DNA of 64,000 nucleotides. It comes from Acidimicrobiales bacterium. GTDB taxonomy: Bacteria > Actinomycetota > Acidimicrobiia > Acidimicrobiales > Aldehydirespiratoraceae. Location of the stretch: positions 62,001 to 126,000 of the forward strand of contig JAVJSI010000011.1 of the NCBI GenBank assembly GCA_040219515.1, given 5' to 3'. Position numbers and translations under genes: made by a program. How positions within the stretch are numbered: position 1 is the stretch's first letter; each line of letters begins with the position of its first letter. The notes beneath the pieces were generated by a model, which was given only the letters and a program-made list of their open reading frames with translations, searched no databases and was not told where the DNA came from. Below, in pieces: positions 1 through 64,000 of the stretch.

Positions 1-348
1 CTCGGCCATGACAGTCACGTACCGGGCAGTCATGTATTCGAGATTCAGGAGCCGAGGGTCCGGATCTTCTCGGCCCCCGACGACCTCCGCGAGCTGCGAG
101 AGATCGTCGAGACGGCGACCGGTGTGGGTACCTGGCCGGCGGCCGCGCCGGTGTCCGGTGAGCCCATCGAGCGCCGGATCGAGCTCTTCTCGGCCGCGCC
201 ATTGCTCGCCCTGCTGGTGGCGATGGACGGTCTGATCGAGCGGCGGAGCCCGTGGGGTCGGTGGCGCACGATGGTCGACACGATGGCGTCACGGGTCGGT
301 GAACTCGACGCCGTCACGGTGAGCCTGGTGGTGCAGGAACCGACCTGA
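1..348 (+). CDS. Hypothetical protein, 3' end only
   Basis: An open frame runs in from the left edge and ends at TGA 346-348, giving about 115 residues without a start in the window. The C-terminal part holds a hydrophobic stretch around PLLALLVAMDG followed by a charged region and a beta-like end (DAVTVSLVVQEPT). I recognise no family. It lies just upstream of purL on the same strand, but the purL promoter-like box sits in the gap, so it is probably not in the purine operon. Small in-frame starts inside it are not needed, because the frame stays open to position 1. Confidence 0.5.
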   Translation, partial: LGHDSHVPGSHVFEIQEPRVRIFSAPDDLRELREIVETATGVGTWPAAAPVSGEPIERRIELFSAAPLLALLVAMDGLIERRSPWGRWRTMVDTMASRVGELDAVTVSLVVQEPT

Positions 349-415
349 GAGAAGACCGGCGAGAGCACCCGCGAGAAGGTGCCGCGCGATGCGCGCGGGC
401 CCCGGAACGCGCGTC

Positions 416-421
416 TAGGTT
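416..421 (+). promoter_or_regulatory. -10 box (TAGGTT) for purL
   Basis: TAGGTT fits the TANNNT -10 pattern and ends 7 nt before the purL GTG. Transcription starting at that distance would give a leaderless mRNA for the whole purine operon. No convincing -35 is visible. Confidence 0.45.
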
Positions 422-428
422 CAGCGCA

Positions 429-3284
429 GTGACGCTACGCATCGACGTGATCGCCTCCGACGACCCCGACGGCTCGCGGGTGGTGGGCGCGGCGCCGCTT
501 GTCGGTGTCGACGGCCTGACCGCCTGCCGGGTGGCGCGCGTCTACCACCTGGCCGGTGACATCAGCGCCGACGAGGTCGAGCAACTGTGCGCGTCGGTAC
601 TGGTCGACCCGGTCGTCGACCGCCACACCGTGGGTGCGCCATCGCACCCCGAGGGCCGGGTGGTCGAAGTCGCGCCGATGGCCGGGGTCACCGATCAGGA
701 CGCCCGCGAGCTCGAACGGGCGGCGCAGGAGCTGGGGCTGCCGGCGATCCAGGTGTCGACGGCCCGCCGCTACGACCTCGTCGGCGACCTCGACGACGCC
801 GACGTGGCCACGCTGACCCGCCGCCTGCTGGCCAACGACACGATCGAACGGTCGATCGAAGGCGAGCTCGCCCCCGTGTTCGCCGGCGAAGCCGCGGTCG
901 ACGCCCGGGTCGAGTCCGTGGTCCTCGCCGGGCTCTCCGACGACGAGCTGCTCGCATTGAGCCGCGACCGGGTGCTGTCGCTCGACGTCGAGGAGATGCG
1001 GGCGATCCAGCAGCACTTCGCCGGCGAAGGACGGCCGCCCCACGACGCCGAACTCGAGACGCTCGCCCAGACCTGGTCCGAGCACTGTGTGCACAAGACC
1101 TTCCGGGCGCGGATCGAGCTCACCCACACCGCGGCCGACGGCACGGCCACGGTCACGAACCACGACGGGCTGTTGCCGGCGCTGCGAGAGGTCACCGAGG
1201 AGCTCGATCCGTGGTGGCTGCGTTCGGCGTTCGTCGACGACGCCGGCATCATCGCCTTCGATGACGAACTCGATCTCGCATTCAAGGTCGAGACCCACAA
1301 TCACCCGTCGGCCCTCGAACCGTTCGGCGGCGCCAACACCGGCGTGGGTGGCGTGGTCCGCGACATTCTCGGTGTGTCGGCCCGCCCCATCGCCTGCACC
1401 GACGTGTTGTGTTTCGGACCCAGTGACCTGCCCGACGATCGGCTGCCGGTCGGCGTCTTGCACCCTCGGCGTATTCGAGACGGTGTCGTCGCCGGCATCG
1501 GCGACTACGGCAACAAGCTCGGTCTGCCCACCGTCAACGGCGCCGTCATTTACGACGAGGGGTATGTCGGCAACCCGCTGGTCTACTGCGGTGCGCTCGG
1601 TCTTCTGCCCCACGGATCTCATCCCACCCAGGCCCGGGTGGGAGATCGGGTCGTGTCCATCGGCGGGCGAGTGGGGCGCGACGGCGTCCACGGCGCCACG
1701 TTCTCCTCCGCGGGCATGGATGCGACCACCGTCGACACCGTGGGTTCTGCGGTGCAGATCGGCGATCCGATCACCGAGAAGGGCTGTATCGAGGTCGTCG
1801 AGCGGGCCCGTGACGCCGGGCTCTACACCGCCATCACCGACTGCGGCGCCGGTGGATTCTCGTCGGCAGTGGGGGAGATGGGTGAAGAGCTGGGCGTGCA
1901 CATCGATCTCGCCGGAGTGCCGCTGAAGTATCCCGGCCTCCAGCCGTGGGAGATCTGGATCTCCGAGGCGCAGGAACGCATCGTCCTCGCCGTGCCGCCG
2001 GAGAAGCTCGACGAGCTGCGGACACTCTGCGGCGGCTGGGATGTCGAGCTGACCGACCTCGGCCACTTCAGCGGCGATCAGCGGCTCGTCGTCACCCATG
2101 GCGACACCGTGGCGGTCGACATGCCCATGGCGTTCCTCCACGACGGTCTCCCGCGTCGCGAGTTGACGGGCGCGTGGGCGGACACGCCACCCGCCGAGGT
2201 CGACGCCCCGCCGTTCGACGCCGCCACCCTGCTGGCACTGCTCCGACACCCCGATGTCGCCTCGAAGGAGGACATCGTGCGGCGCTACGACCACGAGGTA
2301 CGGGGTGGCACCGTGATCCGGCCCTTCGTCGGACCCGAGGCCGACGGGCCGGCCGATGCGGCCGTGCTCAAGCCGCTGGGGACCGGCCACAACAATGTGG
2401 CTGCGGTGGTGAGCAACGGAATCTGTCCGCGTGTCGGGCTCCACGACCCCTGGGCGATGGCCCTCCTGGCGATGGACGAAGCGGTGCGCAACCTGGTCGC
2501 CGTCGGCGGTGACCCCGATCGGGTGGCGGTGCTCGACAACTTCTGTTGGGGTGACCCCACGAAGCCGGACCGGCTCGGCGGGCTCGTCCGCGCCGTGCAG
2601 GGCTGCACCGATGGGGCCCGGCGCTACCGGATGCCGTTCATCTCCGGCAAGGACAGCCTGTTCAACGAGTTCGACGGCAAGGCCATTCCGGGCACGCTCC
2701 TGATCTCGGCCGTCGGCCTCGTGCCCGATCTGCACCGGGCGATCGACAGCGCGTCGATGGAGCCCGGCGACGACCTGTGGCTGGTCGGGACAGGTACCGA
2801 TGCCCTCGGTGGGTCGCTCGTCGACGCGGTGCTCGGGTTGGGCGCCACGGTCGTGCCCGAACCGCTCGACGACCCGTTGCCGCGCTACCGGGCGGTGCAT
2901 GCAGCCATCGCCGGCGGGCTGATCCGCTCGGCTCACGATTGCAGCGACGGCGGAGTCGCGGTGGCCATCGCGGAGATGGCGATCGCCGCCCGTCACGGTG
3001 TCCACGTGGTGGTTCCCTCGGACGGGCTCGACCCTCTCCAGGCGTTCGCGAACGAGGCGCCCGGTCGACTCGTGTTGGCGTCCTCGTCCACCGACCGGGC
3101 CGCGGTCGAGGAATCGCTGGGCGAGCATGCTCGCCGCATCGGCGAGGTGATCGCGGACGAGCGCATCGTCCTGCAGGTCCCCGACGCGCCCGACGATGCC
3201 ACGGGCCTCCCTCAGGCGAGTGCCACGATCGTCGAGGTGTCGATCACCGACGCGCTCGCGGCGTTCAAGGGAGCCGATCGATGA
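429..3284 (+). CDS. purL: Phosphoribosylformylglycinamidine synthase PurL with fused PurS-like N-terminus
   Basis: ATP-dependent amidation of FGAR to FGAM, step 4 of purine synthesis. At 951 residues it is about 200 longer than the usual small PurL of PurSQL systems and has no glutaminase domain, which is encoded by the next gene. Residues about 1-150 look like two PurS-type half domains, suggesting PurS is built in; no separate purS is present. Catalytic region: WSEHCVHKTF near residue 218, ATP-binding ETHNHPSALEPFGG near 288, DCGAGGFSSAVGEMGEE near 470, and a second AIRS-like half with SAHDCSDGGVAVA near 835. The GTG start is favoured by the -10 box 7 nt upstream. The stop overlaps the purQ ATG (ATGA). 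Confidence 0.95.
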   Translation: MTLRIDVIASDDPDGSRVVGAAPLVGVDGLTACRVARVYHLAGDISADEVEQLCASVLVDPVVDRHTVGAPSHPEGRVVEVAPMAGVTDQDARELERAAQELGLPAIQVSTARRYDLVGDLDDADVATLTRRLLANDTIERSIEGELAPVFAGEAAVDARVESVVLAGLSDDELLALSRDRVLSLDVEEMRAIQQHFAGEGRPPHDAELETLAQTWSEHCVHKTFRARIELTHTAADGTATVTNHDGLLPALREVTEELDPWWLRSAFVDDAGIIAFDDELDLAFKVETHNHPSALEPFGGANTGVGGVVRDILGVSARPIACTDVLCFGPSDLPDDRLPVGVLHPRRIRDGVVAGIGDYGNKLGLPTVNGAVIYDEGYVGNPLVYCGALGLLPHGSHPTQARVGDRVVSIGGRVGRDGVHGATFSSAGMDATTVDTVGSAVQIGDPITEKGCIEVVERARDAGLYTAITDCGAGGFSSAVGEMGEELGVHIDLAGVPLKYPGLQPWEIWISEAQERIVLAVPPEKLDELRTLCGGWDVELTDLGHFSGDQRLVVTHGDTVAVDMPMAFLHDGLPRRELTGAWADTPPAEVDAPPFDAATLLALLRHPDVASKEDIVRRYDHEVRGGTVIRPFVGPEADGPADAAVLKPLGTGHNNVAAVVSNGICPRVGLHDPWAMALLAMDEAVRNLVAVGGDPDRVAVLDNFCWGDPTKPDRLGGLVRAVQGCTDGARRYRMPFISGKDSLFNEFDGKAIPGTLLISAVGLVPDLHRAIDSASMEPGDDLWLVGTGTDALGGSLVDAVLGLGATVVPEPLDDPLPRYRAVHAAIAGGLIRSAHDCSDGGVAVAIAEMAIAARHGVHVVVPSDGLDPLQAFANEAPGRLVLASSSTDRAAVEESLGEHARRIGEVIADERIVLQVPDAPDDATGLPQASATIVEVSITDALAAFKGADR

Positions 3285-4069
3285 GCCGGCCGCCGATCCT
3301 GATCCCCCACGCCTCGGGTACGAATCGCGACGGCGAGGCCGCGCAGGCCATCGAGATGGCCGGTGGCGACGCGCGGATCGTGCACATCAACGAACTCCGC
3401 GACGGACGCGTGCGCATCGCCGATCATGCGGCGGTGCTGCTCCCCGGTGGCTTCTCCTACGGCGACGCCCTGGGCGCCGGCGGCCGTCTCGCCCTCGAAC
3501 TGCGCACGTGGTTCGCCGACGAGTTGGCCGCACTGGTCGATGCCGGTCGGCCGATCCTGGGCATCTGCAACGGCTTCCAGGTGCTGGTGAAGGCCGGCCT
3601 CCTGCCGGGTCCGCTCGCGTCGCCCCGCCAGGTCACGCTCACCGAGAACGCCCGGGGTTCGTTCGAGTGTCGCTGGGTCACGCTGCGCGTCGACGTGGGC
3701 GTCGACAGCTGGCTGTCCGCCCTCGGGGGCACGGTCATCCGCTGTCCGATCGCCCATGGCGAAGGGCGGGTCGCCGTGACCGACCCGTCGGTCACCGAGT
3801 CGATCGACGACGCGGGGCTGGTGGCGTTTCGCTACATGCACACGGGGCCGGCACCGACCGTGGAGCCGCTCCGACCGGCCGGCGGGACCTACCCGGCCAA
3901 TCCCAACGGGAGCGTGGCCGACATCGCCGGCCTCTGCAACGAGTCCGGGTCAGTGGTCGGACTCATGCCCCATCCCGAAGACCACGTCCTCGCCTGGCAA
4001 CGCCCGTCGGGACCCGACGAGGGTTCGGGCCTGCCGCTGTTCGAGGCCTTCGTCGGCGCGGCGCGATGA
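3281..4069 (+). CDS. purQ: Phosphoribosylformylglycinamidine synthase glutaminase subunit PurQ
   Basis: Class I glutamine amidotransferase that supplies ammonia to PurL. Its 262 residues are somewhat longer than the usual 225-230. Visible motifs are the oxyanion loop PGGFSYGD, the nucleophile Cys in GICNGFQ (about residue 95), and the His/Glu pair in MPHPED near the C-terminus. It starts inside the purL stop (ATGA), so translation is probably coupled and the two subunits are made in step. It also overlaps purC by ATGA at its end. The upstream in-frame extension is a purL shadow and is rejected. Confidence 0.95.
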
Positions 4070-5037
4070 CCGTCGATCTCGCCCCGGCCGTCGCCGACCC
4101 GTTCGACGGTATCTCGGCGTCCGAGCTCGCCGATCTCGGCCCGCTGGTGCAGGGAAAGGTGCGCGACATCGTCGACCTCGGCGACCGGCTGGCGCTCGTG
4201 GCCACCGACCGCATCTCCGCCTTCGATCACGTGCTGGGCACGGTCCCGTACCGGGGCCAGGTCCTCAACCAGTTGGCGGCATGGTGGTTCGAACGCATCG
4301 CTGATCTCGTCCCGTCGCACGTGCTCTCGGTTCCCGACCCCAACGTCACGATCGGACGGAAGTGCCGCACCCTCCCGGTCGAGGTCGTCGTGCGGGGCCG
4401 GCTCTCGGGCTCCACGTCGACGGCGCTGTGGACGCAGTACGACGCCGGGGCCCGCGAGATCTACGGCCTTCGCTTTCCCGATGGCATGAAGAAGAACGAC
4501 CCGCTGCCCGAGCCGATCATCACGCCCACCACCAAGGCCGAGCAGGGTGGCCACGACGCGCCGATCACCGAGGCCGAGATCGTGGCCCAGGGCCTGGTGC
4601 CGGCCGATCGCTGGGACGAGGTCCGCACCGTCGCACTCGCGGTCTTCGAACGGGGCCGCGAACTCGCCGCAGCCTCCGGCCTGGTGCTGGTCGACACGAA
4701 GTACGAGTTCGGGCTCGACGACGACGATCGGCTGACGATCATCGACGAGGTCCACACCCCCGACAGCTCACGTTTCTGGCGTGCCGCGACGGTCAAATCC
4801 CGCCTGGCCGCGGGATCGGAGCCCGAGAACCTCGACAAGGAGGTCGTCCGCCTTGTCTACGCCGAGCGTGGCTATCGCGGCGAGGGCGATCCGCCCCCGC
4901 TCGACGCCGAACTGGCCGCCGTCGCGGCCGGCGTCTACCAGGAGACGTTCGCGGCCCTCACCGGTGCCGAACTGGCGCCCGGCGCCTACCCGGCTGCACC
5001 GCGCGTGGTCGACGCGATCCGAAACGCAGTCGGGTGA
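4066..5037 (+). CDS. purC: SAICAR synthetase PurC
   Basis: Phosphoribosylaminoimidazole-succinocarboxamide synthase, which couples CAIR and aspartate with ATP hydrolysis. At 323 residues it resembles the eukaryote/actinobacterial long form more than the 237-residue E. coli form. Motifs include [22 protein letters not shown] at the N-terminus (nucleotide-binding beta strands), [17 protein letters not shown], and DTKYEFG followed by [14 protein letters not shown], the typical substrate/Mg site. It starts in an ATGA overlap with purQ. A 99-nt gap follows before purE. Confidence 0.95.
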
Positions 5038-5074
5038 CGAACGACCGGCCGATCTCTCGACGGAACTCATCCCT

Positions 5075-5098
5075 CTCGGGCGCGCGATGGCGCGCGAG
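5075..5098 (+). other. Small GC-rich inverted repeat between purC and purE
   Basis: CTCG-gg-CGCG pairs with CGCGCGAG across a short loop, an imperfect 8-bp hairpin with a bulge. There is no U-tract, so it is not an intrinsic terminator. It lies in the only sizeable gap inside the purine operon and might affect relative expression or mRNA stability. Confidence 0.25.
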
Positions 5099-5136
5099 GA
5101 TGCAGACTGGGCGGGGTATCCGGGGAGGACGACCGC

Positions 5137-5628
5137 GTGAGTGACGATCCGCTCGTCGGCGTGATCATGGGCAGCGACTCCGATTGGGAGACGATGCGCG
5201 GCGCCGCGGATGTGCTCCGGGACTTCGGGGTGTCGTTCGAGGCCAGGGTCGTCTCGGCCCACCGCACCCCCGACCTCATGGTCGAGTACGCGGAGTCGGC
5301 CGAGAATCGCGGGCTCGACGTGATCATCGCCGGCGCCGGCGGGGCCGCCCATCTGCCGGGCATGGTCGCCGGACACACGATCGTCCCGGTGATCGGGGTG
5401 CCCATCGAGAGCCGGGCGCTCAACGGGATCGACTCCCTGCTGTCGATCGTGCAGATGCCGGGAGGGGTACCCGTGGCCACCATGGCGATCGGGGCGGCCG
5501 GGGCCACCAATGCCGCCCTGTTGGCGGTGGCGATGCTCGCTCGTCGAGATGACACGCTCGCCGCGGCGCTCCATGCGTTTCGGGCGCAGCGCAATGCCCA
5601 GGTCCGCGCCATCGAGTTGGACCACTGA
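5137..5628 (+). CDS. purE: N5-carboxyaminoimidazole ribonucleotide mutase PurE
   Basis: Class I PurE, which interconverts N5-CAIR (made by PurK) and CAIR. Its 163 residues are standard length. Motifs are GSDSDW near residue 12, the SAHRTP substrate loop with the conserved His, and the glycine-rich [11 protein letters not shown]. It starts with GTG preceded by GGGGAGG about 8 nt upstream, one of the clearer Shine-Dalgarno sites in this operon. purK follows 2 nt after the stop, so the two N5-CAIR pathway enzymes are adjacent. Confidence 0.96.
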
Positions 5629-5630
5629 GC

Positions 5631-6770
5631 ATGGCGACAACCCTTCTCCCCGGTTCCACCGTCGGTGTGGTGGGTGGAGGCCAACTGGGCCGCATGCTCG
5701 CCCAGACCGCGCACCAGCACGGCTATCGCGTCGTCGTGCTGACCGGCGGGGCGAAGGACACACCGGCGGGGAGCATCGCCGAGATCGAGATCGCCACCGC
5801 CTTCGACGACGAGACCGGCGTCGCCCGCTTTCTCACCGAGGCCGATGTCATCACCTGGGAGTTCGAGAACGTCGAGCCGGCGCTGGCCGACGCGGCGGCT
5901 GCGGCCGGCGTGCCCGTGCATCCGTCGGGTGCGATCATCGCCGATGCCCAGGACCGCGAGCGCGAGAAGCGGGCACTGGTGGCGGCCGGGGTGGCCGTGG
6001 CGCCCTGGCACCCGGCATCGACCCTCGACGAACTGCACCGGGCGGTCGAGCAGTTGGGCGTGCCCGTCATCGCCAAGGCGGCCCGCTTCGGCTACGACGG
6101 CAAGGGACAGATACGGATCGACGCGCCGTCCGAGGTCGATGCCGCATGGGCGGCGCTCGGCGGCGAGCGCCTCGTCGTCGAGTCGGTCGTTTCGTTCACC
6201 CGCGAACTGTCGGTGATCGTCGCCCGCGGTGTCGACGGCGAGGTGGTCGACCACGGCGTGATGGAGAACCACCACGTCCACCACATCCTCGACACCACCC
6301 GGGTCCCCGCCGAGATCTCCGCCGAGACCGCCGACGCGGCGAGCGCCATCGCTCGTCGTGTCGCCGAGGGCTGGGATCTCGTGGGCGTGCTCTGCGTGGA
6401 ACTGTTCGACACCGATGGCCGGTTGCTGGTCAACGAGGTCGCGCCGCGGCCCCACAACTCGGGCCACTGCACCATCGAAGCGGCACCGGCCAGCCAGTTC
6501 GAACAACAGCTGCGAGCCATCTGTGGGCTCCCGCTGGGCGACGGCGCCTGCCGGCCCGCGGCCATGGTGCAGCTCCTCGGCGATCTCTGGCACGACGGCG
6601 AACCCGACTGGGTCGCCGCCCTCGAGGACGCCTCGATCCATCTCCATCTCTACGGCAAGGCCGACGCTCGGCCGGGCCGCAAGATGGGACATCTGACCTG
6701 TGTGGGCGACAACGCCGCCGACACACTACAAAGGGCAGTCGACGCTCGCGTCGAGCTCTCCGGACGGTGA
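5631..6770 (+). CDS. purK: N5-carboxyaminoimidazole ribonucleotide synthase PurK
   Basis: ATP-grasp enzyme that carboxylates AIR with bicarbonate to N5-CAIR. It has 379 residues. The N-terminus VGVVGGGQLGRML is the typical PurK dinucleotide-like loop, followed by the ATP-grasp region (AKAARFGYDGKGQ) and the NEVAPRPHNSGHCTIEA motif that lines the metal/ATP site. Its TGA overlaps the upstream candidate GTG of purF. Having purE and purK together shows the bacterial two-step route rather than a class II PurE. Confidence 0.95.
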   Translation: MATTLLPGSTVGVVGGGQLGRMLAQTAHQHGYRVVVLTGGAKDTPAGSIAEIEIATAFDDETGVARFLTEADVITWEFENVEPALADAAAAAGVPVHPSGAIIADAQDREREKRALVAAGVAVAPWHPASTLDELHRAVEQLGVPVIAKAARFGYDGKGQIRIDAPSEVDAAWAALGGERLVVESVVSFTRELSVIVARGVDGEVVDHGVMENHHVHHILDTTRVPAEISAETADAASAIARRVAEGWDLVGVLCVELFDTDGRLLVNEVAPRPHNSGHCTIEAAPASQFEQQLRAICGLPLGDGACRPAAMVQLLGDLWHDGEPDWVAALEDASIHLHLYGKADARPGRKMGHLTCVGDNAADTLQRAVDARVELSGR

Positions 6771-6775
6771 TATCC

Positions 6776-8200
6776 GTGTTTCCCACTGGTGATGATCTTC
6801 ACGAGGAGTGTGGTGTCGTCGGCATCCATGCCCCGGGCCAGGACGCCGCGAGACTCGCGTTCTTCGCGCTCTACACCCTCCAGCACCGCGGTCAGGAGGC
6901 GGCGGGCATCGTCAGCGTCGACAACGGCGTCGCCCACGTCCACAAGGGCCAGGGGCTCGTGTCGAGCGTTTTCAACGAGGAGAATCTCTCGACGCTCCAC
7001 GGAAACCTGGCCATCGGACACTGTCGCTACTCGACCACCGGTGGTTCGGGCATCCGCAACGCCCAGCCGCAGGTCATCGAGACCATCGACGGTCCGCTCG
7101 GTGTCGCGCACAACGGCAACCTGGTCAACGCCCATCTCCTTCGCCGTGAGCTGCTCGAGCGGGGTGTCGGGCTCCAGACGTCGAGCGACACCGAGGTGAT
7201 GGTCCACCTGCTCACCGGGGCCGGTGGCGACTGGCTGAGCCGGATCCGGGTGCTCATGAGTCGGGCCGAGGGCGCATTCGCCCTCACGATCCTCACCCGC
7301 GACGCCATCTATGGCGTGCGCGACCCGTGGGGCTTCCGCCCGCTGGTCATCGGCAAGATCGACGGCGGCTACGTGCTGGCGTCGGAGACCTGCGCGTTCT
7401 CGGCCATCGGCGCAGAGTTCGTGCGCGAGGTCGAGCCGGGCGAGATCGTGCGCATCGACGATGCCGGGCTCCACATCGAGCAGGGGGCGGTGCCCAAGAA
7501 GAAGTCGTTCTGCACCTTCGAGCAGATCTATTTCTCCCGGCCCGACTCGGTGCACGACAGCCGTCTCGTCCACTCCACCCGCCAGCGCCTGGGCCGCGAG
7601 CTCGCTCGAGAGGCGCCGGTCGAGGCCGACCTCGTGGTGCCGGTGCCCGACTCGGGCACGCCCCACGCCGTCGGGTTCGCCCAGGAAGCGGGCATCCCCT
7701 ACACCGAGGGGCTCATCAAGAACCGATATGTGGGCCGCACGTTCATCGAGCCCACGCAACAACTGCGAGATGCGGGTGTCGCGATGAAGTTCAACCCGCT
7801 GGGCGACAACCTGTTCGGCAAGCGGGTCGTGATGGTCGACGACTCGATCGTGCGCGGCACGACGTCCGGGCCGCTCGTGCAGATGATGCGCGACGCCGGC
7901 GCGGCCGAGGTCCATGTGCGGGTGGCCTGCCCGGCCATCACCGACCCTTGCTACATGGGCGTCGACATGGCATCTCGCGACGAACTCATCGCGTCGCAGA
8001 AATCGGTGGCGGAGATCTGCGAGCACATCGGCGCCGACTCGCTGGCCTACCTGTCGATCGATGCGCTGATGCGGGCCCTCGAGGCCGACGACGGCTACTG
8101 CAACGCGTGCTTCACCGGCGTCTACCCGTTCGAGTCCGAGCGTTTCGTGCAACTGCAGCTCAAGACCAAGGAGCAGTTCGCCCAGGTCTGGGGAGACTGA
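6776..8200 (+). CDS. purF: Amidophosphoribosyltransferase PurF (Fe-S type)
   Basis: First committed enzyme of purine synthesis (PRPP + Gln to phosphoribosylamine). The nucleophile is the Cys in EECGVVG. Starting at GTG 6776 leaves an 11-residue propeptide before this Cys, as in Bacillus subtilis PurF, and GGTGA lies 5 nt upstream; GTG 6767 (GTGA overlap with purK) is possible and would add three residues. The PRPP loop is VVMVDDSIVRGTTS near residue 350. Cys residues in SFCTFEQ, in ACPAITDPCY and in YCNACF match the [4Fe-4S] cluster ligands of Gram-positive PurF enzymes, so oxygen-sensitive, propeptide-processed enzyme is expected. Like those, it should be feedback inhibited by purine nucleotides (family knowledge). 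Confidence 0.95.
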   Translation: MFPTGDDLHEECGVVGIHAPGQDAARLAFFALYTLQHRGQEAAGIVSVDNGVAHVHKGQGLVSSVFNEENLSTLHGNLAIGHCRYSTTGGSGIRNAQPQVIETIDGPLGVAHNGNLVNAHLLRRELLERGVGLQTSSDTEVMVHLLTGAGGDWLSRIRVLMSRAEGAFALTILTRDAIYGVRDPWGFRPLVIGKIDGGYVLASETCAFSAIGAEFVREVEPGEIVRIDDAGLHIEQGAVPKKKSFCTFEQIYFSRPDSVHDSRLVHSTRQRLGRELAREAPVEADLVVPVPDSGTPHAVGFAQEAGIPYTEGLIKNRYVGRTFIEPTQQLRDAGVAMKFNPLGDNLFGKRVVMVDDSIVRGTTSGPLVQMMRDAGAAEVHVRVACPAITDPCYMGVDMASRDELIASQKSVAEICEHIGADSLAYLSIDALMRALEADDGYCNACFTGVYPFESERFVQLQLKTKEQFAQVWGD

Positions 8201-8203
8201 CCG

Positions 8204-9490
8204 GTGGGGGAACGACTCCTCGTGGTCGGTGGTGGTGGCCGCGAACACGCGATCGCGTGGTCGCTGGCCCGCTCGTCCCGGGTCGACGAGATCCTCCTCG
8301 CGCCCGGCAATGCCGGCACCGCCGTCGAGACGAAGTGCCGCAACTTGGCGATCCCGGCCTCCGATCTCGACGCCATCGTCGCCGCCGCCGATGCGCACGA
8401 GGTGTCGATGGTCGTGGTCGGGCCCGAGGACCCGCTGGTCGCGGGACTCGCCGACCGGCTCGACGCGGCCGGCATCCGCGTCTTCGGCCCGTCGGCCGCG
8501 GCGGCACAGCTCGAAGGCTCGAAGGCGCACTGCAAGGAGTTCCTCCTTCGCCATGGCATCCCCACCGGGGCCGCCGCCACCTTCACCGACGCCGAGGCCG
8601 CGCTCGCCCATCTCGACACGCTCACCGCTGTACCGGTGGTGAAGGCGAGTGGCCTCGCGGCGGGCAAGGGCGTGATCGTGGCCGAGACGAAGGCCGAGGC
8701 TGCCGTCGCCATCAACGAGATCCTGGTGGAGCGTCGATTCGGTGACGCCGGTGGCGAGGTGCTGCTCGAGGAGCGCCTCTTCGGTCCCGAGGTGTCGATC
8801 CTGGCGTTCTGCGACGGCGCCGACTTCCACGTCATGCCCGCCGCGCAGGATCACAAGCGGCTCGGTGATGGCGACGTCGGCCCCAACACCGGGGGGATGG
8901 GTGCGTTCCACCCGTCGCCGATCGCCGATGCCGCGCTGCTCGAACGAGTGGGCAACGAGGTGATCGCGCCGACCCTCGACGCGATGATCGACGAGGGACG
9001 GCCCTACCTCGGGGTGCTCTACGCGGGAATGATGTTGACCGACGACGGCCCGAAAGTGATCGAGTACAACTGCCGCTTCGGCGATCCCGAGACCCAGGTG
9101 GTCCTGCCCCTGCTCGAATCGGATCTGCTCGACGTCTTCGATGCCTGTATCGACGGCACGCTCGCGACCATCGACATCGTCTGGCGCGACGATGCTGCGG
9201 CCACCGTGGTGATGGCCAGCGCCGGCTACCCGGTCCGCAGCGCCGACCCCGTCACCATCCACGGACTCGACGCCGCTACTGCGCTCGGGTGCACCGTCTT
9301 CCATGCCGGCACGAAGGACGTCGCCGGCGTGCCCCATACGGCCGGCGGGCGGGTGCTCGCCGTCACCGCGGTGCGCCCGTCGCTGGCCGAGGCGGCCGAC
9401 GCCGCTCATCAGGGCGTCGCTGCGATCACCTTCGACGGCGCGCAACACCGCACCGACATCGCCCGAGCCACCGCCGAGGTCGCGTCATGA
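8204..9490 (+). CDS. purD: Phosphoribosylamine-glycine ligase PurD
   Basis: GAR synthetase, an ATP-grasp enzyme of 428 residues that joins phosphoribosylamine and glycine. Motifs are VVGGGGREHAIAW at the N-terminus, VKASGLAAGKGV in the ATP-grasp domain, and QDHKRLGDGDVGPNTGGMG followed by EYNCRFGDPETQ, the classical PurD signature. It starts with GTG three bases after the purF stop. Its stop overlaps the purM ATG (ATGA). The product of the unstable PurF intermediate is used here, so adjacency to purF is sensible. Confidence 0.96.
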   Translation: MGERLLVVGGGGREHAIAWSLARSSRVDEILLAPGNAGTAVETKCRNLAIPASDLDAIVAAADAHEVSMVVVGPEDPLVAGLADRLDAAGIRVFGPSAAAAQLEGSKAHCKEFLLRHGIPTGAAATFTDAEAALAHLDTLTAVPVVKASGLAAGKGVIVAETKAEAAVAINEILVERRFGDAGGEVLLEERLFGPEVSILAFCDGADFHVMPAAQDHKRLGDGDVGPNTGGMGAFHPSPIADAALLERVGNEVIAPTLDAMIDEGRPYLGVLYAGMMLTDDGPKVIEYNCRFGDPETQVVLPLLESDLLDVFDACIDGTLATIDIVWRDDAAATVVMASAGYPVRSADPVTIHGLDAATALGCTVFHAGTKDVAGVPHTAGGRVLAVTAVRPSLAEAADAAHQGVAAITFDGAQHRTDIARATAEVAS

Positions 9491-10509
9491 CCAGGAAAAC
9501 TCCGACCACACCGACCACCTATCGCGACGCCGGTGTCGACATCGACGCCGGCAATCGCACCGTTCGTCTCCTCGCCGATGCGGTGAAGGCCACCAACACC
9601 CCTGCGGTGCTGTCCGAAGTCGGCGCGTTCGGCGGATTGTTCGCGGCCGACGGACTCGGCCCCGGCAAGGTGCTCGTCGCCTCCACCGACGGTGTGGGGA
9701 CCAAGGTCGAGCTCGCCGCTCGCCACGAACGCTGGCGGGGAGTGGGCGCCGACCTCGTCAACCACTGTGTCGACGACATCCTCGTCCAGGGGGCTCGACC
9801 GCTCTTCTTCCTCGACTACATCGCAACGGCGTCGCTGGTTCCCGAGGTCGTGGCGGAGATCGTCACGGGGATGGCCGAGGCCTGCCAGGCCGTGGGCTGT
9901 GCGCTGCTCGGCGGCGAGACGGCGGAGATGCCGGGGGTCTACATGCCCGGCGCGGTCGACATCGCCGGCACCATCGTGGGCGTCGTCGATCGCGACGCCC
10001 TCTGGCCCCGCACCGCCGACCTTTCCGAGGGCGACCTGCTGGTCGGCCTGACCAGCCGTAGCCCCCACACCAACGGCTACTCCCTCATCCGATTGCTGCT
10101 CGAGACCCACGAGCCCAGCGCCGAGATGCTCGACTGGCTGCTCACGCCACACCAGCCCTACATCACCCACGTCGACCAGATGCAGGCGGCCGGCATCGGC
10201 CCGTTGGCCTTGGCCCACATCACCGGCGGCGGGCTCTTCGAGAACGTTCCCCGGGTGCTGCCCGCCCACCTCGCGGCCGAGTTCGAGCTCGGGAGCTGGG
10301 ACGTTCCGACCCACTTCCGGTCGCTCGTCGAATGGGGCGATCTGCCCGACAGCGAGGCGTTCCGCGTCTGGAACATGGGCATCGGCATGGTGGTGGTCGT
10401 CCCCGCCGACCAGCGTGACCTGGTGCACCAGGCCGGCTTGCCGATCATCGGCCGCCTGGTGGCGGCGAGCGGCGACGAGCGGGTGACGCTCACCGGCGAA
10501 TGGCGATGA
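9487..10509 (+). CDS. purM: Phosphoribosylformylglycinamidine cyclo-ligase PurM
   Basis: AIR synthetase of 340 residues, which closes the imidazole ring from FGAM. Motifs include STDGVGTKV (ATP/substrate loop), NHCVDDILVQGARPLFFLDYIA, LLGGETAEMPG, SRSPHTNGYSLIR and HITGGGLFENVPRVLP. The N-terminus TYRDAGVDIDAGN is typical. It overlaps both neighbours by ATGA-type junctions (purD upstream, purN downstream). Confidence 0.96.
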   Translation: MTRKTPTTPTTYRDAGVDIDAGNRTVRLLADAVKATNTPAVLSEVGAFGGLFAADGLGPGKVLVASTDGVGTKVELAARHERWRGVGADLVNHCVDDILVQGARPLFFLDYIATASLVPEVVAEIVTGMAEACQAVGCALLGGETAEMPGVYMPGAVDIAGTIVGVVDRDALWPRTADLSEGDLLVGLTSRSPHTNGYSLIRLLLETHEPSAEMLDWLLTPHQPYITHVDQMQAAGIGPLALAHITGGGLFENVPRVLPAHLAAEFELGSWDVPTHFRSLVEWGDLPDSEAFRVWNMGIGMVVVVPADQRDLVHQAGLPIIGRLVAASGDERVTLTGEWR

Positions 10510-11126
10510 CGGGTCGACTCGTCGTCCTCGCGTCGGGCTCCGGATCGAATCTCCAAGCGCTCATCGACGCCATCGACGGAGGGCGACTCGACGCCGAGAT
10601 CGTTGCCGTCTATGTGAACCGGCGAGGCGCCTTCGCCCGCGAGCGGGCCGACGCTGCCGGCATCCCCCAGGAATTCGTGCCGATGCGGCCGTTTCTCGAG
10701 GCCGCGGTCGACGGCGGCGAGACCGAGCGGGCCGGACGTGAGGCGTACGACCGCGATCTCGCGGCCCGCATCTCGGCCCATGGTCCCGATGTCGTGGTGC
10801 TGGCCGGGTGGATGCACCTCTTCACCTCGGCATTTCTCCAGTCGGTTTCCGCGAAGGTGGTCAACCTCCATCCCGCGCTGCCGGGGGAGTTCCCCGGCGC
10901 CCGCGCGATCGACGACGCATGGGCGGCCCACCAGTCGTCGGGTCTCGAGCGCACCGGGGTGATGGTGCACCTCGTGCCCGACGAGGGTGTCGACAACGGT
11001 CCCGTCCTGGCCACTGCCGAGGTGCCGATACTCGCCGACGACACCCGCGACGATCTCGAAGCCCGCATCCACGAGGTCGAACACCGCCTGCTCACCGACG
11101 CCGTCGCTGCGCTGGTCTCGCCATGA
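10506..11126 (+). CDS. purN: Phosphoribosylglycinamide formyltransferase PurN
   Basis: GAR transformylase using 10-formyl-THF, 206 residues. Motifs: VVLASGSGSNLQAL phosphate loop, VNLHPALPGEFPG with the catalytic Asn/His, and VHLVPDEGVDNGPV with the catalytic Asp. ATG 10506 sits in an ATGA overlap with purM, like several other junctions of this operon; ATG 10500, two codons earlier, is the alternative. The stop overlaps the menA start (ATGA), so menA is read from the purine operon. Confidence 0.95.
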   Translation: MTGRLVVLASGSGSNLQALIDAIDGGRLDAEIVAVYVNRRGAFARERADAAGIPQEFVPMRPFLEAAVDGGETERAGREAYDRDLAARISAHGPDVVVLAGWMHLFTSAFLQSVSAKVVNLHPALPGEFPGARAIDDAWAAHQSSGLERTGVMVHLVPDEGVDNGPVLATAEVPILADDTRDDLEARIHEVEHRLLTDAVAALVSP

Positions 11127-12046
11127 ACACGCCGTCCGCCACCGCCCCGACCGGCGCGGCGCTGTGGGTGGCCGGCGCCCGCCTGCGCACCCTTCCCGCC
11201 GCCGTCGTGCCGGTGGCCGTCGGCACCGCCGTTGCCGTGGGCCTCGGTACCGCCGCGGGTGCCGAGGCCGATACGGAGTGGTGGCGAGCGGGTCTCGCCC
11301 TGGTCGTGGCGGTCGCGCTGCAGGTGGGCGTGAACTACGCCAACGACTATTCCGATGGCGTGCGGGGCACCGACGGGGTCGAGCGGGTCGGACCGTTGCG
11401 CCTCGTCGGGTCGGGGCTCGTTGCCCCGGCGACGGTCAAGCGGGCGGCCACGCTCGCCTTCGGCGTCGCCGGCGTGGCAGGGACGATTCTGGCCTTCGTG
11501 GTCGGACCGGAACTCTTCGTCGTCGGGGCGCTGTGCCTGGTCGCCGGTTGGACCTACACCGGCGGGCCTCGGCCCTACGGGTACCTCGGCCTGGGCGAGG
11601 TGTTCGTCTTCGTCTTCTTCGGGCTCGTGGCCACGATCGGCACCACCTATGTGCTCACCGAGCGGGTGGAGGCGCTCGCCGTGTGGTGCAGCATCACCGT
11701 CGGCCTGTGGTCCACCGCGCTGATGGTGACCAACAATCTGCGCGACATCCCCGGCGACACCGTCGCCGGCAAGCAGACGCTGGCCGTCCGCCTCGGCGAC
11801 GCAAGGACCCGGCAGGCCTACGTGCTGCTCCACGTGGTGGCCCTCGCAGTGGCGGTGGGCATCGCGGCCACGCTGCGCGTGGGCGCGGTCGGCGCGCTGG
11901 CCGCGGCGCCGATGGCCTGGCTCGCGATCCGTCGGGTCCGAGGCGGCGCAGGCGGGCCGGCGCTCATTCCGGTGCTCGGGGCCACGGCCCGGGCCCAGAT
12001 GCTCGGCGGACTCGGGATGACCATCGGACTCGCCGTCACCGGCTGA
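11123..12046 (+). CDS. menA: 1,4-dihydroxy-2-naphthoate polyprenyltransferase MenA
   Basis: UbiA-family membrane prenyltransferase that attaches the isoprenoid tail in menaquinone synthesis, 307 residues with about eight hydrophobic segments. The first Asp-rich motif is NYANDYSDGVRGTD near residue 74, and the second is NNLRDIPGDTVAGKQTLAVRLG near 196, with the MenA-type KQTLA. It overlaps purN by ATGA and closes the operon. menG, for the last step of the same pathway, lies 0.4 kb downstream on the other strand. The placement indicates menaquinone is the respiratory quinone. Confidence 0.92.
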   Translation: MNTPSATAPTGAALWVAGARLRTLPAAVVPVAVGTAVAVGLGTAAGAEADTEWWRAGLALVVAVALQVGVNYANDYSDGVRGTDGVERVGPLRLVGSGLVAPATVKRAATLAFGVAGVAGTILAFVVGPELFVVGALCLVAGWTYTGGPRPYGYLGLGEVFVFVFFGLVATIGTTYVLTERVEALAVWCSITVGLWSTALMVTNNLRDIPGDTVAGKQTLAVRLGDARTRQAYVLLHVVALAVAVGIAATLRVGAVGALAAAPMAWLAIRRVRGGAGGPALIPVLGATARAQMLGGLGMTIGLAVTG

Positions 12047-12067
12047 CGAGGTTGATCAGGTCACGCC

Positions 12068-12433
12068 TCAGAGCGCCTGGTTGAGCTCGATCTGATTGCC
12101 GGCGGGATCGTGGAAGAACGCCTGGAGGCACACGCCGTCGATGGGGGAGACGTCGCTGACTTCGACGCCCCGGCTTTGCAGCACGGCGCGGGCCTGTTCG
12201 ATGTCGTCGACGGGGATGGCGAAGTGGGGACCGAAGCCCTCCATCAGCGGCAGTTCGACGAGATGGAGTTGTTGTGGGCCCATCTGGAGCCACGCGCCGC
12301 CGATGCCCAGGTCGGGGCGGTCGATCTCGGTGAAGCCGAGCACGTCGACATAGAACGCCCGGTTCGCCTCGACATCGTCGACGTTGACCGACACGTGGTG
12401 GACACCGCGGGTGAAGAGGTCGTTGGTCGTCAT
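12068..12433 (-). CDS. VOC (glyoxalase/bleomycin resistance) family protein
   Basis: A single-domain vicinal oxygen chelate protein of 121 residues. It has the paired beta-alpha-beta-beta-beta modules: VHHVSVNVDDVEANRAFYVDVLGF at the N-terminus and FHDPAGNQIELNQ at the C-terminus. Potential metal ligands are the His near the start, the His in LHLVE or PHFAI, and the terminal Glu in IELNQ. The substrate cannot be told. It lies 9 nt downstream of menG on the same strand and may be cotranscribed. It converges on menA. Confidence 0.75.
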   Translation of the reverse strand: MTTNDLFTRGVHHVSVNVDDVEANRAFYVDVLGFTEIDRPDLGIGGAWLQMGPQQLHLVELPLMEGFGPHFAIPVDDIEQARAVLQSRGVEVSDVSPIDGVCLQAFFHDPAGNQIELNQAL

Positions 12434-12442
12434 GCGCGGACC

Positions 12443-13180
12443 CTAGTTGGCGGGCCCGAGCTCGTCCCTGCGGGTGGCGGTGATGAGATGGGCGCCGACG
12501 AACACCTTGCGGGTGATGTCGGTGAACCCGGCGTCGGCGATGCGGGCCTGCATCTCCGGCCACGGGGGCATGTAGGCCAGCGACTTCGGCAGGTACTCAT
12601 ACGCGGTGCGCTCGGACAGCAGTCCGCCGATGCGCGGCACGACCTTGCCGAAGTAGATGCCGTGGCCCCAACGCAGGAGCCGATTTTCGGGCTCGGCCGC
12701 GTCGACCAGGGAGATCCGCCCGCCCGGCCGGATCACCCGAGCCAGTTCGTCGAAGAACCCCGGTAGTTCGACGAGGTTGCGGAGCGCGAAGCCACAGGTG
12801 GCACCATCGGCGGTGCCGGCGGCCATGGGCAGGGCGAGGATGTCGCCGTGGACGAGCGGTGCATCGGTGCGGGCTGCGGCGAGCATGCCCATCGACAGAT
12901 CGATGCCGACCGGCCGCAGTCCCGCCGTGGTGGCGACCCGGCAGAAGTCGCCGGTGCCGCACGCGAGATCGAGGACGAGTGACCTCTCGGGCAGCGCCAA
13001 TGCGGCGAGGGCTTTGTTGCGCCATCGCACGTCGAGACCGAAGGTCATGAGCCGGTTCACGAGGTCGTAGCGGGGCGCGATCGTGTCGAACAACGATCGC
13101 ACCGCCTCCCGCTTCTCGTCGCCCTGCGGCAGGTTCTCGGGGTCGAGGGTGACGCCGTCGCGACGAATGGGGTCGTTCAC
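12443..13180 (-). CDS. menG: Demethylmenaquinone methyltransferase MenG/UbiE
   Basis: SAM-dependent methyltransferase of 245 residues that makes menaquinone from demethylmenaquinone. SAM motif I is LVLDLACGTGDF, and the UbiE signature is present: FDTIAPRYDLVNRLMTFGLDVRWR at the N-terminus and CGFALRNLVE in the middle. The GTG start at 13180 overlaps the stop of the upstream membrane-protein gene (GTGA). The longer frame upstream is the shadow of that gene and is rejected. Confidence 0.92.
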   Translation of the reverse strand: MNDPIRRDGVTLDPENLPQGDEKREAVRSLFDTIAPRYDLVNRLMTFGLDVRWRNKALAALALPERSLVLDLACGTGDFCRVATTAGLRPVGIDLSMGMLAAARTDAPLVHGDILALPMAAGTADGATCGFALRNLVELPGFFDELARVIRPGGRISLVDAAEPENRLLRWGHGIYFGKVVPRIGGLLSERTAYEYLPKSLAYMPPWPEMQARIADAGFTDITRKVFVGAHLITATRRDELGPAN

Positions 13181-13569
13181 CGGAAGTAGATCCGCTGGTA
13201 CTCGCCGCTCATCCGGTGGAACAGCGCGGCGAGCAGGGCGACGTCGAACACGAGGCCGAAGACGTTCCACTCGATCGCGTCGCCGAGCCCGGACTGCTGC
13301 CAGATCGCCGCCCGCACGACGAATGGGGCGATGGCCGCGGCGATACCGAGCCCGTAGCCCCACTTGCGCTCGTTCGCGATGCCGAACGCGCCGCCGGCGG
13401 CGCCCACGGTCAGCAGCAGGATGACGACGAAGCGGGTGGGTCCCGACGAGATCGCCCCGACGCCGGCGCCACCGAAGATCAGCGTGCTCACGGCGCTGAA
13501 GTACAGAAGGAACTGCGCGATGTAGAGCGTCTGCGGCTGTCGGTTGTTGATCCAGACCATGTTGTTCAT
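13177..13569 (-). CDS. Small integral membrane protein, unknown function
   Basis: 130 residues with about four hydrophobic segments (near residues 16-37, 47-63, 71-92 and 103-117) and a basic C-terminus ending in QRIYFR. No family recognised. It overlaps menG by GTGA and is probably cotranscribed with it, so a link to the membrane or quinones is possible but unproven. The start is unusual: three ATG codons carried by 14-bp repeats precede it, two of them opening five-codon mini-ORFs whose TGA overlaps the next ATG (see findings). An in-frame ATG three codons further in is also possible. Confidence 0.7.
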   Translation of the reverse strand: MNNMVWINNRQPQTLYIAQFLLYFSAVSTLIFGGAGVGAISSGPTRFVVILLLTVGAAGGAFGIANERKWGYGLGIAAAIAPFVVRAAIWQQSGLGDAIEWNVFGLVFDVALLAALFHRMSGEYQRIYFR

Positions 13570-13614
13570 GCGAGGTTGTTCATGCGAGGTCGTCCATGCG
13601 GGGGGTTGTTCACG
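13561..13614 (-). repeat. 14-bp imperfect tandem repeats over a start codon
   Basis: Read on the minus strand, GTGAACAAC is followed by ATGGACGACCTCGC, then ATGAACAACCTCGC, then ATGAACAAC leading into the membrane-protein gene. The unit length is 14 nt, not a multiple of three, so each ATG is in a different frame. The middle units encode MDDLA and MNNLA, each ending in a TGA that overlaps the next ATG. Confidence 0.8.
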
Positions 13615-13648
13615 TTGTCAGTATGGGTCGGAACGGTGCGGGCGCGGC

Positions 13649-14731
13649 TCAGCGGCGGCGCGGCGGGTCGACGAGTTGGCGGCTGGCGGCCAGCTGTCCG
13701 CAGGCGGCGTCGATCTCGGTGCCGCGGGTGTCGCGCACCGTGGCGTTGACCCCGTAGTTGTCGAGCTGGTCACGAAACGCCCGCACCCGATCGATCGGCG
13801 TGCCGCGGGTGAGGTAGCCGGGCGTGGGGTTCAGCGGGATCAGATTGACGTGCGCCCGCAGCCGGTGGCACAACACGGCGAGCTCCTGGGCGTCGACCGG
13901 CTGGTCGTTGACCCCGTCGATCATCGCCCACTCGAACGACAGGCGGCGGTTCTTCGCGGCGAGATAGCGCTCGCAGGCATCGACGAGATGGTTGAGCGGA
14001 TACCGACGATTGATCGGGACGAGCTCGTCGCGCAGGTCGTCGTTGGCGGCGTGGAGCGACACCGCGAGGTTGACCGGAAGTGCTTCCTGGGCCAGGCGCT
14101 CGATGCCGGGAACCACACCCACGGTGGAGATCGTGATGTGGCGAGCGCCGAGGCCGAGGTCGCCGTGGATGCGCTCCACGGCGGCCCACGTGCGGTCGTA
14201 GTTCGCGAACGGTTCGCCCATGCCCATGAAGACGATGTTGCTGACGCGTCGGGGCTCTGACGTGCGGCGAGCCCGCACGACCTGCTCGACGATCTCTCCC
14301 ACCGAGAGGTGACGATCGAACCCGCTCTGCCCGGTGGCGCAGAACCCGCAGCCCATCGCACAGCCGGCCTGCGACGACACACAGACCGTGGTGCGGTCGT
14401 CGTAGTGCATCAGCACCGTCTCGACCTGATAGCCGTCGTGCAGCTTCCACAGCCACTTGACGGTCTCGCCGCCGTCGCTCACGGATTCCGCGATCGGGTC
14501 GAGTGCGAGGGGGAGCAGGTCGGCCAGCTTTCGGCGCAGTGCTTTGGGGACGTTGGTGAGGTCGTCGAGCTCGGTGCCGCGCTCGTGGATGCCGTCCCAG
14601 ACCTGGTCGAGTCGGTAGCTCGGCTCGTCGGCCAGCAGGGCGGCGAACTCGTCGCGGTTCAGGTCGTAGCGAAGCGTGGGCGCATTGCGGCCGGCCCGGC
14701 CCGCCGCGGTCGGCGGCTCGATGGCGGTCAT
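13649..14731 (-). CDS. rlmN: 23S rRNA/tRNA adenine C2-methyltransferase RlmN
   Basis: Radical-SAM enzyme that methylates A2503 of 23S rRNA and A37 of some tRNAs. It has 360 residues. The [4Fe-4S] cluster ligands are Cys124, Cys128 and Cys131 in the GCAMGCGFC motif, and the C-terminal AACGQ supplies the catalytic resolving Cys. Other signatures are VFMGMGEPFANYD and NLAVSLHAANDDLR. The start overlaps the stop of the mshD-like gene (ATGA), so the two form an operon. Confidence 0.94.
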   Translation of the reverse strand: MTAIEPPTAAGRAGRNAPTLRYDLNRDEFAALLADEPSYRLDQVWDGIHERGTELDDLTNVPKALRRKLADLLPLALDPIAESVSDGGETVKWLWKLHDGYQVETVLMHYDDRTTVCVSSQAGCAMGCGFCATGQSGFDRHLSVGEIVEQVVRARRTSEPRRVSNIVFMGMGEPFANYDRTWAAVERIHGDLGLGARHITISTVGVVPGIERLAQEALPVNLAVSLHAANDDLRDELVPINRRYPLNHLVDACERYLAAKNRRLSFEWAMIDGVNDQPVDAQELAVLCHRLRAHVNLIPLNPTPGYLTRGTPIDRVRAFRDQLDNYGVNATVRDTRGTEIDAACGQLAASRQLVDPPRRR

Positions 14732-15435
14732 CGGTCGAGCCGGTAGGCGCGGTCGGTGTGGTGCCGGGTGAACCCGAGGGCGGCGTAGGTCGCGTTGGCC
14801 GGGTCGTTGTCGGACTCGACGTAGAGCATCCCGTGGCGCAGGCCCCGGTCGGCGAGCCACTCGAGACCGGCCAGCGTCATCGGCTTGCCCAGGCCCTGGC
14901 CGTGATGACCCGGGTCGACGGCGATCACGTAGATCTCGCCGAGCGGCGGGTCGTGGTCCGAATGGACCTTGGTCCAGCAGAATCCGGCCAGTTCGTCGGC
15001 GCCGTCGGAGCCGCGGGCGTGGTAGAGCCGGAATCCGTCGGGGTCGAACCAGGGTTCCTGCATGGTCGCGAGCGCGGCCTCGGCCGTGAGTCCACCCTGT
15101 TCGGGGTGCCAGTGGAACGCTCGATTGTTCACCCGGACGAAGTCGTCGAGGTCATGGCCGTTGTCGGGGTCGAACGCCCGGGTCGGCAGCCCGGAGGGGC
15201 GGGCCGGCAGGTCGCAGCGGAGCTGCCAGAGGTCGCGGTAGGCGACGAACCCGAGGTCCGTCGCCACGGCGTGGGCCCGGTCGTCGACCGGTCGGATCCA
15301 GAGCTGCACCCCATCGCCGGCCTCTCGGTCGTCGAGCGCCGCGGCCAGGCGCTCCTGGAGGCTGCCGTCGGACTCGTCGACACCGATCGTCCAGCGGAAC
15401 TCTCCGGGATTTGGTCCTTCGACGGTCAGTTCCAC
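14728..15435 (-). CDS. mshD: MshD-like mycothiol synthase (GNAT acetyltransferase)
   Basis: Acetylates Cys-GlcN-Ins to make mycothiol, the actinobacterial low-molecular-weight thiol. Sequence hallmarks of the MshD C-terminal GNAT domain are VNNRAFHWHPEQGG, AGFCWTKVH, GEIYVIAVDP and GLGKPMTLAGLEWL. At 235 residues it is shorter than typical MshD (about 300), so the N-terminal GNAT half is reduced. The GTG start has a TACGCT box 6 nt upstream, supporting a leaderless mRNA. It is divergent from nth across 26 bp. Confidence 0.82.
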   Translation of the reverse strand: MELTVEGPNPGEFRWTIGVDESDGSLQERLAAALDDREAGDGVQLWIRPVDDRAHAVATDLGFVAYRDLWQLRCDLPARPSGLPTRAFDPDNGHDLDDFVRVNNRAFHWHPEQGGLTAEAALATMQEPWFDPDGFRLYHARGSDGADELAGFCWTKVHSDHDPPLGEIYVIAVDPGHHGQGLGKPMTLAGLEWLADRGLRHGMLYVESDNDPANATYAALGFTRHHTDRAYRLDR

Positions 15436-15441
15436 CCGGTC

Positions 15442-15447
15442 AGCGTA
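15442..15447 (-). promoter_or_regulatory. -10 box (TACGCT) for the mshD-like gene
   Basis: On the minus strand TACGCT ends 6 nt before the GTG at 15435. It is two bases from the oppositely oriented nth box, so the two promoters lie back to back in a 26-bp intergenic region. Confidence 0.4.
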
Positions 15448-15449
15448 GC

Positions 15450-15455
15450 TAGTGT
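15450..15455 (+). promoter_or_regulatory. -10 box (TAGTGT) for nth
   Basis: TAGTGT ends 6 nt before the nth ATG, fitting a leaderless transcript. The -35 regions of nth and mshD would lie inside each other's coding sequences. Confidence 0.4.
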
Positions 15456-15461
15456 CGCCGG

Positions 15462-16103
15462 ATGGCCAAGCCCCGCACGCCCAAGGGTCGTGCTCGTCGC
15501 ACCAACGAACGGCTCACCCTCGAGTACCCGGACGCGGTCTGCGAGCTCGACCACCGCAATCCGTTCGAGCTGCTGGCCGCGACCATTCTCTCCGCGCAGG
15601 CCACCGATGTCGGGGTCAACAAGGCCACCCCGGGGCTCTTCGCTCGTTTCCCCGACCCGTGGTCGCTGGCCGAGGTCGAACCCGAGCAGGTCGAACCCTA
15701 CGTCGACACGATCGGCCTGTTCCGCCAGAAGTCGAAGAGCCTCGTGGGCATGGCCCGGATGCTGGTCGACGACTACGACGGCGAGGTCCCGTCGGCGATG
15801 AAGGATCTCGTGCGCCTCCCCGGTGTGGGCCGCAAGACGGCCAACGTCGTGCGCAGCGTGGCCCTCGGCAAACCCGGGTTGCCGGTCGACACCCACGTCA
15901 TCCGATTGTCGAACCTTTTGGGCATCACCACGGAGAGCGATGCCGTCAAGATCGAGCTCGAGCTCAACCCGATGGTGCCGGCGATGGAACGAGGCGAGTT
16001 CAGCCTGCGGATGATCCTCCACGGTCGACGTGTGTGCATCGCCCGCCGACCACGGTGCGAGGACTGTGTTCTGAACGACTTCTGTCCCTCCAGCCAGGTG
16101 TAG
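15462..16103 (+). CDS. nth: Endonuclease III
   Basis: Base-excision repair DNA glycosylase/AP lyase for oxidised pyrimidines, 213 residues. The helix-hairpin-helix is LVRLPGVGRKTANVV with catalytic Lys125, and Asp143 is in PVDTHVIRLS. The [4Fe-4S] cluster is C192-X6-C199-X2-C202-X5-C208 at the very C-terminus. Start chosen at ATG after the TAGTGT box. A candidate small RNA follows downstream. Confidence 0.95.
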   Translation: MAKPRTPKGRARRTNERLTLEYPDAVCELDHRNPFELLAATILSAQATDVGVNKATPGLFARFPDPWSLAEVEPEQVEPYVDTIGLFRQKSKSLVGMARMLVDDYDGEVPSAMKDLVRLPGVGRKTANVVRSVALGKPGLPVDTHVIRLSNLLGITTESDAVKIELELNPMVPAMERGEFSLRMILHGRRVCIARRPRCEDCVLNDFCPSSQV

Positions 16104-16157
16104 CGGAGGTCACGCGAATTTTGGGCAGCTGATGCCACGATGGCGTGTGGCCCGGCC

Positions 16158-16163
16158 TATATT
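16158..16163 (+). promoter_or_regulatory. -10 box (TATATT) of the candidate sRNA
   Basis: TATATT is the most canonical -10-like hexamer noticed in this GC-rich window and no gene starts close behind it. It precedes the three-hairpin region by about 7-10 nt. No clear -35 is visible 16-18 bp upstream. Confidence 0.4.
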
Positions 16164-16169
16164 CGTGGA

Positions 16170-16272
16170 CAGCTGAGCGCAGGTCGCTCACGCAAGTCGA
16201 CGACATAAGGGATCCGCCGCCCTGTGTCGTCTGGTGGCCGCTCCCGTGCACGGGAGCGGCCACCGTCTTTTT
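16170..16272 (+). ncRNA. Candidate small RNA with three hairpins
   Basis: Three consecutive stem-loops fill the nth downstream region. Hairpin 1 is TGAGCG/CGCTCA (16174-16190). Hairpin 2 is GACGACA/TGTCGTC with an inner GGG/CCC (16199-16231). Hairpin 3 is a 14-bp GC-rich stem followed by a T-run (16233-16272), an intrinsic terminator. A TATATT box lies just upstream. Together this looks like an independent transcript of about 100 nt. I do not recognise a known family; a long nth 3' UTR is the alternative. Confidence 0.5.
16233..16272 (+). terminator. Intrinsic terminator, 14-bp stem
   Basis: A 32-bp perfect palindrome folds as a 14-bp GC-rich stem with a TGCA loop, followed by GTCTTTTT. It ends the candidate sRNA and any read-through from nth. 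Such a strong U-tract terminator was not noticed elsewhere in the window. Confidence 0.8.
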
Positions 16273-16293
16273 CTGCGCAGGTTTTCTGCGCAG
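16269..16293. repeat. Direct repeat of TTTTCTGCGCAG
   Basis: TTTTCTGCGCAG occurs twice with one base between. Each copy contains the self-complementary octamer CTGCGCAG, with centres 13 bp apart. The pair lies between the terminator and the VTT-family gene and might be a binding site for a regulator. Confidence 0.5.
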
Positions 16294-16359
16294 AATGGCG
16301 CTCTCGCAATAGGGCACTGTGCCGGCACATTCGGTGCCGACTCGTGGCACACTCTCGCC

Positions 16360-17052
16360 GTGCGTGAGCGAGCGGGGTACCGGGCGCAGGGGCGGCGATG
16401 GCGTCGCCAGGGGTTCGCTCTCACCCTCGTCGTCGCCGGCGCAGCGCTCTTCGTGTTGCTCGGAGGATGGGACTTCGTGCGCGACGGCGAACGCGTCGAG
16501 GAGTTCTTCACCGAGCGGGGTGCAGTGGGTCCGGTCGTCTTCGTGCTCGCGATGTGGGCGCTGCAACCGGCCGGGGTGCCCGGACTGGTCTTCATGGTGC
16601 CGGCGGCCGTGGTCTGGCCCCTGCCGACGGCGATGCTGTTGTCCTGGGTGGGAAACATGGGTGCGTCGTCGATCGCGTTCGCCATGGCCCGCTACCTGGC
16701 TCGCGACTGGGTGCAGCAGCGAATGCCCACTCGACTCAGGGGTTGGGATCGTCGCCTCGCCGACGGCGGTCTCGTGCAGGTCATCCTGCTGCGGGTGATC
16801 ACCGGGCAGTTCACGCCGGCGGACTGGGTACTGGGGGTGAGCACCGTCGGTGCCGGGACGTTCCTGGTCGGCACCGCGATCGGCATCATCCCCGGGATCG
16901 TCCTGGCCGTGACGCTCGGCGGCGGCATCATCGATCTGCTGGGCGAACGCTGGATGCGCGTCAGCGTCCTGGCCGCGGTCGTCGTCGCCCTCGGGATCAG
17001 GCGGGCGCGGCGAGCGCGTCGTGCTCGCGGTCTCGCACCGCCGATCGCGTGA
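16360..17052 (+). CDS. TVP38/TMEM64 (VTT domain) family membrane protein
   Basis: Integral membrane protein of 230 residues with the VTT/DedA-like arrangement. A first transmembrane helix (LTLVVAGAALFVLLGGW) is followed by a core with two re-entrant-type loops (VPGLVFMVPAAVVWPLP, GNMGASSIAFAMARYLARDW), then GQFTPADWVLG and a C-terminal helix and a very basic tail. Members are proposed lipid scramblases or transporters; the substrate here is unknown. GTG 16360 is chosen because the upstream frame extends through the terminator hairpin and cannot be coding. Confidence 0.78.
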   Translation: MRERAGYRAQGRRWRRQGFALTLVVAGAALFVLLGGWDFVRDGERVEEFFTERGAVGPVVFVLAMWALQPAGVPGLVFMVPAAVVWPLPTAMLLSWVGNMGASSIAFAMARYLARDWVQQRMPTRLRGWDRRLADGGLVQVILLRVITGQFTPADWVLGVSTVGAGTFLVGTAIGIIPGIVLAVTLGGGIIDLLGERWMRVSVLAAVVVALGIRRARRARRARGLAPPIA

Positions 17053-17695
17053 TGTCGATCGTCGTGAACACGAAGTAGGTGGCCCAACCCACGATGCCGA
17101 ACAGCTTCGGTGCGTCCTCGTAGAACACGTGGAAGCTCGTGGTCTGTCGCCCGTAGTCCAACAGCACCGACATGGCGAGGGCGGCGAGGCTGATGATCAG
17201 GATCGGCCAGCGGGTGCGACGGATCTCGTGCCAGTTCGCGACGAACCACAGTGCGGCGCCGGCGAGAATCGCGCCGATCGACACCTGTTTGGCCAGGCCG
17301 AGACGCGGACCGAGCACCGAATGGAAGCCCGTCACCTCGTCGGTGAGGAGCGCGATCGTCAATAGGGCTCCGGAGGCGAGAAACCACACGGAGTTGCGCC
17401 GCCCGGTCAGCCACGCCACCCAGGCGCCCCCCGCCGCCGCAGTGGCGGCGACCGCCCAGCCCAGGATGCCGAGCTCGTGGAGCAGGCCGGTGTACCACGG
17501 TTGGTCGCCCACGGTCGCCGGGTCCAGGAACAGCAGGTCCGTCGGTACCTCGTCCTGGGCCGCCGAGGCGTAGAGCAGCGCCGACGTCGCCACCCACACG
17601 ACCAGCAGGGGCCCGAGCGCCAGGAACTGATGGCCGCCCGACCAGGAGCGGCGCCGCTCGGTGACGGTCGGGTGGTCCGAGTCAGTCGAGTTCAC
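16997..17695 (-). CDS. Multi-pass membrane protein, unknown function
   Basis: 232 residues with six or seven hydrophobic helices after a basic N-terminus (TVTERRRSWSGG). Features include HELGILGWAVAATAAAGGAWVAW and WPILIISLAALAMSVLLDYG. Tail is charged (REHDALAAPA). I do not recognise a family. GTG 17695 overlaps the end of the small upstream gene by 14 nt, so the two are likely cotranscribed. Its 3' end overlaps the convergent VTT gene by 56 bp. Confidence 0.65.
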   Translation of the reverse strand: MNSTDSDHPTVTERRRSWSGGHQFLALGPLLVVWVATSALLYASAAQDEVPTDLLFLDPATVGDQPWYTGLLHELGILGWAVAATAAAGGAWVAWLTGRRNSVWFLASGALLTIALLTDEVTGFHSVLGPRLGLAKQVSIGAILAGAALWFVANWHEIRRTRWPILIISLAALAMSVLLDYGRQTTSFHVFYEDAPKLFGIVGWATYFVFTTIDITRSAVRDREHDALAAPA

Positions 17696-17873
17696 GGGCC
17701 GTGGAGCGAAGCCGGCGTTCGGCGGTGATGAGAGCCCGCTCGATCTCGTGGAGCCGACCGACGAGCGGATCGTCGGGGTCGACACCTCGACGCTCGGCCA
17801 GCTTCCCGATTCGGGCCGCGACATCGGCGACGACGGTGGTGAGCGAGGACAGCTCGGCGGCATCGGAGTTCAT
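17682..17873 (-). CDS. Small helical protein, unknown
   Basis: 63 residues, predicted almost wholly alpha-helical and amphipathic with heptad-like hydrophobic spacing (LSSLTTVVADVAARIGKLAERR ... LVGRLHEIERALI). No family recognised. The frame continues upstream antisense to hisD, but ATG 17873 sits in the hisD promoter region and is the natural start. It overlaps the downstream membrane-protein gene, suggesting a two-gene unit divergent from the his operon. Confidence 0.5.
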   Translation of the reverse strand: MNSDAAELSSLTTVVADVAARIGKLAERRGVDPDDPLVGRLHEIERALITAERRLRSTARELD

Positions 17874-17921
17874 GGCGGCAGTCTGGCGCGGAATCCAACC
17901 GTAGGCGCAGACGCGGGCCGG

Positions 17922-17927
17922 TAGCGT
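17922..17927 (+). promoter_or_regulatory. -10 box (TAGCGT) for the his operon
   Basis: TAGCGT ends 6 nt before the hisD GTG, consistent with a leaderless his operon mRNA. A leaderless transcript would leave no room for a his leader-peptide attenuator. Confidence 0.45.
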
Positions 17928-17933
17928 GGGCGG

Positions 17934-19223
17934 GTGCTCACCCGCATCGACCTCCGAGGCTTCACCGGCGACGTCGCCGAGCGTCTGCCTCGGCCCGCCG
18001 CACCGGCCGATGGTCCGGTCGACACCGTGCGTGAGATCCTGGCCGACGTGAAGGCCCGCGGCGATGCCGCGCTGGTCGATTTCACCAAACGATTCGACGG
18101 CGTCGATCTCGGGTCGACCCGGGTCGACCCGGCCGAGATCCTCGCGGCCCGGGAGCGTGTTCCCGCCGATGTACTGGCCGCACTCGAGGCCGCCGCCGAG
18201 TCGATCGCGGCCTACCACCGGGCGCAGATGCCGACCGATGTCGAACACCGTCGACCCGGTGTGGTCATACGCGGAGTGCACCGGGCCGTCGAACGCGCCG
18301 GCTGCTACGTGCCCGGCGGACGGGCCGTGTATCCGTCGACGGTGCTCATGACCGCGGTCCCGGCCAAGGTCGCCGGTGTGGGCGAGATCGTGCTGTGCGT
18401 GCCGCCCGGCCCCGACGGTCGGGTGCCCGACGTGACGCTCGCCGCTGCGGCGGTCGCCGGCGTCGACGAGGTCATTCCCGTCGGCGGGGCCCAGGCCATC
18501 GGCGCGATCGCCTACGGCACCGAGACCATCCGGCCGGTCGACGTCATCGTCGGTCCGGGCAACGTCTATGTCGCCATCGCCAAGCAGGAGGTCGCGGGGG
18601 TCGTCGGCGTGCCGTCGTCGTTCGCCGGGCCGTCCGAGGTCGTGGTGGTGGCCGACGGTTCGGCGCCGGCCGAGTTCGCCGCTGTCGACGTGATCCTCCA
18701 GGCCGAACACGGCCCCGACGGGCTCGCCTGGCTCGTCACGTGGGACGAGGCGGTCGCCGACGCGGTCACCGAGTCTGTCGCTCGTCTCGTGGCCGACGCG
18801 CCCCGCCGGGCCGACATCGAGGCGACGCTCGACAAGTCCGGCTATGCCGTCGTGTGCGACTCGCCTGAACAGGCCCTGGAAGTGTCGAACTTCATCGCGC
18901 CCGAACACCTCGAACTCCAGACCGCCGACCCGGAGGCCCTCTTGCCGCTCGTGCGTCACGCCGGCGCGGTGTTCTGTGGACCGTGGGCCCCTGCCTCGCT
19001 CGGTGACTATGTCGCCGGGCCCAGCCACGTGCTGCCCACCAACGGCACCGCCCGGTTCGCGAGCGCCCTCACCGTGCGCGACTTCATGAAGGACGTCCAC
19101 GTGGTCACCGTCGATCAGGAAGGGTTCGAGGCGATGGGCGACCACGTCATCGCCCTGGCCGGCGCCGAGGGCCTCGACGCCCACGCCGCGTCCATCCGGA
19201 TCCGGCGGGGAGCGACGTCGTGA
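17934..19223 (+). CDS. hisD: Histidinol dehydrogenase HisD
   Basis: NAD-dependent, Zn-requiring enzyme that oxidises L-histidinol to histidine in two steps, 429 residues. Motifs: CYVPGGRAVYPSTVLM, VGGAQAIGAIAYGTETI, IVGPGNVYVA, and HGPDG with the zinc His, then FIAPEHLELQ with the catalytic Glu-His and the GDYVAGPSHVLPTNGTARF. It is first in the operon hisD-C-B-H-A-F. GTG start supported by the -10 box. The stop overlaps the hisC GTG (GTGA). Confidence 0.96.
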   Translation: MLTRIDLRGFTGDVAERLPRPAAPADGPVDTVREILADVKARGDAALVDFTKRFDGVDLGSTRVDPAEILAARERVPADVLAALEAAAESIAAYHRAQMPTDVEHRRPGVVIRGVHRAVERAGCYVPGGRAVYPSTVLMTAVPAKVAGVGEIVLCVPPGPDGRVPDVTLAAAAVAGVDEVIPVGGAQAIGAIAYGTETIRPVDVIVGPGNVYVAIAKQEVAGVVGVPSSFAGPSEVVVVADGSAPAEFAAVDVILQAEHGPDGLAWLVTWDEAVADAVTESVARLVADAPRRADIEATLDKSGYAVVCDSPEQALEVSNFIAPEHLELQTADPEALLPLVRHAGAVFCGPWAPASLGDYVAGPSHVLPTNGTARFASALTVRDFMKDVHVVTVDQEGFEAMGDHVIALAGAEGLDAHAASIRIRRGATS

Positions 19224-20293
19224 GCACGAGACCGCAGCCGCGTGAGTCCGTGGCGTTGATGGCCGGCTACCACTCGCCGCAGATCGACGTCGACGTGCGG
19301 CTCAACACCAACGAGAGTCCCGAACCGCCGCCCGCCGCGTTCTCGGCCGCGGTTGCGGCCGCGATCGCCGACGTCGACTGGCATCGCTATCCGGGCCGTG
19401 ACGCCACGGCCCTGCGCACCCGCATCGGCGAGCTCCACGGCGTGGGGCCCGAACGCATCTTCGCGGCCAACGGGTCCAACGAGGTCCTCCAGACCCTGCT
19501 GCTCACCTATGGCGGTCCCGGCCGCACCGCCGCGATGTTCGAGCCCACCTACGCCCTGCACTCCCACCTGAGTCGCATCACGGGAACCGAGGTGGCCGAG
19601 GGCGAGCGCGGGCCCGGTTTCGCCCTCGATCTCGCCGAGGTCGAGCGGGTGGTCCGCGCCCACCGACCCGCCGTCACGTTCCTGTGCTCGCCGAACAACC
19701 CCACCGGCGTGGTCGACACCGAGGACGAGATCCGCTCGGTGCTCGATCTCGTCGAGGAGACGGGCGGCCTGCTCTGTGTCGACGAGGCCTACGGGCAGTT
19801 CGCGGCCCACTCGGCCACGTCGCTACTCGGGCCGGAGACCCCGCTCGTCGTGAGCCGCACCTACTCGAAGACCTGGGCCATGGCCGCGGCCCGTCTCGGC
19901 TACCTGATCGGCCCCGAGTGGGTCGTCGAGGAACTCGAGAAGGTCGTGTTGCCCTATCACCTCGACGCGATGACCCAGATCGCCGGTTCCCTCGCCCTCG
20001 ACCACGTCGACGCGATGGATGCCCGCGTCGCGATGCTCGTCGAGGAGCGCGGTCGGTTGACCGCCGCCATGCACGCGCTGCCGCTCGAGATCTGGCCGTC
20101 GGGGGCCAACTTCGTGCTCTTCCGGCCCACCTCCGTCGACGGGCGCGACGTGTGGCAGCAGCTCACCGAACGATCGGTGCTCGTGCGCGACTGTTCGTCG
20201 TGGCCCCGCCTCGACGGTTGCCTGCGCGTCACCGTCGGCACCGCCGAAGAAGACGACCGATTCCTCAACGCACTCAGGGAGATACTCGCATGA
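19220..20293 (+). CDS. hisC: Histidinol-phosphate aminotransferase HisC
   Basis: Class I/II PLP aminotransferase of 357 residues. The PLP-binding Lys is in SRTYSKTWAMAAARLGYL, the N-terminal LNTNESPEPPP motif is typical of HisC, and SPNNPTGVV and VDEAYGQF are the cofactor-pocket motifs. It overlaps hisD by GTGA and hisB by ATGA. Confidence 0.94.
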   Translation: MSTRPQPRESVALMAGYHSPQIDVDVRLNTNESPEPPPAAFSAAVAAAIADVDWHRYPGRDATALRTRIGELHGVGPERIFAANGSNEVLQTLLLTYGGPGRTAAMFEPTYALHSHLSRITGTEVAEGERGPGFALDLAEVERVVRAHRPAVTFLCSPNNPTGVVDTEDEIRSVLDLVEETGGLLCVDEAYGQFAAHSATSLLGPETPLVVSRTYSKTWAMAAARLGYLIGPEWVVEELEKVVLPYHLDAMTQIAGSLALDHVDAMDARVAMLVEERGRLTAAMHALPLEIWPSGANFVLFRPTSVDGRDVWQQLTERSVLVRDCSSWPRLDGCLRVTVGTAEEDDRFLNALREILA

Positions 20294-20880
20294 GTCGCAC
20301 TGCCACCACGTCCCGTGCCACCAAGGAGACGTCGATCGAGATCGCCGTCGACCTCGACGGCTCGGGGGTCACCGATGTCGGCACCGGGTTGCCGTTCTTC
20401 GATCACATGCTCGACCAGCTCGGCCGACACGGCAGCTTCGACCTGACCGTCAAGGCGGTCGGCGACCTCGAGATTGACGCCCACCACACCGTCGAGGACG
20501 CGGGCATCGCGCTGGGTGAGACCTTCCGTGAGGCATGGGGCGACAAGCGCGGCGTGCGGCGGTTCGCGTCGATCGTGGTGCCGCTCGACGAGGCGGCCGT
20601 CGAGATCGTGCTCGACCTGTCGGGTCGGCCCTTCCTGCACTACGAGGTCGACTTCCCCGGCGAGAAGATCCTCGGCGATCCGCCGTTCGATCCGCAGCTG
20701 GTCGAGGAGTTCTGGCGGGCCTTCGTGATGGCCTCGGGTATCACGCTCCACATCGTCGGCCGGCGCGGGCGCAACACCCACCACATCATCGAGGCGACGT
20801 TCAAGGGCGTCGCCCGGTCGCTGCGTGACGCAGTGCGGGTCGAGGGCGACGCCGTGCCGTCGACCAAGGGCACGCTCTGA
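20290..20880 (+). CDS. hisB: Imidazoleglycerol-phosphate dehydratase HisB
   Basis: Monofunctional IGPD of 196 residues; there is no HAD phosphatase domain as in enteric HisB. The manganese-binding His motifs are present twice: FFDHMLDQLGRHG with DAHHTVEDAGIALGE, and FVMASGITLHI with GRNTHHIIEATFK. N-terminus TKETSIEIAVDLDG is typical. The ATG overlaps the hisC stop. A separate histidinol-phosphate phosphatase must be encoded elsewhere. Confidence 0.95.
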   Translation: MSRTATTSRATKETSIEIAVDLDGSGVTDVGTGLPFFDHMLDQLGRHGSFDLTVKAVGDLEIDAHHTVEDAGIALGETFREAWGDKRGVRRFASIVVPLDEAAVEIVLDLSGRPFLHYEVDFPGEKILGDPPFDPQLVEEFWRAFVMASGITLHIVGRRGRNTHHIIEATFKGVARSLRDAVRVEGDAVPSTKGTL

Positions 20881-20881
20881 G

Positions 20882-21526
20882 GTGAGCCCCTCTCGACCGG
20901 TCATCGCCGTGCTCGACTACGGCATCGGCAACCTGCACTCGGCCCACAAGGGCTTCGAGCACGCCGGTGCCGACACGCGCCTCACCGCCGACAAGGCGAT
21001 CATCGACGCGGCCGATGGCGTGGTGCTGCCCGGCGTGGGCGCCTACGGCCCGTGCATGCAGGCGTTGCGAGCATCAGGACTCGACGAGATCGCGCTCGAG
21101 CGCATCGCCGCGGGTGTGCCGTTCTTCGGCATCTGCATCGGCATGCAGCTGCTGTTCGCCGGCTCGACCGAGGCGCCCGGGGTCGACGGCCTGGCGGTGT
21201 TCGACCGCGAGGTGATCGAGATCCCCGACACCGTGAAGCGCCCCCAGATGCAGTGGAACAAGCTCGATCGCCGGGGTGAGCACGCCGATCATCCGATGTT
21301 GGCCGGACTGGACGACGACGCATGGGTCTACTTCGTGCACTCGTTCGCGGCCGTCGATGGCCCGGACGTGGTCGCCACCTGTGACTACGGCACCGATCTC
21401 GTGGCCGCCGTCGCCCGGGACAACGTCTGGGCCGCCCAGTTCCACCCGGAGAAGTCGGGCGGCAACGGCATCCGGATTCTCCGCAACTTCGTCGACCTCG
21501 CCGCCCAGGCCGCAGGAGCAACCTGA
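20882..21526 (+). CDS. hisH: Imidazole glycerol phosphate synthase glutaminase subunit HisH
   Basis: Class I glutamine amidotransferase of 214 residues that feeds ammonia to HisF. Motifs: LDYGIGNLHSAHKGF at the N-terminus, PGVGAYGPCM oxyanion strand, nucleophile Cys in GICIGMQLLF, and HPEKSG with the catalytic His/Glu. GTG 20882 is one base after the hisB stop; the longer frame upstream is a hisB shadow. hisA follows in a TGATG overlap. Confidence 0.94.
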   Translation: MSPSRPVIAVLDYGIGNLHSAHKGFEHAGADTRLTADKAIIDAADGVVLPGVGAYGPCMQALRASGLDEIALERIAAGVPFFGICIGMQLLFAGSTEAPGVDGLAVFDREVIEIPDTVKRPQMQWNKLDRRGEHADHPMLAGLDDDAWVYFVHSFAAVDGPDVVATCDYGTDLVAAVARDNVWAAQFHPEKSGGNGIRILRNFVDLAAQAAGAT

Positions 21527-22253
21527 TGGACCTCTATCCCGCCATCGACCTACGCGACGGCCGTTGCGTGCGGCTCCACCAGGGCGACTACGCCCAGGAG
21601 ACCGTCTACGGCGACGACCCGGTGGCCCAGGCCAAGGCCTTCGCCGCCGCCGGCGCCGGCTGGATCCACGTGGTCGATCTCGACGCGGCCCGCACCGGCG
21701 TGCCCGAGAACCGCGAGGTCGTCGCAGCCATCGCCCGCGCCGTCGACGTTCCGGTGCAGACCGGCGGGGGAGTGCGCTCGGTCGAAGCCGCCCAGGCGCT
21801 GTTCTCGGCCGGTGTCGAGCGGGTCGTGATCGGTACTGCGGCGCTGAAGGACCCGGATCTGGTGCGGACACTGGCGATGGATCATCGGGTGGCGGTCGGT
21901 CTCGACGCGAAGTCCGGCGAAGTGGCCACCGACGGCTGGCTCGTGGGCAGCGGCCGAAGCGTGCTCGATGTCGCCCGCTCGTTCGCCGATGTCGGGGTGG
22001 ATGCCTTCGTCGTCACCGACATCTCCCGCGACGGCACGCTCGAGGGCCCCGACCTGGTCGGGCTCACCGAGGTACTCGGGGCCACGCCCGTCGACGTGAT
22101 CGCCTCTGGCGGCGTGGGCCAGATGGGTGATCTCGAAGCACTCGACGCGATCGAGGTCGGCGGGCGGCGCCTCTCCGGGGTGATCGCGGGCAAGGCCATC
22201 TACGAGGGTCATGTCGACGTGGCTGCCGCCGTCGAGCTGCTGGGAGCAGCCCG

Positions 22254-22257
<4 letters not shown>
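21526..22257 (+). CDS. hisA: ProFAR isomerase HisA (possibly PriA-type)
   Basis: (Beta/alpha)8 barrel of 243 residues that performs the Amadori rearrangement of ProFAR. The catalytic Asp residues are in [14 protein letters not shown] (N-terminal) and in [15 protein letters not shown]. In many actinobacteria this protein is PriA, which also performs the TrpF reaction; because a separate trpF is present in this window, dual function is not required. Overlaps hisH (TGATG) and hisF (ATGA). Confidence 0.93.
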
Positions 22258-23027
<770 letters not shown>

Positions 23028-23032
23028 GGCAC

Positions 23033-24208
23033 TCATGGCCCGGCCCGCGCTTGATCGGGTGGTCGGAGCTCCCACGATCCATCGCATCGGCGACGGAGTT
23101 CGTGGCCTTGGTCATGGACGAGGTGGTGTTCGTGGCGACAGAGGAGCGCGAGATTGTCGACGTCGGTCGGTCCGTTGATCGGCGGGCCGTAGAAGTCGAC
23201 GTGATGCGCCTCGCACCTCGAGGGGTGGGCGCCGCAGATGACGCAGCCCTTGTCGCGGGCGATGAGGGCCCGCCATTGGTTGTCGTCGGCAAGGCGAACC
23301 CGAGTGCCGTGCCAGAGCGGCTGGCCGTTGGTGTCGAGGACCAACCCGTAGAGGTCGGCACTGCAGGCGAGTTTGGCGAGTTCGGTGGCGGGGATGGGGC
23401 CGGTGCCGGGGATCTCGGCGGTGCCGTCGGCGTGGGCGATCACGAGCATCTGGGTGCGGACCGGGCCGGATCGGGCCCGGTCGCCACTTGCACCGCCGGT
23501 GAGGAGTTCGGTGAGGGCGTCGGCACGGCGTTGCTGGGGGGTGCGGCGGCTGTCGGTCGCGTCGCGGCCGCCGTCGGCGTGGTAGAGCCGGTCACAGGCC
23601 GTGTCGAGCACCGAGCGGATGTGGGCGCCGGTGATCGGGTCGAGTTCGGCGTGAAGGACAGTCATGCCGTTGTCGGCGCTGAAGATCACGCAACGCCGTG
23701 CGTCGACGTGGCGTCGCTGCTGTGCTTCGAGGTCGGCTTGGGTTTGGTGTCGTCGTGTCCATTCGCGGGTGTCGTTGGCGTGCAGATCAGCCGGCCGGCT
23801 CTGCGCTCTGGTGAGCAGATCGGATTGTTCGACCTCTTCGGGGGAGGTGGCGACGGCGGCGCGGGCCAGGGTGTCGACGTGTTCGGCGGTGATGGTGCCC
23901 TCGGCCAGCGCGTCGGCCGCCGAGGGAAGCTTCTCGAGTGCTTCGGCGCGTCGGACTCGTTTGTCGGCCTCGCGTTGCGAACATTTCGATGCGCCCCGAA
24001 TGACCGTGGAGGGGCCGGGTCCGTTGTCGTCGAGACGGTCGACCGCCGCGGCGATGCGGGCATCGAACGCGTCGAGCGCCGCACGGAGTCGACTGGACCC
24101 CGCGGCGGCATCGCACAGCCCGCGCCGATCGAGACCATCGACCGGCAACACCTGTAGCTCTCGACGCCACGACTCGAACACGACGCGCTCCCTTTTCGCC
24201 CGAGCCAC
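23033..24208 (-). CDS. DUF222 domain-containing HNH endonuclease-like protein
   Basis: 391 residues. An N-terminal DUF222 region of alpha helices (READKRVRRAEALEKLP ... AEHVDTLARA) is followed by a C-terminal HNH motif: CVICGAHPSRCEAHHV and NLALLCRHEHHLVHD, with the zinc Cys pair and the catalytic His residues intact. This family (mycobacterial 13E12-repeat relatives) is common and often multicopy in actinobacteria; its function is unknown, and association with mobile or host DNA processing is only suggested. Convergent with hisF. The longer alternative frames are shadows. Confidence 0.85.
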   Translation of the reverse strand: MARAKRERVVFESWRRELQVLPVDGLDRRGLCDAAAGSSRLRAALDAFDARIAAAVDRLDDNGPGPSTVIRGASKCSQREADKRVRRAEALEKLPSAADALAEGTITAEHVDTLARAAVATSPEEVEQSDLLTRAQSRPADLHANDTREWTRRHQTQADLEAQQRRHVDARRCVIFSADNGMTVLHAELDPITGAHIRSVLDTACDRLYHADGGRDATDSRRTPQQRRADALTELLTGGASGDRARSGPVRTQMLVIAHADGTAEIPGTGPIPATELAKLACSADLYGLVLDTNGQPLWHGTRVRLADDNQWRALIARDKGCVICGAHPSRCEAHHVDFYGPPINGPTDVDNLALLCRHEHHLVHDQGHELRRRCDGSWELRPPDQARAGP

Positions 24209-24338
24209 ACAAGGGCCGGGAACTCACATGGGGAAGTGCCGACATGAACGGCCGAGAGACTCACAAACGCCCGGGACCGATGACCGAGCAACACCCACCC
24301 TACGAAGGGGGTGTGACACTCGTTTGCGCTGATCGTCG

Positions 24339-24746
24339 TCACCCACACGCGCCGACACAGCGATCGCCGTGGGCCTCGACCCACACGACCACGACATCGA
24401 CTGCGACCAGGAACGCGATGGCAATGACGACACATCCGAGTGCCACCCGGCGAGTGGCGGTACTCGAAACGGCGGAACGCCATCGAAGACCCGCGAACGT
24501 GGCCACCGCCAAGAGGCAGTGCCCGACCAAGAGGCGAATCCCGAACCAGAAGAAAGCGCCGCCTTCTCCGGTGCGCTGGCGGTAGAGGTGAGCGAAGCGA
24601 AGATCACCCAGCGCCGACATGACGAAGGCGATGCCGCCGACGATCGCCATGACGACGACCAGCCACCAGAACGCCGCGATCACACGGCTCGAGTCCGTCT
24701 GCTCGGATTCGACAACAGATTCGATCTGCTCGGTGTGGATGCTCAT
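24339..24746 (-). CDS. Small membrane protein, unknown
   Basis: 135 residues from ATG 24746 (MSIHTEQIESVVE), with three hydrophobic helices: VIAAFWWLVVVMAIVGGIAFVM, FFWFGIRLLVGHCLLAVATF and VALGCVVIAIAFLVAVDVVVV. A frame extension to 24815 would add 23 residues but runs through a 17-bp palindrome and a -10-like box, so the shorter form is preferred. No family recognised. It is divergent from the cysteine hydrolase gene. Confidence 0.55.
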   Translation of the reverse strand: MSIHTEQIESVVESEQTDSSRVIAAFWWLVVVMAIVGGIAFVMSALGDLRFAHLYRQRTGEGGAFFWFGIRLLVGHCLLAVATFAGLRWRSAVSSTATRRVALGCVVIAIAFLVAVDVVVVWVEAHGDRCVGACG

Positions 24747-24789
24747 TCCCGCGTCTGGTGGTGTCGTCGCGGCAGACTCCGCGGCAATC

Positions 24790-24811
24790 ACCGTACCGGT
24801 TGACAACCGGT
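24790..24811. promoter_or_regulatory. Palindromic operator candidate with overlapping -10
   Basis: ACCGGTT-GAC-AACCGGT (24795-24811) is a perfect 7-bp inverted repeat with a 3-bp spacer. On the minus strand it runs directly into TACGGT (24795-24790), a -10-like box. It lies between two divergent genes (minus from 24746, plus from 24914), the usual place for a dimeric repressor site. Confidence 0.4.
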
Positions 24812-24913
24812 CCATCCGGTCGTCGACGTCGCCGCGTTCCTAGAGCGCGAAGTCTCGAAGGCACGGTCAACTCCGGCCACGACCCGCGCGGGAGACCACC
24901 CTGAAGGAGCAAC

Positions 24914-25470
24914 ATGACCACCTTGCCCGACCGGCCGAAGACCGCACTCGTGGTGATCGATGTCCAAAGGGACGTGGTCGCCGACGCATTCGAGCGGGAC
25001 GCGGTCGTGGCCAACATCGGCACGCTCGTCGAGAGGGCCCGCTCCGGCGACGTCGCCGTCATATGGGTCCAGCACAACGACGACGATCTTCCGCGAGGCA
25101 GCGACGCATGGGAGTACGTCCCGGAGCTCGAGATCCGACCAACAGACGCCGTCGTTCACAAGTCGTTCGGTGACTCGTTCGAGAACACCGACCTCGAAGA
25201 TGTACTGGCAGCAGCCGGAGTCGGCCGCCTGATCGTTGCCGGCGCGCAGACCGACGCGTGCATTCGTTCGACCATCCACGGTGCGTTCGCCCGTGGCTAC
25301 GACGTGACGCTCGTGGCCGACGCCCACACCACCGATGACCACACACCGAGTGGGGCGCTCCCTCCCCGGACGCAGTGATCGCGCACACCAACCTCTACTG
25401 GAAGTACCAGGAAGCACCGGAGCACACGGCCGATGTGGTCACGACCGCCGAGGTGTCGTTCGCAAGCTGA
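24914..25470 (+). pseudogene. Isochorismatase-like cysteine hydrolase, C-terminus frameshifted
   Basis: The intact frame (24914-25378, 154 residues) has the isochorismatase fold with the catalytic triad Asp16 (VVIDVQRD), Lys83 (VHKSFGDSF) and Cys116 (TDACIRST). At about position 25350-25360 the frame slips. The next frame, from about 25355 to TGA 25470, continues the family's expected ending with PDAVIAHTNLYWKYQEAP and VVTTAEVSF, while the original frame gives unrelated GALPPRTQ and stops. One missing or extra base explains this. Catalytic residues are retained, so a truncated enzyme could persist. AAGGAG precedes the ATG. A sequencing error is the alternative. Confidence 0.8.
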
Positions 25471-25482
25471 CCGCGGCGTGCG

Positions 25483-26118
25483 TCAACCCGCCAGGGTCTT
25501 GGTGGCGAGTTCGCCGATCTGGTGGTGGGCGCCGGCGAAGAAGTGGTCCGCCGTCTCGATGACGTGGATCGTCGTGTTGACCCAGTCGGCTGTCCGCGGG
25601 CGGAGCTGGTCGGGTGGGTTGAACTGGTCGTGGCCGGCGGCGATCACGGTGACCGGACGGGGGTCGGCCGACGCGACCAGATCTGTGGCGGGAACGGTGG
25701 CCAGTGGGGGAGCGACCACGAGCCAGCCCGTGGCCGCGTCGTGCGCCACACTCAGAGCGATGTCGGCGCCGAAGCTGTAGCCCGCGAGGGTGAGCGGCCC
25801 ATCGGTGGGGTCGACGAAGTCGATCGCGGCTGCGAGATCGCCGCGTTCGGCCCCGCCGTCGTCGTGCGCACCGGCTGAGCCGCCGGCACCACGGAAGTCG
25901 AACCGCAGCACCCGCAACCCGGCCCCCACGAAGGCTCGGCTGAGGGCGCCGACCGCCGCGTCCTGACGAGAACCGCCGTAGAGCGGGTGGGGATGACAGA
26001 CCACGGCACTGCCCGTGGGGTTCTTGGGCGTGAGAAGGTCGCCTTCGAGGCGGGTGCCGTCGTGGCTCTCGAACTGCACGACCGACACGTCGACCGGTTC
26101 CTTCTCACCTGGTTCCAT
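25483..26118 (-). CDS. Alpha/beta hydrolase (dienelactone hydrolase-like)
   Basis: 211 residues of the COG2945-type alpha/beta hydrolases. The N-terminal HPHPLYGGSRQD oxyanion region is typical. The nucleophile Ser is in AGYSFGADIAL, and the terminal catalytic His is in IETADHFFAG, with a probable acid Asp in IAAGHDQFNPP. Cytoplasmic, with no signal peptide. Substrate unknown. Divergent from a GroES-like gene over a symmetrical promoter region. Confidence 0.82.
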   Translation of the reverse strand: MEPGEKEPVDVSVVQFESHDGTRLEGDLLTPKNPTGSAVVCHPHPLYGGSRQDAAVGALSRAFVGAGLRVLRFDFRGAGGSAGAHDDGGAERGDLAAAIDFVDPTDGPLTLAGYSFGADIALSVAHDAATGWLVVAPPLATVPATDLVASADPRPVTVIAAGHDQFNPPDQLRPRTADWVNTTIHVIETADHFFAGAHHQIGELATKTLAG

Positions 26119-26124
26119 GTGGCG

Positions 26125-26140
26125 ACGCTACCGGTAGCGT
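26125..26140. promoter_or_regulatory. Symmetrical divergent promoter, ACGCTACCGGTAGCGT
   Basis: A 16-bp perfect palindrome consists of two divergent TAGCGT -10 boxes joined by a CCGG-centred spacer. The minus-strand box ends 6 nt before the alpha/beta hydrolase ATG (26118) and the plus-strand box ends 8 nt before the GroES-like GTG (26149). Both mRNAs would be leaderless. Confidence 0.5.
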
Positions 26141-26148
26141 GAGCCACC

Positions 26149-26493
26149 GTGTCCAAGCCAGAGACTCTCAGCGCCGACGACGGCCTTCCCGTCAAGATGC
26201 TCAACGATCGGATCCTCGTGCATCTCGGCGAAGCCGAGGGCGAGCGCCGGTCCACCGGGGGCATCCTGATCCCGGCCACCGCGCAGATGGGAAAGCGGCT
26301 GACCTGGGCGTCCGTGGTTGCGGTCGGCCCGAACGTGCGGGCCATGGAGCCCGGCGACCAGGTGCTCTTCAACCCCGAGGACCGCTACGAGGTCGAGGTG
26401 CGGGGCAAGGACTACATCATCCTGCGCGAGCGCGACATCCACGCCCTGGCCGCCGAACGTCTCGACGAAGGCAGCACCGGGCTGTATCTGTAG
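26149..26493 (+). CDS. GroES-like co-chaperonin, orphan
   Basis: 114 residues with the Cpn10 fold: VKMLNDRILVHLGEAEGERRSTGGILIPATA (strand plus mobile loop), then ASVVAVGPNVRAMEPGDQVLFNP and KDYIILRERDIHAL. It is a little longer than GroES (about 97) because of N- and C-terminal extensions. No groEL adjoins it, so it is probably an additional or diverged copy; actinobacteria often keep groES-groEL1 elsewhere. GTG start is supported by the TAGCGT box. Confidence 0.8.
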   Translation: MSKPETLSADDGLPVKMLNDRILVHLGEAEGERRSTGGILIPATAQMGKRLTWASVVAVGPNVRAMEPGDQVLFNPEDRYEVEVRGKDYIILRERDIHALAAERLDEGSTGLYL

Positions 26494-26525
26494 CCGGGAC
26501 ATCTCTGGGGACCCGGTCGGCGACA

Positions 26526-27980
26526 TCAGGCGTGCATCGGCGCCCGGTCGTGCACCCACGGCATCGCCCGTTCGAGCTGGCCGGCGAGTTGCAGCAGCAG
26601 GTCCTCTCGGCCGTAGGCGGCCACGAACTGGAGCCCTATCGGCAGACCGGCCGACGACGTGGCCAGCGGCAGCGAGATCGCGGGCTGGCCGGTGCTGTTG
26701 AAGGGCGCCGTCAGGGTCGAATAGGCGAGGGTCACGTGGATGTTGGCGAACGGGTTGTCGGCGGTGCCGGAGCTCTCACCGATGAGCGGTGCCGGCCGCA
26801 GACACGTAGGGGCCAGCAGGAGATCGGCCGACTCGGCCCACCAGTCGGCCATCCGGTGCCGGAAGATCATCGCCTGGTCGGCTGCCCTGGTGGCTTCGAC
26901 CGCACCCAGGCTGCGGCCGCGCTGGGCGAGGGCCCAGGTCATCGGCTCCACATCGTCGGCGGTGAGATCGCGGCCGATCCACTCGCCGAACGTGTCGAGT
27001 GACGCGGCGACAGCGGCCGCCCATTGGGCGCCGAACGAGGCGATCAACGCCTCGTCGTCGAGGGCGGGCGGCGAGTCGTCGATCACGTGGTGGCCGAGCT
27101 GTTGTAGCTGGTCAGCGATATCGCGTACCGCGGCGGCGACCTCGGGGTCGATCGGAATCCCGTCGCGGATCGAGCGATCGAGCACCCCGATCCTCAGCGG
27201 TCTCGGGTCGGCCGAGATGTAGTCGGCGAACGGCTTCTCGGGGAACGGCGCGACCACGCCGTCGCCGGGGAAGGGGGGAGCAGTGGCGTCGAGAATGCCG
27301 GCGCAATCGCGCACCGTGTGGCAGACGACGTGTTGGACCGATGTGCCCCATTCGTCGCGCTGAGGACCCATGGAGATGCGGCCCCGGCTGGGCTTGAGAC
27401 CGACCAGGCCACACATCGCCGCCGGGATGCGGATCGAACCACCGCCGTCGCTGGCATTGGCGGCCGGCAGCATGCCCGCGGCCACCGCCGCGGCCGCACC
27501 ACCGGAGGAGCCCCCGGCACCTCGTTCGAGGTCCCACGGGTTGCGGGTGGGCCCGTAGGCGATCGGTTCGGTGGTCGCCGACAGCCCCATCTCGGGGGTG
27601 TTCGTGCGCCCGGTCATCACGAATCCGGCCCGCTTGTACGCGGTGACGATGTTGGCGTCGACGTCGGCGATGTGGCCGGCGTTCTTCAGCCCCTGCACGC
27701 CCTGGTGGAACGGTTCGCCCTTCTCGGCCGGCCAGAGGTCCTTCATCAGCATCGGCACGCCGCAAAACGGACCATCCGGCAGATCGCCGGCCGCGGCGGC
27801 CCGAGCCTTCTCGAAGCCGGGGTGGATGACGGCGTTCACCTGCGGGTCGAGCCGCTCGATGCGCTCGATCGTGTCGTCGATCAGCTCGACGGGCGACAGC
27901 TCGCCCGCCCGGATCATCGCCGCGAGACCGGTGGCGTCGATTCGGGCCAGTTCGGAGGGCTGCGCAGGTGCGGAAGACAT
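26526..27980 (-). CDS. Amidase signature family protein
   Basis: 484 residues, an amidase-signature hydrolase with the Ser-cisSer-Lys triad: Lys in PMLMKDLWP, the cis-Ser in [18 protein letters not shown], and the nucleophile Ser in [25 protein letters not shown]. No GatB/GatC partner is nearby and residues are typical of general amidases, so it is not called GatA. Divergent from hisI. A TACGTT box lies 7 nt before the ATG. Confidence 0.88.
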
Positions 27981-27987
27981 GTCCGAG

Positions 27988-27993
27988 AACGTA
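27988..27993 (-). promoter_or_regulatory. -10 box (TACGTT) for the amidase gene
   Basis: Minus-strand TACGTT ends 7 nt before ATG 27980, fitting the leaderless pattern seen elsewhere in the window. Confidence 0.4.
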
Positions 27994-28058
27994 CAACTCC
28001 CGTCGTTCCGGCGGAGCGGCCACTCTGGAAACGATCAGTGGGCGGAGCGGTACGCCCG

Positions 28059-28064
28059 TAGAAT
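28059..28064 (+). promoter_or_regulatory. -10 box (TAGAAT) for hisI-trpE
   Basis: TAGAAT ends 8 nt before the hisI ATG and is one of the closest matches to TATAAT seen. It would drive hisI and the trpE group behind it. Confidence 0.45.
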
Positions 28065-28072
28065 CGGCGGCC

Positions 28073-28510
28073 ATGACGCAGGCACCGAACTCAGGCGAAA
28101 CGGAAACCAACGCGCTCGAAGAGGGGCTCACCACCCAACTCGACTTCGACAAGGTGGCGAAGATCGGGCGGGCCGGGCACCAGGTCGTGCCGGTGGTGCT
28201 CCAGGACGCCGACTCCGGCGACGTGCTGTTCATCGGCTACGCCAACGAGGAGGCCTACCGACTCACCCTCGAGCGTCGGTCGGCCGTGCTCTACTCGACG
28301 TCGCGTGAGGAGATCTGGCACAAGGGAGCGACCAGTGGCGACACCCTCCCGCTCGTCGACGTGCGGGTGAATTGCGAGCAGAACAGCCTGCTCTACCTGG
28401 TGCGCAAGGCCGGCACGGGGGTCTGCCACACCAAGGACGACACCGGTTCGACCCGCCAGACCTGCTACTACCGGACCGTGACCGACGCCGATTCGCTCGA
28501 GTTCGACTGA
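28073..28510 (+). CDS. hisI: Phosphoribosyl-AMP cyclohydrolase HisI
   Basis: Monofunctional HisI of 145 residues (third step of histidine synthesis). The zinc and magnesium ligand region is VDVRVNCEQNSLLYLVRKAGTGVCHT with TCYYR, and WHKGATSGDTL and LFIGYANEEAY are typical. No HisE pyrophosphohydrolase is fused. It stands 5 kb from the hisD-F operon and heads the trpE group with a 4-nt gap, so histidine and tryptophan genes may share a transcript. Start taken at ATG 28073; the longer frame overlaps the amidase promoter. Confidence 0.93.
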   Translation: MTQAPNSGETETNALEEGLTTQLDFDKVAKIGRAGHQVVPVVLQDADSGDVLFIGYANEEAYRLTLERRSAVLYSTSREEIWHKGATSGDTLPLVDVRVNCEQNSLLYLVRKAGTGVCHTKDDTGSTRQTCYYRTVTDADSLEFD

Positions 28511-28514
28511 CCTG

Positions 28515-30029
28515 ATGCCTGCCGCCCCCGAGATCGACGAGTTCCGCCGGCTGGCCGCCGACCATCGGGTCGTGCCGGTGTGGCGCGAGGTGCTGGCCGA
28601 CCTCACCACACCGGTCGCCGCGTTCGCCCGGGTCGTGGGCGACGGCGACGGCTTCCTGCTCGAATCGGTGGAGGGTGGCGACCGCTGGAGTCGCTGGTCG
28701 TTCATCGGCCGGCGCCCCCACGGCACGCTCGTGTCGCAGCACGGCACGCTGCGCATCGAGGGTGATCTCGGCATCGACATCCCGACCGACCAGGGCATGC
28801 TCGCCGCCCTCGAGCTGCTGCTCGACCACTATCGAGCCCCCGAGATCGAGGGACTGCCGCCGCTGCACGGCGGGTTGATCGGCTACCTCGGCTACGACGT
28901 CGTGCGCGAGGTCGAACACCTCCCCGACGTGCCGGAGGACGATCTCGGCTATCCCGATGCCGTCATCTCGATGATCGGCGAGCTGGCCGTCTACGACCAC
29001 TGGAAGCAGCGGGTGGTGCTCATCGCCAACGCGCTGATCGCCGACGATGCCGACGAGGCGGCCATCGACGCCGCCTACGCCGACGCGCTGGCCCGCCTCG
29101 ACACCCTGGCCGAGGACGGCGCCCGTTCGCTCGACGAACCGCTGGTGGAACCGGCCACCCGTGACGACGAGCTCCCTGAGGTCACCTCGACCATGGGCGA
29201 GGCCGTGTACTGCGCGGCGGTGGAAGCGGCTCGGGAACACATCCACGCCGGCGACATCTTCCAGGTCGTGCTGGCCCAGCGCTTCGATCTCGAACTCGAC
29301 GCAGAGGCCTTCGACCTCTATCGGGTGCTTCGCCAGGTCAACCCGAGCCCCTACATGTACTTCCTGCGTCACGGCGACCTCGAGATCGTCGGCGGTTCGC
29401 CGGAACCCATGGTGCAGCTGCTCGACGGCCGGGTCATCTCTCGGCCCATCGCCGGCACCCGCAAGCGGGGCGAGACCGAAGATCACGACAAACGCCTCGC
29501 CGCCGAGCTGATCGAACATCCGAAAGAGGTGGCCGAGCACGTGATGCTCGTCGACCTCGCCCGCAACGACGTCGGCCGTGTCGTCGAGTTCGGCACGCTG
29601 CAGATCGACGAGATGATGACGCTCGAGAAGTACAGCCACGTCATGCACATGACGTCGCAGGTGTCGGGCGAGCTGAAGGAGGGCAAGACCCCCATCGACG
29701 TGCTGCGGGCCACGCTGCCGGCCGGCACGCTCTCCGGCGCACCCAAGGTGAGGGCGATGGAGATCATCGACGAGCTCGAGCCGGTCAAGCGGGGTCCCTA
29801 CGGCGGCGTGGTCGGCTACATCGACTTCTCGGGCAACATCGACACGGCCATCGCGATCCGTACGATGCTGGTGAGCGGCAATCGGGCGTCGATCCAGGCA
29901 GGAGCCGGAGTCGTCGCCGACTCAGTCGCCGCCGACGAACATCTCGAATGCCAGAACAAGGCAAAAGCCCTGCTCGCGGCGGTCCCTGCGGCCCGTCGTA
30001 TGAGTGCAGCCCGACGGAAGAGGTCCTGA
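28515..30029 (+). CDS. trpE: Anthranilate synthase component I
   Basis: Converts chorismate to anthranilate with TrpG; 504 residues. The N-terminal FLLESVEGGDRWSRWSF carries the LLES element that binds feedback tryptophan in known TrpE proteins. C-terminal chorismate-binding motifs are SPYMYFLRHGDLEIVGGSPE, SRPIAGTRKRGET, EHVMLVDLARNDVGRV and PAGTLSGAPKVRAMEII. trpG and trpD are not nearby. The next gene (ygfZ-like) begins immediately after the stop. Confidence 0.95.
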   Translation: MPAAPEIDEFRRLAADHRVVPVWREVLADLTTPVAAFARVVGDGDGFLLESVEGGDRWSRWSFIGRRPHGTLVSQHGTLRIEGDLGIDIPTDQGMLAALELLLDHYRAPEIEGLPPLHGGLIGYLGYDVVREVEHLPDVPEDDLGYPDAVISMIGELAVYDHWKQRVVLIANALIADDADEAAIDAAYADALARLDTLAEDGARSLDEPLVEPATRDDELPEVTSTMGEAVYCAAVEAAREHIHAGDIFQVVLAQRFDLELDAEAFDLYRVLRQVNPSPYMYFLRHGDLEIVGGSPEPMVQLLDGRVISRPIAGTRKRGETEDHDKRLAAELIEHPKEVAEHVMLVDLARNDVGRVVEFGTLQIDEMMTLEKYSHVMHMTSQVSGELKEGKTPIDVLRATLPAGTLSGAPKVRAMEIIDELEPVKRGPYGGVVGYIDFSGNIDTAIAIRTMLVSGNRASIQAGAGVVADSVAADEHLECQNKAKALLAAVPAARRMSAARRKRS

Positions 30030-30821
30030 ATGGTCACCACGATCGAGCCCCGAGGAGTGGTGCGGGTGAGCGGCCCCGACGCCGCCAGGTATCTCCAGGG
30101 TCAGGTGTCGCAGGACATCGACGTGATCGTCGAAGGCGACTCGGCCTGGTCGCTCGTGCTCGATCCGACGGGCAGGCTCGTCTCGTGGTTTCGGGTGCAC
30201 CGCATCGGTGATGCGGAGTTCCTGTTCGACATGGAACCGTCGGCGGTCGACGCCACCGTCGCCCGTCTCGAGCGGTTCAAGCTGCGCACCGATGTCGAGT
30301 TCGTCCCCGAGGACGGATGGCGCATGGTGAGCCGCCGCGGTGCTGACCCCGGCGCGGACGGCGATCTCGTGGCCGAGGTGACCTGGCCCGGTTGGGAGGG
30401 GACCGACACACTGCTTGCGCCCGACACGCCCGATCCCGAGATCGCCAGCGATCCTGTGGCCTTCGAGGAGGGCCGCATCCGGGCCGGCGTTCCGCGGCTC
30501 GGCACGGACCTCACCACCGACACCATCCCCGCAGAGGGAGGCACCGCGCTCATCGAGCGCAGCGTCAGCTTCACGAAGGGGTGTTACACCGGCCAGGAAC
30601 TCGTGGCCCGCATCGACAGTCGGGGCGGCAACGTGCCCCGCCCGGTGCGGGTGCTCATCGCCGACGCACCGCTCGCGGTCGGCGCCGACGTCACCTTCGA
30701 GGGCTCGTCGGTCGGCACCGTCACCTCGGCTGCCGGCGCGGTTGCGCTCGCCCCGGTGCTTCGCAAGGCCGAACCCGGCGCGAGCGTCGACGTTGGCGGT
30801 GTCGCCGCCACTGTCGGCTGA
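30030..30821 (+). CDS. ygfZ: YgfZ/GcvT-type folate-binding protein
   Basis: 263 residues. The signature SFTKGCYTGQELVARIDSRG contains the conserved KGCYxGQE Cys motif near residue 184. The family (YgfZ, mitochondrial IBA57) binds folate and helps assemble or repair some [4Fe-4S] enzymes. The upstream GVVRVSGPDAARYLQGQVSQD is also characteristic. It starts directly after the trpE stop. Several Fe-S enzymes are encoded in this window (RlmN, Nth, PurF), but trp enzymes themselves need none, so operon membership is probably historical. Confidence 0.85.
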   Translation: MVTTIEPRGVVRVSGPDAARYLQGQVSQDIDVIVEGDSAWSLVLDPTGRLVSWFRVHRIGDAEFLFDMEPSAVDATVARLERFKLRTDVEFVPEDGWRMVSRRGADPGADGDLVAEVTWPGWEGTDTLLAPDTPDPEIASDPVAFEEGRIRAGVPRLGTDLTTDTIPAEGGTALIERSVSFTKGCYTGQELVARIDSRGGNVPRPVRVLIADAPLAVGADVTFEGSSVGTVTSAAGAVALAPVLRKAEPGASVDVGGVAATVG

Positions 30822-30830
30822 GGCGAGTCC

Positions 30831-31391
30831 ATGACCGGCCGCGACGACGCCCACTACGACGTCCTCGGGGTCGACCCGTCGGCATCGGTGACCGAGATCC
30901 GGCGTGCCTACCTCGGTCTCGCCCGCGACGCGCACCCCGACTTCCACCACACGAGCGAAACCGAACGGCGCTCGGCCGAACTCCGGATGCGGAAGATCAA
31001 CGCCGCGTGGGCCGTGCTCGGCGATCCCGACGCCCGTTCGGCCTACGACCGGCGTCGACTGGCCGGCGCGCCACGCCCGACGTTTCATGCCCGCAGTCAC
31101 GGTACCGTCGAGGAGCCCGACCCGTGGCGCCCCTTCGACGATGGCGATCCGGCCGGATTCGACGACCGTGACGACCGGCCGATCACCGGCAGCAGCCTGC
31201 CGAGCTGGATGAAGACGGTTCCGGCCCTGGGGGTGCTGTTCGGGCTGGCCGCACTGATTCTCGGCGGCCTGGTCGGACTCGACGTGATGGCGAGGGTCGG
31301 CATGCTCGTGCTGCTGCTCTCCGTCATGCTGTTCCTGTCGGCGCCACTGGTGGCGCTCTCGATGAGCAGCCGGCAGGACACCGACCCCTGA
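30831..31391 (+). CDS. Membrane-anchored J-domain protein
   Basis: 186 residues. An N-terminal J domain (YDVLGVDPSASVTEIRRAY, HPD at 35-37, INAAWAVLGDPDARSAYD) is followed by an acidic linker and two C-terminal hydrophobic helices (about 127-152 and 155-178). There is no G/F region or zinc finger, so it is a class III J protein that likely recruits DnaK to the inner membrane face. It is in line with the trp genes, 9 nt after ygfZ. Confidence 0.82.
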   Translation: MTGRDDAHYDVLGVDPSASVTEIRRAYLGLARDAHPDFHHTSETERRSAELRMRKINAAWAVLGDPDARSAYDRRRLAGAPRPTFHARSHGTVEEPDPWRPFDDGDPAGFDDRDDRPITGSSLPSWMKTVPALGVLFGLAALILGGLVGLDVMARVGMLVLLLSVMLFLSAPLVALSMSSRQDTDP

Positions 31392-31424
31392 GATCTCGGT
31401 TGCCCCGGCGACGGTCCCGCGTTC

Positions 31425-31430
31425 TAGAGT
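31425..31430 (+). promoter_or_regulatory. -10 box (TAGAGT) for the ABM-trpC unit
   Basis: TAGAGT ends 6 nt before ATG 31437 and suggests a promoter inside the tryptophan cluster. Confidence 0.4.
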
Positions 31431-31436
31431 CTGGCC

Positions 31437-31742
31437 ATGTCAAAAGTATCCCTGATCGCAAAGCTCCCTCTGAAGGCCGACAAGAAGGAGTACTTCATCG
31501 AGAAGTTCGGTGCCATGATCACCGCCGTCAACGACGAGGCCGGCACCGAGATCTACATCCTCAACTTCGAGCAGGCCAACGAGAACATCGCCTGGATCTA
31601 CGAGCTCTACACCGACGCCGATGCCATGTCGACACACAGCTCGTCGGATGCCATGGCCGACCTTCTCGGCGCGTTGGGCGACGTGATGGATGGCGCACCC
31701 GAGATGATCGTCCTGACGCCGCACGCCGGCAAGGGTCTCTGA
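31437..31742 (+). CDS. Antibiotic biosynthesis monooxygenase (ABM) domain protein
   Basis: 101 residues with the dimeric alpha/beta-barrel ABM fold (YgiN-like): SLIAKLPLKADKKEYFIEKF, GTEIYILNFEQANENIAWIYELY, then MIVLTPHAGKGL. Such proteins are quinol monooxygenases or reductive stress proteins, but the substrate here is unknown. It is cotranscribed with trpC, whose proposed CTG start lies one base after the ABM stop codon. Confidence 0.8.
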   Translation: MSKVSLIAKLPLKADKKEYFIEKFGAMITAVNDEAGTEIYILNFEQANENIAWIYELYTDADAMSTHSSSDAMADLLGALGDVMDGAPEMIVLTPHAGKGL

Positions 31743-31743
31743 G

Positions 31744-32532
31744 CTGCAGACGACCTACCTCGACCGGATCCTCGCTGCGCATCGCGCCGCGGCGGCGGCG
31801 GACGATCGCGACACCGATGACCTGCTCGCCGCCGCCGGCGCGGTGGCGCCTTGTCGCGGGTTTCGCGCCGCGCTGGAGGCGGCCACCGGCATGGCGGTCA
31901 TCAGCGAGGTGAAGCGGCGGTCGCCGAGCAAGGGCGATCTGTTTCCCGACCTCGACCCGGCCCTCCTGGCACGGCAGTACCAGGAGGGGGGCGCCAGCGG
32001 TCTGTCGGTGCTGACCGACGAGGCGTACTTCGGCGGGTCGGTCGCCGACCTCCAGGCTGCCCGGGCGGCGGTGACGCTGCCCGTGTTGCGCAAGGACTTC
32101 ACCGTGCACCGACACGATGTGTTCGACGCCCGGATCATGGGTGCCGATTGTGTCCTGCTGATCGCGGCCGCGCTCGACGATGCCGAGCTGGCCGAGCTCC
32201 ACACGCTGGCCGTCGAGGTAGGTCTCGACGTGCTCGTCGAGATCCACGACGAAGCCGAACTCGAGCGAGCGCTGAACGTCGATGCCACGCTCATCGGCGT
32301 CAACCAGCGCGATCTCGTCACGTTCGAGGTCGACACCGCCCGCGCCGTGCGGATGGCACCGCTGATGCCCTCGGGGGTGACCCGGGTGGCCGAGTCGGGC
32401 GTGCGAGACGCCGACGACGTACGGGTGCTCGGCGATGCCGGCTATCACGCGGTGCTCGTCGGCGAGACGCTGGTGAAGCACGGCGACCCCGCCCGCGGGG
32501 TGGCCGAGCTCCGCGCCGGGTTCGGCGGGTAG
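31744..32532 (+). CDS. trpC: Indole-3-glycerol phosphate synthase (probable CTG start)
   Basis: (Beta/alpha)8 barrel; catalytic Lys residues are in ISEVKRRSPSKGD and LRKDFTVH, with GVNQRDLVTFEVD, AESGVRDADDV and VLVGETLVK at the phosphate end. The residues before GTG 31843 (LQTTYLDRILAAHRAAAAAD...) are the normal TrpC N-terminus, and in that frame no ATG, GTG or TTG occurs after the stop at 31714. CTG 31744 lies right behind the ABM stop with AAGGG 8 nt upstream. Start at CTG gives 262 residues, the family length; GTG 31843 would delete 33. Confidence 0.9.
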   Translation: MQTTYLDRILAAHRAAAAADDRDTDDLLAAAGAVAPCRGFRAALEAATGMAVISEVKRRSPSKGDLFPDLDPALLARQYQEGGASGLSVLTDEAYFGGSVADLQAARAAVTLPVLRKDFTVHRHDVFDARIMGADCVLLIAAALDDAELAELHTLAVEVGLDVLVEIHDEAELERALNVDATLIGVNQRDLVTFEVDTARAVRMAPLMPSGVTRVAESGVRDADDVRVLGDAGYHAVLVGETLVKHGDPARGVAELRAGFGG

Positions 32533-32576
32533 CCGGTTCCGCGAACAAACGAACTCTGAGTACCCACGACAAGCGG

Positions 32577-32582
32577 TAGCGT
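32577..32582 (+). promoter_or_regulatory. -10 box (TAGCGT) for trpF-trpB-trpA
   Basis: TAGCGT ends 7 nt before the trpF GTG. It splits the tryptophan genes into at least two transcription units. Confidence 0.45.
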
Positions 32583-32589
32583 CCACCTC

Positions 32590-33273
32590 GTGTTCGTGAA
32601 GATCTGCGGTATCACCACCGAGGACGACGGCCTGCTGGCCGTGGCGCTCGGGGCCGATGCGCTGGGCTTCGTTTTCGCACCGTCGTCCCGCCAGGTCGCC
32701 GTCGACCGGGCGCGCGACATCGTGCGCCGCCTGCCGCCGGAGATCCTCACCGTCGGCGTGTTTCGCGACGACCTTCCGGACCGGGTGGTCGACATCGTGC
32801 AGCGGGCCGGCCTGGGTGCCGCCCAGCTCCACGGGCACGAGACGGCCGAGCAGACCCGACAGGTCCGCGCCCGGATTCCGCTGGTGATCAAGGGGTTCCC
32901 GGCCGGTCACCCCGGCCTCTCCCACATTCCCGACTACGGCGCCGATGTGATCCTCGTCGAGGGCGAGACACCCGGCAGCGGCGAGGTGTTCGACTGGCGA
33001 CTCGCCGAGGACGCCCCGAGGGCGGGTCATCGGGTGTTGCTGGCGGGTGGACTGCACCCGGGCAATGTCGCCGACGGCATTCGGCAGGTGCGTCCGTGGG
33101 GTGTCGACGTGTCGTCCGGCGTCGAGCGGGAGCCCGGCCGCAAGGACCCGGTGAAGCTGCGCGAGTTCATCGACGCCGCCCGGGTGGCGGGCGACGAGGT
33201 CCGTCGGGCCGACCCCGACTACGACGAACACGACGACGACGGCGCCCCCTACGACTGGCAGGACGATTTCTGA
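32590..33273 (+). CDS. trpF: Phosphoribosylanthranilate isomerase TrpF
   Basis: 227 residues. Catalytic Cys6 in the N-terminal [12 protein letters not shown] and the catalytic Asp in GVDVSSGVE are intact; QLHGHE and AGGLHPGNV are typical barrel loops. An acidic tail ([11 protein letters not shown]...) extends past the barrel. A dedicated TrpF is notable because many actinobacteria lack it and use PriA. The stop overlaps trpB (TGATG). Confidence 0.93.
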
Positions 33274-34427
33274 TGAGCATGACCGACCCGACCGACACCG
33301 GCCGCTTCGGCGACTTCGGTGGCATGTACGTGCCCGAGACGCTGGTGCCCGCGTGCCAGGAGCTCGACATCGCCTTTCGCGAGGCCTGGGCTGACGAGTC
33401 CTTCCGGGCCGAGCTCCATCGCCTGCTCACCGACTATGCGGGCCGCCCCTCACCGGTCACGGTGTGCGACAACCTGAGCCAGGAGCTCGGTTGTCAGGTG
33501 CTGCTCAAGCGGGAGGATCTGAACCACACCGGGTCGCACAAGATCAACAACGTGCTCGGTCAGGCGCTCCTGGCCAAGCGCATGGGCAAGACGAGACTCG
33601 TCGCCGAGACCGGCGCCGGTCAGCACGGCGTGGCCACCGCCACGGCGGCCGCGCTGTTCGGCATGGACTGCGTCGTCTACATGGGTGCGGTCGACATCCA
33701 GCGCCAGGAACTCAACGTGTTCCGCATGAAGCTCCTCGGCACCGAGGTGCGTTCCGCCGAGTCGGGGTCGCGGACGCTCAAGGACGCGGTCAACGAGGCC
33801 ATGCGGCACTGGGTCGCCGTGGTCGAGTCCACCCACTACTGCCTGGGCTCGGTCATGGGCCCCCACCCCTACCCGTGGATGGTGCGCGAGTTCCATCGGG
33901 TGATCGGTGACGAGGCCCGCGAGCAGTGCCAGAAGCTGCTCGGTGGCACCCCCGACGTCGTCGTGGCCTGTGTGGGCGGTGGCTCCAATGCCGCGGGCAT
34001 CTTCAGCGGTTTCGCCGACACCGACGCCGAACTGATCGGGGCCGAGCCCGCCGGTGGCGCCGCGGTCGGTCGGGCCCTGCCCGGTATCGTGCACGGGTCG
34101 TTCTCGTATCTGATGCAGGACGAGTGGGGTCAGGTGCTCGAGGCCCAGTCGATCTCGGCCGGCCTCGACTATCCCGGGATCGGCCCCGAACACGCCCATC
34201 TCGCGGCCACCGGTCGCGCTCGCTACGAGCCCGTCACCGACGCCGAGGTCGTCGAGGCGTTCAAGCTGCTCTCGCGCACCGAGGGCATCATCCCCGCGCT
34301 CGAATCGGCCCACGGACTCGCCTGGGTCAGCCGCGCTCGAGAGGAGCTGGCCGGAAAGACGGTGCTGTTGAACCTGAGCGGCCGCGGTGACAAGGACGTC
34401 GCCCAGATGATGGAGATCCTCCAGTGA
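33273..34427 (+). CDS. trpB: Tryptophan synthase beta subunit
   Basis: TrpB1-type PLP enzyme of 384 residues. PLP Lys is in [11 protein letters not shown], the substrate loop is [12 protein letters not shown], the PLP phosphate loop is [11 protein letters not shown], and the C-terminal [10 protein letters not shown] is typical. [16 protein letters not shown] at the N-terminus matches. Overlaps trpF by TGATG and trpA by GTGA. Confidence 0.97.
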
Positions 34428-35203
34428 GCGGTGCCATCGAAACCGCGCTGCGAGCTCGCCTCGATGCCGGCGGAAAGTGCCTCGTGCCCTACGTCACCGG
34501 CGGCCTCGGCGACGACTGGCTCGAGACGATGCAGGCGGTTGCCGCGGCCGGTGCCGACGCCATCGAGATCGGCATTCCGTTCTCCGACCCGGCAATGGAC
34601 GGGCCCACCATCCAGTTGGCCAACGACAAGGCTCTGGCCGCCGGGGCGACGCCGCAATCCATCCTCGATCGGGTGCGGGGAGCCGACCTCGGGGTGCCGA
34701 CAGCGGTGATGACCTACGGCAACATCGCCTACCGGATGGGCTGGGACCGCTTCGCCAATTCCTTGGCCGAGGCAGGCGTGAGCGGCTGCATTCTCCCCGA
34801 CATCCCCCTCGAGGAGAGCGAGGTGTGGACCACGGCCGCCGACGCGGCCGGCGTCGAGACCGTACTGCTGGCGGCGCCCACGGCGCCCGACGAACGACTG
34901 CCCCGGATCTGTGAACGGTCGCGGGGGTTCGTCTACGCCGTTGGTCTGGTCGGCATCACCGGCGTGCGCACCGAGCTGGCCGACAGCGCCAAGGTGATCG
35001 CCCAGCGGTTGAAGGCGCTCACCGAGCAGCCGGTGCTGGTCGGTGTGGGTATCGGTACGCCGGCCCAGGCCGTCGAGGTCTGCGAGGTCGCCGACGGCGT
35101 GGTCGTCGGCTCCGCCGTGGTGCAGCGCATGCTCGACGGCGCCGGTCCCGAGGGTGTCGGCGAGCTCATCGCCGAGTTCCGGACCGCCCTCGACGCTCCA
35201 TAG
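34424..35203 (+). CDS. trpA: Tryptophan synthase alpha subunit
   Basis: (Beta/alpha)8 barrel, 259 residues, which cleaves indole-3-glycerol phosphate. The catalytic Glu is in [16 protein letters not shown] and the Asp in [16 protein letters not shown] and [10 protein letters not shown] bind phosphate. GTG start overlaps the trpB stop, so the channeling complex partners are coupled. It ends the trp cluster. Confidence 0.95.
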
Positions 35204-35295
35204 AAGCGGATGCACCACCACCACTACCGACACCGGCGGCGTCCAGCGGTCACGATGGGGGGAATGACCCATCGCCGTTCGTGGTTCCCCGCCCT

Positions 35296-36651
35296 GTGAA
35301 GCTCGATCTGCTCATCATCGGTGGTGGCGCCGGGGGACTCGGTGCGGCGAGGGCCGCGCGGGCCGCCGGGGCCGACGTGCTGCTCGTCAACGACGGTCCC
35401 CTGGGCGGTGACTGCACGTTCACCGGGTGTGTGCCCTCGAAGACCCTGCTCGCCGCTGCGGCCCAGGGGCTGTGCTTCGCCGACGCCATGGGACGGGTGT
35501 CTGACACCGTGTCCCGCATTGCGGCGACGGAGACGGCCGACGTGCTCCGGGCCGAAGGGGTGGCGGTGGCCGAAGGGCGGGCCGAGTTCGTTGCGCCCGA
35601 CACCGTCGTGGTCGATGGCGCGCGCTTCACGGCGCCCCGCATCATCGTCGCCACCGGCGGTCGACCGACGAGGGTGCCGATCCCCGGCCTGGACGAGGTC
35701 GATGCGCTGACCAACGAGACGGTCTTCGACCTGGCGGATGCGCCGAAGCGGCTCGGAATCATCGGCGGCGGCGCGATCGGTTGCGAGCTGGCCCAGGCCT
35801 TTGCCGGTCTCGGCGTGACGGTGACGCTGTTCGAGAGCCTGCCCCGGCTGCTCATCCGCGAGGAGCCCGCCGCGTCAGCCGTGATCCATGCGGCGCTCAC
35901 CGCCGCCGGGGTGACCGTCGAGACCGGCGCCCGGATCGAGCGAGTGGCACCCCGCCCCGACGGTGTGGGCCTCGCGACCGCGACCGGCAAGACGGTCGTG
36001 GACCGACTCCTGTTGGCGGTCGGACGGTCACCGAACTCGACGGGGATGGGCCTCGAGGACCTGGGCGTGGAGCTCGACGATCGGGGCCACATCGTCACCG
36101 ACGACCGTCTGGCCACGGCCGTCGAGGGCATCTACGCGGTCGGCGATGTCACCGGGAAGTTGCCGTTCACCCACGCCGCCGACGAGATGGGTCGGCTGGC
36201 TGCGGGCAACGCGCTGAAGAAGGGACAGCGGGGTCGATTCCGCACGTCGTGGATCCCGTGGGCGACCTTCACGAACCCGGAGGTCGCCCGGGTCGGTATG
36301 ACCGAGGCCGAGGCCGCCGACCATGGCGGACGGGTGGCCGAGCTGCCGATGACGGAGATGGATCGGGCCATCACCGATGGCCGCACCGAGGGTTTCGTGA
36401 AGCTCATCGCCGGCCCGAAGCTGCTCACCCGCAACCTGTACGGCGGGCAGATCCTCGGGGCCACGATCGTGGCCCCCCGCGCCGGGGAGATGATCCACGA
36501 GTTGGCGCTGGCCATGCGGACCAGGATGTTCGCGGGCCGTCTCGCCCAGACGGTGCACGCCTACCCGACATGGTCCTACGCCATCCAGAAGACGGCAGGC
36601 CAGTTCTTCCAGGAGATCGAGGGGCGCTCGGCTCGTCCGGCCCGGCGATGA
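35296..36651 (+). CDS. FAD-dependent disulfide reductase family protein (MerA/Lpd-like)
   Basis: Class I pyridine nucleotide-disulfide oxidoreductase of 451 residues. FAD loop LIIGGGAGGLGAAR, redox Cys pair in GGDCTFTGCVPSK, NAD(P) loop IIGGGAIGCELAQAF, and FAD motif YAVGDVTG. At the C-terminal interface it has HAYPTWS, with Tyr where lipoamide and glutathione reductases have the catalytic His before PT, more like mercuric reductase-type members. Substrate unknown. GTG 35296 puts the FAD strand at the N-terminus; GTG 35281 is possible. It is followed by a paralogue. Confidence 0.85.
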   Translation: MKLDLLIIGGGAGGLGAARAARAAGADVLLVNDGPLGGDCTFTGCVPSKTLLAAAAQGLCFADAMGRVSDTVSRIAATETADVLRAEGVAVAEGRAEFVAPDTVVVDGARFTAPRIIVATGGRPTRVPIPGLDEVDALTNETVFDLADAPKRLGIIGGGAIGCELAQAFAGLGVTVTLFESLPRLLIREEPAASAVIHAALTAAGVTVETGARIERVAPRPDGVGLATATGKTVVDRLLLAVGRSPNSTGMGLEDLGVELDDRGHIVTDDRLATAVEGIYAVGDVTGKLPFTHAADEMGRLAAGNALKKGQRGRFRTSWIPWATFTNPEVARVGMTEAEAADHGGRVAELPMTEMDRAITDGRTEGFVKLIAGPKLLTRNLYGGQILGATIVAPRAGEMIHELALAMRTRMFAGRLAQTVHAYPTWSYAIQKTAGQFFQEIEGRSARPARR

Positions 36652-36758
36652 CGGCCGTGGCCCGCCCGACGTTTCCCTGACGACGCGCGTGGGCAGGACC
36701 GTGGGGCCACGCCGTTGTCCGAACCGCCGCCGACGTGGCGACGACAGGGAGGGACTTC

Positions 36759-38114
36759 ATGGCCGAGCAGGTCGACATCGTGGTGATCGGAATGGGAGTG
36801 GCCGGCGAGGAGGTGGCCGGTCCGCTCGCCGAGAAAGGGCTGCGTGTGGTCGGGGTCGAAGCCGATCTCGTCGGCGGTGAATGCCCCTACTGGGGCTGTG
36901 TCCCTTCGAAGATGGCGATCCGGGCGGCCAACGCGCTGGCGGAGGCCCGGCGAGTCGACGAACTCGCCGGCCACGCAGCGGTCACTCCTGACTGGGCGCC
37001 GGTGGCGAAGCGGATCCGGGAGCAGGCCACCGACGACTGGAACGACGAGGCCGCCGTGGACCGCTTCGTCGGCAAGGGCGGGATCTTCGTTCGCGGGCAC
37101 GGACGCCTCGACGGGCCCTCGCGAGTGATCGTGGCGGATCGGGTGTTCGAGGTCGGCCGAGCCGTCGTGATTGCTGCGGGCACGTCGCCGGCAGTGCCGC
37201 CGATTCCCGGACTCGAGGACGTGGAGTACTGGACCAACCACGACGTGCTCGAAGCCGAGGAGCTTCCGGCGTCGGTGTGCGTCCTCGGTGCCGGTGCGAT
37301 CGGCGTCGAGCTCGCCCAGGTCATGGCGAGATTCGGGACGCGGGTCGACATCGTCGAGATGGAGGACCGACTGATCCCGCTCGAGGAGCCCGAGGCGGGC
37401 GAGGCGCTCGCTGCGGCCTTCGAGGCCGAGGGCATCGGTGTCCATGTCGGCGTCAGCGCCGACTCGTTCTCGCGAACCGGCGACAACGTGGAGCTCGTGC
37501 TCTCGAGCGGCGAGCGCCTCCACGCCGAGCGTGTTCTCGTCGCCACGGGTCGGCGAACCAACGTGAAGGGACTCGGCCTGGAGACGATCGGGTTCGACGA
37601 GCCGCCGAGGTTCATCCCGACCGACGACCGACTGCGGGTGACCGACGGCGTCTGGGCGGTGGGCGACATCACCGGCGACGGCCTGTTCACCCACAAGGGC
37701 GTGCACGAGGGGAGGATTGCCAGGACCGACATCCTCGATCCCGATGGACCGGGCCCGGTTCCCTCGGTTTTGCCGCGGGTGACGTTCACCGATCCCGAGG
37801 TGGGCTCGGTGGGCAAGACCGAGGCGGAGGCCCGAGACGCCGGTCTCGACGTCGGAGTTGCCGTCGTGAAGGTGTCGGAAACGGCACGCGGATGGATCCA
37901 CGGTGTCGGCAACGAGGGGATCATCAAACTCGTGGCCGACCGTGACCGGGGAGTCCTGATCGGCGCGACGGCGATGGGACCACATGGTGGGGAGGTGCTC
38001 GGGTTGCTCGCACTCGCAATACAAGAGGCCACCCCGATCGACCGGCTCGAGTCGATGATCTATGCGTACCCGACCTTCCACAAGGGCATCGAGGACGCGT
38101 TGGGGGAGCTGTGA
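36759..38114 (+). CDS. FAD-dependent disulfide reductase family protein, second copy
   Basis: 451 residues. FAD loop VVIGMGVAGEEVAG deviates slightly from GxGxxG, the redox pair is in GGECPYWGCVPSK, the NAD(P) loop is VLGAGAIGVELAQVM, and the FAD motif is WAVGDITGDG. C-terminal YAYPTFHKGI again has Tyr in place of the usual catalytic His. A strong Shine-Dalgarno (AGGGAGGG) precedes ATG 36759, deciding it over GTG 36735. It shares the architecture of the gene 108 bp upstream but is clearly diverged, so substrates may differ. Mycothiol-linked reduction is possible but unproven. Confidence 0.85.
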   Translation: MAEQVDIVVIGMGVAGEEVAGPLAEKGLRVVGVEADLVGGECPYWGCVPSKMAIRAANALAEARRVDELAGHAAVTPDWAPVAKRIREQATDDWNDEAAVDRFVGKGGIFVRGHGRLDGPSRVIVADRVFEVGRAVVIAAGTSPAVPPIPGLEDVEYWTNHDVLEAEELPASVCVLGAGAIGVELAQVMARFGTRVDIVEMEDRLIPLEEPEAGEALAAAFEAEGIGVHVGVSADSFSRTGDNVELVLSSGERLHAERVLVATGRRTNVKGLGLETIGFDEPPRFIPTDDRLRVTDGVWAVGDITGDGLFTHKGVHEGRIARTDILDPDGPGPVPSVLPRVTFTDPEVGSVGKTEAEARDAGLDVGVAVVKVSETARGWIHGVGNEGIIKLVADRDRGVLIGATAMGPHGGEVLGLLALAIQEATPIDRLESMIYAYPTFHKGIEDALGEL

Positions 38115-38363
38115 TCAGCCCGGCAGGGCGAGATGACTGTTGCCGTGCAGCTGGAGCACGGTCTGGAGCCAGACGAGGTCGTAGCCGGTGGCGGTGAAAC
38201 TGTCGACGTCGCGCACGTCGTGCACCACGTAGTCGGCCGATTCGAGCTGTTCGACCCGTTCGACTTCGATCCAGCCGGACTTCTCCGGTCCGCGCTTGTT
38301 CACGACGTCGCCACTCTGGATGTCACCGACTCGGATCTGTACGATCTCGACCCTGCTGCGCAT
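38115..38363 (-). CDS. Conserved-looking small protein, unknown
   Basis: 82 residues, soluble, beginning [34 protein letters not shown], which looks like a small beta-barrel or SH3-like fold, and ending [14 protein letters not shown]. No family recognised. It converges on the second disulfide reductase with no gap and is divergent from a crotonase across 79 bp. The longer frame upstream overlaps the crotonase promoter and is not needed. Confidence 0.5.
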
Positions 38364-38428
38364 GGGTCTCCCATCGGCACGACAGGGGTCGGGGTGGAGC
38401 GAACTGGCAAATCTCGCAGTGTGGGTCC

Positions 38429-38434
38429 TACGGT
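38429..38434 (+). promoter_or_regulatory. -10 box (TACGGT) for the crotonase at 38443
   Basis: TACGGT ends 8 nt before ATG 38443, the position found at other leaderless-type starts in this window. Confidence 0.38.
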
Positions 38435-38442
38435 CTCGTTCC

Positions 38443-39243
38443 ATGCCTGACCTGCTTGTCGAACGCCAGGGCGCCGTGATGGTCGCCACCATGAACCGTC
38501 CCGAGCGCAAGAACGCCATGACCCTCCAGATGTTCGGGCGGATGCGCGATGCCTGGAAGGAAGCCTCGGAGGACGACGACATCCGCTGCATCGTGCTCAC
38601 CGGGACCGGTGGTGACTTCTGTGCCGGCATGGACCTGCGTGGACTGTCGGGCGACAAGGCCGAGACCGACGACTGGGACGTGGAGGGGGCCATGGCCTCC
38701 GAGGGCGCCGACTTCATCTGGCAGGGTCTGCTCAAGACGTCCCGCCCGACCAAGCCGGTCATCGCCGCGGTCGAGGGCGTCGCCATCGCCGGCGGCACCG
38801 AAATCCTCCAGGGCACCGACATCCGTATCGCCGCCGAATCGGCGAAATTCGGGGTGAGCGAAGTGAAGTGGTCGCTCTACCCGATGGGCGGTTCGGCGGT
38901 CCGTCTGGCCCGCCAGATCGGCTACGCCGAGGCGGCCGACATCCTGCTCACCGGCAAGCACATCACCGCCGCCGAGGCGAAGTCGATGGGTCTCGTCAGC
39001 CGCGTCGTACCCGACGGGACCGCGCTCGAGCACGCCATGGAAGTGGCCGAGATCGTCGCCGGCAACGGCCCGCTCGCGGTCGAGGCCGTGCTGAAGACGC
39101 TCCACGACACCCCGGGCATGACCGAGGCCGAGGCGTTCGCTCACGAAGACACCTACACCGGTGCGGTGATGGCGAGCGAGGACTCGAAGGAAGGCCCCAA
39201 GGCCTTCGCCGAGAAGCGCACGCCGAACTTCCAGCGCAAGTAG
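38443..39243 (+). CDS. Enoyl-CoA hydratase/isomerase family protein (crotonase)
   Basis: 266 residues. The CoA-binding and oxyanion loops are [16 protein letters not shown] and [45 protein letters not shown] carries the region of the catalytic Glu residues, of which at least one (Glu in SEVKW) is present. Crotonase-fold proteins act in acyl-CoA degradation and related reactions; the precise reaction cannot be told. A second crotonase lies at 43965. Start at ATG 38443; the longer frame is promoter region. Confidence 0.88.
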
Positions 39244-39280
39244 CGCGATCTGCCCGGAGCGTCCTGCCTGGTCTGGGAGG

Positions 39281-39852
39281 GTGTACGACCCGGTGAAGGA
39301 CGGCGTCCCGAAGTCAGCGGAGTCGGTCCTCTACACACCGAGGCCCCGCCGCCCGTCGCGCTGCGCGAGCTGGTCCACTGCTACTGGGAGCTCCGGACGC
39401 TGGCCGATCTCGACGAGGACTTCACGCTGCATGCCATGCCCGACGCCTGCGTCAATCTGCTGTTCAACCAGCTCGACCCCCGCATCGCCGGGGTCACGCA
39501 GCTCCACACGACCCATACCACGCTGGATCTCGGACGATCGTTTCACTACGCCGGGATCCAGTTCTTCCCGGGCGTGTGGCGCGGAGATCCCGAGGGGTCG
39601 GTCACTACGTCGGCGAGCCGTACGAGGGAGATCTGCCACTCGTCGAGGCCCTTTCGCCCCGCCAACTCCAGCGGGCACTGAAGGCGACCACCGGTTTCAC
39701 CCCCCCACGACCTCCTCAAGGTGTTGCGGGTGCAGCACTCGTTCCGGCAGGACCATCTGCTCTCCTTCGCCGACCAATCGCACTTCACACACTCGTTCCG
39801 CAAGGTGACCGGCTACACGCCGGGCCAGTTCAAGAAGCGGTTCGATGTCTGA
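39281..39852 (+). pseudogene. AraC-family transcriptional regulator, decayed
   Basis: Pieces of one regulator lie in three frames. Frame 2 gives the N-terminus (MYDPVKDGVPKSAESVLY), frame 1 continues with ALRELVHCYWELRTLAD and MPDACVNLLFNQLDPRIAG to FFPGVWRGDPEG, frame 3 carries YVGEPYEGDLPLVEALSPRQLQRALKATTGF, and frame 1 resumes with DLLKVLRVQHSFRQDHL and ADQSHFTHSFRKVTGYTPGQFKK, the AraC HTH ending. At least three frameshifts occur, and the linker between DLPLVE and ALSPRQLQ is shorter than expected, suggesting an internal deletion. It ends at TGA 39850-39852. Confidence 0.85.
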
Positions 39853-39934
39853 TATCTACAATCACTCCCGCTCGTCCGCTGGTTGATTGGTCCCGAGGGG
39901 CAGACCGCCTCCACGTTCGGAAGGGACGATGATC

Positions 39935-40312
39935 ATGCGAAAAGTGGGATGGTTCGACATCTACGTAGACGACATGGCGCGCGCCCAGGCGTTCTACGAG
40001 ACGGTGCTCGACACCACGTTGGCATCGATGGACGATCCCAACGACCCGACTGCCCGGATGCGGGCGTTCGCCGATGACTTCGTCTCTCACGGCGCGGGCG
40101 GCGCACTGGTCGAGCTCGATCATGCCCAGCCCGGACCGGGCGGCTCCATGGTCTACTTCTCGTGCGAGGACTGCGCCGTGGAGGAGGCTCGGGTGGCGTC
40201 CGCCGGTGGCTCGGTCGTACGACCGAAGTTCTCGATCGGTGACCACGGGTGGGTCTCGACCATCACCGACACCGAGGGGAACATGGTCGGGCTTCACTGC
40301 GTGTCCGCCTGA
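39935..40312 (+). CDS. VOC family protein
   Basis: 125 residues; a vicinal oxygen chelate fold with VGWFDIYVDDMARAQAFYETVLDTTL and a C-terminal half ending TDTEGNMVGLHC. The first-strand metal His is absent (Asp or Phe in its place) and the C-terminal Glu is replaced (GLHC), so metal binding is doubtful. AAGGGA lies 8 nt before ATG 39935, favouring it over ATG 39929. It follows the decayed AraC gene and may once have been its target. Confidence 0.75.
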   Translation: MRKVGWFDIYVDDMARAQAFYETVLDTTLASMDDPNDPTARMRAFADDFVSHGAGGALVELDHAQPGPGGSMVYFSCEDCAVEEARVASAGGSVVRPKFSIGDHGWVSTITDTEGNMVGLHCVSA

Positions 40313-40329
40313 ACGGCAATGCGTGAATG

Positions 40330-40977
40330 TCAGTCGGCGCCGAGGCGGCGGCCGAGGGCGCCATCGACGCCGGGGAGCTGCGGTTGCACGCCGTGGACTC
40401 CCTGGCGCTCGGTGAAGCGCTCCATGACGATCTCCTCGACCTCGGCCCAGTTCATGGCCCGGGGGTCGCGTTCGTCCCGGTTGTAGGGCTGATCGAACAC
40501 GATCACTTCGTTTCCGGCCTTGCGGAGCGCGGCGATGTTGACCGGTGAGTCGTCGAGGTAGAGGTCGGCCTCGACCGCCGGCTTCGCGCCGAGAAAGCAC
40601 AGATCGCGATACGGGATGTGGGCCTCGTCGAGCCACTCGACGGTGTCGGCCACGGCGGTCCTGTGCGCGCCGTTGACATGCAGCCGACGAGTGAGGATGC
40701 GGATCCAGATCCCCGCGTCGGACAGGCGCCACAGCGTCTCTGCGGCACTCTCGACCGGGGCGAGGTCTCGGAGCATGTGCCGTTCGATCACTGCGTGGCG
40801 ATAGTGATCCTCGACATCGCTCGGCTCGAGTCCCCATTCGGCGAAGCTCCAGCTCCGCTCGAGCGGCAGCGATGCTTCGGCAACGCCGAGCCGATCGGCG
40901 ACGACGGTCCGGAAACCGGCGGTGTCGTCGGCGCACACGCCGTCGAGCCCGACGCCGAGCACGAACGGTTCGGTCAC
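40330..40977 (-). CDS. HAD-family 5'-nucleotidase-like protein lacking the nucleophile
   Basis: 215 residues resembling 5'(3')-deoxyribonucleotidase (NT5C) proteins. The first HAD motif reads VGLDGVCAD: residue 10 is Gly (codon GGG) where the nucleophilic Asp of DxDG should be, while the second Asp (12) is kept. Motif II Thr (RILTRR), motif III Lys (GAKPAVEAD) and motif IV (YLDDSP) are intact. It may be catalytically dead, a binding protein, or carry a point mutation. GTG start. Confidence 0.78.
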   Translation of the reverse strand: MTEPFVLGVGLDGVCADDTAGFRTVVADRLGVAEASLPLERSWSFAEWGLEPSDVEDHYRHAVIERHMLRDLAPVESAAETLWRLSDAGIWIRILTRRLHVNGAHRTAVADTVEWLDEAHIPYRDLCFLGAKPAVEADLYLDDSPVNIAALRKAGNEVIVFDQPYNRDERDPRAMNWAEVEEIVMERFTERQGVHGVQPQLPGVDGALGRRLGAD

Positions 40978-40993
40978 GCCATCGATCGATCGG

Positions 40994-41746
40994 TCAGGAC
41001 GCCGTCAGGCCGCTGTCGGCGTTGATGACCGCGCCGTGGATGTTGCCGGCCTCGTCCGACGCGACGAAGGCGAAGAGCGCCGCGATGTCGTCGGGCGATC
41101 CGAACCCCCGGAAGCCCATCGATGGCGCCATGAGGTCGAAGTCAGTGTCGTCGGCGAGGACGTAGCCCTGGTTCATCGGGGTATCGGTGCCGCCGGGAGC
41201 GATGGCGTTGATGCGGATCGGCTGTTTCACGAACTCCATGGCCAGGGCCCTGGTGAGTTGCACGACCGCGCCCTTGGTGGCGCAATAGGGAGCGAGATAG
41301 GCCTGCCCCATGAACCCGGCGTTCGAGGCGATGTTCACGATGTTGCCCTCGGCCGAGACGATGTGGGGGAGGGCGGCCTGGCACATGAAGTAGGTGCCAT
41401 CGACGTTGATGGCGAAGATGCGGCGCCAGTCGTCGTAGGTCACGTCGGCGGTGTTGCGCATCCACGAGATCGCCGCGAAGTTTCCGAGCACGTCGAGTCG
41501 CCCGTGCGTGTCGACGCACTCGGCGATGGCGGCCGCGCACGCCGCCGGGTCGGAGATGTCGGTCACGCGGGTGGTCATCGTGGCCCCCGTGGCCTTGATC
41601 TCCTGGGCCGCTGCGGCGAGACCATCGGCGTCGATGTCCATACCGAAAACGGTGCCGCCCTCGGCCGCAATGCGCCGTGCGGTCGATCGTCCCATGCCGC
41701 TCGCGGCGCCGGTCAGGGCCACGATCCTTCCGTCGAAACGTCCCAT
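40994..41746 (-). CDS. Short-chain dehydrogenase/reductase, tandem copy A
   Basis: Classical SDR of 250 residues. Cofactor loop TGAASGMGR, Asp after strand 2 (GMDIDADG) suggesting NAD preference, catalytic Ser in NIASNAG and Tyr-x3-Lys in PYCATKG, then ALAMEFVKQPIRINAIAPGG. It is a close paralogue of the gene 11 bp upstream: long blocks around the active site are identical or nearly so. Likely cotranscribed with it. Substrate unknown; the neighbourhood of acyl-CoA enzymes suggests hydroxyacyl or alcohol oxidation. Confidence 0.9.
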   Translation of the reverse strand: MGRFDGRIVALTGAASGMGRSTARRIAAEGGTVFGMDIDADGLAAAAQEIKATGATMTTRVTDISDPAACAAAIAECVDTHGRLDVLGNFAAISWMRNTADVTYDDWRRIFAINVDGTYFMCQAALPHIVSAEGNIVNIASNAGFMGQAYLAPYCATKGAVVQLTRALAMEFVKQPIRINAIAPGGTDTPMNQGYVLADDTDFDLMAPSMGFRGFGSPDDIAALFAFVASDEAGNIHGAVINADSGLTAS

Positions 41747-41757
41747 GTCCGTCGGTT

Positions 41758-42510
41758 TCAGGAGGCCGTGAGGCCGCCGTCGGCGCTGATGATGCTGCCG
41801 TGGATGTTTCCCGCCTCGTCGGAGGCGATGTGGGCGAAGAGCGCGGCGATCTGCTCCGCGGTGCTGGCGGCCCGGAATCCCATGTAGGGCTTCATCAGAT
41901 CGAAGTCGACGTCGGCCTGGATCTCGAAGTTGTGGACCAGTGGCGTGTCGATGCCCCCGGGGGCGATGGCGTTGATGCGGATCGGCTGCTTCACGAACTC
42001 CATGGCGAGGGCCTTGGTCATGTTGACGACCGCACCCTTGGTCGCGCAGTAGGGCACCGTGTAGGCCTGGCCCATGAGCCCGGCGTTGCTGGCGATGTTG
42101 ACGATGTTGCCCTCACGCTCGATCACGTGGGGGAGCGCGGCCTGGGTGAGGAAGAACATGCCCTTCAGGTTCACGTCGTTCATCATGTCCCACTCCTCCT
42201 CGGTGACCTGGTGGACGTGACGCTGGTTGGCGATGCCGGCGATGTTGCCGACGACGTCGATGCCGCCGAACTCGGCCACACAGTCGGCCACTGCGGCACG
42301 ACACTCGGCGACATCGCGGATGTCGGTGACACGGGTGGCCATGGTGCCGCCCGCGTCGTCGATCGTGGCCTGGGTCTCGGCCATGCCGGCGGCGTTGACG
42401 TCGAGTCCGTAGATCCGGGCGCCTTCCGATGCGAGGCGGATGGAGGTTGCCCGGCCGACGCCGGAGGCGGCACCGGTGAGCAGGGCGGTCTTTCCTTCGA
42501 AGCGGTTCAC
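41758..42510 (-). CDS. Short-chain dehydrogenase/reductase, tandem copy B
   Basis: Classical SDR, 250 residues, the same length as its neighbour. Cofactor loop TGAASGVGR, GLDVNAAG, catalytic NIASNAG and PYCATKGAVV, and the shared ALAMEFVKQPIRINAIAPGG. Differences cluster in the substrate loop (DTPLVHNFEIQADVDFD versus DTPMNQGYVLADDTDFD), implying altered substrate. GTG 42510 is fixed by the N-terminal beta strand and a TAGTGT box 7 nt upstream; the frame extends further only as antisense to the thioesterase. Confidence 0.9.
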   Translation of the reverse strand: MNRFEGKTALLTGAASGVGRATSIRLASEGARIYGLDVNAAGMAETQATIDDAGGTMATRVTDIRDVAECRAAVADCVAEFGGIDVVGNIAGIANQRHVHQVTEEEWDMMNDVNLKGMFFLTQAALPHVIEREGNIVNIASNAGLMGQAYTVPYCATKGAVVNMTKALAMEFVKQPIRINAIAPGGIDTPLVHNFEIQADVDFDLMKPYMGFRAASTAEQIAALFAHIASDEAGNIHGSIISADGGLTAS

Positions 42511-42517
42511 GGCGCGG

Positions 42518-42523
42518 ACACTA
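42518..42523 (-). promoter_or_regulatory. -10 box (TAGTGT) for the SDR pair
   Basis: Minus-strand TAGTGT ends 7 nt before GTG 42510. Confidence 0.4.
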
Positions 42524-42556
42524 TCGGTGGGTTGCGTGATCGGGCGAACCACCGAA

Positions 42557-42562
42557 TACGTT
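42557..42562 (+). promoter_or_regulatory. -10 box (TACGTT) for the thioesterase gene
   Basis: TACGTT ends 6 nt before ATG 42569, forming a divergent leaderless-type arrangement with the SDR promoter across 58 bp. Confidence 0.4.
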
Positions 42563-42568
42563 CGGCGG

Positions 42569-43210
42569 ATGGCTGACACCGTCGACGACCTGAACACTGC
42601 GCTGCGAGGCCTCATCGACGCGGTCCGCACGGCTGACCTCGAGGGCGTCGACGTGTCATCGCCGGTGCGGTCGATCCGGGCGTTGACCGACGATCTCGCA
42701 CCGCATCGCGTCGATGGCATACGCATGCAGGCGGGCCTGAGAATGGACCAGGTCGCCGCGGGGCAAACCATCCCCATGGAGGGTCGCGAGATGGTTGATC
42801 CCGTTGCCTTCTTCCCGTACAGCCCGGTCGTCGGCCGGCGGAACCCGATCTCGCCGCCGGCCACGTTTCGACGGGTCGACGGTGAGCACGGCTACGAGAT
42901 CCACGGCGACGCCGAACTCGGCGCGGCCTACAACGGGCCACCCGGTTCGGTTCACGGCGGCATCATCGCGCTCGTGTTCGACGAACTGCTCGGGTGCGTG
43001 TGCGTGTCCAACGGCCTGGGCGGGTTCACCGGCACGCTCACCGTGATCTATCGCAATCTCACACCGCTCGAGGCGCCGCTGACGCTGCGGGGCTGGCACG
43101 ACCGCACCGAGGGTCGCAAGATCTTCGCCAAGGGCACCCTGCACCACGGCGACACGCTGTGCGCCGAGGCCGAAGGGATCTTCATCCGCAGCGAGATGGA
43201 TCCCCGCTAG
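42569..43210 (+). CDS. Hotdog-fold thioesterase (PaaI-like)
   Basis: 213 residues. A long helical N-terminal part is followed by a hotdog domain with the signature NGPPGSVHGGIIALVFDELLG, in which the VHGG motif and following Asp/Glu are the PaaI/4HBT-type catalytic elements, then TGTLTVIYRNLTPLEAPLTLRGW. It should hydrolyse acyl-CoA thioesters; with adjacent crotonases and SDRs it fits a small acyl-CoA metabolism neighbourhood. Confidence 0.85.
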   Translation: MADTVDDLNTALRGLIDAVRTADLEGVDVSSPVRSIRALTDDLAPHRVDGIRMQAGLRMDQVAAGQTIPMEGREMVDPVAFFPYSPVVGRRNPISPPATFRRVDGEHGYEIHGDAELGAAYNGPPGSVHGGIIALVFDELLGCVCVSNGLGGFTGTLTVIYRNLTPLEAPLTLRGWHDRTEGRKIFAKGTLHHGDTLCAEAEGIFIRSEMDPR

Positions 43211-43211
43211 T

Positions 43212-43874
43212 TCACCCGCTCGGGGTGTCGGCGTCGACGGTTCGATACCACCAGTCATCGCCGGGCCCGTCGTCGACGTGGCGAAACGTGAGACTCATGC
43301 GCGGCGCGGCCGACGCCATCTTCGGCACGCAGTGCTCCCAGGCGTGCTGACACGCGCCGCCCATGACGAGCAGGTCGCCCGAGCCCAGGGTGAGCCGCAC
43401 GGACTCGCCGCCGCCCTTGGGGCGCAGGCTGAACCGGCGCACGCCCCCCAGGGAGCAGATGGCGACGATGGGGTCGACCTTCTGGAGACCGATGCGGTCG
43501 GAATGCCACGCCACCGAGTCGTTGCCGTCGCGGTAGTAGTTGACGAAGTTGCTGTTGATCGTGCCGCCGTAGCGGGCCTCGAGCCAGGCTCGGATGGCGT
43601 CGATGAGCGCCGACTGTTCGGGATCGTCGATGTCGAGGCGGCCGTGGAGCCTGGGCTCCTCGACCATGCGTCCGTACATGGGCCGACTCCCGCCCCGCCA
43701 CTCGAGATCGGCGGCGAGGGTCTCGAGCAACTGGTCGGCCCCGGTCAACCAGTGGCGGCTCACGTCGACCCAGCTGGCCTCGTCGAGGGCAATGCGTTGG
43801 ACGGCGGCGTCGGCGACCACGGCTGGTTGGCCTAGGGCAAACAGGGTGGTCTGGTAGGTGCCGAGCGCCGCCAT
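43212..43874 (-). CDS. alkB: AlkB-family 2-oxoglutarate/Fe(II) dioxygenase
   Basis: DNA/RNA dealkylation repair protein of 220 residues. Iron ligands are His124 and Asp126 (WHSD) and His181 (WEHCVPK); the 2-oxoglutarate/substrate arginines are in PRMSLTFR. NSNFVNYYRDGNDSVAWHSD is typical of AlkB homologues of the ABH2/3 type. No ada domain is nearby. Converges tightly on the thioesterase (1 bp gap). Start at ATG 43874 with TACAGT 7 nt upstream. Confidence 0.9.
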   Translation of the reverse strand: MAALGTYQTTLFALGQPAVVADAAVQRIALDEASWVDVSRHWLTGADQLLETLAADLEWRGGSRPMYGRMVEEPRLHGRLDIDDPEQSALIDAIRAWLEARYGGTINSNFVNYYRDGNDSVAWHSDRIGLQKVDPIVAICSLGGVRRFSLRPKGGGESVRLTLGSGDLLVMGGACQHAWEHCVPKMASAAPRMSLTFRHVDDGPGDDWWYRTVDADTPSG

Positions 43875-43881
43875 GCGGAGC

Positions 43882-43887
43882 ACTGTA
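43882..43887 (-). promoter_or_regulatory. -10 box (TACAGT) for alkB
   Basis: Minus-strand TACAGT ends 7 nt before ATG 43874. Confidence 0.4.
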
Positions 43888-43953
43888 GGCGAACGCCTGT
43901 TCGTGCACAACCTGTGGTGTCGCGAGATCCTGGTGGGCGGGGGAGCGGCGGCA

Positions 43954-43959
43954 TACGGT
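43954..43959 (+). promoter_or_regulatory. -10 box (TACGGT) for the crotonase at 43965
   Basis: TACGGT ends 5 nt before ATG 43965, divergent from alkB. Confidence 0.35.
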
Positions 43960-43964
43960 GCCGC

Positions 43965-44732
43965 ATGACTGTGCACGTGGAAACCGACGGGGCCGTACGG
44001 ATCGTCACGATCGACCGCCCGGAACGTCGCAATGCGGTGGATGCGTCCACCGCGGCCGAGTTGTTCGACGCGTTCGAGGACTTCGCGGCCGACGACGATC
44101 TCCGGGTGGCGATCCTCACCGGCGCCAACGGCACCTTTTGCGCCGGCGCGGACCTCAAGGCGATCGCCGAGGGCGGCGGCAACCGCGTCGATCTCCGCGG
44201 ACCCGGGCCGATGGGTCCGACGAGGCTCGATCTGGACAAGCCGGTGATCGCCGCGATCGAGGGGTTCGCCGTCGCCGGCGGCATCGAACTGGCCGTGTGG
44301 TGCGATCTGCGGGTCGCCGCCCGCGACGCCACGCTCGGTGTCTACTGCCGGCGCTGGGGAGTGCCGCTGGTCGACGGCGGCACGATCCGCCTGCCCCGCC
44401 TGATCGGTGCGTCGCACGCGAACGATCTGATCCTCACCGGCCGCGGTGTGGGCGGCGACGAGGCGCTCGCCATGGGTCTGGTCAACCGGCTGAGTGCGCC
44501 CGGGGAGGCGCTCGCCGATGCGCTCGTGCTGGCCCACGAGCTCGCGTCGCTCCCGCCGCGGTGCATGCGGTCGGACCTGCGTTCGACGAAGGATCAGTGG
44601 GACCTGTCGATGCCGGACGCGCTGGCCCGCGAGGCCGAGCTCGGACTGGCCACGATCATGAGCGGCGAGACGCATGAAGGCGCCGCCCGCTTCGCCGGGG
44701 GCGCGGGACGCCACGGCGAGAGTGCGACCTGA
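43965..44732 (+). CDS. Enoyl-CoA hydratase/isomerase family protein (crotonase), second
   Basis: 255 residues. TGANGTFCAGADLKAI and GFAVAGGIELAVWCDLRVAA are the oxyanion loops, and GVYCRRWGVPLVDGGTIRLPRLIG is the region of the catalytic Glu positions, neither of which is an obvious Glu here (Val/Pro and Gly), so it may be an isomerase, hydrolase-like or other crotonase rather than a true hydratase. It is not a close copy of the 38443 protein. Confidence 0.87.
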   Translation: MTVHVETDGAVRIVTIDRPERRNAVDASTAAELFDAFEDFAADDDLRVAILTGANGTFCAGADLKAIAEGGGNRVDLRGPGPMGPTRLDLDKPVIAAIEGFAVAGGIELAVWCDLRVAARDATLGVYCRRWGVPLVDGGTIRLPRLIGASHANDLILTGRGVGGDEALAMGLVNRLSAPGEALADALVLAHELASLPPRCMRSDLRSTKDQWDLSMPDALAREAELGLATIMSGETHEGAARFAGGAGRHGESAT

Positions 44733-44749
44733 TCAGGAGTGCGCTGGGA

Positions 44750-45154
44750 TCAGCCCTGAACGTTCACGACGCCGGTCATGTCGGGATGGATGTCGCAGTG
44801 GTAGGCGAAGGTGCCGACCTCGTCGAAGACCTGCGTGAACGAGGCGCCTTCGGCCAGCTCGGCCGAGTCGAACTCGTCGTTGTCGCCGGTGACGGTGTGG
44901 GGGACACCCTGGTCGTTGCGCCACGTGACTTCGGTTCCGACATCCACGGTGAGGTCGGCGGACACGAACGCGAAGTCGTCGATGACGACCTCGGCGGTTC
45001 CTGCGGCATCCGTCTGCTCGGCGGTGTCGGCCGTGTCGTCCACCGCAGTGTCGTCCACCGCGGTGTCGTCCCCGGCATCGTCGCCGCACGAGGTGAGGGC
45101 GACGGCACAGCAACCGACGGCGACTGCTCGCAGGATGGATGAGAAGTTGGGCAT
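44750..45154 (-). CDS. Cupredoxin-domain lipoprotein
   Basis: 134 residues. A lipoprotein signal peptide ends at LTSC with lipobox Cys23. A low-complexity acidic linker with repeated DDTAV units follows, then a plastocyanin/amicyanin-like domain with copper ligands His86 (VPHTV), Cys120, His123 and Met126 (YHCDIHPDM). It is probably an extracytoplasmic electron carrier. The repeat DDTAV is encoded by near-identical 15-bp units and could vary in number. Confidence 0.88.
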   Translation of the reverse strand: MPNFSSILRAVAVGCCAVALTSCGDDAGDDTAVDDTAVDDTADTAEQTDAAGTAEVVIDDFAFVSADLTVDVGTEVTWRNDQGVPHTVTGDNDEFDSAELAEGASFTQVFDEVGTFAYHCDIHPDMTGVVNVQG

Positions 45155-45197
45155 CGAGAGCTCCGCTCGATCGGGCGATTCGGCCGGCGAGACGACC

Positions 45198-45902
45198 CTA
45201 GTCTGCGTCGACCGGCGCCGGGACGGGTGGGTCCGGATAGTTCATCGCCGCGGCGATGTCGTCGTCGGACATCGACGCCAGCACCTGGAGCACCTCGGGC
45301 GGGTAACCCATCGCCGGCTTCGTCGGATCGAGGGAGGGCTGGGCGACCGAGCCGGGGCTCCCGACGGGATCGGCGGGCGGGTTGCGGTAACGGGCGAGAT
45401 CGTCGGCCGAGATGCCGGCGAGTGCGACCACCTCGGGATCGATCCAGTTGTCGGCCGGGATCGGCGCGGGCGACGAGGCAACCTCGAGGGTGAGCCCCTC
45501 CGGCCCCGCGAAGTAGATCGAGTGGCACATGCCGTGGTCGACCGGACCGAGGACCGTCACTCCGTGGGCCCGCAGACGGTCGCGCATCCGCAACAGGTCG
45601 TCGAACGAGTCGGCGTTGAACGCCACGTGTTGCATCGTTCCGGGCGCCGACGGGTCGCCCGGCGTGCCGGAGTGCGAGACACCCGGGATCGGCTCGATCT
45701 CGTGGTTGGCCTTCATCTCGACGAACGCGATCGAGCAGGTGTCGTCGAGCTCGACGAACGCGTGCCACGCGTCGAGTCCGTGCATCCAGTAGAGGGCAAC
45801 GAGCTCGGCACCGAGCACCTGGGTGAAGAACTCGATCTGGGCCTTGACGTCGGCGGTCGAGATGGCGAGATGGTGCACGCCGTTGGGATGGGTCACGGTC
45901 AT
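45198..45902 (-). CDS. VOC family dioxygenase-like protein
   Basis: 234 residues. The VOC module begins GVHHLAISTADVKAQIEFFTQVLGAELV, and the second half carries MQHVAFNADSFDDLLRMRDRLRAHGV and HSIYFAGPEGLTLEVASS, giving a full His/His/Glu-type metal set. A C-terminal tail of about 70 residues follows. It overlaps the upstream alpha/beta hydrolase gene (ATGA), so a dioxygenase-plus-hydrolase operon, as in aromatic meta-cleavage, is suggested but not established. Confidence 0.8.
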   Translation of the reverse strand: MTVTHPNGVHHLAISTADVKAQIEFFTQVLGAELVALYWMHGLDAWHAFVELDDTCSIAFVEMKANHEIEPIPGVSHSGTPGDPSAPGTMQHVAFNADSFDDLLRMRDRLRAHGVTVLGPVDHGMCHSIYFAGPEGLTLEVASSPAPIPADNWIDPEVVALAGISADDLARYRNPPADPVGSPGSVAQPSLDPTKPAMGYPPEVLQVLASMSDDDIAAAMNYPDPPVPAPVDAD

Positions 45903-46717
45903 GAGAGCTGCCTCCGGCACCAGTCGACCACAATGGGGGAGTATTCGGCAGTGTGGAACATCATGAGCTGGTGCACGCCGCCGGGGTGTTCGTGGACCTC
46001 GACGGGGCCGCCGACCATCCCGGCCACGTGGCGGACGGTGCTCGGCGAGGCGATCGGGTCGTGCTCGCCGACCGTGAACAGGATCGGGCTCGTGTTGTCC
46101 GCCGGGCTCACGACCGGGTCGAAGGTGTAGAGCGTGGCGTACGACGCCAGGTCGAAGAACCAGGTGTTGAGCGGGTCGGACTCCTTCTGCTCGAGTGCAC
46201 CCTTGTAGCCGTAGTCCTCGTCGAGGTCGATGAATCGGCGGATGTCGAAGCGACCGGTCTCGCCGACCTCGGCCAGTATCCGCTGGCCGTCGGGCGTGCG
46301 CCACGGTGAATCGAGAGCGGCGGCGGTGCCGGGCACGGCGAATCCCATCAGGACCGCGCCCACCACGTGCTCGGAGGCGCCCAGAACCGCGTAGGCCGGC
46401 ATCACGCCGAGGCTCGAGCCCTTGACGAAGACCGGGAGTCCGGTGAGGTCGTGGATGTGGCCCGCCAGTTCGGCACACGCATCGACCCACCGCCCGACCG
46501 TCCACGTGCCTTTCCGGCTGGCCATCGCGGAACGGCCGTGACCGGGGAGGTCGATCGACCAGACATCGACGCCCTTGCCGGCGTGGTGGGCGCAGAACTC
46601 GTCGTAGATGCCACCGTGGCCGCCCATGCCGTGGATCACGATCAACGCGTGGTCGGCGTCGGGTCCCTCGAATCGATAGGCGAACGTGCCGCCGACCATG
46701 TGCTCGGTTCGTTGCAT
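45899..46717 (-). CDS. Alpha/beta hydrolase
   Basis: 272 residues. Oxyanion HGMGGHGGIYDEF, DLPGHGRSAMASRKGTWTVGRWV, nucleophile Ser in VKGSSLGVMPAY, acid Asp in VGEHDPIASPS and catalytic His in GGVHQLMMF. The family resembles meta-cleavage product hydrolases and related lyases. Cotranscribed and overlapped with the VOC protein. Divergent from the TIGR03083 gene. Confidence 0.85.
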   Translation of the reverse strand: MQRTEHMVGGTFAYRFEGPDADHALIVIHGMGGHGGIYDEFCAHHAGKGVDVWSIDLPGHGRSAMASRKGTWTVGRWVDACAELAGHIHDLTGLPVFVKGSSLGVMPAYAVLGASEHVVGAVLMGFAVPGTAAALDSPWRTPDGQRILAEVGETGRFDIRRFIDLDEDYGYKGALEQKESDPLNTWFFDLASYATLYTFDPVVSPADNTSPILFTVGEHDPIASPSTVRHVAGMVGGPVEVHEHPGGVHQLMMFHTAEYSPIVVDWCRRQLS

Positions 46718-46785
46718 CCGGGCCCTTCCGCTCGGTCGACCGCAGCGTAGTGCGTCGACCGGAACGGGTTCTCCGGAGGTCTGCC

Positions 46786-47529
46786 ATGATCGGGACCATG
46801 CACGCTGCCGACTACTACGCCTCCACGCGCCGACGCATGGTCGAACTGGCCCTCGAGATCGACCCGTTCGCGGCGGTGCCGGCGTGTCCGGGTTGGACCG
46901 CACGCGACGTCGTCGCCCATGTCGTGGGCCTGGCGAGCGACGTCGTTTCGGGTCGCACGTCGGGCTACGCCGGCCCGGAGTGGACCGAGGCACAAGTACG
47001 GGCTCGGTCGGGAGACTCGATCCCGGACATGCTCGCGGAGTGGGACGGGCTGATGCCCGCCTTTCTCGCGATCAACCGGGACCTGGCCGGGTCCTCACTG
47101 CCCGAAACCATCGACCACGTGCTCGGACCGGTGCCCAAATCCTCGTTCGAGGCGGCCTTTCACGTCGACCTCCTCCACCACGAGCACGATCTGCTCGGTG
47201 CCCGAGGCACGCCCCGACGGGTGGCGCTCGATGCCGATGTCGCGGCCATGGCGGCACAGCTCGCCAACGTGCGGGCCCAGTTCGCCGCCGCCGACCTGCC
47301 GTCGCTGCGCCTGATCGCCACCGACGCCGATCGTGACTGGCGCATCGGTCGCGACGAGCCGACCGTGACGGTCACGGCATCGGTGATCGACTACCTCAGG
47401 TCGTTCGGGGGACGACGCACCCTCGACGAGATCGGGGCCCTCGCATGGTCGGGTGACCGCACCGGGATGGTCGAGCAGATGGTGCTGCCGTTCTTCTCGG
47501 TGCCGGCCGAACCGATCGCCGGGGGCTGA
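46786..47529 (+). CDS. TIGR03083/mycothiol-dependent maleylpyruvate isomerase-like protein
   Basis: 247 residues of the DinB-like, metal-binding superfamily: MVELALEIDPFAAVPACPGWTARDVVAHVVGLASDV at the N-terminus with the first metal His, and FHVDLLHHEHDLLGARG with the other His residues. Members include mycothiol-dependent enzymes and actinobacterial proteins of unknown role. GGAGG lies 6 nt before ATG 46786, deciding that start over ATG 46798. Confidence 0.82.
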   Translation: MIGTMHAADYYASTRRRMVELALEIDPFAAVPACPGWTARDVVAHVVGLASDVVSGRTSGYAGPEWTEAQVRARSGDSIPDMLAEWDGLMPAFLAINRDLAGSSLPETIDHVLGPVPKSSFEAAFHVDLLHHEHDLLGARGTPRRVALDADVAAMAAQLANVRAQFAAADLPSLRLIATDADRDWRIGRDEPTVTVTASVIDYLRSFGGRRTLDEIGALAWSGDRTGMVEQMVLPFFSVPAEPIAGG

Positions 47530-47558
47530 AGCGGGAGGGGTGGTCGGGCCCCACGCCC

Positions 47559-48716
47559 TCAGAGAAGGATCTGCCCGGCATCCGGTGCGCGTTGAAGCCG
47601 CACGATGACGGCGGTCCCCTGAACAGGCCCGTCTTCGGCGATCCAGATCATTCCCCCGAGTCCGCGAACGATCCGACGACAGATCGCGAGCCCGAAACCG
47701 AGACCGGCCGCAGTGTCGTGGTGCGCTCGTTGCAGTGGCGCGAACACCTCCTCACGCATGTCGGAAGGGATCCCGAGACCGTTGTCGACGAGAGTGAGAT
47801 CGACCCAGGGCCCCTTGGCGACCATGTCGAAGCGCATGACGAGCCGCTCGTTCGGACGCCGGTACTTGATGCTGTTCGACACCAGATTCGTGAAGACCCG
47901 CCGGAGGAGGACCCGATGGCCCCAGACCTGCAGTAGCGGGTTCGTCGGCATGGCGAGGTCCGAGTCGACGGTATCGAGGTCGGCTTCGAGGGTCTCGCAC
48001 GCCGCATGGACGACCGAGGACAACGACAGGGGCTCGGGATCCGAGACCTCGTCGCGCAGTCCCGCGTAGTCGAGCATCGTCAGGATCATGGAGTCGACGC
48101 GGCTCAACGCCTCGTCGAGGCGGCCGGCGAGATCGAGACAGACCGGGTCCTCGGTCTCGATCCGATCGAGCAGTCGATCAGCGAGCAGCCGCGATGTGCG
48201 CACTGGTGCCCTGAGGTCGTGGGCGACGACCTGGGCGAACTCACCGAGATCGGCATCCTGCTCAGCGATGGTCTCGGCCGCGGTTGCGAGTTCCTGCTGT
48301 GAACGATGCCGCGCGATGGCGTAGCGGACCGATCGTTCGAAGCTCTCGACACAGAGCTCGTCCTTCTTCAGGTAGTCCTGCGCCCCGAGGCGGAGCGCCC
48401 GGAGGGTCAGTTTGTCGGTGGCGGTGCTGGACTGCACGATGACCGGCGTGTTCGACACTCGCTCGCAGATGGCCCTGACGCTGTCGAGCCCGCTGGCGTC
48501 CGGGAGGGTGAGATCGACCATCACGAGGTCCGGGTTCAGCCTGTCGAGCATGGCCAGGCCGGCTGCGAGGGTGGTCGCTCGATGCAGTGGCCAGCTCGGC
48601 ACCGTTTCGAGAAGGTAACCGCTGATCATCTCCGCATCGAGGTCGTCGTCCTCGATGAGCAGCAGACCACCGAACTCGACGGGGGGCGATTCCTCGGCCG
48701 TGGCCGTGGCGGTCAT
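47559..48716 (-). CDS. Hybrid protein: receiver domain plus histidine kinase
   Basis: 385 residues. An N-terminal receiver (LLLIEDDDLDAEM, phosphoacceptor Asp68, STATDK, Lys of YLKKDE) is followed by HisKA with His166 in VAHDLRAPVRTSRLL and a HATPase (LVSNSIKYRRP, VDNGLGIP, GLGFGLAICRRIVRG). No sensor or transmembrane segment is seen. The kinase is of the bacteriophytochrome-type subfamily, which often works with small receivers. It overlaps the response regulator gene by ATGA, so phosphotransfer between the two is likely. Confidence 0.88.
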   Translation of the reverse strand: MTATATAEESPPVEFGGLLLIEDDDLDAEMISGYLLETVPSWPLHRATTLAAGLAMLDRLNPDLVMVDLTLPDASGLDSVRAICERVSNTPVIVQSSTATDKLTLRALRLGAQDYLKKDELCVESFERSVRYAIARHRSQQELATAAETIAEQDADLGEFAQVVAHDLRAPVRTSRLLADRLLDRIETEDPVCLDLAGRLDEALSRVDSMILTMLDYAGLRDEVSDPEPLSLSSVVHAACETLEADLDTVDSDLAMPTNPLLQVWGHRVLLRRVFTNLVSNSIKYRRPNERLVMRFDMVAKGPWVDLTLVDNGLGIPSDMREEVFAPLQRAHHDTAAGLGFGLAICRRIVRGLGGMIWIAEDGPVQGTAVIVRLQRAPDAGQILL

Positions 48717-49300
48717 GTCAACCAGCCGTCGTGACTCGAGAGAACGTCCTCGATCTGGGCGAACAGCTCGTCTTCGGAGATGGTGAGGTCGATCACCGGC
48801 TCCAACGAGACAGGCGGCCGGTAGGGGAGGTGATTCGCACGCTCCGGCAGTTTCTCGGCGAAGTCGACCATGCCGCTGAACTCGCTGGGCTTCATTTCGA
48901 ACCAGTGGGCCCCGTTGGCGAAGGCGGCTGTCTCGTCGACCTTTCGGGTCGAACTCGTGAAGACGATCACCGGTATCTGCCAGAGGGTGTCGTGGCGCTG
49001 CAAGGCCTCGAGGGTGCGATGACCGTCCAGACCGGGCATGCGGAGATCCAGGAGAATGAGATCGGGGAGGGCTTCCAGCGACGTGAGCTTCTCCAGGCGG
49101 TGCAGCAGCGTCGTCCCGTCGTCGTGGAAGACGAAGTCGGCATCGAGGCCGGCCGCCTCGGCCGCCATGGACATCAACAGATGGTCGTTGTGATCGTCAT
49201 CGACCATCACGATCTCGAGCCGCCGGCCGTTTCGATCGCCGTCGCGGTGCCCGCGATGGGCGGTCCGATTCGTCGTCGTGTCCTGCGTCCGTGTGCTCAT
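48713..49300 (-). CDS. Response regulator, Rcp1-like single receiver
   Basis: 195 residues. A basic N-terminal arm of about 28 residues is followed by a receiver: VMVDDDHNDHLLM, Asp85 (LLDLRMPGLDG), FTSST and Lys in FEMKPSEFSG. There is no DNA-binding output domain. Such receivers partner phytochrome-type kinases. About 50 extra C-terminal residues follow the receiver and may be specific. GGTGGGAG precedes ATG 49300. The frame extends further upstream without need. Confidence 0.85.
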   Translation of the reverse strand: MSTRTQDTTTNRTAHRGHRDGDRNGRRLEIVMVDDDHNDHLLMSMAAEAAGLDADFVFHDDGTTLLHRLEKLTSLEALPDLILLDLRMPGLDGHRTLEALQRHDTLWQIPVIVFTSSTRKVDETAAFANGAHWFEMKPSEFSGMVDFAEKLPERANHLPYRPPVSLEPVIDLTISEDELFAQIEDVLSSHDGWLT

Positions 49301-49498
49301 GGCTCCCACCTTGTATCGAGGGCATCCGCTCTGGGTGCCTTGTTCGACCATGTGCTCCCGTCGGCGCGTTGTGAAGCGATATGAGCCGTTCGGCCCATGA
49401 GGTGCGGACGATTGTCATCGGTCCGCTCACTGCGCGCGTTCGAATCGGACGCAAGGCGTGGGAATCGCCGTCACCCGTGGCGCGCGAGCCCGACGTGC

Positions 49499-51586
49499 TC
49501 AGTCGCGCTGGTCTCGCTCGATGCGGAGGGGGGACGGCATCTCGTGGGTCCGCACGATGAGCAGACGCTGGACCGACCTGGTGAGGGCCACGTAGAGCAG
49601 CCGCAGACCGTTGGGGAGCGGCACGAACTCGCCCGGTTCGACCACGATGGTGGCGTCGAACTCGAGGCCCTTGGCGGTCGGCGGGTCGACCACCGAGATC
49701 GGATGGTCGAGCGCAACCGCCGAACGGGTGTCGCCCGCGTCGAGTCCGGCCTCGGCCAGTGCCGCGAGCACATCGTCCATCCGGTCGGGCATGGCGATCA
49801 CGCCGATGGTCGACCAGTCGCCGCCGAGTTCGCCGGCCAGTTCGGCGACGGTGACGGCCAGGTCCCGCTCGTCGACCACATGGTGCTCGGCCCCTTCACC
49901 GCGACTGCGGATCGAGGTCGACGGGGTGATGTCGGGTGCCGTCACCGGCAGCAGTCGGTTGGCGTAGTCGAGGATCGGCCCGGGAACCCGGTAGCCGACG
50001 GTGAGCTCTCGCCGTCGCACCAGCGAACCGTCGATGCCGAGGCCGGTGGTGACCGCATCCCACGAGGTCTGGGCGCCCACGCCGGTGGCCTGGGCGATGT
50101 CGCCGAGGATCGTCATCGAGCCGCCCTCGGCTCGTCGCCCGGCAGCCCTGAGGGCCATGGCCGACAGGTCCTGGGCTTCGTCGACGATGACATGTCCGTA
50201 GGTGCGACCGGTGCCCGTGGTGAGTGCGTTGGCCTCGTCGAGCAGGGGCAGGTCGGCGGCCGCCCACGGCTCGTCGGCGATCTTCCTGGCCGATGAGCGT
50301 TGGAGCAGCTCCGCCTCGTCGTCGGACAGCACACCGGCGACCACCTTCTTGCGACTCGAGGGACTTCCGAGCAGTGAACGCACGAGCTGGGCGCCGCTCA
50401 GGCTCGGCCAGATCTTGTCCACCGTCTTCTTGAAGCCGGGACTCTTGCGGAGCTCGGGGAGCAGTCGGGCCAGGTCCTCCTGCGCCACCTCGCGGTCGAT
50501 CAGCTGCTGTCGTGCCGCTCGCAACAGCACCTCGATGAACACGCCCTTGGCGTCGTTGAGCGGCAGGTCGTTGTCACGAGCGGTCGTGATGGCGTCGGCG
50601 ATCGTGGCGGGGGAGTAGCGCACCGAACGCAGGCCGAGGGGGACGACCTGTTCGTCCGCAGGAACCCTGATCCGGGCATCGGCCAGCCGGCGCAGCACCT
50701 GGGCCATCTCGGCCCGCCCTTTCACCTCGGTGACCTCCGGTGGCTCGTCGGCTCGCACCCGCACGCGGGCGCTGAGCAGTGAGGTGATGGTGGCCTGGCT
50801 CACTGCGGTCTCGCCGAGTGAAGGGAGCACGTTGGCCACATAGCGCAGGAAGACCCGGTTCGGCCCGATGACGAGCACGTGGCTCTGGGCCAGGGCCTGG
50901 CGGTGTTCGAAGAGCAGGTAGGCGGCGCGGTGGAGCCCCACGGCCGTCTTGCCGGTGCCGGGCCCGCCCTGCACGAGCAGACACTCGTCGAGCCGGGCGC
51001 GGATGATCTCGTCCTGCTCGGCGGCGATGGTGGCGACGATGTCGCTCATCTCACCGCTGCGGCCGCGCTCGATCTCGGCCAGCACGGGGTCGGGGATGCC
51101 GGCGGCGGTGACCGAGTCGGGGTCGTCGAGGTGCTCGTCGAAGATGGCGACGAGTTCGTCGACCTCACAAGAGAAGCGGCGGCGGCGAGCGAGGCCGAAG
51201 GCGTCGACCGCAGTGGCTCGGTAGAACGGGATCGCCACCGGGGCTCGCCAATCGACGATCACCGGTGCGCCCTCGGCGTCCTCGATGTGGCGACGGCCGA
51301 CGTACCAGTGGTCGCCGTCGGTGATCACGGGGTCTTCGTCGATGCGACCGAAGCAGAGCGCGACATCGCCGACATCGACGGCGGCGCGTCGATCGGCCAT
51401 GTGGGCGCGGGCGAGCTTGGCGTCGGCCGAGTCCTCGTCGCGGACGCGCTGATCGGCGAATTCGAGCACCTGCTGCGACCGGGCGACCATCGAATCGAGC
51501 GCGACGCGAGCCTCGTGGAGGTAGCGCTGCTCGGCTTCGTGGTCGGGGTGACGGTCGTTCGGCTGCGGCCCCTCTGCCTCCGACAT
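49499..51586 (-). CDS. helD: HelD-family RNA polymerase-recycling UvrD-like helicase
   Basis: 695 residues. A helical N-terminal arm (HEAEQRYLHEARVALDSMV) is followed by helicase 1A with Walker A GGPGTGKTAVGLHRAAYLLF near residue 210, Walker B VDEAQDLSAMALRA, and a 2A-like domain ending with TAKGLEFDATIVVEPGE and LYVALTRSVQRLLIV. HelD releases stalled RNA polymerase from DNA in Gram-positives and can mediate rifampicin resistance in some actinobacteria (family knowledge). Start at ATG 51586 with TACGGT 7 nt upstream. Confidence 0.9.
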   Translation of the reverse strand: MSEAEGPQPNDRHPDHEAEQRYLHEARVALDSMVARSQQVLEFADQRVRDEDSADAKLARAHMADRRAAVDVGDVALCFGRIDEDPVITDGDHWYVGRRHIEDAEGAPVIVDWRAPVAIPFYRATAVDAFGLARRRRFSCEVDELVAIFDEHLDDPDSVTAAGIPDPVLAEIERGRSGEMSDIVATIAAEQDEIIRARLDECLLVQGGPGTGKTAVGLHRAAYLLFEHRQALAQSHVLVIGPNRVFLRYVANVLPSLGETAVSQATITSLLSARVRVRADEPPEVTEVKGRAEMAQVLRRLADARIRVPADEQVVPLGLRSVRYSPATIADAITTARDNDLPLNDAKGVFIEVLLRAARQQLIDREVAQEDLARLLPELRKSPGFKKTVDKIWPSLSGAQLVRSLLGSPSSRKKVVAGVLSDDEAELLQRSSARKIADEPWAAADLPLLDEANALTTGTGRTYGHVIVDEAQDLSAMALRAAGRRAEGGSMTILGDIAQATGVGAQTSWDAVTTGLGIDGSLVRRRELTVGYRVPGPILDYANRLLPVTAPDITPSTSIRSRGEGAEHHVVDERDLAVTVAELAGELGGDWSTIGVIAMPDRMDDVLAALAEAGLDAGDTRSAVALDHPISVVDPPTAKGLEFDATIVVEPGEFVPLPNGLRLLYVALTRSVQRLLIVRTHEMPSPLRIERDQRD

Positions 51587-51593
51587 GGGTGTG

Positions 51594-51599
51594 ACCGTA
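51594..51599 (-). promoter_or_regulatory. -10 box (TACGGT) for helD
   Basis: Minus-strand TACGGT ends 7 nt before ATG 51586. Confidence 0.4.
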
Positions 51600-51668
51600 G
51601 CCTCCCCGAAACGACGTGGTCACAGAGATAGCCTGCGCCTCGGGCGGACACAGGAGGTTCTCTTTCCC

Positions 51669-53177
51669 GTGCTGTTCCCCACATTCACCTTCGCGGCTTT
51701 TTTTGCCGTGGTGCTCCCCGTGAGCTGGATGTTGAGAGAGCGCGTCACCGCCTGGAAGCTGTTCATCCTCGCTGCGTCGTATTACTTCTACGGCTACTGG
51801 GACCTGCGCTTCGTCGTCCTGCTCGCCGGAGCCACGCTGGGCAACGAGGTCGCCGCGATCGCCGTGCATCGCAGCAGCAACGACCACGCCCGCAAGGCTG
51901 CCGTCACCGCCGCGGTGGGCCTGAACCTCGTCCTGCTCGGCTTCTTCAAGTACTACGACTTCTTCACGGATTCGCTCGAGCGCAATCTCGGTCTCTCCAG
52001 CCCGGCCCTCGACGTGGTGCTCCCGATCGGTATCTCGTTCTTCACGTTCCAGGGCATCAGCTACGTGGTCGACGTCTACCGCAGGGACACACCGCCGGCC
52101 CCGCTGCTCGACTTCGCGGTCTACCTCTCGTTCTTCCCCCAGCTCGTGGCCGGACCGATCGTGCGGGCCGTCGAGTTCCTGCCCGAGTTGCGCACCGACC
52201 GGGTGCCGAACCAGGTCGAGGCGGGCCGGGCGGTGGTGCTCATCGGGCGCGGACTCTTCAAGAAGGTCGTGATCGCGGACTTCCTTGGTCGGGCGATCGT
52301 TGCCGACACCTTCGGTACGCCGGGCGAGTACGGCGGGCTCGACATCCTCTTCGGGATCTATGGCTACGCCATTCAGCTCTACGCCGACTTCAGTGGCTAC
52401 ACCGACATGGCCATCGGTATCGCGCTACTGCTCGGCTTTCGGTTCCCGCAGAACTTCGACCGTCCGTATGCGGCCGTCTCTGTGCAGGACTTCTGGCGTC
52501 GCTGGCACATGACCCTGTCCCGATGGCTGCGGGACTACCTCTACTTCCCGCTGGGCGGCAACCGGAAGGGCCGGTTCATCACCTATCGCAACCTGCTCAT
52601 CACGATGGGCCTCGGGGGACTGTGGCACGGCGCCGCGGGCACGTTCGTGGTGTGGGGCGTCTACCAGGGGCTCGGCATGGCAGGGGAGCGGTTCATCTCC
52701 GACCTGCGCGGCGAGAAGGACACGCCGCTCGACTCCCGCGACGTACGCATCCAGGAGATCGCCCGCCTCCATTCGGGCGCGGCGGTCGACGCGTGGCGCG
52801 AAGATCCCTCGTCGCCGGTGCCGTTCACCCCGCTCGAGGTGAGATCGCTGTGGCTGGGTCGGCTGGTCACGTTCCACTTCGTCTGCATCGGTTGGGTCAT
52901 CTTCAACAGTGCGTCGCTGGGACGGGCGGGTGACGTGCTCTGGTCGGTGTTCAGCGGCTGGGGCGAGGCGCCCGAACTCGTGAATCCGCTGGTCGTGCTG
53001 GTCATCGTCGGCTCGATCGCCGCCCAGTACGTGCCGCCGCTACTGGTGCGGCAATGGGCCGCGATGTTCTCGGTGGTGCACCCGATCGTGGTATCGGTCG
53101 CATTCGCGCTATGGATCATGGTGGTCGTTGCCCTCGGTCCCGAGGGCATTTCCGAGTTCATCTATTTCCAGTTCTGA
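51669..53177 (+). CDS. MBOAT family O-acyltransferase
   Basis: Integral membrane protein of 502 residues with about ten helices. MBOAT hallmarks: SYYFYGYWDLRF, LPIGISFFTFQGISYVVDVYR, DFSGYTDMAIGIALLLGF, FWRRWHMTLSRWLRDYLYFPLGGN and the invariant catalytic His in GLGGLWHGAAGTFVVWG near residue 320. Relatives (AlgI, DltB, PatA) move acyl groups across the membrane to polysaccharides or teichoic acids. A CAGGAGG site precedes GTG 51669. The next gene encodes an extracytoplasmic SGNH-fold partner. Confidence 0.92.
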   Translation: MLFPTFTFAAFFAVVLPVSWMLRERVTAWKLFILAASYYFYGYWDLRFVVLLAGATLGNEVAAIAVHRSSNDHARKAAVTAAVGLNLVLLGFFKYYDFFTDSLERNLGLSSPALDVVLPIGISFFTFQGISYVVDVYRRDTPPAPLLDFAVYLSFFPQLVAGPIVRAVEFLPELRTDRVPNQVEAGRAVVLIGRGLFKKVVIADFLGRAIVADTFGTPGEYGGLDILFGIYGYAIQLYADFSGYTDMAIGIALLLGFRFPQNFDRPYAAVSVQDFWRRWHMTLSRWLRDYLYFPLGGNRKGRFITYRNLLITMGLGGLWHGAAGTFVVWGVYQGLGMAGERFISDLRGEKDTPLDSRDVRIQEIARLHSGAAVDAWREDPSSPVPFTPLEVRSLWLGRLVTFHFVCIGWVIFNSASLGRAGDVLWSVFSGWGEAPELVNPLVVLVIVGSIAAQYVPPLLVRQWAAMFSVVHPIVVSVAFALWIMVVVALGPEGISEFIYFQF

Positions 53178-53191
53178 TGGCGAGTTCTGAC

Positions 53192-53199
53192 GGGAGGTG
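53192..53199 (+). promoter_or_regulatory. Near-perfect ribosome binding site GGAGGTGA
   Basis: GGAGGTGA matches the 16S anti-Shine-Dalgarno over eight bases, with 7 nt to ATG 53207. It fixes that start and indicates strong translation of the SGNH protein relative to the MBOAT gene. Confidence 0.75.
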
Positions 53200-53206
53200 A
53201 CGAGAG

Positions 53207-54343
53207 ATGGAACACAGTGACCCGCTGAAGCGGGCGACGGCGCCGCGAGAGCGCGGCGAGACCTGGGACGACGAGAAGTTCAAGCAGGCCCGCGAAGACG
53301 ATCTCCGCCAGCGCACTTCCGATTCTCGTTCGGCGGTCGTGGCGGCGCTCACCTGCCTGCTGCTCGCGACCCTCTTGACCTCGGGGAAGATCGTGGAGAT
53401 CGCCGAGCGTCAGGAGTTCGGCGACACCCGCGACCGGCAGTTGGCCGTTGCCGAGAACATCGACCGGGTGGCCAACTTCCTGTCGTTGAACCGTCCTTAC
53501 GACGCCATTCACGACGTCCGGGGCATCGGCGACGACGCTGCGGCGCGCATCGACAGCATCGACGACGTTGCCGATGACCTGGGCCTCGACGTGGTCGTGC
53601 CCGACATCGAGTCGCTCCCGGGTGACGACACCGAGGACACCGCCGACTCGGGAACGACGACGACCACGACCACCAGCACGACCGTGCCGGTCGTGCTACG
53701 TGAGGTCGACGCGTCGTCGCCGCTCACGGTGTTCGTCGGTGGCGACAGCCAGGCCGAGTACCTCGCCCAGGCCGTCACCACCGAATCCGACCTCGCCTTG
53801 CGCGTCGAGGCCCAGTTCGAGATCTCGACGAGCCTGGCCCGCCCCGACTACTTCAACTGGCCGGCCCGGCTTCGTGAGATCGACGAGGCGCAGGACCCCG
53901 AGGCCGTGGTCCTCTTCATCGGCGCGAACGATCATCAGGACATGTCCGCGGCTGACGGTACGCGGTTGGTCGAGGGATCGGTCGAGTGGCAGACAGAGTG
54001 GAGTCGCCGGCTCGCGATCACGTTCGACCTGCTCGAACGGCCGGGGCGTCACATCTTCTGGGTGACCCAGCCTCCGATGCGCGACGGTGATCTCAACACC
54101 GGTGTCGGCATCGTCAACGATCTCGCCGCTGCGGTGATCGCCGAACGCGATTTCGTGTCGGCCATCGACATCTGGCCCCTGTTCGGCGGTGATGCCGGCT
54201 TCTCCGCGCGCATTGTCGGTCCCGACGGCACCGACACCCGGGCCCGCATCGACGACGGTGTCCACCTGACCCGCGAGGCGTCCTCTTGGGTCGCCGACCT
54301 CGTCTTCGCCGAACTCACCCGCCTGTGGCAGTTCACCCCCTGA
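53207..54343 (+). CDS. Membrane-anchored SGNH/GDSL hydrolase-like protein (DUF459-type)
   Basis: 378 residues. A charged cytoplasmic N-terminus and one helix (AVVAALTCLLLATLLTSG) precede a helical region, an acidic stretch and a Thr-run linker near 150-160, then an SGNH domain with nucleophile Ser in VGGDSQAEYLA, Asn in FIGANDHQD and the Asp/His in DDGVHLTREA. It pairs with the MBOAT protein 29 bp upstream, resembling AlgI/AlgX or PatA/PatB systems in which the membrane protein exports acyl groups and the SGNH partner attaches them to extracellular glycans. Confidence 0.85.
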   Translation: MEHSDPLKRATAPRERGETWDDEKFKQAREDDLRQRTSDSRSAVVAALTCLLLATLLTSGKIVEIAERQEFGDTRDRQLAVAENIDRVANFLSLNRPYDAIHDVRGIGDDAAARIDSIDDVADDLGLDVVVPDIESLPGDDTEDTADSGTTTTTTTSTTVPVVLREVDASSPLTVFVGGDSQAEYLAQAVTTESDLALRVEAQFEISTSLARPDYFNWPARLREIDEAQDPEAVVLFIGANDHQDMSAADGTRLVEGSVEWQTEWSRRLAITFDLLERPGRHIFWVTQPPMRDGDLNTGVGIVNDLAAAVIAERDFVSAIDIWPLFGGDAGFSARIVGPDGTDTRARIDDGVHLTREASSWVADLVFAELTRLWQFTP

Positions 54344-54346
54344 GTT

Positions 54347-54443
54347 GGGACGCTGGGGTCAGACCCCCGTCCCACCTTATGTCCGGCCCGGTGTCCGACC
54401 CTCCGTCGTAGTTGCAGCGGGGGTCTGACCCCAGTGCTGCAAC
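54347..54443. repeat. Pair of tandem hairpins with GGGGTCxGACCCC core
   Basis: Two inverted repeats lie between the convergent SGNH and YqgE genes. Hairpin 1 (54347-54373): GGGAC outer arm, GGGGTC-A-GACCCC core, GTCCC. Hairpin 2 (54411-54443): GTTGCAGC outer arm, GGGGTC-T-GACCCC core, GCTGCAAC. The cores are identical except for the central base. The layout resembles a REP/BIME-type element and could also serve as a bidirectional terminator, though U-tracts are lacking. Confidence 0.7.
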
Positions 54444-54994
54444 TAGTTGTCGTGGGGGTCCTTGGGGTAGTGGGCGAGGCGGCCGAGGGGGCCGGGTTGG
54501 CGGCCGAGGACCTCCCACCACAGCTCGAACGGGTCGTCGGTGTGCACATCGGTGAGCTCGGCATCGAGCACGAACCAGCCGTCGTCGACGAGCTCGGCTT
54601 CGAGCTGGCCACCCGTCCAGCCGGCATATCCGGCGTACATGCGGACCTCTTCGAGCCCGGGAACCTCGCTCGGATCGACGTCGAGATCGACGGTGCCGAT
54701 CCGGCCGAGCACCTGATGCCAGTTGTCGCCGGCATCGTCGAGACTGACCGATGCGAGCGCGATCACGGAGGATGGCGACACGGGGCCGCCGAGGAAGATC
54801 ACGCCCGGCGGCACGGCCCGGCCGGCCCACGGCTCGATGGTCGACGCGACGGGAAGCTCGCTCGGCCGGTTGAGCACCACGCCGATCGCACCCTCCTCGT
54901 TGTGTTCGAGCATGAAGATGACCGTGCGCGTGAAGTTGGGATCGAGCAGGCCGGGGTTCGCCACCAGCAATCGGCCTCGCGTGGACTCGTTCAT
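54443..54994 (-). CDS. YqgE/AlgH family protein (UPF0301)
   Basis: 183 residues. The N-terminal GRLLVANPGLLDPNFTRTVIFMLEHNEEGAIGVVLNRPSE is the family signature, with GGPV and YAGYAGWTGGQLEAEL following. AlgH-type proteins affect transcription of various pathways in some bacteria, but the molecular role is unknown. ATG 54994 gives the usual family length; a longer start overlaps the thiD promoter region. Its stop codon lies in the second hairpin of the intergenic repeat. Confidence 0.9.
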   Translation of the reverse strand: MNESTRGRLLVANPGLLDPNFTRTVIFMLEHNEEGAIGVVLNRPSELPVASTIEPWAGRAVPPGVIFLGGPVSPSSVIALASVSLDDAGDNWHQVLGRIGTVDLDVDPSEVPGLEEVRMYAGYAGWTGGQLEAELVDDGWFVLDAELTDVHTDDPFELWWEVLGRQPGPLGRLAHYPKDPHDN

Positions 54995-55050
54995 CAGGTG
55001 CAGTCTCGCGTGTGGCGGGACTCCATTGGTGCTGTGGCACGATCGACCAC

Positions 55051-55839
55051 GTGACTCCACCCGTCGTTCTCACGATTGCCGCCCACGATCCGCTCGGCGG
55101 CGCCGGCATCGCCGCCGACCTCACGACCTTCGCGGCGCTCGGCGTCCACGGCATGGTTGCCGTGACGGCCGTCAGTGCTCAGCGATTCGATGCGGTCGAG
55201 CAAGTCGTCGCCACGCCGGCCGACCTGTTGGCGCGTCAGCTCGACGGTGTGATCGCCTCGGCGACGGTCGCCGCCGTGAAGGTGGGGCTCCTCTTCGACC
55301 CTGCGCAGGTCGAGGTGGTCGTCGAGCGGGTCGCCGACGGACGACTGCCGGCGCCCGTGGTGGATCCGGTGATGGTCGACGGTCGCGGCACCCGATTCGT
55401 CGCCACCGAGATCGAGGCCGCCGCGCGGGCGCAGTTGTTCCCGCTCACCGCCGTTCTCACCCCCAATCGGGCCGAGGCGACGTTGCTCGGGGGGTCGTCG
55501 ACCGAGCTGGCCGGCCTCGGCGCCGGGCTGGTCGTCGTGACCGGCGGGGGTGCTCGGGCGACCGACCTGCTCGTGTGGTCCGACGGTTCGACGGAGGAAC
55601 TCACGGGAGAGTGGGTCGACACCGTCAACGTGCGCGGAAGCGGGTGCACGTTCGCGGCAGCGGTCGCCGCCGGCCTCGCGCGCGGTGCCGACCGGGCTGT
55701 CGCAGTGCGGGCGGCCAAGGACTTCGTGACCGCCCGGTTGCGCGACAGCGCGAACTGGCGTGTCGGTCCGGTCGGCACCGTCGGTCCTGTCGCGCATCGG
55801 TTGATCGACGCCGCCGAGCCGTCTCGTCAGGGGACGTGA
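55051..55839 (+). CDS. thiD: Hydroxymethylpyrimidine (phosphate) kinase ThiD
   Basis: PfkB/ribokinase-family kinase of 262 residues in thiamine synthesis. N-terminal VLTIAAHDPLGGAGIAADLTTFAALGVHGM is the ThiD signature, DPVMVDGRGTRFV and LTPNRAEA follow, and the anion-hole/catalytic Asp region is VNVRGSGCTFAAAVAAG, in which Arg replaces the more usual Gly-Thr of NTHGTGCT; the catalytic Cys-Thr loop remains. No other thiamine gene is near. It overlaps the convergent SET gene by 13 bp. Confidence 0.85.
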   Translation: MTPPVVLTIAAHDPLGGAGIAADLTTFAALGVHGMVAVTAVSAQRFDAVEQVVATPADLLARQLDGVIASATVAAVKVGLLFDPAQVEVVVERVADGRLPAPVVDPVMVDGRGTRFVATEIEAAARAQLFPLTAVLTPNRAEATLLGGSSTELAGLGAGLVVVTGGGARATDLLVWSDGSTEELTGEWVDTVNVRGSGCTFAAAVAAGLARGADRAVAVRAAKDFVTARLRDSANWRVGPVGTVGPVAHRLIDAAEPSRQGT

Positions 55840-56168
55840 GCCCACTCGTCGCCGTAGTCGAAGAGCAGTTCTTCGCCGGCGGCGATGTCACGGATGGCGA
55901 AGAGTTCGGGTCCGTCGAACTCGGCATTGGGCGACTGGCTGTGGTTCAGGTAGCGGAGCAACCCGGTGCCGTCGATGCCGTGCCAGGCGTCGCCTTCGTC
56001 GTCCTCGATCCACAGCACGAAGGTGTCGTCGACCTCGGTCGGATCGCCGTCGTAGCTGCCGATGTGGGTGCCCGCGGCGATCGCTGTCCGGGCGAAGACA
56101 CCGGTGCCGTGAACCGGTGATTCCCCGGTCTCGACGAGGTCGGCCAGCGCAGCCGCACGCTCGGTCAC
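55827..56168 (-). CDS. SET domain-containing protein
   Basis: 113 residues, a minimal SET domain: ESPVHGTGVFARTAIAAGTHIGSYDGD, RYLNHSQSPNAEFD (the NHS/pseudoknot motif) and AGEELLFDYGDEW with the catalytic Tyr. Bacterial stand-alone SET proteins are candidate protein-lysine methyltransferases; the target is unknown. GTG 56168 overlaps the upstream stop (GTGA), so it is coupled to the dimeric alpha/beta-barrel protein. Confidence 0.85.
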   Translation of the reverse strand: MTERAAALADLVETGESPVHGTGVFARTAIAAGTHIGSYDGDPTEVDDTFVLWIEDDEGDAWHGIDGTGLLRYLNHSQSPNAEFDGPELFAIRDIAAGEELLFDYGDEWAHVP

Positions 56169-56524
56169 TGATCCGACTCGAGCGGTAGGGCGACGACGTC
56201 GGCGGCGCGATGGTCCTCGGGCTTGCGGCGGTGCCGACTGTCGCTGATGAGTGAGCGGCTGATGGCCGCCGCCGCGAGGTCCTCCATGTCGGCTCGCAGC
56301 GGGTCGCGCAGGAAGCCGTCGACCGACGGCGCGTCGGGGAAGGACATCACCAGCAGTGCGTCGGGGGCACCCGGACCGGCGTCGACCTCGGCGGCGCGGC
56401 GCTCGAGGGCCCCCTGGTTGCGGGGGAGCAGGGCGATGAGTCGGTCGACGTATTCGTCGAACCGGTCGGGCGCCCCGGTACCCCACAGGCGCAGGGTCAG
56501 TTCGATGCGCGTGGCGTCCTCCAT
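56165..56524 (-). CDS. Dimeric alpha/beta-barrel protein (DUF1330-like)
   Basis: 119 residues, resembling the DUF1330/EthD-type ferredoxin fold: RIELTLRLWGTGAPDRFDEYVDRLIALLPRNQGALERR, ALLVMSFPDAPSVDGFLRDP. The charged tail (RHRRKPEDHRAADV) follows. ATG 56524 is preferred because TACCGT, 7 nt upstream, overlaps the alternative GTG at 56533. Cotranscribed with the SET gene. Confidence 0.7.
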   Translation of the reverse strand: MEDATRIELTLRLWGTGAPDRFDEYVDRLIALLPRNQGALERRAAEVDAGPGAPDALLVMSFPDAPSVDGFLRDPLRADMEDLAAAAISRSLISDSRHRRKPEDHRAADVVALPLESDQ

Positions 56525-56531
56525 CGGCGCC

Positions 56532-56537
56532 ACGGTA
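56532..56537 (-). promoter_or_regulatory. -10 box (TACCGT) for the DUF1330-like/SET unit
   Basis: Minus-strand TACCGT ends 7 nt before ATG 56524 and decides that start. Confidence 0.38.
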
Positions 56538-56560
56538 GTGCGCGGCGTCGGGGCGGCGGG

Positions 56561-57802
56561 TCAGTGGTGCACGGTCGCGTAGAGCGCCTTGAGATACGCG
56601 CCCTGCGCGAACCCGATCGGATGATCGAGTGGATGGCCCGTGCGGTCGAATTCTCGGATCTCGACGCCCTCCCGGCGAGCGGTGAAATGCACAGCGTGGA
56701 AGAAGTCCTCGGCCGGTACACGACTCGAGCACGACGCCTGAAGGTAGGTGCCGCCGTCGCAGGTCAACGCGAACCCCAGGCGGGAGAGTCGCTCGTAGGC
56801 CGCCATCGCGCCGTCGACGCTTGCCTGGCGTTGTGCGAACGAGGGTGGATCGATGATGACGAAGTCGAATCGCTCGTTGCGTCGGAGGAGCCCCTCCATC
56901 ACCTCGAAGGCATCACCGTGATGGACGAGGTGGTCGCAGGCCGCGACCGCCGGGTCCGGGCGGTTGTGCGCCATGTTGCGTTCGGCCGCGTCGAGCGCCG
57001 GCCTCGAGAGGTCGACGGAGTGCACCTCGGTCGCCCCTCCGGCGGCGGCATGCACCGTGAACCCGCCGGTACAGCTGAAGACGTCGAGCACGCGTCGTCC
57101 TCTGGCCAGACCGCGCACCAGGGCCCGGTTGTCGCGCTGGTCGAGGAAGTGACCGGTCTTCTGTCCGGTCGTCGGGTGGGCTTCGAACGTGAGTCCGTTC
57201 TCGAGGAACATCACCGGCTCGGCCGGCGGAGGGCCGTGGAGCGGGGCGCCTTCGACGAGCCCGAGCGACGGCTGCGGCTCGACCGAGCGGGCGAACCGGA
57301 TGATCAGCGATCGGGGAACGAGGCGGTCCACCAGAACGGGGACGAGGTCGGCCAGGTGGGGGATCCAGCCGTCGGTGTAGATCTTGGCGACGACCACGCC
57401 GTTGTAGTCGTCGACGACGATGCCCGGCATCGCGTCGTTCTCGCCGTGGATCAGCCGGTAGGCGTTGTGGTCGGGATCGTCGAGGAGCGGACGGCGACGC
57501 TCGACGGCCTCGGCCACGCGCCGATCCCAGAACGTCGCGTCGATTGTTGCCGGCTTCCCGGCGTGGAGGATCTTGATGCAGATCGGCGAGGCCGGATCCC
57601 ACATGCCGATCGCGGCGAACTTGCGGTCGTCGTCGAAGATGACGGCGAGGTCGCCGGGCGCGCCGCGGTGTGACACCGAGTCGATCGAGTCCTCGTAGAC
57701 CCACGGATGGCCGTGGCGAATGTGGCGCAGGGCGTCCTTCGTGACCCGTACCGCCATGCGCTTCGAGCCGGGTGTCGGCAGGGCAGCGAGGTCGACGGTC
57801 AC
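56561..57802 (-). CDS. rlmI: Class I SAM-dependent rRNA methyltransferase, RlmI-like
   Basis: 413 residues. An N-terminal PUA domain (RVTKDALRHIRHGHPWVYEDSI) and a middle EEHEH-like domain are followed by the methyltransferase: VLDVFSCTGGFTVHAAAGGA (motif I), FDFVIIDPPSFAQR (motif IV) and LQASCSSRV. RlmI makes m5C1962 in E. coli 23S rRNA; the exact position here is inferred from family only. GTG start with TAGCGT 6 nt upstream. Confidence 0.86.
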   Translation of the reverse strand: MTVDLAALPTPGSKRMAVRVTKDALRHIRHGHPWVYEDSIDSVSHRGAPGDLAVIFDDDRKFAAIGMWDPASPICIKILHAGKPATIDATFWDRRVAEAVERRRPLLDDPDHNAYRLIHGENDAMPGIVVDDYNGVVVAKIYTDGWIPHLADLVPVLVDRLVPRSLIIRFARSVEPQPSLGLVEGAPLHGPPPAEPVMFLENGLTFEAHPTTGQKTGHFLDQRDNRALVRGLARGRRVLDVFSCTGGFTVHAAAGGATEVHSVDLSRPALDAAERNMAHNRPDPAVAACDHLVHHGDAFEVMEGLLRRNERFDFVIIDPPSFAQRQASVDGAMAAYERLSRLGFALTCDGGTYLQASCSSRVPAEDFFHAVHFTARREGVEIREFDRTGHPLDHPIGFAQGAYLKALYATVHH

Positions 57803-57808
57803 CCCGCA

Positions 57809-57814
57809 ACGCTA
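57809..57814 (-). promoter_or_regulatory. -10 box (TAGCGT) for the rlmI-like gene
   Basis: Minus-strand TAGCGT ends 6 nt before GTG 57802. Confidence 0.42.
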
Positions 57815-57857
57815 TCGACCAAGGGATTCATGTTGCAGGAGCGTGTAGGAAGGGCGA

Positions 57858-58643
57858 ATGGAGATGGCACGTCACGCCGAACTCGGGGCCCGATTCCGTG
57901 CGCTGCACCGGTCCGGGTGTTTCCTGCTGGCCAACGTCGGCGACGCGGGAACGGCCAAGGCGCTGGGCGAGGCCGGGGTCGATGCCATCGCGACGTCGAG
58001 TTCGGCGCACGCGGAGACGATCGGTCGTGCCGATGCGGCCGGTGACGTGACGATGGAGGAACACGCCGAACACACTGCGGCGCTGGTGGCGGCCGGCGAT
58101 CTTCCGCTCAACGTCGACGCCGAGAACGGTTACGGCCACGAGCCCGAGACGATGGCTGCGGCCGTACAGCGCTTCGCGGCGACCGGCGCGGCGGGGATGG
58201 GCATCGAGGACTGGTCCGGCGACGCCGAACGGGGGCTCTACGATCGTGCGCTCGCCGTGGCCCGCATCGAGGCGGCGGTCGAGGCGGCCAACGCGCTCGA
58301 CCGGCCATTCGTGATCACGGGCCGCACCGAGGTGCTGCTGTACGGGCTCGACGGTGGGATGGCCGAGGCGCTGGCCCGACTCCAGGCGTTCGCCGATGTC
58401 GGGGCCGAGTGTCTCTATGCACCCGGCACCTGGGATCTCGAGAGCATCCGCACGGTGGCGGCCGAGGCCGGCGGGCCCACCAACATCCTGGTGCCGATCG
58501 GGTCGAGCCTCACGTTCGACGAGGTCGCCGAGGCCGGTGCCCGTCGCATCAGCATCGGTGGATCGCTCTACACCGCGCAGGTCGCCCACGGTCGAACCCT
58601 CGTCGACTCGATTCGCCGGACCGGGTCTTTCCGGGGACGGTAG
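57858..58643 (+). CDS. Isocitrate lyase/PEP mutase superfamily protein
   Basis: 261-residue alpha/beta-barrel. FRALHRSGCFLLANVGDAGTAKAL and IATSSSAHAETIGRAD are typical of the PEP mutase/carboxyvinyl-phosphonate mutase-like branch, DVDAENGYGHEPETM carries the metal-binding region, and GMGIEDWSG corresponds to the KGIEDQ strand. The mobile-loop KKCGH motif of isocitrate lyase is absent, so it is not an isocitrate lyase; oxaloacetate decarboxylase or methylisocitrate lyase-like activity is possible. GGAAGGG precedes the ATG. Confidence 0.82.
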   Translation: MEMARHAELGARFRALHRSGCFLLANVGDAGTAKALGEAGVDAIATSSSAHAETIGRADAAGDVTMEEHAEHTAALVAAGDLPLNVDAENGYGHEPETMAAAVQRFAATGAAGMGIEDWSGDAERGLYDRALAVARIEAAVEAANALDRPFVITGRTEVLLYGLDGGMAEALARLQAFADVGAECLYAPGTWDLESIRTVAAEAGGPTNILVPIGSSLTFDEVAEAGARRISIGGSLYTAQVAHGRTLVDSIRRTGSFRGR

Positions 58644-58658
58644 ACGGGCAGTTCGCCG

Positions 58659-59633
58659 TCAGGTGTCGCGCTCGGCGCGCCAGGCGCCGCTGACCTTCTC
58701 GGCGACCGAGCCGACCTTGGCGCCGACGTCGTCCACGATCTTCCGGGCGCTGGCCGCATACCCGGCCGCAGCATCGCCCAGGTCCTCGGAGTAGGGCTGC
58801 TCGGCGTCGTCGCTCGGGGTGCGATAGTCGCCGTCGAGGATCGTCTGGTAGTCGCCGCTGTCGATCCAGTCGCGTAGCTCGGCCACCCGGACCACCGCGA
58901 AGGGGTGGGTGGCGCCGAGGGCGGCGAGCACCTTGTAGATGCCGGCCAGGGTGTCGCCGTCGTCGCGGTACTCGTCGCTCTGGGCGATGAAGGCGTCGAG
59001 GTCGAGTTGTTCGCCGCGGCTGCCGCCGGCGATGCGCATCAGCGCGCCCATGACGACGGTGGGGTCCTGGGTTGCGAGCAAGCCGGCCCGGTCGCAGGAG
59101 AGCTCGGAGCGCCGCGACCATTCGAGCAGCCCGTAGAGCACGGGACGGACGGCGACGCCGGCCAGCGGATAGCGGGTGAGCGCGAACCGCATCAGGATGA
59201 ACAGCATCGTGCGATACACGGCGTGGCCACTCATGATGTGGGCGACCTCGTGGGCGATGACGGCCTCGAGCTCGTCGCGGTCGAGGATCTCGACCGTCGA
59301 GGAGTTGAGCACGATGAACGGCTCGTCGAACCCGACGGCACCGGCATTGACCAGGGGTGTCTGGGAGATGTAGAGCTCGGGCACGTCGGCCAGATCGAAC
59401 GTGTCGCACACCTTCAGCAGCCGCTGGTGGACCCACGGGTACTGGGTCTCGCCGACCTTGACCGCGTTGGCCTTGAACGTGAGGCGAACCGACTTCTCAC
59501 CGAACATGCCGACGAGTTTGCGCAGCACGAGGTCGAACCCGGGGATGCGCCGCAGCGCGTTGAGTGCGGCCCGGTCGGTGGGGTGTTCCCACGCGGTCGG
59601 GCTGATGTCGGGGAACCGGATGTGCGTGGCCAT
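58659..59633 (-). CDS. M48-family zinc metallopeptidase
   Basis: 324 residues. The zinc site is HEVAHIMSGH with the third ligand Glu in RSELSCDRAGLLA. One or two hydrophobic helices (MLFILMRFALTRYPLAGVAVRPVLYGLL) place it at the membrane. An N-terminal region precedes the peptidase, and the C-terminal helix tail (AAAGYAASARKIVDDVGAKVGSVAEKV) is coiled-coil-like. The family includes HtpX-type quality-control proteases. A TAGCGT box lies 9 nt upstream of the start. Confidence 0.88.
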   Translation of the reverse strand: MATHIRFPDISPTAWEHPTDRAALNALRRIPGFDLVLRKLVGMFGEKSVRLTFKANAVKVGETQYPWVHQRLLKVCDTFDLADVPELYISQTPLVNAGAVGFDEPFIVLNSSTVEILDRDELEAVIAHEVAHIMSGHAVYRTMLFILMRFALTRYPLAGVAVRPVLYGLLEWSRRSELSCDRAGLLATQDPTVVMGALMRIAGGSRGEQLDLDAFIAQSDEYRDDGDTLAGIYKVLAALGATHPFAVVRVAELRDWIDSGDYQTILDGDYRTPSDDAEQPYSEDLGDAAAGYAASARKIVDDVGAKVGSVAEKVSGAWRAERDT

Positions 59634-59645
59634 ACCCCCTCGACG

Positions 59646-60461
59646 CTATGGGCCGGTCGTTGCGACGAGGTCGACGTCGTAGATCGCGCCGTCGCCGCTG
59701 AAACGCACGGTGGTCGAGATCGGCTCGACGCTGTTGAACCAGACACCGCCGGTCGAGCCGGGCGGCAGCGCGCTGAGCAGGTTCTGGTCGATGAGCTGAC
59801 CGAGTGGGCCGTAGGCGGCGACCCACACCGTGAAACCGACGTCGATCGGGTCATCGGGATTGCCGAGCGAACCGAGGAACAACAGGATCGAGTCCCAGAT
59901 GCCCGGGGTCACCGCCGCCTCGACGTTCGCGGCCGCCGTGGTGAGCGCAGCGGCAACGGCCTGCGGGTCGGTGAGCTGGGCGATGGTCAGGGGCTCGACC
60001 TGGTTCACGAGTTCGGCCTGCAGCGCGGACTCGACGTCGTTCATCAGGTTGTTGATCGTGCCCCACGGGGTGAGGTCGCTCTCCATCACGATCATCACGG
60101 TGCCGACGAGTTCCGGCACCTTCCCGAACGCGATCAGGTCGTCGAACGTCGAGTTCTGCACGTTGGGGAACTGCACCGCACCCATCGACGACGGGATGCT
60201 GAGCACGGCACCGTCGTCGGCGCCGCTGCCGAGTTCGGCCAGGTTGCCGATGAACTCCGCCGACGCGGATCCTGCCGTGCCGGGAATGACCCGCCACTTG
60301 ATCACTGCGACGTAGGGCTCGTCACCGTTTTCGAAGAACCCGTCCTCCTGCGCCTGCACGACCGTGAGCGTCGTGGCGCCGACGTCGACGGTGCACGCCG
60401 CCGCGAGCAGGGCGAGTAGGAGAACGAGCGGAAGGGTGAGTCGTCGTGTCGTGCCGATCAT
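59646..60461 (-). CDS. Secreted lipoprotein, unknown function
   Basis: 271 residues. A basic N-terminus and hydrophobic core (LTLPLVLLLALLAAAC) end in a lipobox with Cys23 or nearby. The mature part has alternating beta and helical segments with no recognised domain, ending IYDVDLVATTGP. ATG 60461 gives a normal signal peptide; the longer frame overlaps the SLH gene. It lies 12 bp upstream of the M48 gene and may be in one unit with it. Confidence 0.75.
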   Translation of the reverse strand: MIGTTRRLTLPLVLLLALLAAACTVDVGATTLTVVQAQEDGFFENGDEPYVAVIKWRVIPGTAGSASAEFIGNLAELGSGADDGAVLSIPSSMGAVQFPNVQNSTFDDLIAFGKVPELVGTVMIVMESDLTPWGTINNLMNDVESALQAELVNQVEPLTIAQLTDPQAVAAALTTAAANVEAAVTPGIWDSILLFLGSLGNPDDPIDVGFTVWVAAYGPLGQLIDQNLLSALPPGSTGGVWFNSVEPISTTVRFSGDGAIYDVDLVATTGP

Positions 60462-60507
60462 GTGACCATCTTCACATCGGGTGCCGACAGCGGCAAGCGG
60501 ACGAGGG

Positions 60508-61812
60508 CTACTCCGTGGTCTCGAGGAGCCGGTAGACGCGGGCGAGGAACGCCGCCATCTGCTCGCGGTCGACCGTCTGGGCAGGGGAGTAGGTGGTGGC
60601 GCTGGTGCCCGTGGTGATGCCGAGCTGATGGATCTGGGCGATGTCGCCGTAGGCGAAGGAGCCGGGTTCGACGTCGTCGAAGGGGTAGTCGGCGAAGATC
60701 GGGCCGGGGCCGATCGTGTCGGGCTCGGCGGGGAGCGCGGAGGCTGCGGCCAGGGCCGGTTCGGCCAGCTTCTCGTGAATCCGACTGAGGAACGCGGCCA
60801 TCTGCTCACGGCTCACCGAGCGGCCGGGGGAGTAGGTGGTCTGGCCGGTGCCGGTCGTGATGCCGAGCTCGAACAGCAGCGCGATGTCGTCATAGGCGAA
60901 GGAATCGGTGTCGACGTCGTCGAACGGGTAGTCGCCCTCCGGGGCCGGCGTGTCGGGGGCCATCAGGCGCCAGATACGGGCGAGGAACGCCGCCATCTGC
61001 TCGCGATCGACCGTCCGGTCGGGTGCGTAGCTCTCGGGCCCGGTGCCTTCGGTGATCGCCAGTTCGTAGAGCAGCGCGATGTCGTCGTAGGCGAACGAGC
61101 CGGCCTCGATGTCGCTGAACGGATAGGCCGGTGGCGTGGGCTCGGACCGGGGTGCCGGCGTGGCGGGAATCGGCGCGCCATCACAGTTGGTGGAGACGAA
61201 GGGCGGTGCCGGGCTACGGGGCTCGGCGGTGGCGATGTAGTCCACGCCGTCGATCCGCACGGGAATCTGGGTGTCCAGCAGATAGGAGCGGGAGTCCTCG
61301 GCACCGGAGCTGTCCCAGTAGGCGAGGTGCAGGTGGGCGAGCTTCTCTGCAGTGCTGCTGAAGATGTTGCCGGTGTTGCCCAGGAGTCCCAGGAGATCGC
61401 CGGTGGTGACCGTGTCGTGGAGTTCGACTGCGATCGAGTTCTCGACCAGGTGTACGTAGACCGCAGTCACGTCGCCGTAGTCGACCTCGAGATACGTGCC
61501 CGCGCCGCTGTTCCAGCCGTCCTGTGCGACATGGACCACCACGCCGTCGCCTTGGGCGAGGATCGGCTGGTCGAGGTCGTGCAGGGGGTCGGGCCACACG
61601 AGGCTCGTCCGGTTGAGGTCGAGCGTGAGGTCGTCGTGGCCATGGCCCGAGTAGGTCGTGCCCTGCCACTCGGTGCCGCAGGCGAAGGGCGCCAGCAGCA
61701 CCTGCTCGGCTTCGGTCTCATCGACGGCCGCCGCCGGTGAGACGGCGAAGACCACGGCGACGACGACCGCCGCAGCGATCGCTCGGCGGAGATTGGAATG
61801 CAGTGTCGACAT
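60508..61812 (-). CDS. Secreted M23-like peptidase with three SLH domains
   Basis: 434 residues. A signal peptide ends near SPAAAVDE (about residue 30). A LytM/M23 region carries GHGHDDLTLDL and HLHLAYW (His160, His162) plus TYLEVDYGDVTAVYVHL, so zinc ligands look present. Three S-layer homology repeats follow (about 230-285, 295-350 and 372-430), each with YPF.D...SFAYDDIA and a REQMAAFLARI helix. SLH domains tether proteins to cell-wall polymers, so this is likely a wall-anchored endopeptidase or a structural relative. Confidence 0.85.
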   Translation of the reverse strand: MSTLHSNLRRAIAAAVVVAVVFAVSPAAAVDETEAEQVLLAPFACGTEWQGTTYSGHGHDDLTLDLNRTSLVWPDPLHDLDQPILAQGDGVVVHVAQDGWNSGAGTYLEVDYGDVTAVYVHLVENSIAVELHDTVTTGDLLGLLGNTGNIFSSTAEKLAHLHLAYWDSSGAEDSRSYLLDTQIPVRIDGVDYIATAEPRSPAPPFVSTNCDGAPIPATPAPRSEPTPPAYPFSDIEAGSFAYDDIALLYELAITEGTGPESYAPDRTVDREQMAAFLARIWRLMAPDTPAPEGDYPFDDVDTDSFAYDDIALLFELGITTGTGQTTYSPGRSVSREQMAAFLSRIHEKLAEPALAAASALPAEPDTIGPGPIFADYPFDDVEPGSFAYGDIAQIHQLGITTGTSATTYSPAQTVDREQMAAFLARVYRLLETTE

Positions 61813-61925
61813 GAATCCTCCGGCCCGTCGCGGGCCGACTGTAACGCGTTCGTCATGTCATCGGTCGTCGCGTCGGCGACCTGAACCCGACCATGGAGAA
61901 TCGTCGTCCCTCGAATCGACTCGAC

Positions 61926-61931
61926 TTGACA
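61926..61931 (+). promoter_or_regulatory. -35-like TTGACA upstream of the amidohydrolase
   Basis: A consensus TTGACA lies 54 bp before ATG 61985, in an AT-richer patch (ATAACGATGATTTCC). A good -10 at 17 bp is lacking (GTTTAC). This 172-bp gap is one of the few places with a SigA-like -35. Confidence 0.3.
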
Positions 61932-61984
61932 TAACGATGATTTCCGGCGTTTACGGGGTGAGAAGGGAGAGCTAGACAGGTGAC

Positions 61985-63181
61985 ATGGCTCAGGATCGCT
62001 ACACCATCATTTCGGCCGACTGTCACGCCGGGGCCGACATCCCGGGCTACAAGCCGTATCTGGCCGCCGAGTACCACGACGAGTTCGAGGCATGGGCCGA
62101 CTCGTACGTGAACCCGTTCTCGGACCTCGAGGATCCGACCCGGGTGCGCAACTGGGACAACGACTATCGCCAGCGTGAACTCGAGGGTGATCTCCAGTCC
62201 GCCGAGATCGTGTTCCCGAACACCGTGCCGCCGTTCTTTCCCACGGGTCAGCTGGTCGTGCGGCCACCGGCGAGCGGTCGCGATCACGAGCTGCGCCAGG
62301 CCGGGCTCACCGCCCACAATCGATGGCTGGCCGACTGGTGCGCCGAGCTGCCCGGCCGCCGCGCCGGCCTCGCGCAGATCTTCCCCAACGACGTCGCGGC
62401 GGCGGTGGCGGAGATCCACTGGGCCAAGGAGCACGGGCTGAAGGGCATTCTCTTCTCGGCCATTCCGCCCGATGCCGGCGTGCCCGCCCTCTGGGACCCG
62501 ATCTACGACCCGGTGTGGGCCGCCGCGCAGGAAACCGGGCTGCCGATCAACCAGCACGGCGGCGCCGGCATCCCCGACATCGAGGGATCCCCCGGACGCA
62601 ACATGTTGATGCTGATGGAGGTGCCCTTCTTCGCCAACCGAAGCCTCTGGCACCTCATCATCGGCGGCGTGTTCGAGCGCTACCCGGGGCTGAAGTTCGT
62701 CATGACGGAGCAGGCCGTGGGCTGGGTACCCGATGTGCTGGCCCGGATGGACGTCTACTGGGGTCTGTTCAAGGAGAACGGCCGGGTCGGCGAGATGCCC
62801 GCACCCGAGGACCTGCTCCCCCACGCCCCGTCGTTCTATTTCCACCGCAACTGCTGGATGGGCGCGAGCATGCCGTCGCCCGACGAGGCCGTGGCGATGC
62901 AGGCGCTCGGCGTCGACCGGGTGATGTGGGGAAGCGACTACCCCCACAAGGAAGGCACCTACCCCTACACGCTCGAGTCGTTGCAACACACGTTCCACGA
63001 CTGGAACGAGGCTGACCTCCGCAAGGTGCTCGGCGAGACGGCCGCTGAGGTGTACGACCTCGACATGGCGGCGCTCGAGCCACTCGGCATCGGCCCCACC
63101 GTGGAGCAGGTCGCCACTCCCCTGGCCGAGAAGCCAACGGACACGTACAGCATGGCCTTCTCGCCCCGCCGTCTGGCCTAG
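61985..63181 (+). CDS. Amidohydrolase family protein (COG2159-type)
   Basis: 398 residues. The N-terminus reads IISADCHAG rather than the HxH of classic amidohydrolases, so one His is replaced; other metal positions are the His in PINQHGGAG and the Asp in VMWGSDYPHKEGTYPYT. FKENGRVGEMPAPEDLL and FYFHRNCWMG are typical of this branch of actinobacterial decarboxylase/hydrolases (ACMSD-related). Substrate unknown. Confidence 0.85.
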   Translation: MAQDRYTIISADCHAGADIPGYKPYLAAEYHDEFEAWADSYVNPFSDLEDPTRVRNWDNDYRQRELEGDLQSAEIVFPNTVPPFFPTGQLVVRPPASGRDHELRQAGLTAHNRWLADWCAELPGRRAGLAQIFPNDVAAAVAEIHWAKEHGLKGILFSAIPPDAGVPALWDPIYDPVWAAAQETGLPINQHGGAGIPDIEGSPGRNMLMLMEVPFFANRSLWHLIIGGVFERYPGLKFVMTEQAVGWVPDVLARMDVYWGLFKENGRVGEMPAPEDLLPHAPSFYFHRNCWMGASMPSPDEAVAMQALGVDRVMWGSDYPHKEGTYPYTLESLQHTFHDWNEADLRKVLGETAAEVYDLDMAALEPLGIGPTVEQVATPLAEKPTDTYSMAFSPRRLA

Positions 63182-63190
63182 CGAGTCCGG

Positions 63191-64000
63191 ATGATCGCTC
63201 GTGTGGCCGTCGATGCGGCGTACGGACGTATCCGGGGACGGGTGCGGCGCACGCCGGTGATGGAGTTCTCGACGCCCGAGGGCGCGCCCATCACCCTCAA
63301 GCTCGAGCTGTTCCAGCACTCGGGTTCGTTCAAGGTGCGGGGTGGGTTCAACTCGGTGCTGGCGCAGGGCGTGCCCGAGGCCGGCCTCATCGCCGCGTCC
63401 GGGGGCAATCACGGTGCTGCGGTGGCATACATCGCCCGTGAGCTGGGCGTTCGCGCAGAGATCCACGTCCCCACGACGGCGGCGCCGGTCAAGATCGGAC
63501 GCATCCGCGCACTCGGCGCCGATGTCCGCGTGGCCGGGGCGCTCTACGCAGATGCCCAGGCCGCCTGCGACGAACGGATCGTCGAGTCGGGGGCACTCGC
63601 CATTCACCCCTTCGATGCCCCGCTCACGGTCGCCGGGCAGGGCACACTCGGGATCGAGATCGAGCAGCAACTGGAGGCGGTCGACACGGTCGTCGTCGCG
63701 ACCGGCGGTGGCGGGCTTGCGGGCGGCATTGCGGCCGCGCTCCCCCACGTTCGCCTGGTGTGCGTCGAGCCGGCGCAGTCCTGCTGCCTCCATGCTGCAC
63801 TTGCGGCCGGAGAGCCTGTGCCGGTGGAGATCGACAGCATCGCGGCCGACTCCCTGGGTGCCCGCCAGATCGGCGCCGTACCCTGGTCGGTGCTCGAGAC
63901 CCGGGCCGAGTCGGTCCTGGTGAGCGACGAGGCGATCATCGCGGCCCGTCAGTCGCTCTGGGACGAGGCGCAGCTCGTCGCCGAGATGGGTGGCGCCACT
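63191..64000 (+). CDS. Threonine/serine dehydratase-like PLP enzyme, 5' part
   Basis: 270 codons run off the window end. N-terminal RVRRTPVMEFSTPEGAPITLKLELFQHSGSFKVRGGFNSV has the PLP Lys (SGSFKVRG), then ASGGNHGAAVAYIARELG and the phosphate loop ATGGGGLAGGIAAAL. This is the threonine dehydratase (IlvA/TdcB) or serine racemase branch of fold-type II; the missing C-terminus prevents finer assignment. It starts at ATG 63191, nine bases after the amidohydrolase, and may be cotranscribed. Confidence 0.85.
   Translation, partial: MIARVAVDAAYGRIRGRVRRTPVMEFSTPEGAPITLKLELFQHSGSFKVRGGFNSVLAQGVPEAGLIAASGGNHGAAVAYIARELGVRAEIHVPTTAAPVKIGRIRALGADVRVAGALYADAQAACDERIVESGALAIHPFDAPLTVAGQGTLGIEIEQQLEAVDTVVVATGGGGLAGGIAAALPHVRLVCVEPAQSCCLHAALAAGEPVPVEIDSIAADSLGARQIGAVPWSVLETRAESVLVSDEAIIAARQSLWDEAQLVAEMGGAT

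Follow-up and report, generated by a model that had tools for sequence, protein, structure and literature searches.

A candidate small regulatory RNA gene with CCGCC loops conserved among Acidimicrobiales

The window analysed here, a stretch of 64,000 nucleotides from an Acidimicrobiales genome, carries downstream of the nth gene a compact unit which an earlier note had proposed to be a novel small RNA. This locus raises the question whether the unit is a small RNA (sRNA) gene of its own or simply the 3′ end of the nth mRNA and, in the former case, how its RNA might act. The parts on which the proposal was based, namely the TATATT box, three hairpins with stems of 6 bp, 7+3 bp and 14 bp and a tract of five T, are all present at the places given, and the 3′ end of nth at 16103 and the position of the unit downstream of it were also correct (Table 1). 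The RNA itself probably begins near 16169, about 6 nt past TATATT, and TATATT would therefore be the promoter and lie outside the RNA. The gap between nth and the sRNA is about 66 nt, and a dedA-like gene on the same strand begins about 90 nt past the sRNA; within the order, this DedA/VTT-type gene is not a conserved neighbour of the sRNA.

Table 1. Coordinates of the features at the sRNA locus in the window
Feature	Position	Strand	Basis
nth (endonuclease III), upstream neighbour, outside the sRNA	15462..16103	+	ORF
−10 box TATATT, actinobacterial TANNNT type, putative sRNA promoter	16158..16163	+	sequence
sRNA gene, predicted transcript ~100 nt	16169..16272	+	covariance model; start from −10 spacing
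Hairpin 1, 6-bp GAGCG-type stem and 2 more pairs, loop CAGGU	16172..16193	+	fold
Hairpin 2, 7+3/4 bp, loop AUCCGCCG	16199..16231	+	fold
Hairpin 2 apex GGG-AUCCGCCG-CCC, near-invariant	16209-16222	+	fold and comparison of copies
Intrinsic terminator: stem, loop and T tract	16232..16272	+	fold, sequence, covarying pairs
Terminator stem, 14–15 bp, GUGC loop	16232-16265	+	fold
TTTTT tract after the terminator stem	16268-16272	+	sequence
DedA/VTT-type membrane protein gene, downstream neighbour	16360..17052	+	name read from the sequence alone

Conserved fold and distribution

The predicted fold is far stronger than expected from composition, with a minimum free energy of −65.1 kcal/mol compared with −41 ± 3.8 kcal/mol for dinucleotide shuffles (z −6.4), none of 200 shuffles reaching the same value. 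The earlier note had called such a structure unusual in this GC-rich window, and indeed a GC-corrected scan of 115-nt places ranks the sRNA at the top together with only one other place, a stretch of Thr-rich coding sequence at 53.7 kb. The very strong hairpins predicted there (53628-53790, − strand) lie within an ORF of 378 aa and arise from low-complexity Thr-rich coding with ACG/ACC repeats.

By comparing 108 distinct copies of the sRNA we found that the fold is maintained by compensatory changes, as expected of an independent, trans-encoded sRNA gene. A structure-blind MAFFT alignment (A1) already contains changes on both sides in 15 of 32 pairs, and in the order-wide alignments this holds for 29 of 32 pairs (8 of 9 in hairpin 1, 9 of 11 in hairpin 2 and 12 of 12 in the terminator). 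None of 500 shuffles gave an equally good covariation score, and the score collapses when the structures are slid along the alignment. In the alignment of the BLAST orthologues TATATT is conserved, and the letters of the terminator vary across the relatives whereas the pairing is kept. The fold is about equally strong on both strands of the unit, but the stems contain 94 G-U versus 20 A-C cells, and this excess supports the + strand as the RNA.

Clear orthologues were found by BLAST with a 191-nt query in the same family of genomes, and covariance models (R1, R2 and R3) were built from the alignments of the relatives. A covariance search, which the earlier note had proposed for the region downstream of nth, recovered the RNA across the Acidimicrobiales: with strict filters it was found in 69 of 298 genomes of the order and with laxer filters in 24 of 39 genomes sampled from its different families. 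As scoring was limited to the best candidates of each genome, both counts are lower bounds. The sRNA is single-copy in nearly all genomes, including the window genome, where it scores 97 bits; one bin (G078) carries two copies, which may reflect a paralogue or contamination. In the rest of the class a single genome of another order (G454) contains the sRNA, again beside nth, and a misplaced contig may be the source of this copy. In the phylum outside the order the covariance model gave no convincing match.

Most of the named genomes found in a scan with an exact pattern were MAGs of the Acidimicrobiales, among them Ilumatobacter and Candidatus Microthrix, and 59 of the 80 pattern loci that were fetched fit the model, whereas the off-taxon loci mostly do not. 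Pattern matches in Streptomyces, Nocardiopsis, Pseudomonas and others fail to fit the model and are due to chance, as are weak model matches beside 5S rRNA or other terminators; the locus from Herbidospora reaches 30 bits and is devoid of the motif layout. In three genera of the same family (g4, g5 and g6; L251-L256) the model finds nothing and there are no hairpins after nth, which is mostly followed directly by a hisD-like gene. These loci are natural empty sites with a clean absence of the sRNA. In the order sample, the sRNA was detected in none of the 6 genomes of at most 2.2 Mb versus 24 of the 33 larger ones (Fisher p 0.0015), the completeness of some of the six small genomes being low.

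From these comparisons we conclude that the unit is, with good support, a real and previously uncatalogued sRNA gene of about 100 bases which appears to be kept across most Acidimicrobiales families. The proposal of a novel sRNA thus holds up well, resting on the covariation, the fixed −10 box and the occurrence independent of nth (see below).

Loop motif and possible mode of action

The most conserved letters of the RNA form the apex of hairpin 2, where AUCCGCCG is flanked by GGG and CCC. The apical motif recurs in hairpin 1 (GGUUCCCGCCACC and GGGAUCCGCCGCC), and the apex of hairpin 1, GGUUCCCGCCACC, likewise belongs to the most conserved letters in the larger part of the order, with CCGCC in the loop of either hairpin. 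In the alignment of the BLAST orthologues the loop of hairpin 1 is CCGCCG and hairpin 2 contains GGGAUCCGCCGCCC; a UUCCCGCCA loop is present in most relatives. CCGCC is found in loop 2 of all 108 copies and in loop 1 of 103 of them, and while about half of the copies were gathered by an exact pattern containing CCGCC and are thus biased to the motif, the copies collected by model and by BLAST show the same pattern as the whole set. The copy in the window has lost CCGCC from loop 1 (16180-16184), which reads CAGGU, and the same is true for its nearest relative (L003) and for L015 and L109.

The RNA which this arrangement resembles most is the 6C RNA (RF01066), called B11 in mycobacteria and cgb_03605 in Corynebacterium glutamicum. 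B11 represses mRNAs by pairing of its C-rich loops with G tracts in their 5′ UTRs, and either of the two loops is enough for this effect (PMC10470900). As the two-loop arrangement of the new RNA repeats the logic of 6C/B11, we suggest that it is an independently transcribed, trans-encoded regulatory sRNA of the Acidimicrobiales that would act as an antisense RNA by its C-rich loops, with a probability of roughly 0.6. Transcription would start shortly after the TATATT box and stop at the terminator of the unit, so that a stable RNA of about 100 nt would be formed in which two stiff hairpins would display single-stranded C-rich loops with the common core CCGCC. These loops could pair with G-rich sites (GGCGG/GGYGGR type) of a limited number of mRNAs; like the pairing of the C-rich loops in 6C/B11, this would block translation or alter mRNA stability. 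In the window genome loop 2 would do the work because only this loop keeps the motif, and the loss of loop 1 fits the situation in B11, where either loop suffices.

C-rich-loop sRNAs with anti-Shine–Dalgarno sequences are also known from other phyla, for example the CcsR or "cuckoo" RNAs of alphaproteobacteria and the RsaE-type RNAs of firmicutes. Like the new RNA, these contain repeated hairpins which carry short C-rich loops and precede a terminator, but their core is CCUCC/UCCCC instead of CCGCC. A general anti-Shine–Dalgarno sRNA was considered and rejected: GGAGG, the Shine–Dalgarno motif of the hosts, is strongly enriched before predicted starts, whereas GGCGG, the complement of the loops, is not. 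In a rough test on samples of 400–464 kb, with starts taken from a simple home-made caller, GGCGG occurred 21 times in the predicted ribosome-binding regions of the window genome versus 20 and 24 times in control windows, and 23 times versus 23 and 18 times in a second carrier genome. General anti-Shine–Dalgarno action is therefore not supported.

The main rival to antisense action starts from the same independent sRNA and assumes that the repeated CCGCC hairpins serve an RNA-binding protein as a decoy or as a scaffold. The lack of enrichment of the complement at ribosome-binding sites speaks for this alternative, and so do the near-invariant loop and adjacent stem letters of hairpin 2 and the recurrence of the apical motif in hairpin 1; in addition, the stems close to both loops are more conserved in sequence than pairing alone would require, which is also compatible with recognition by a protein. 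On the contrary, there is no candidate protein, and an RNA with one motif copy left in the window genome and with loop 1 lost or changed in a few others would make a poor titration device. Thus, we consider protein binding to be considerably less probable than pairing with mRNAs. In broader terms, and with confidence somewhat short of even odds, the RNA may represent an order-wide core regulator, that is an sRNA family with a repeated, near-invariant CCGCC hairpin which acts on GGCGG-type sites or on an RNA-binding protein and was lost in streamlined lineages.

The near invariance of the loop, the loss of the loop 1 motif in the lineage of the window and the empty sites in the sister genera, the last two being natural variants, offer ready tests of the role of the loops. 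The locus defines a new family of structured RNAs, very strongly supported by covariation, in a large environmental order in which regulatory RNAs are apparently unstudied, and suggests that C-rich-loop sRNAs of actinobacteria are not confined to 6C.

Relation to the 6C RNA

The earlier note had not recognised a known family in the sequence, and in agreement with this a search of Rfam at gathering and at relaxed thresholds gave only chance matches, to perfect hairpins. A literature search of incomplete coverage found no description of this RNA and no described sRNA of the Acidimicrobiales.

Given the likeness, it could be argued that the RNA is a highly diverged member of 6C (B11) in which the C6 loops were traded for CCGCC loops. 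Both are actinobacterial intergenic sRNAs of about 100 nt with two C-rich-loop hairpins and an intrinsic terminator, and 6C sometimes lies in the wider neighbourhood of nth, at 9–16 kb in two of the four genomes examined. The two stem-loops of 6C carry loops of about six or more C each, as described (PMC4046766) and as also seen in the 6C sequences examined here; neither the RNA of the window nor its relatives contain such loops, and there are no runs of six or more C, but CCGCC instead. In addition, the second hairpin of 6C runs directly into the 3′ T run, whereas the new RNA has a separate third hairpin as terminator, and the new RNA is restricted to the Acidimicrobiales, save for the one match in the class. 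The RF01066 model had no match in the window, none at the locus in 61 relatives (E ≤ 10) and none in six carrier loci (E ≤ 1), and in the genomes examined 6C never adjoins nth. Model, loops and hairpin layout thus rule out 6C as the family of this RNA, and we regard even a strongly diverged descendant as improbable. In two actinobacteria (L244 and L250) the 6C gene is located about 9 and 16 kb from nth, and a shared ancient neighbourhood is possible.

Promoter, terminator and neighbouring genes

Using custom scripts and a simple gene caller we counted TANNNT and tabulated the neighbouring genes. In the 106 copies with sufficient upstream sequence, TANNNT occurs 86 times within the five positions from −13 to −9 relative to the model start and only 15 times at the remaining ~50 positions upstream. 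The unit therefore appears to have a promoter of its own, and it has its own terminator, as is typical for an independent sRNA gene. In the usual arrangement, seen in 82 copies, the sRNA follows nth on the same strand at a distance of 59–274 nt. In two cases (L074/L130 and L103), however, nth is convergent with the sRNA, and in 19 copies for which 1 kb or more of 5′ flank is available the locus is without nth; the latter include several species of genus g3, where the sRNA lies between a GNAT gene and the other neighbour of that gene. Of the 101 genes found to follow the sRNA, 57 lie on its strand and 44 on the other one, at very variable distance. As the sRNA also occurs in convergent orientation to nth, in loci devoid of nth and ahead of genes of either strand, it is neither the 3′ UTR of nth nor a leader.

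A mere terminator or 3′ UTR of nth, to which the same-strand copies and the short gap in the window would point, is in addition contradicted by the −10 box kept at a fixed place and by two conserved hairpins beyond what termination needs, and is very improbable. This was the outcome, together with lacking covariation, that the earlier note had itself held against an sRNA; in fact 29 of 32 pairs covary and nth is absent or convergent at some copies. A cis-acting leader or riboswitch of the downstream gene, dedA in the window, could be suspected from the same-strand gene following closely there, but no alternative anti-terminator pairing was seen and the opposite orientation and variable distance of the downstream gene elsewhere make it still less credible. 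Least credible of all is a protein-binding or recombination palindrome acting as DNA without any RNA: both strands fold about equally well, but G-U cells far outnumber A-C cells, the −10 box and the T tract lie on one strand only, and the element is single-copy in nearly all genomes. Since the −10 box, the orientations of the neighbours and the G-U excess act together, 3′ UTR, leader and DNA-only element are excluded for practical purposes. At the level of sequence comparison, the conservation of the predicted structure, the position of the putative promoter and the terminator, the transcribed strand and the independence from the neighbours are thereby established.

Two further observations concern these elements. 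In a high-GC group (L182, L113, L154, L119 and similar) hairpin 1 reads GGAACCGG...CCUGGUUCC, and past the terminator stem there is a weak T tract, GCGUUC/GCGUCC. Furthermore, in the G000 sample an excess of TAGCGT-like −10 boxes precedes the start codons of predicted genes by no more than 20 nt, which suggests that many mRNAs of this organism are leaderless.
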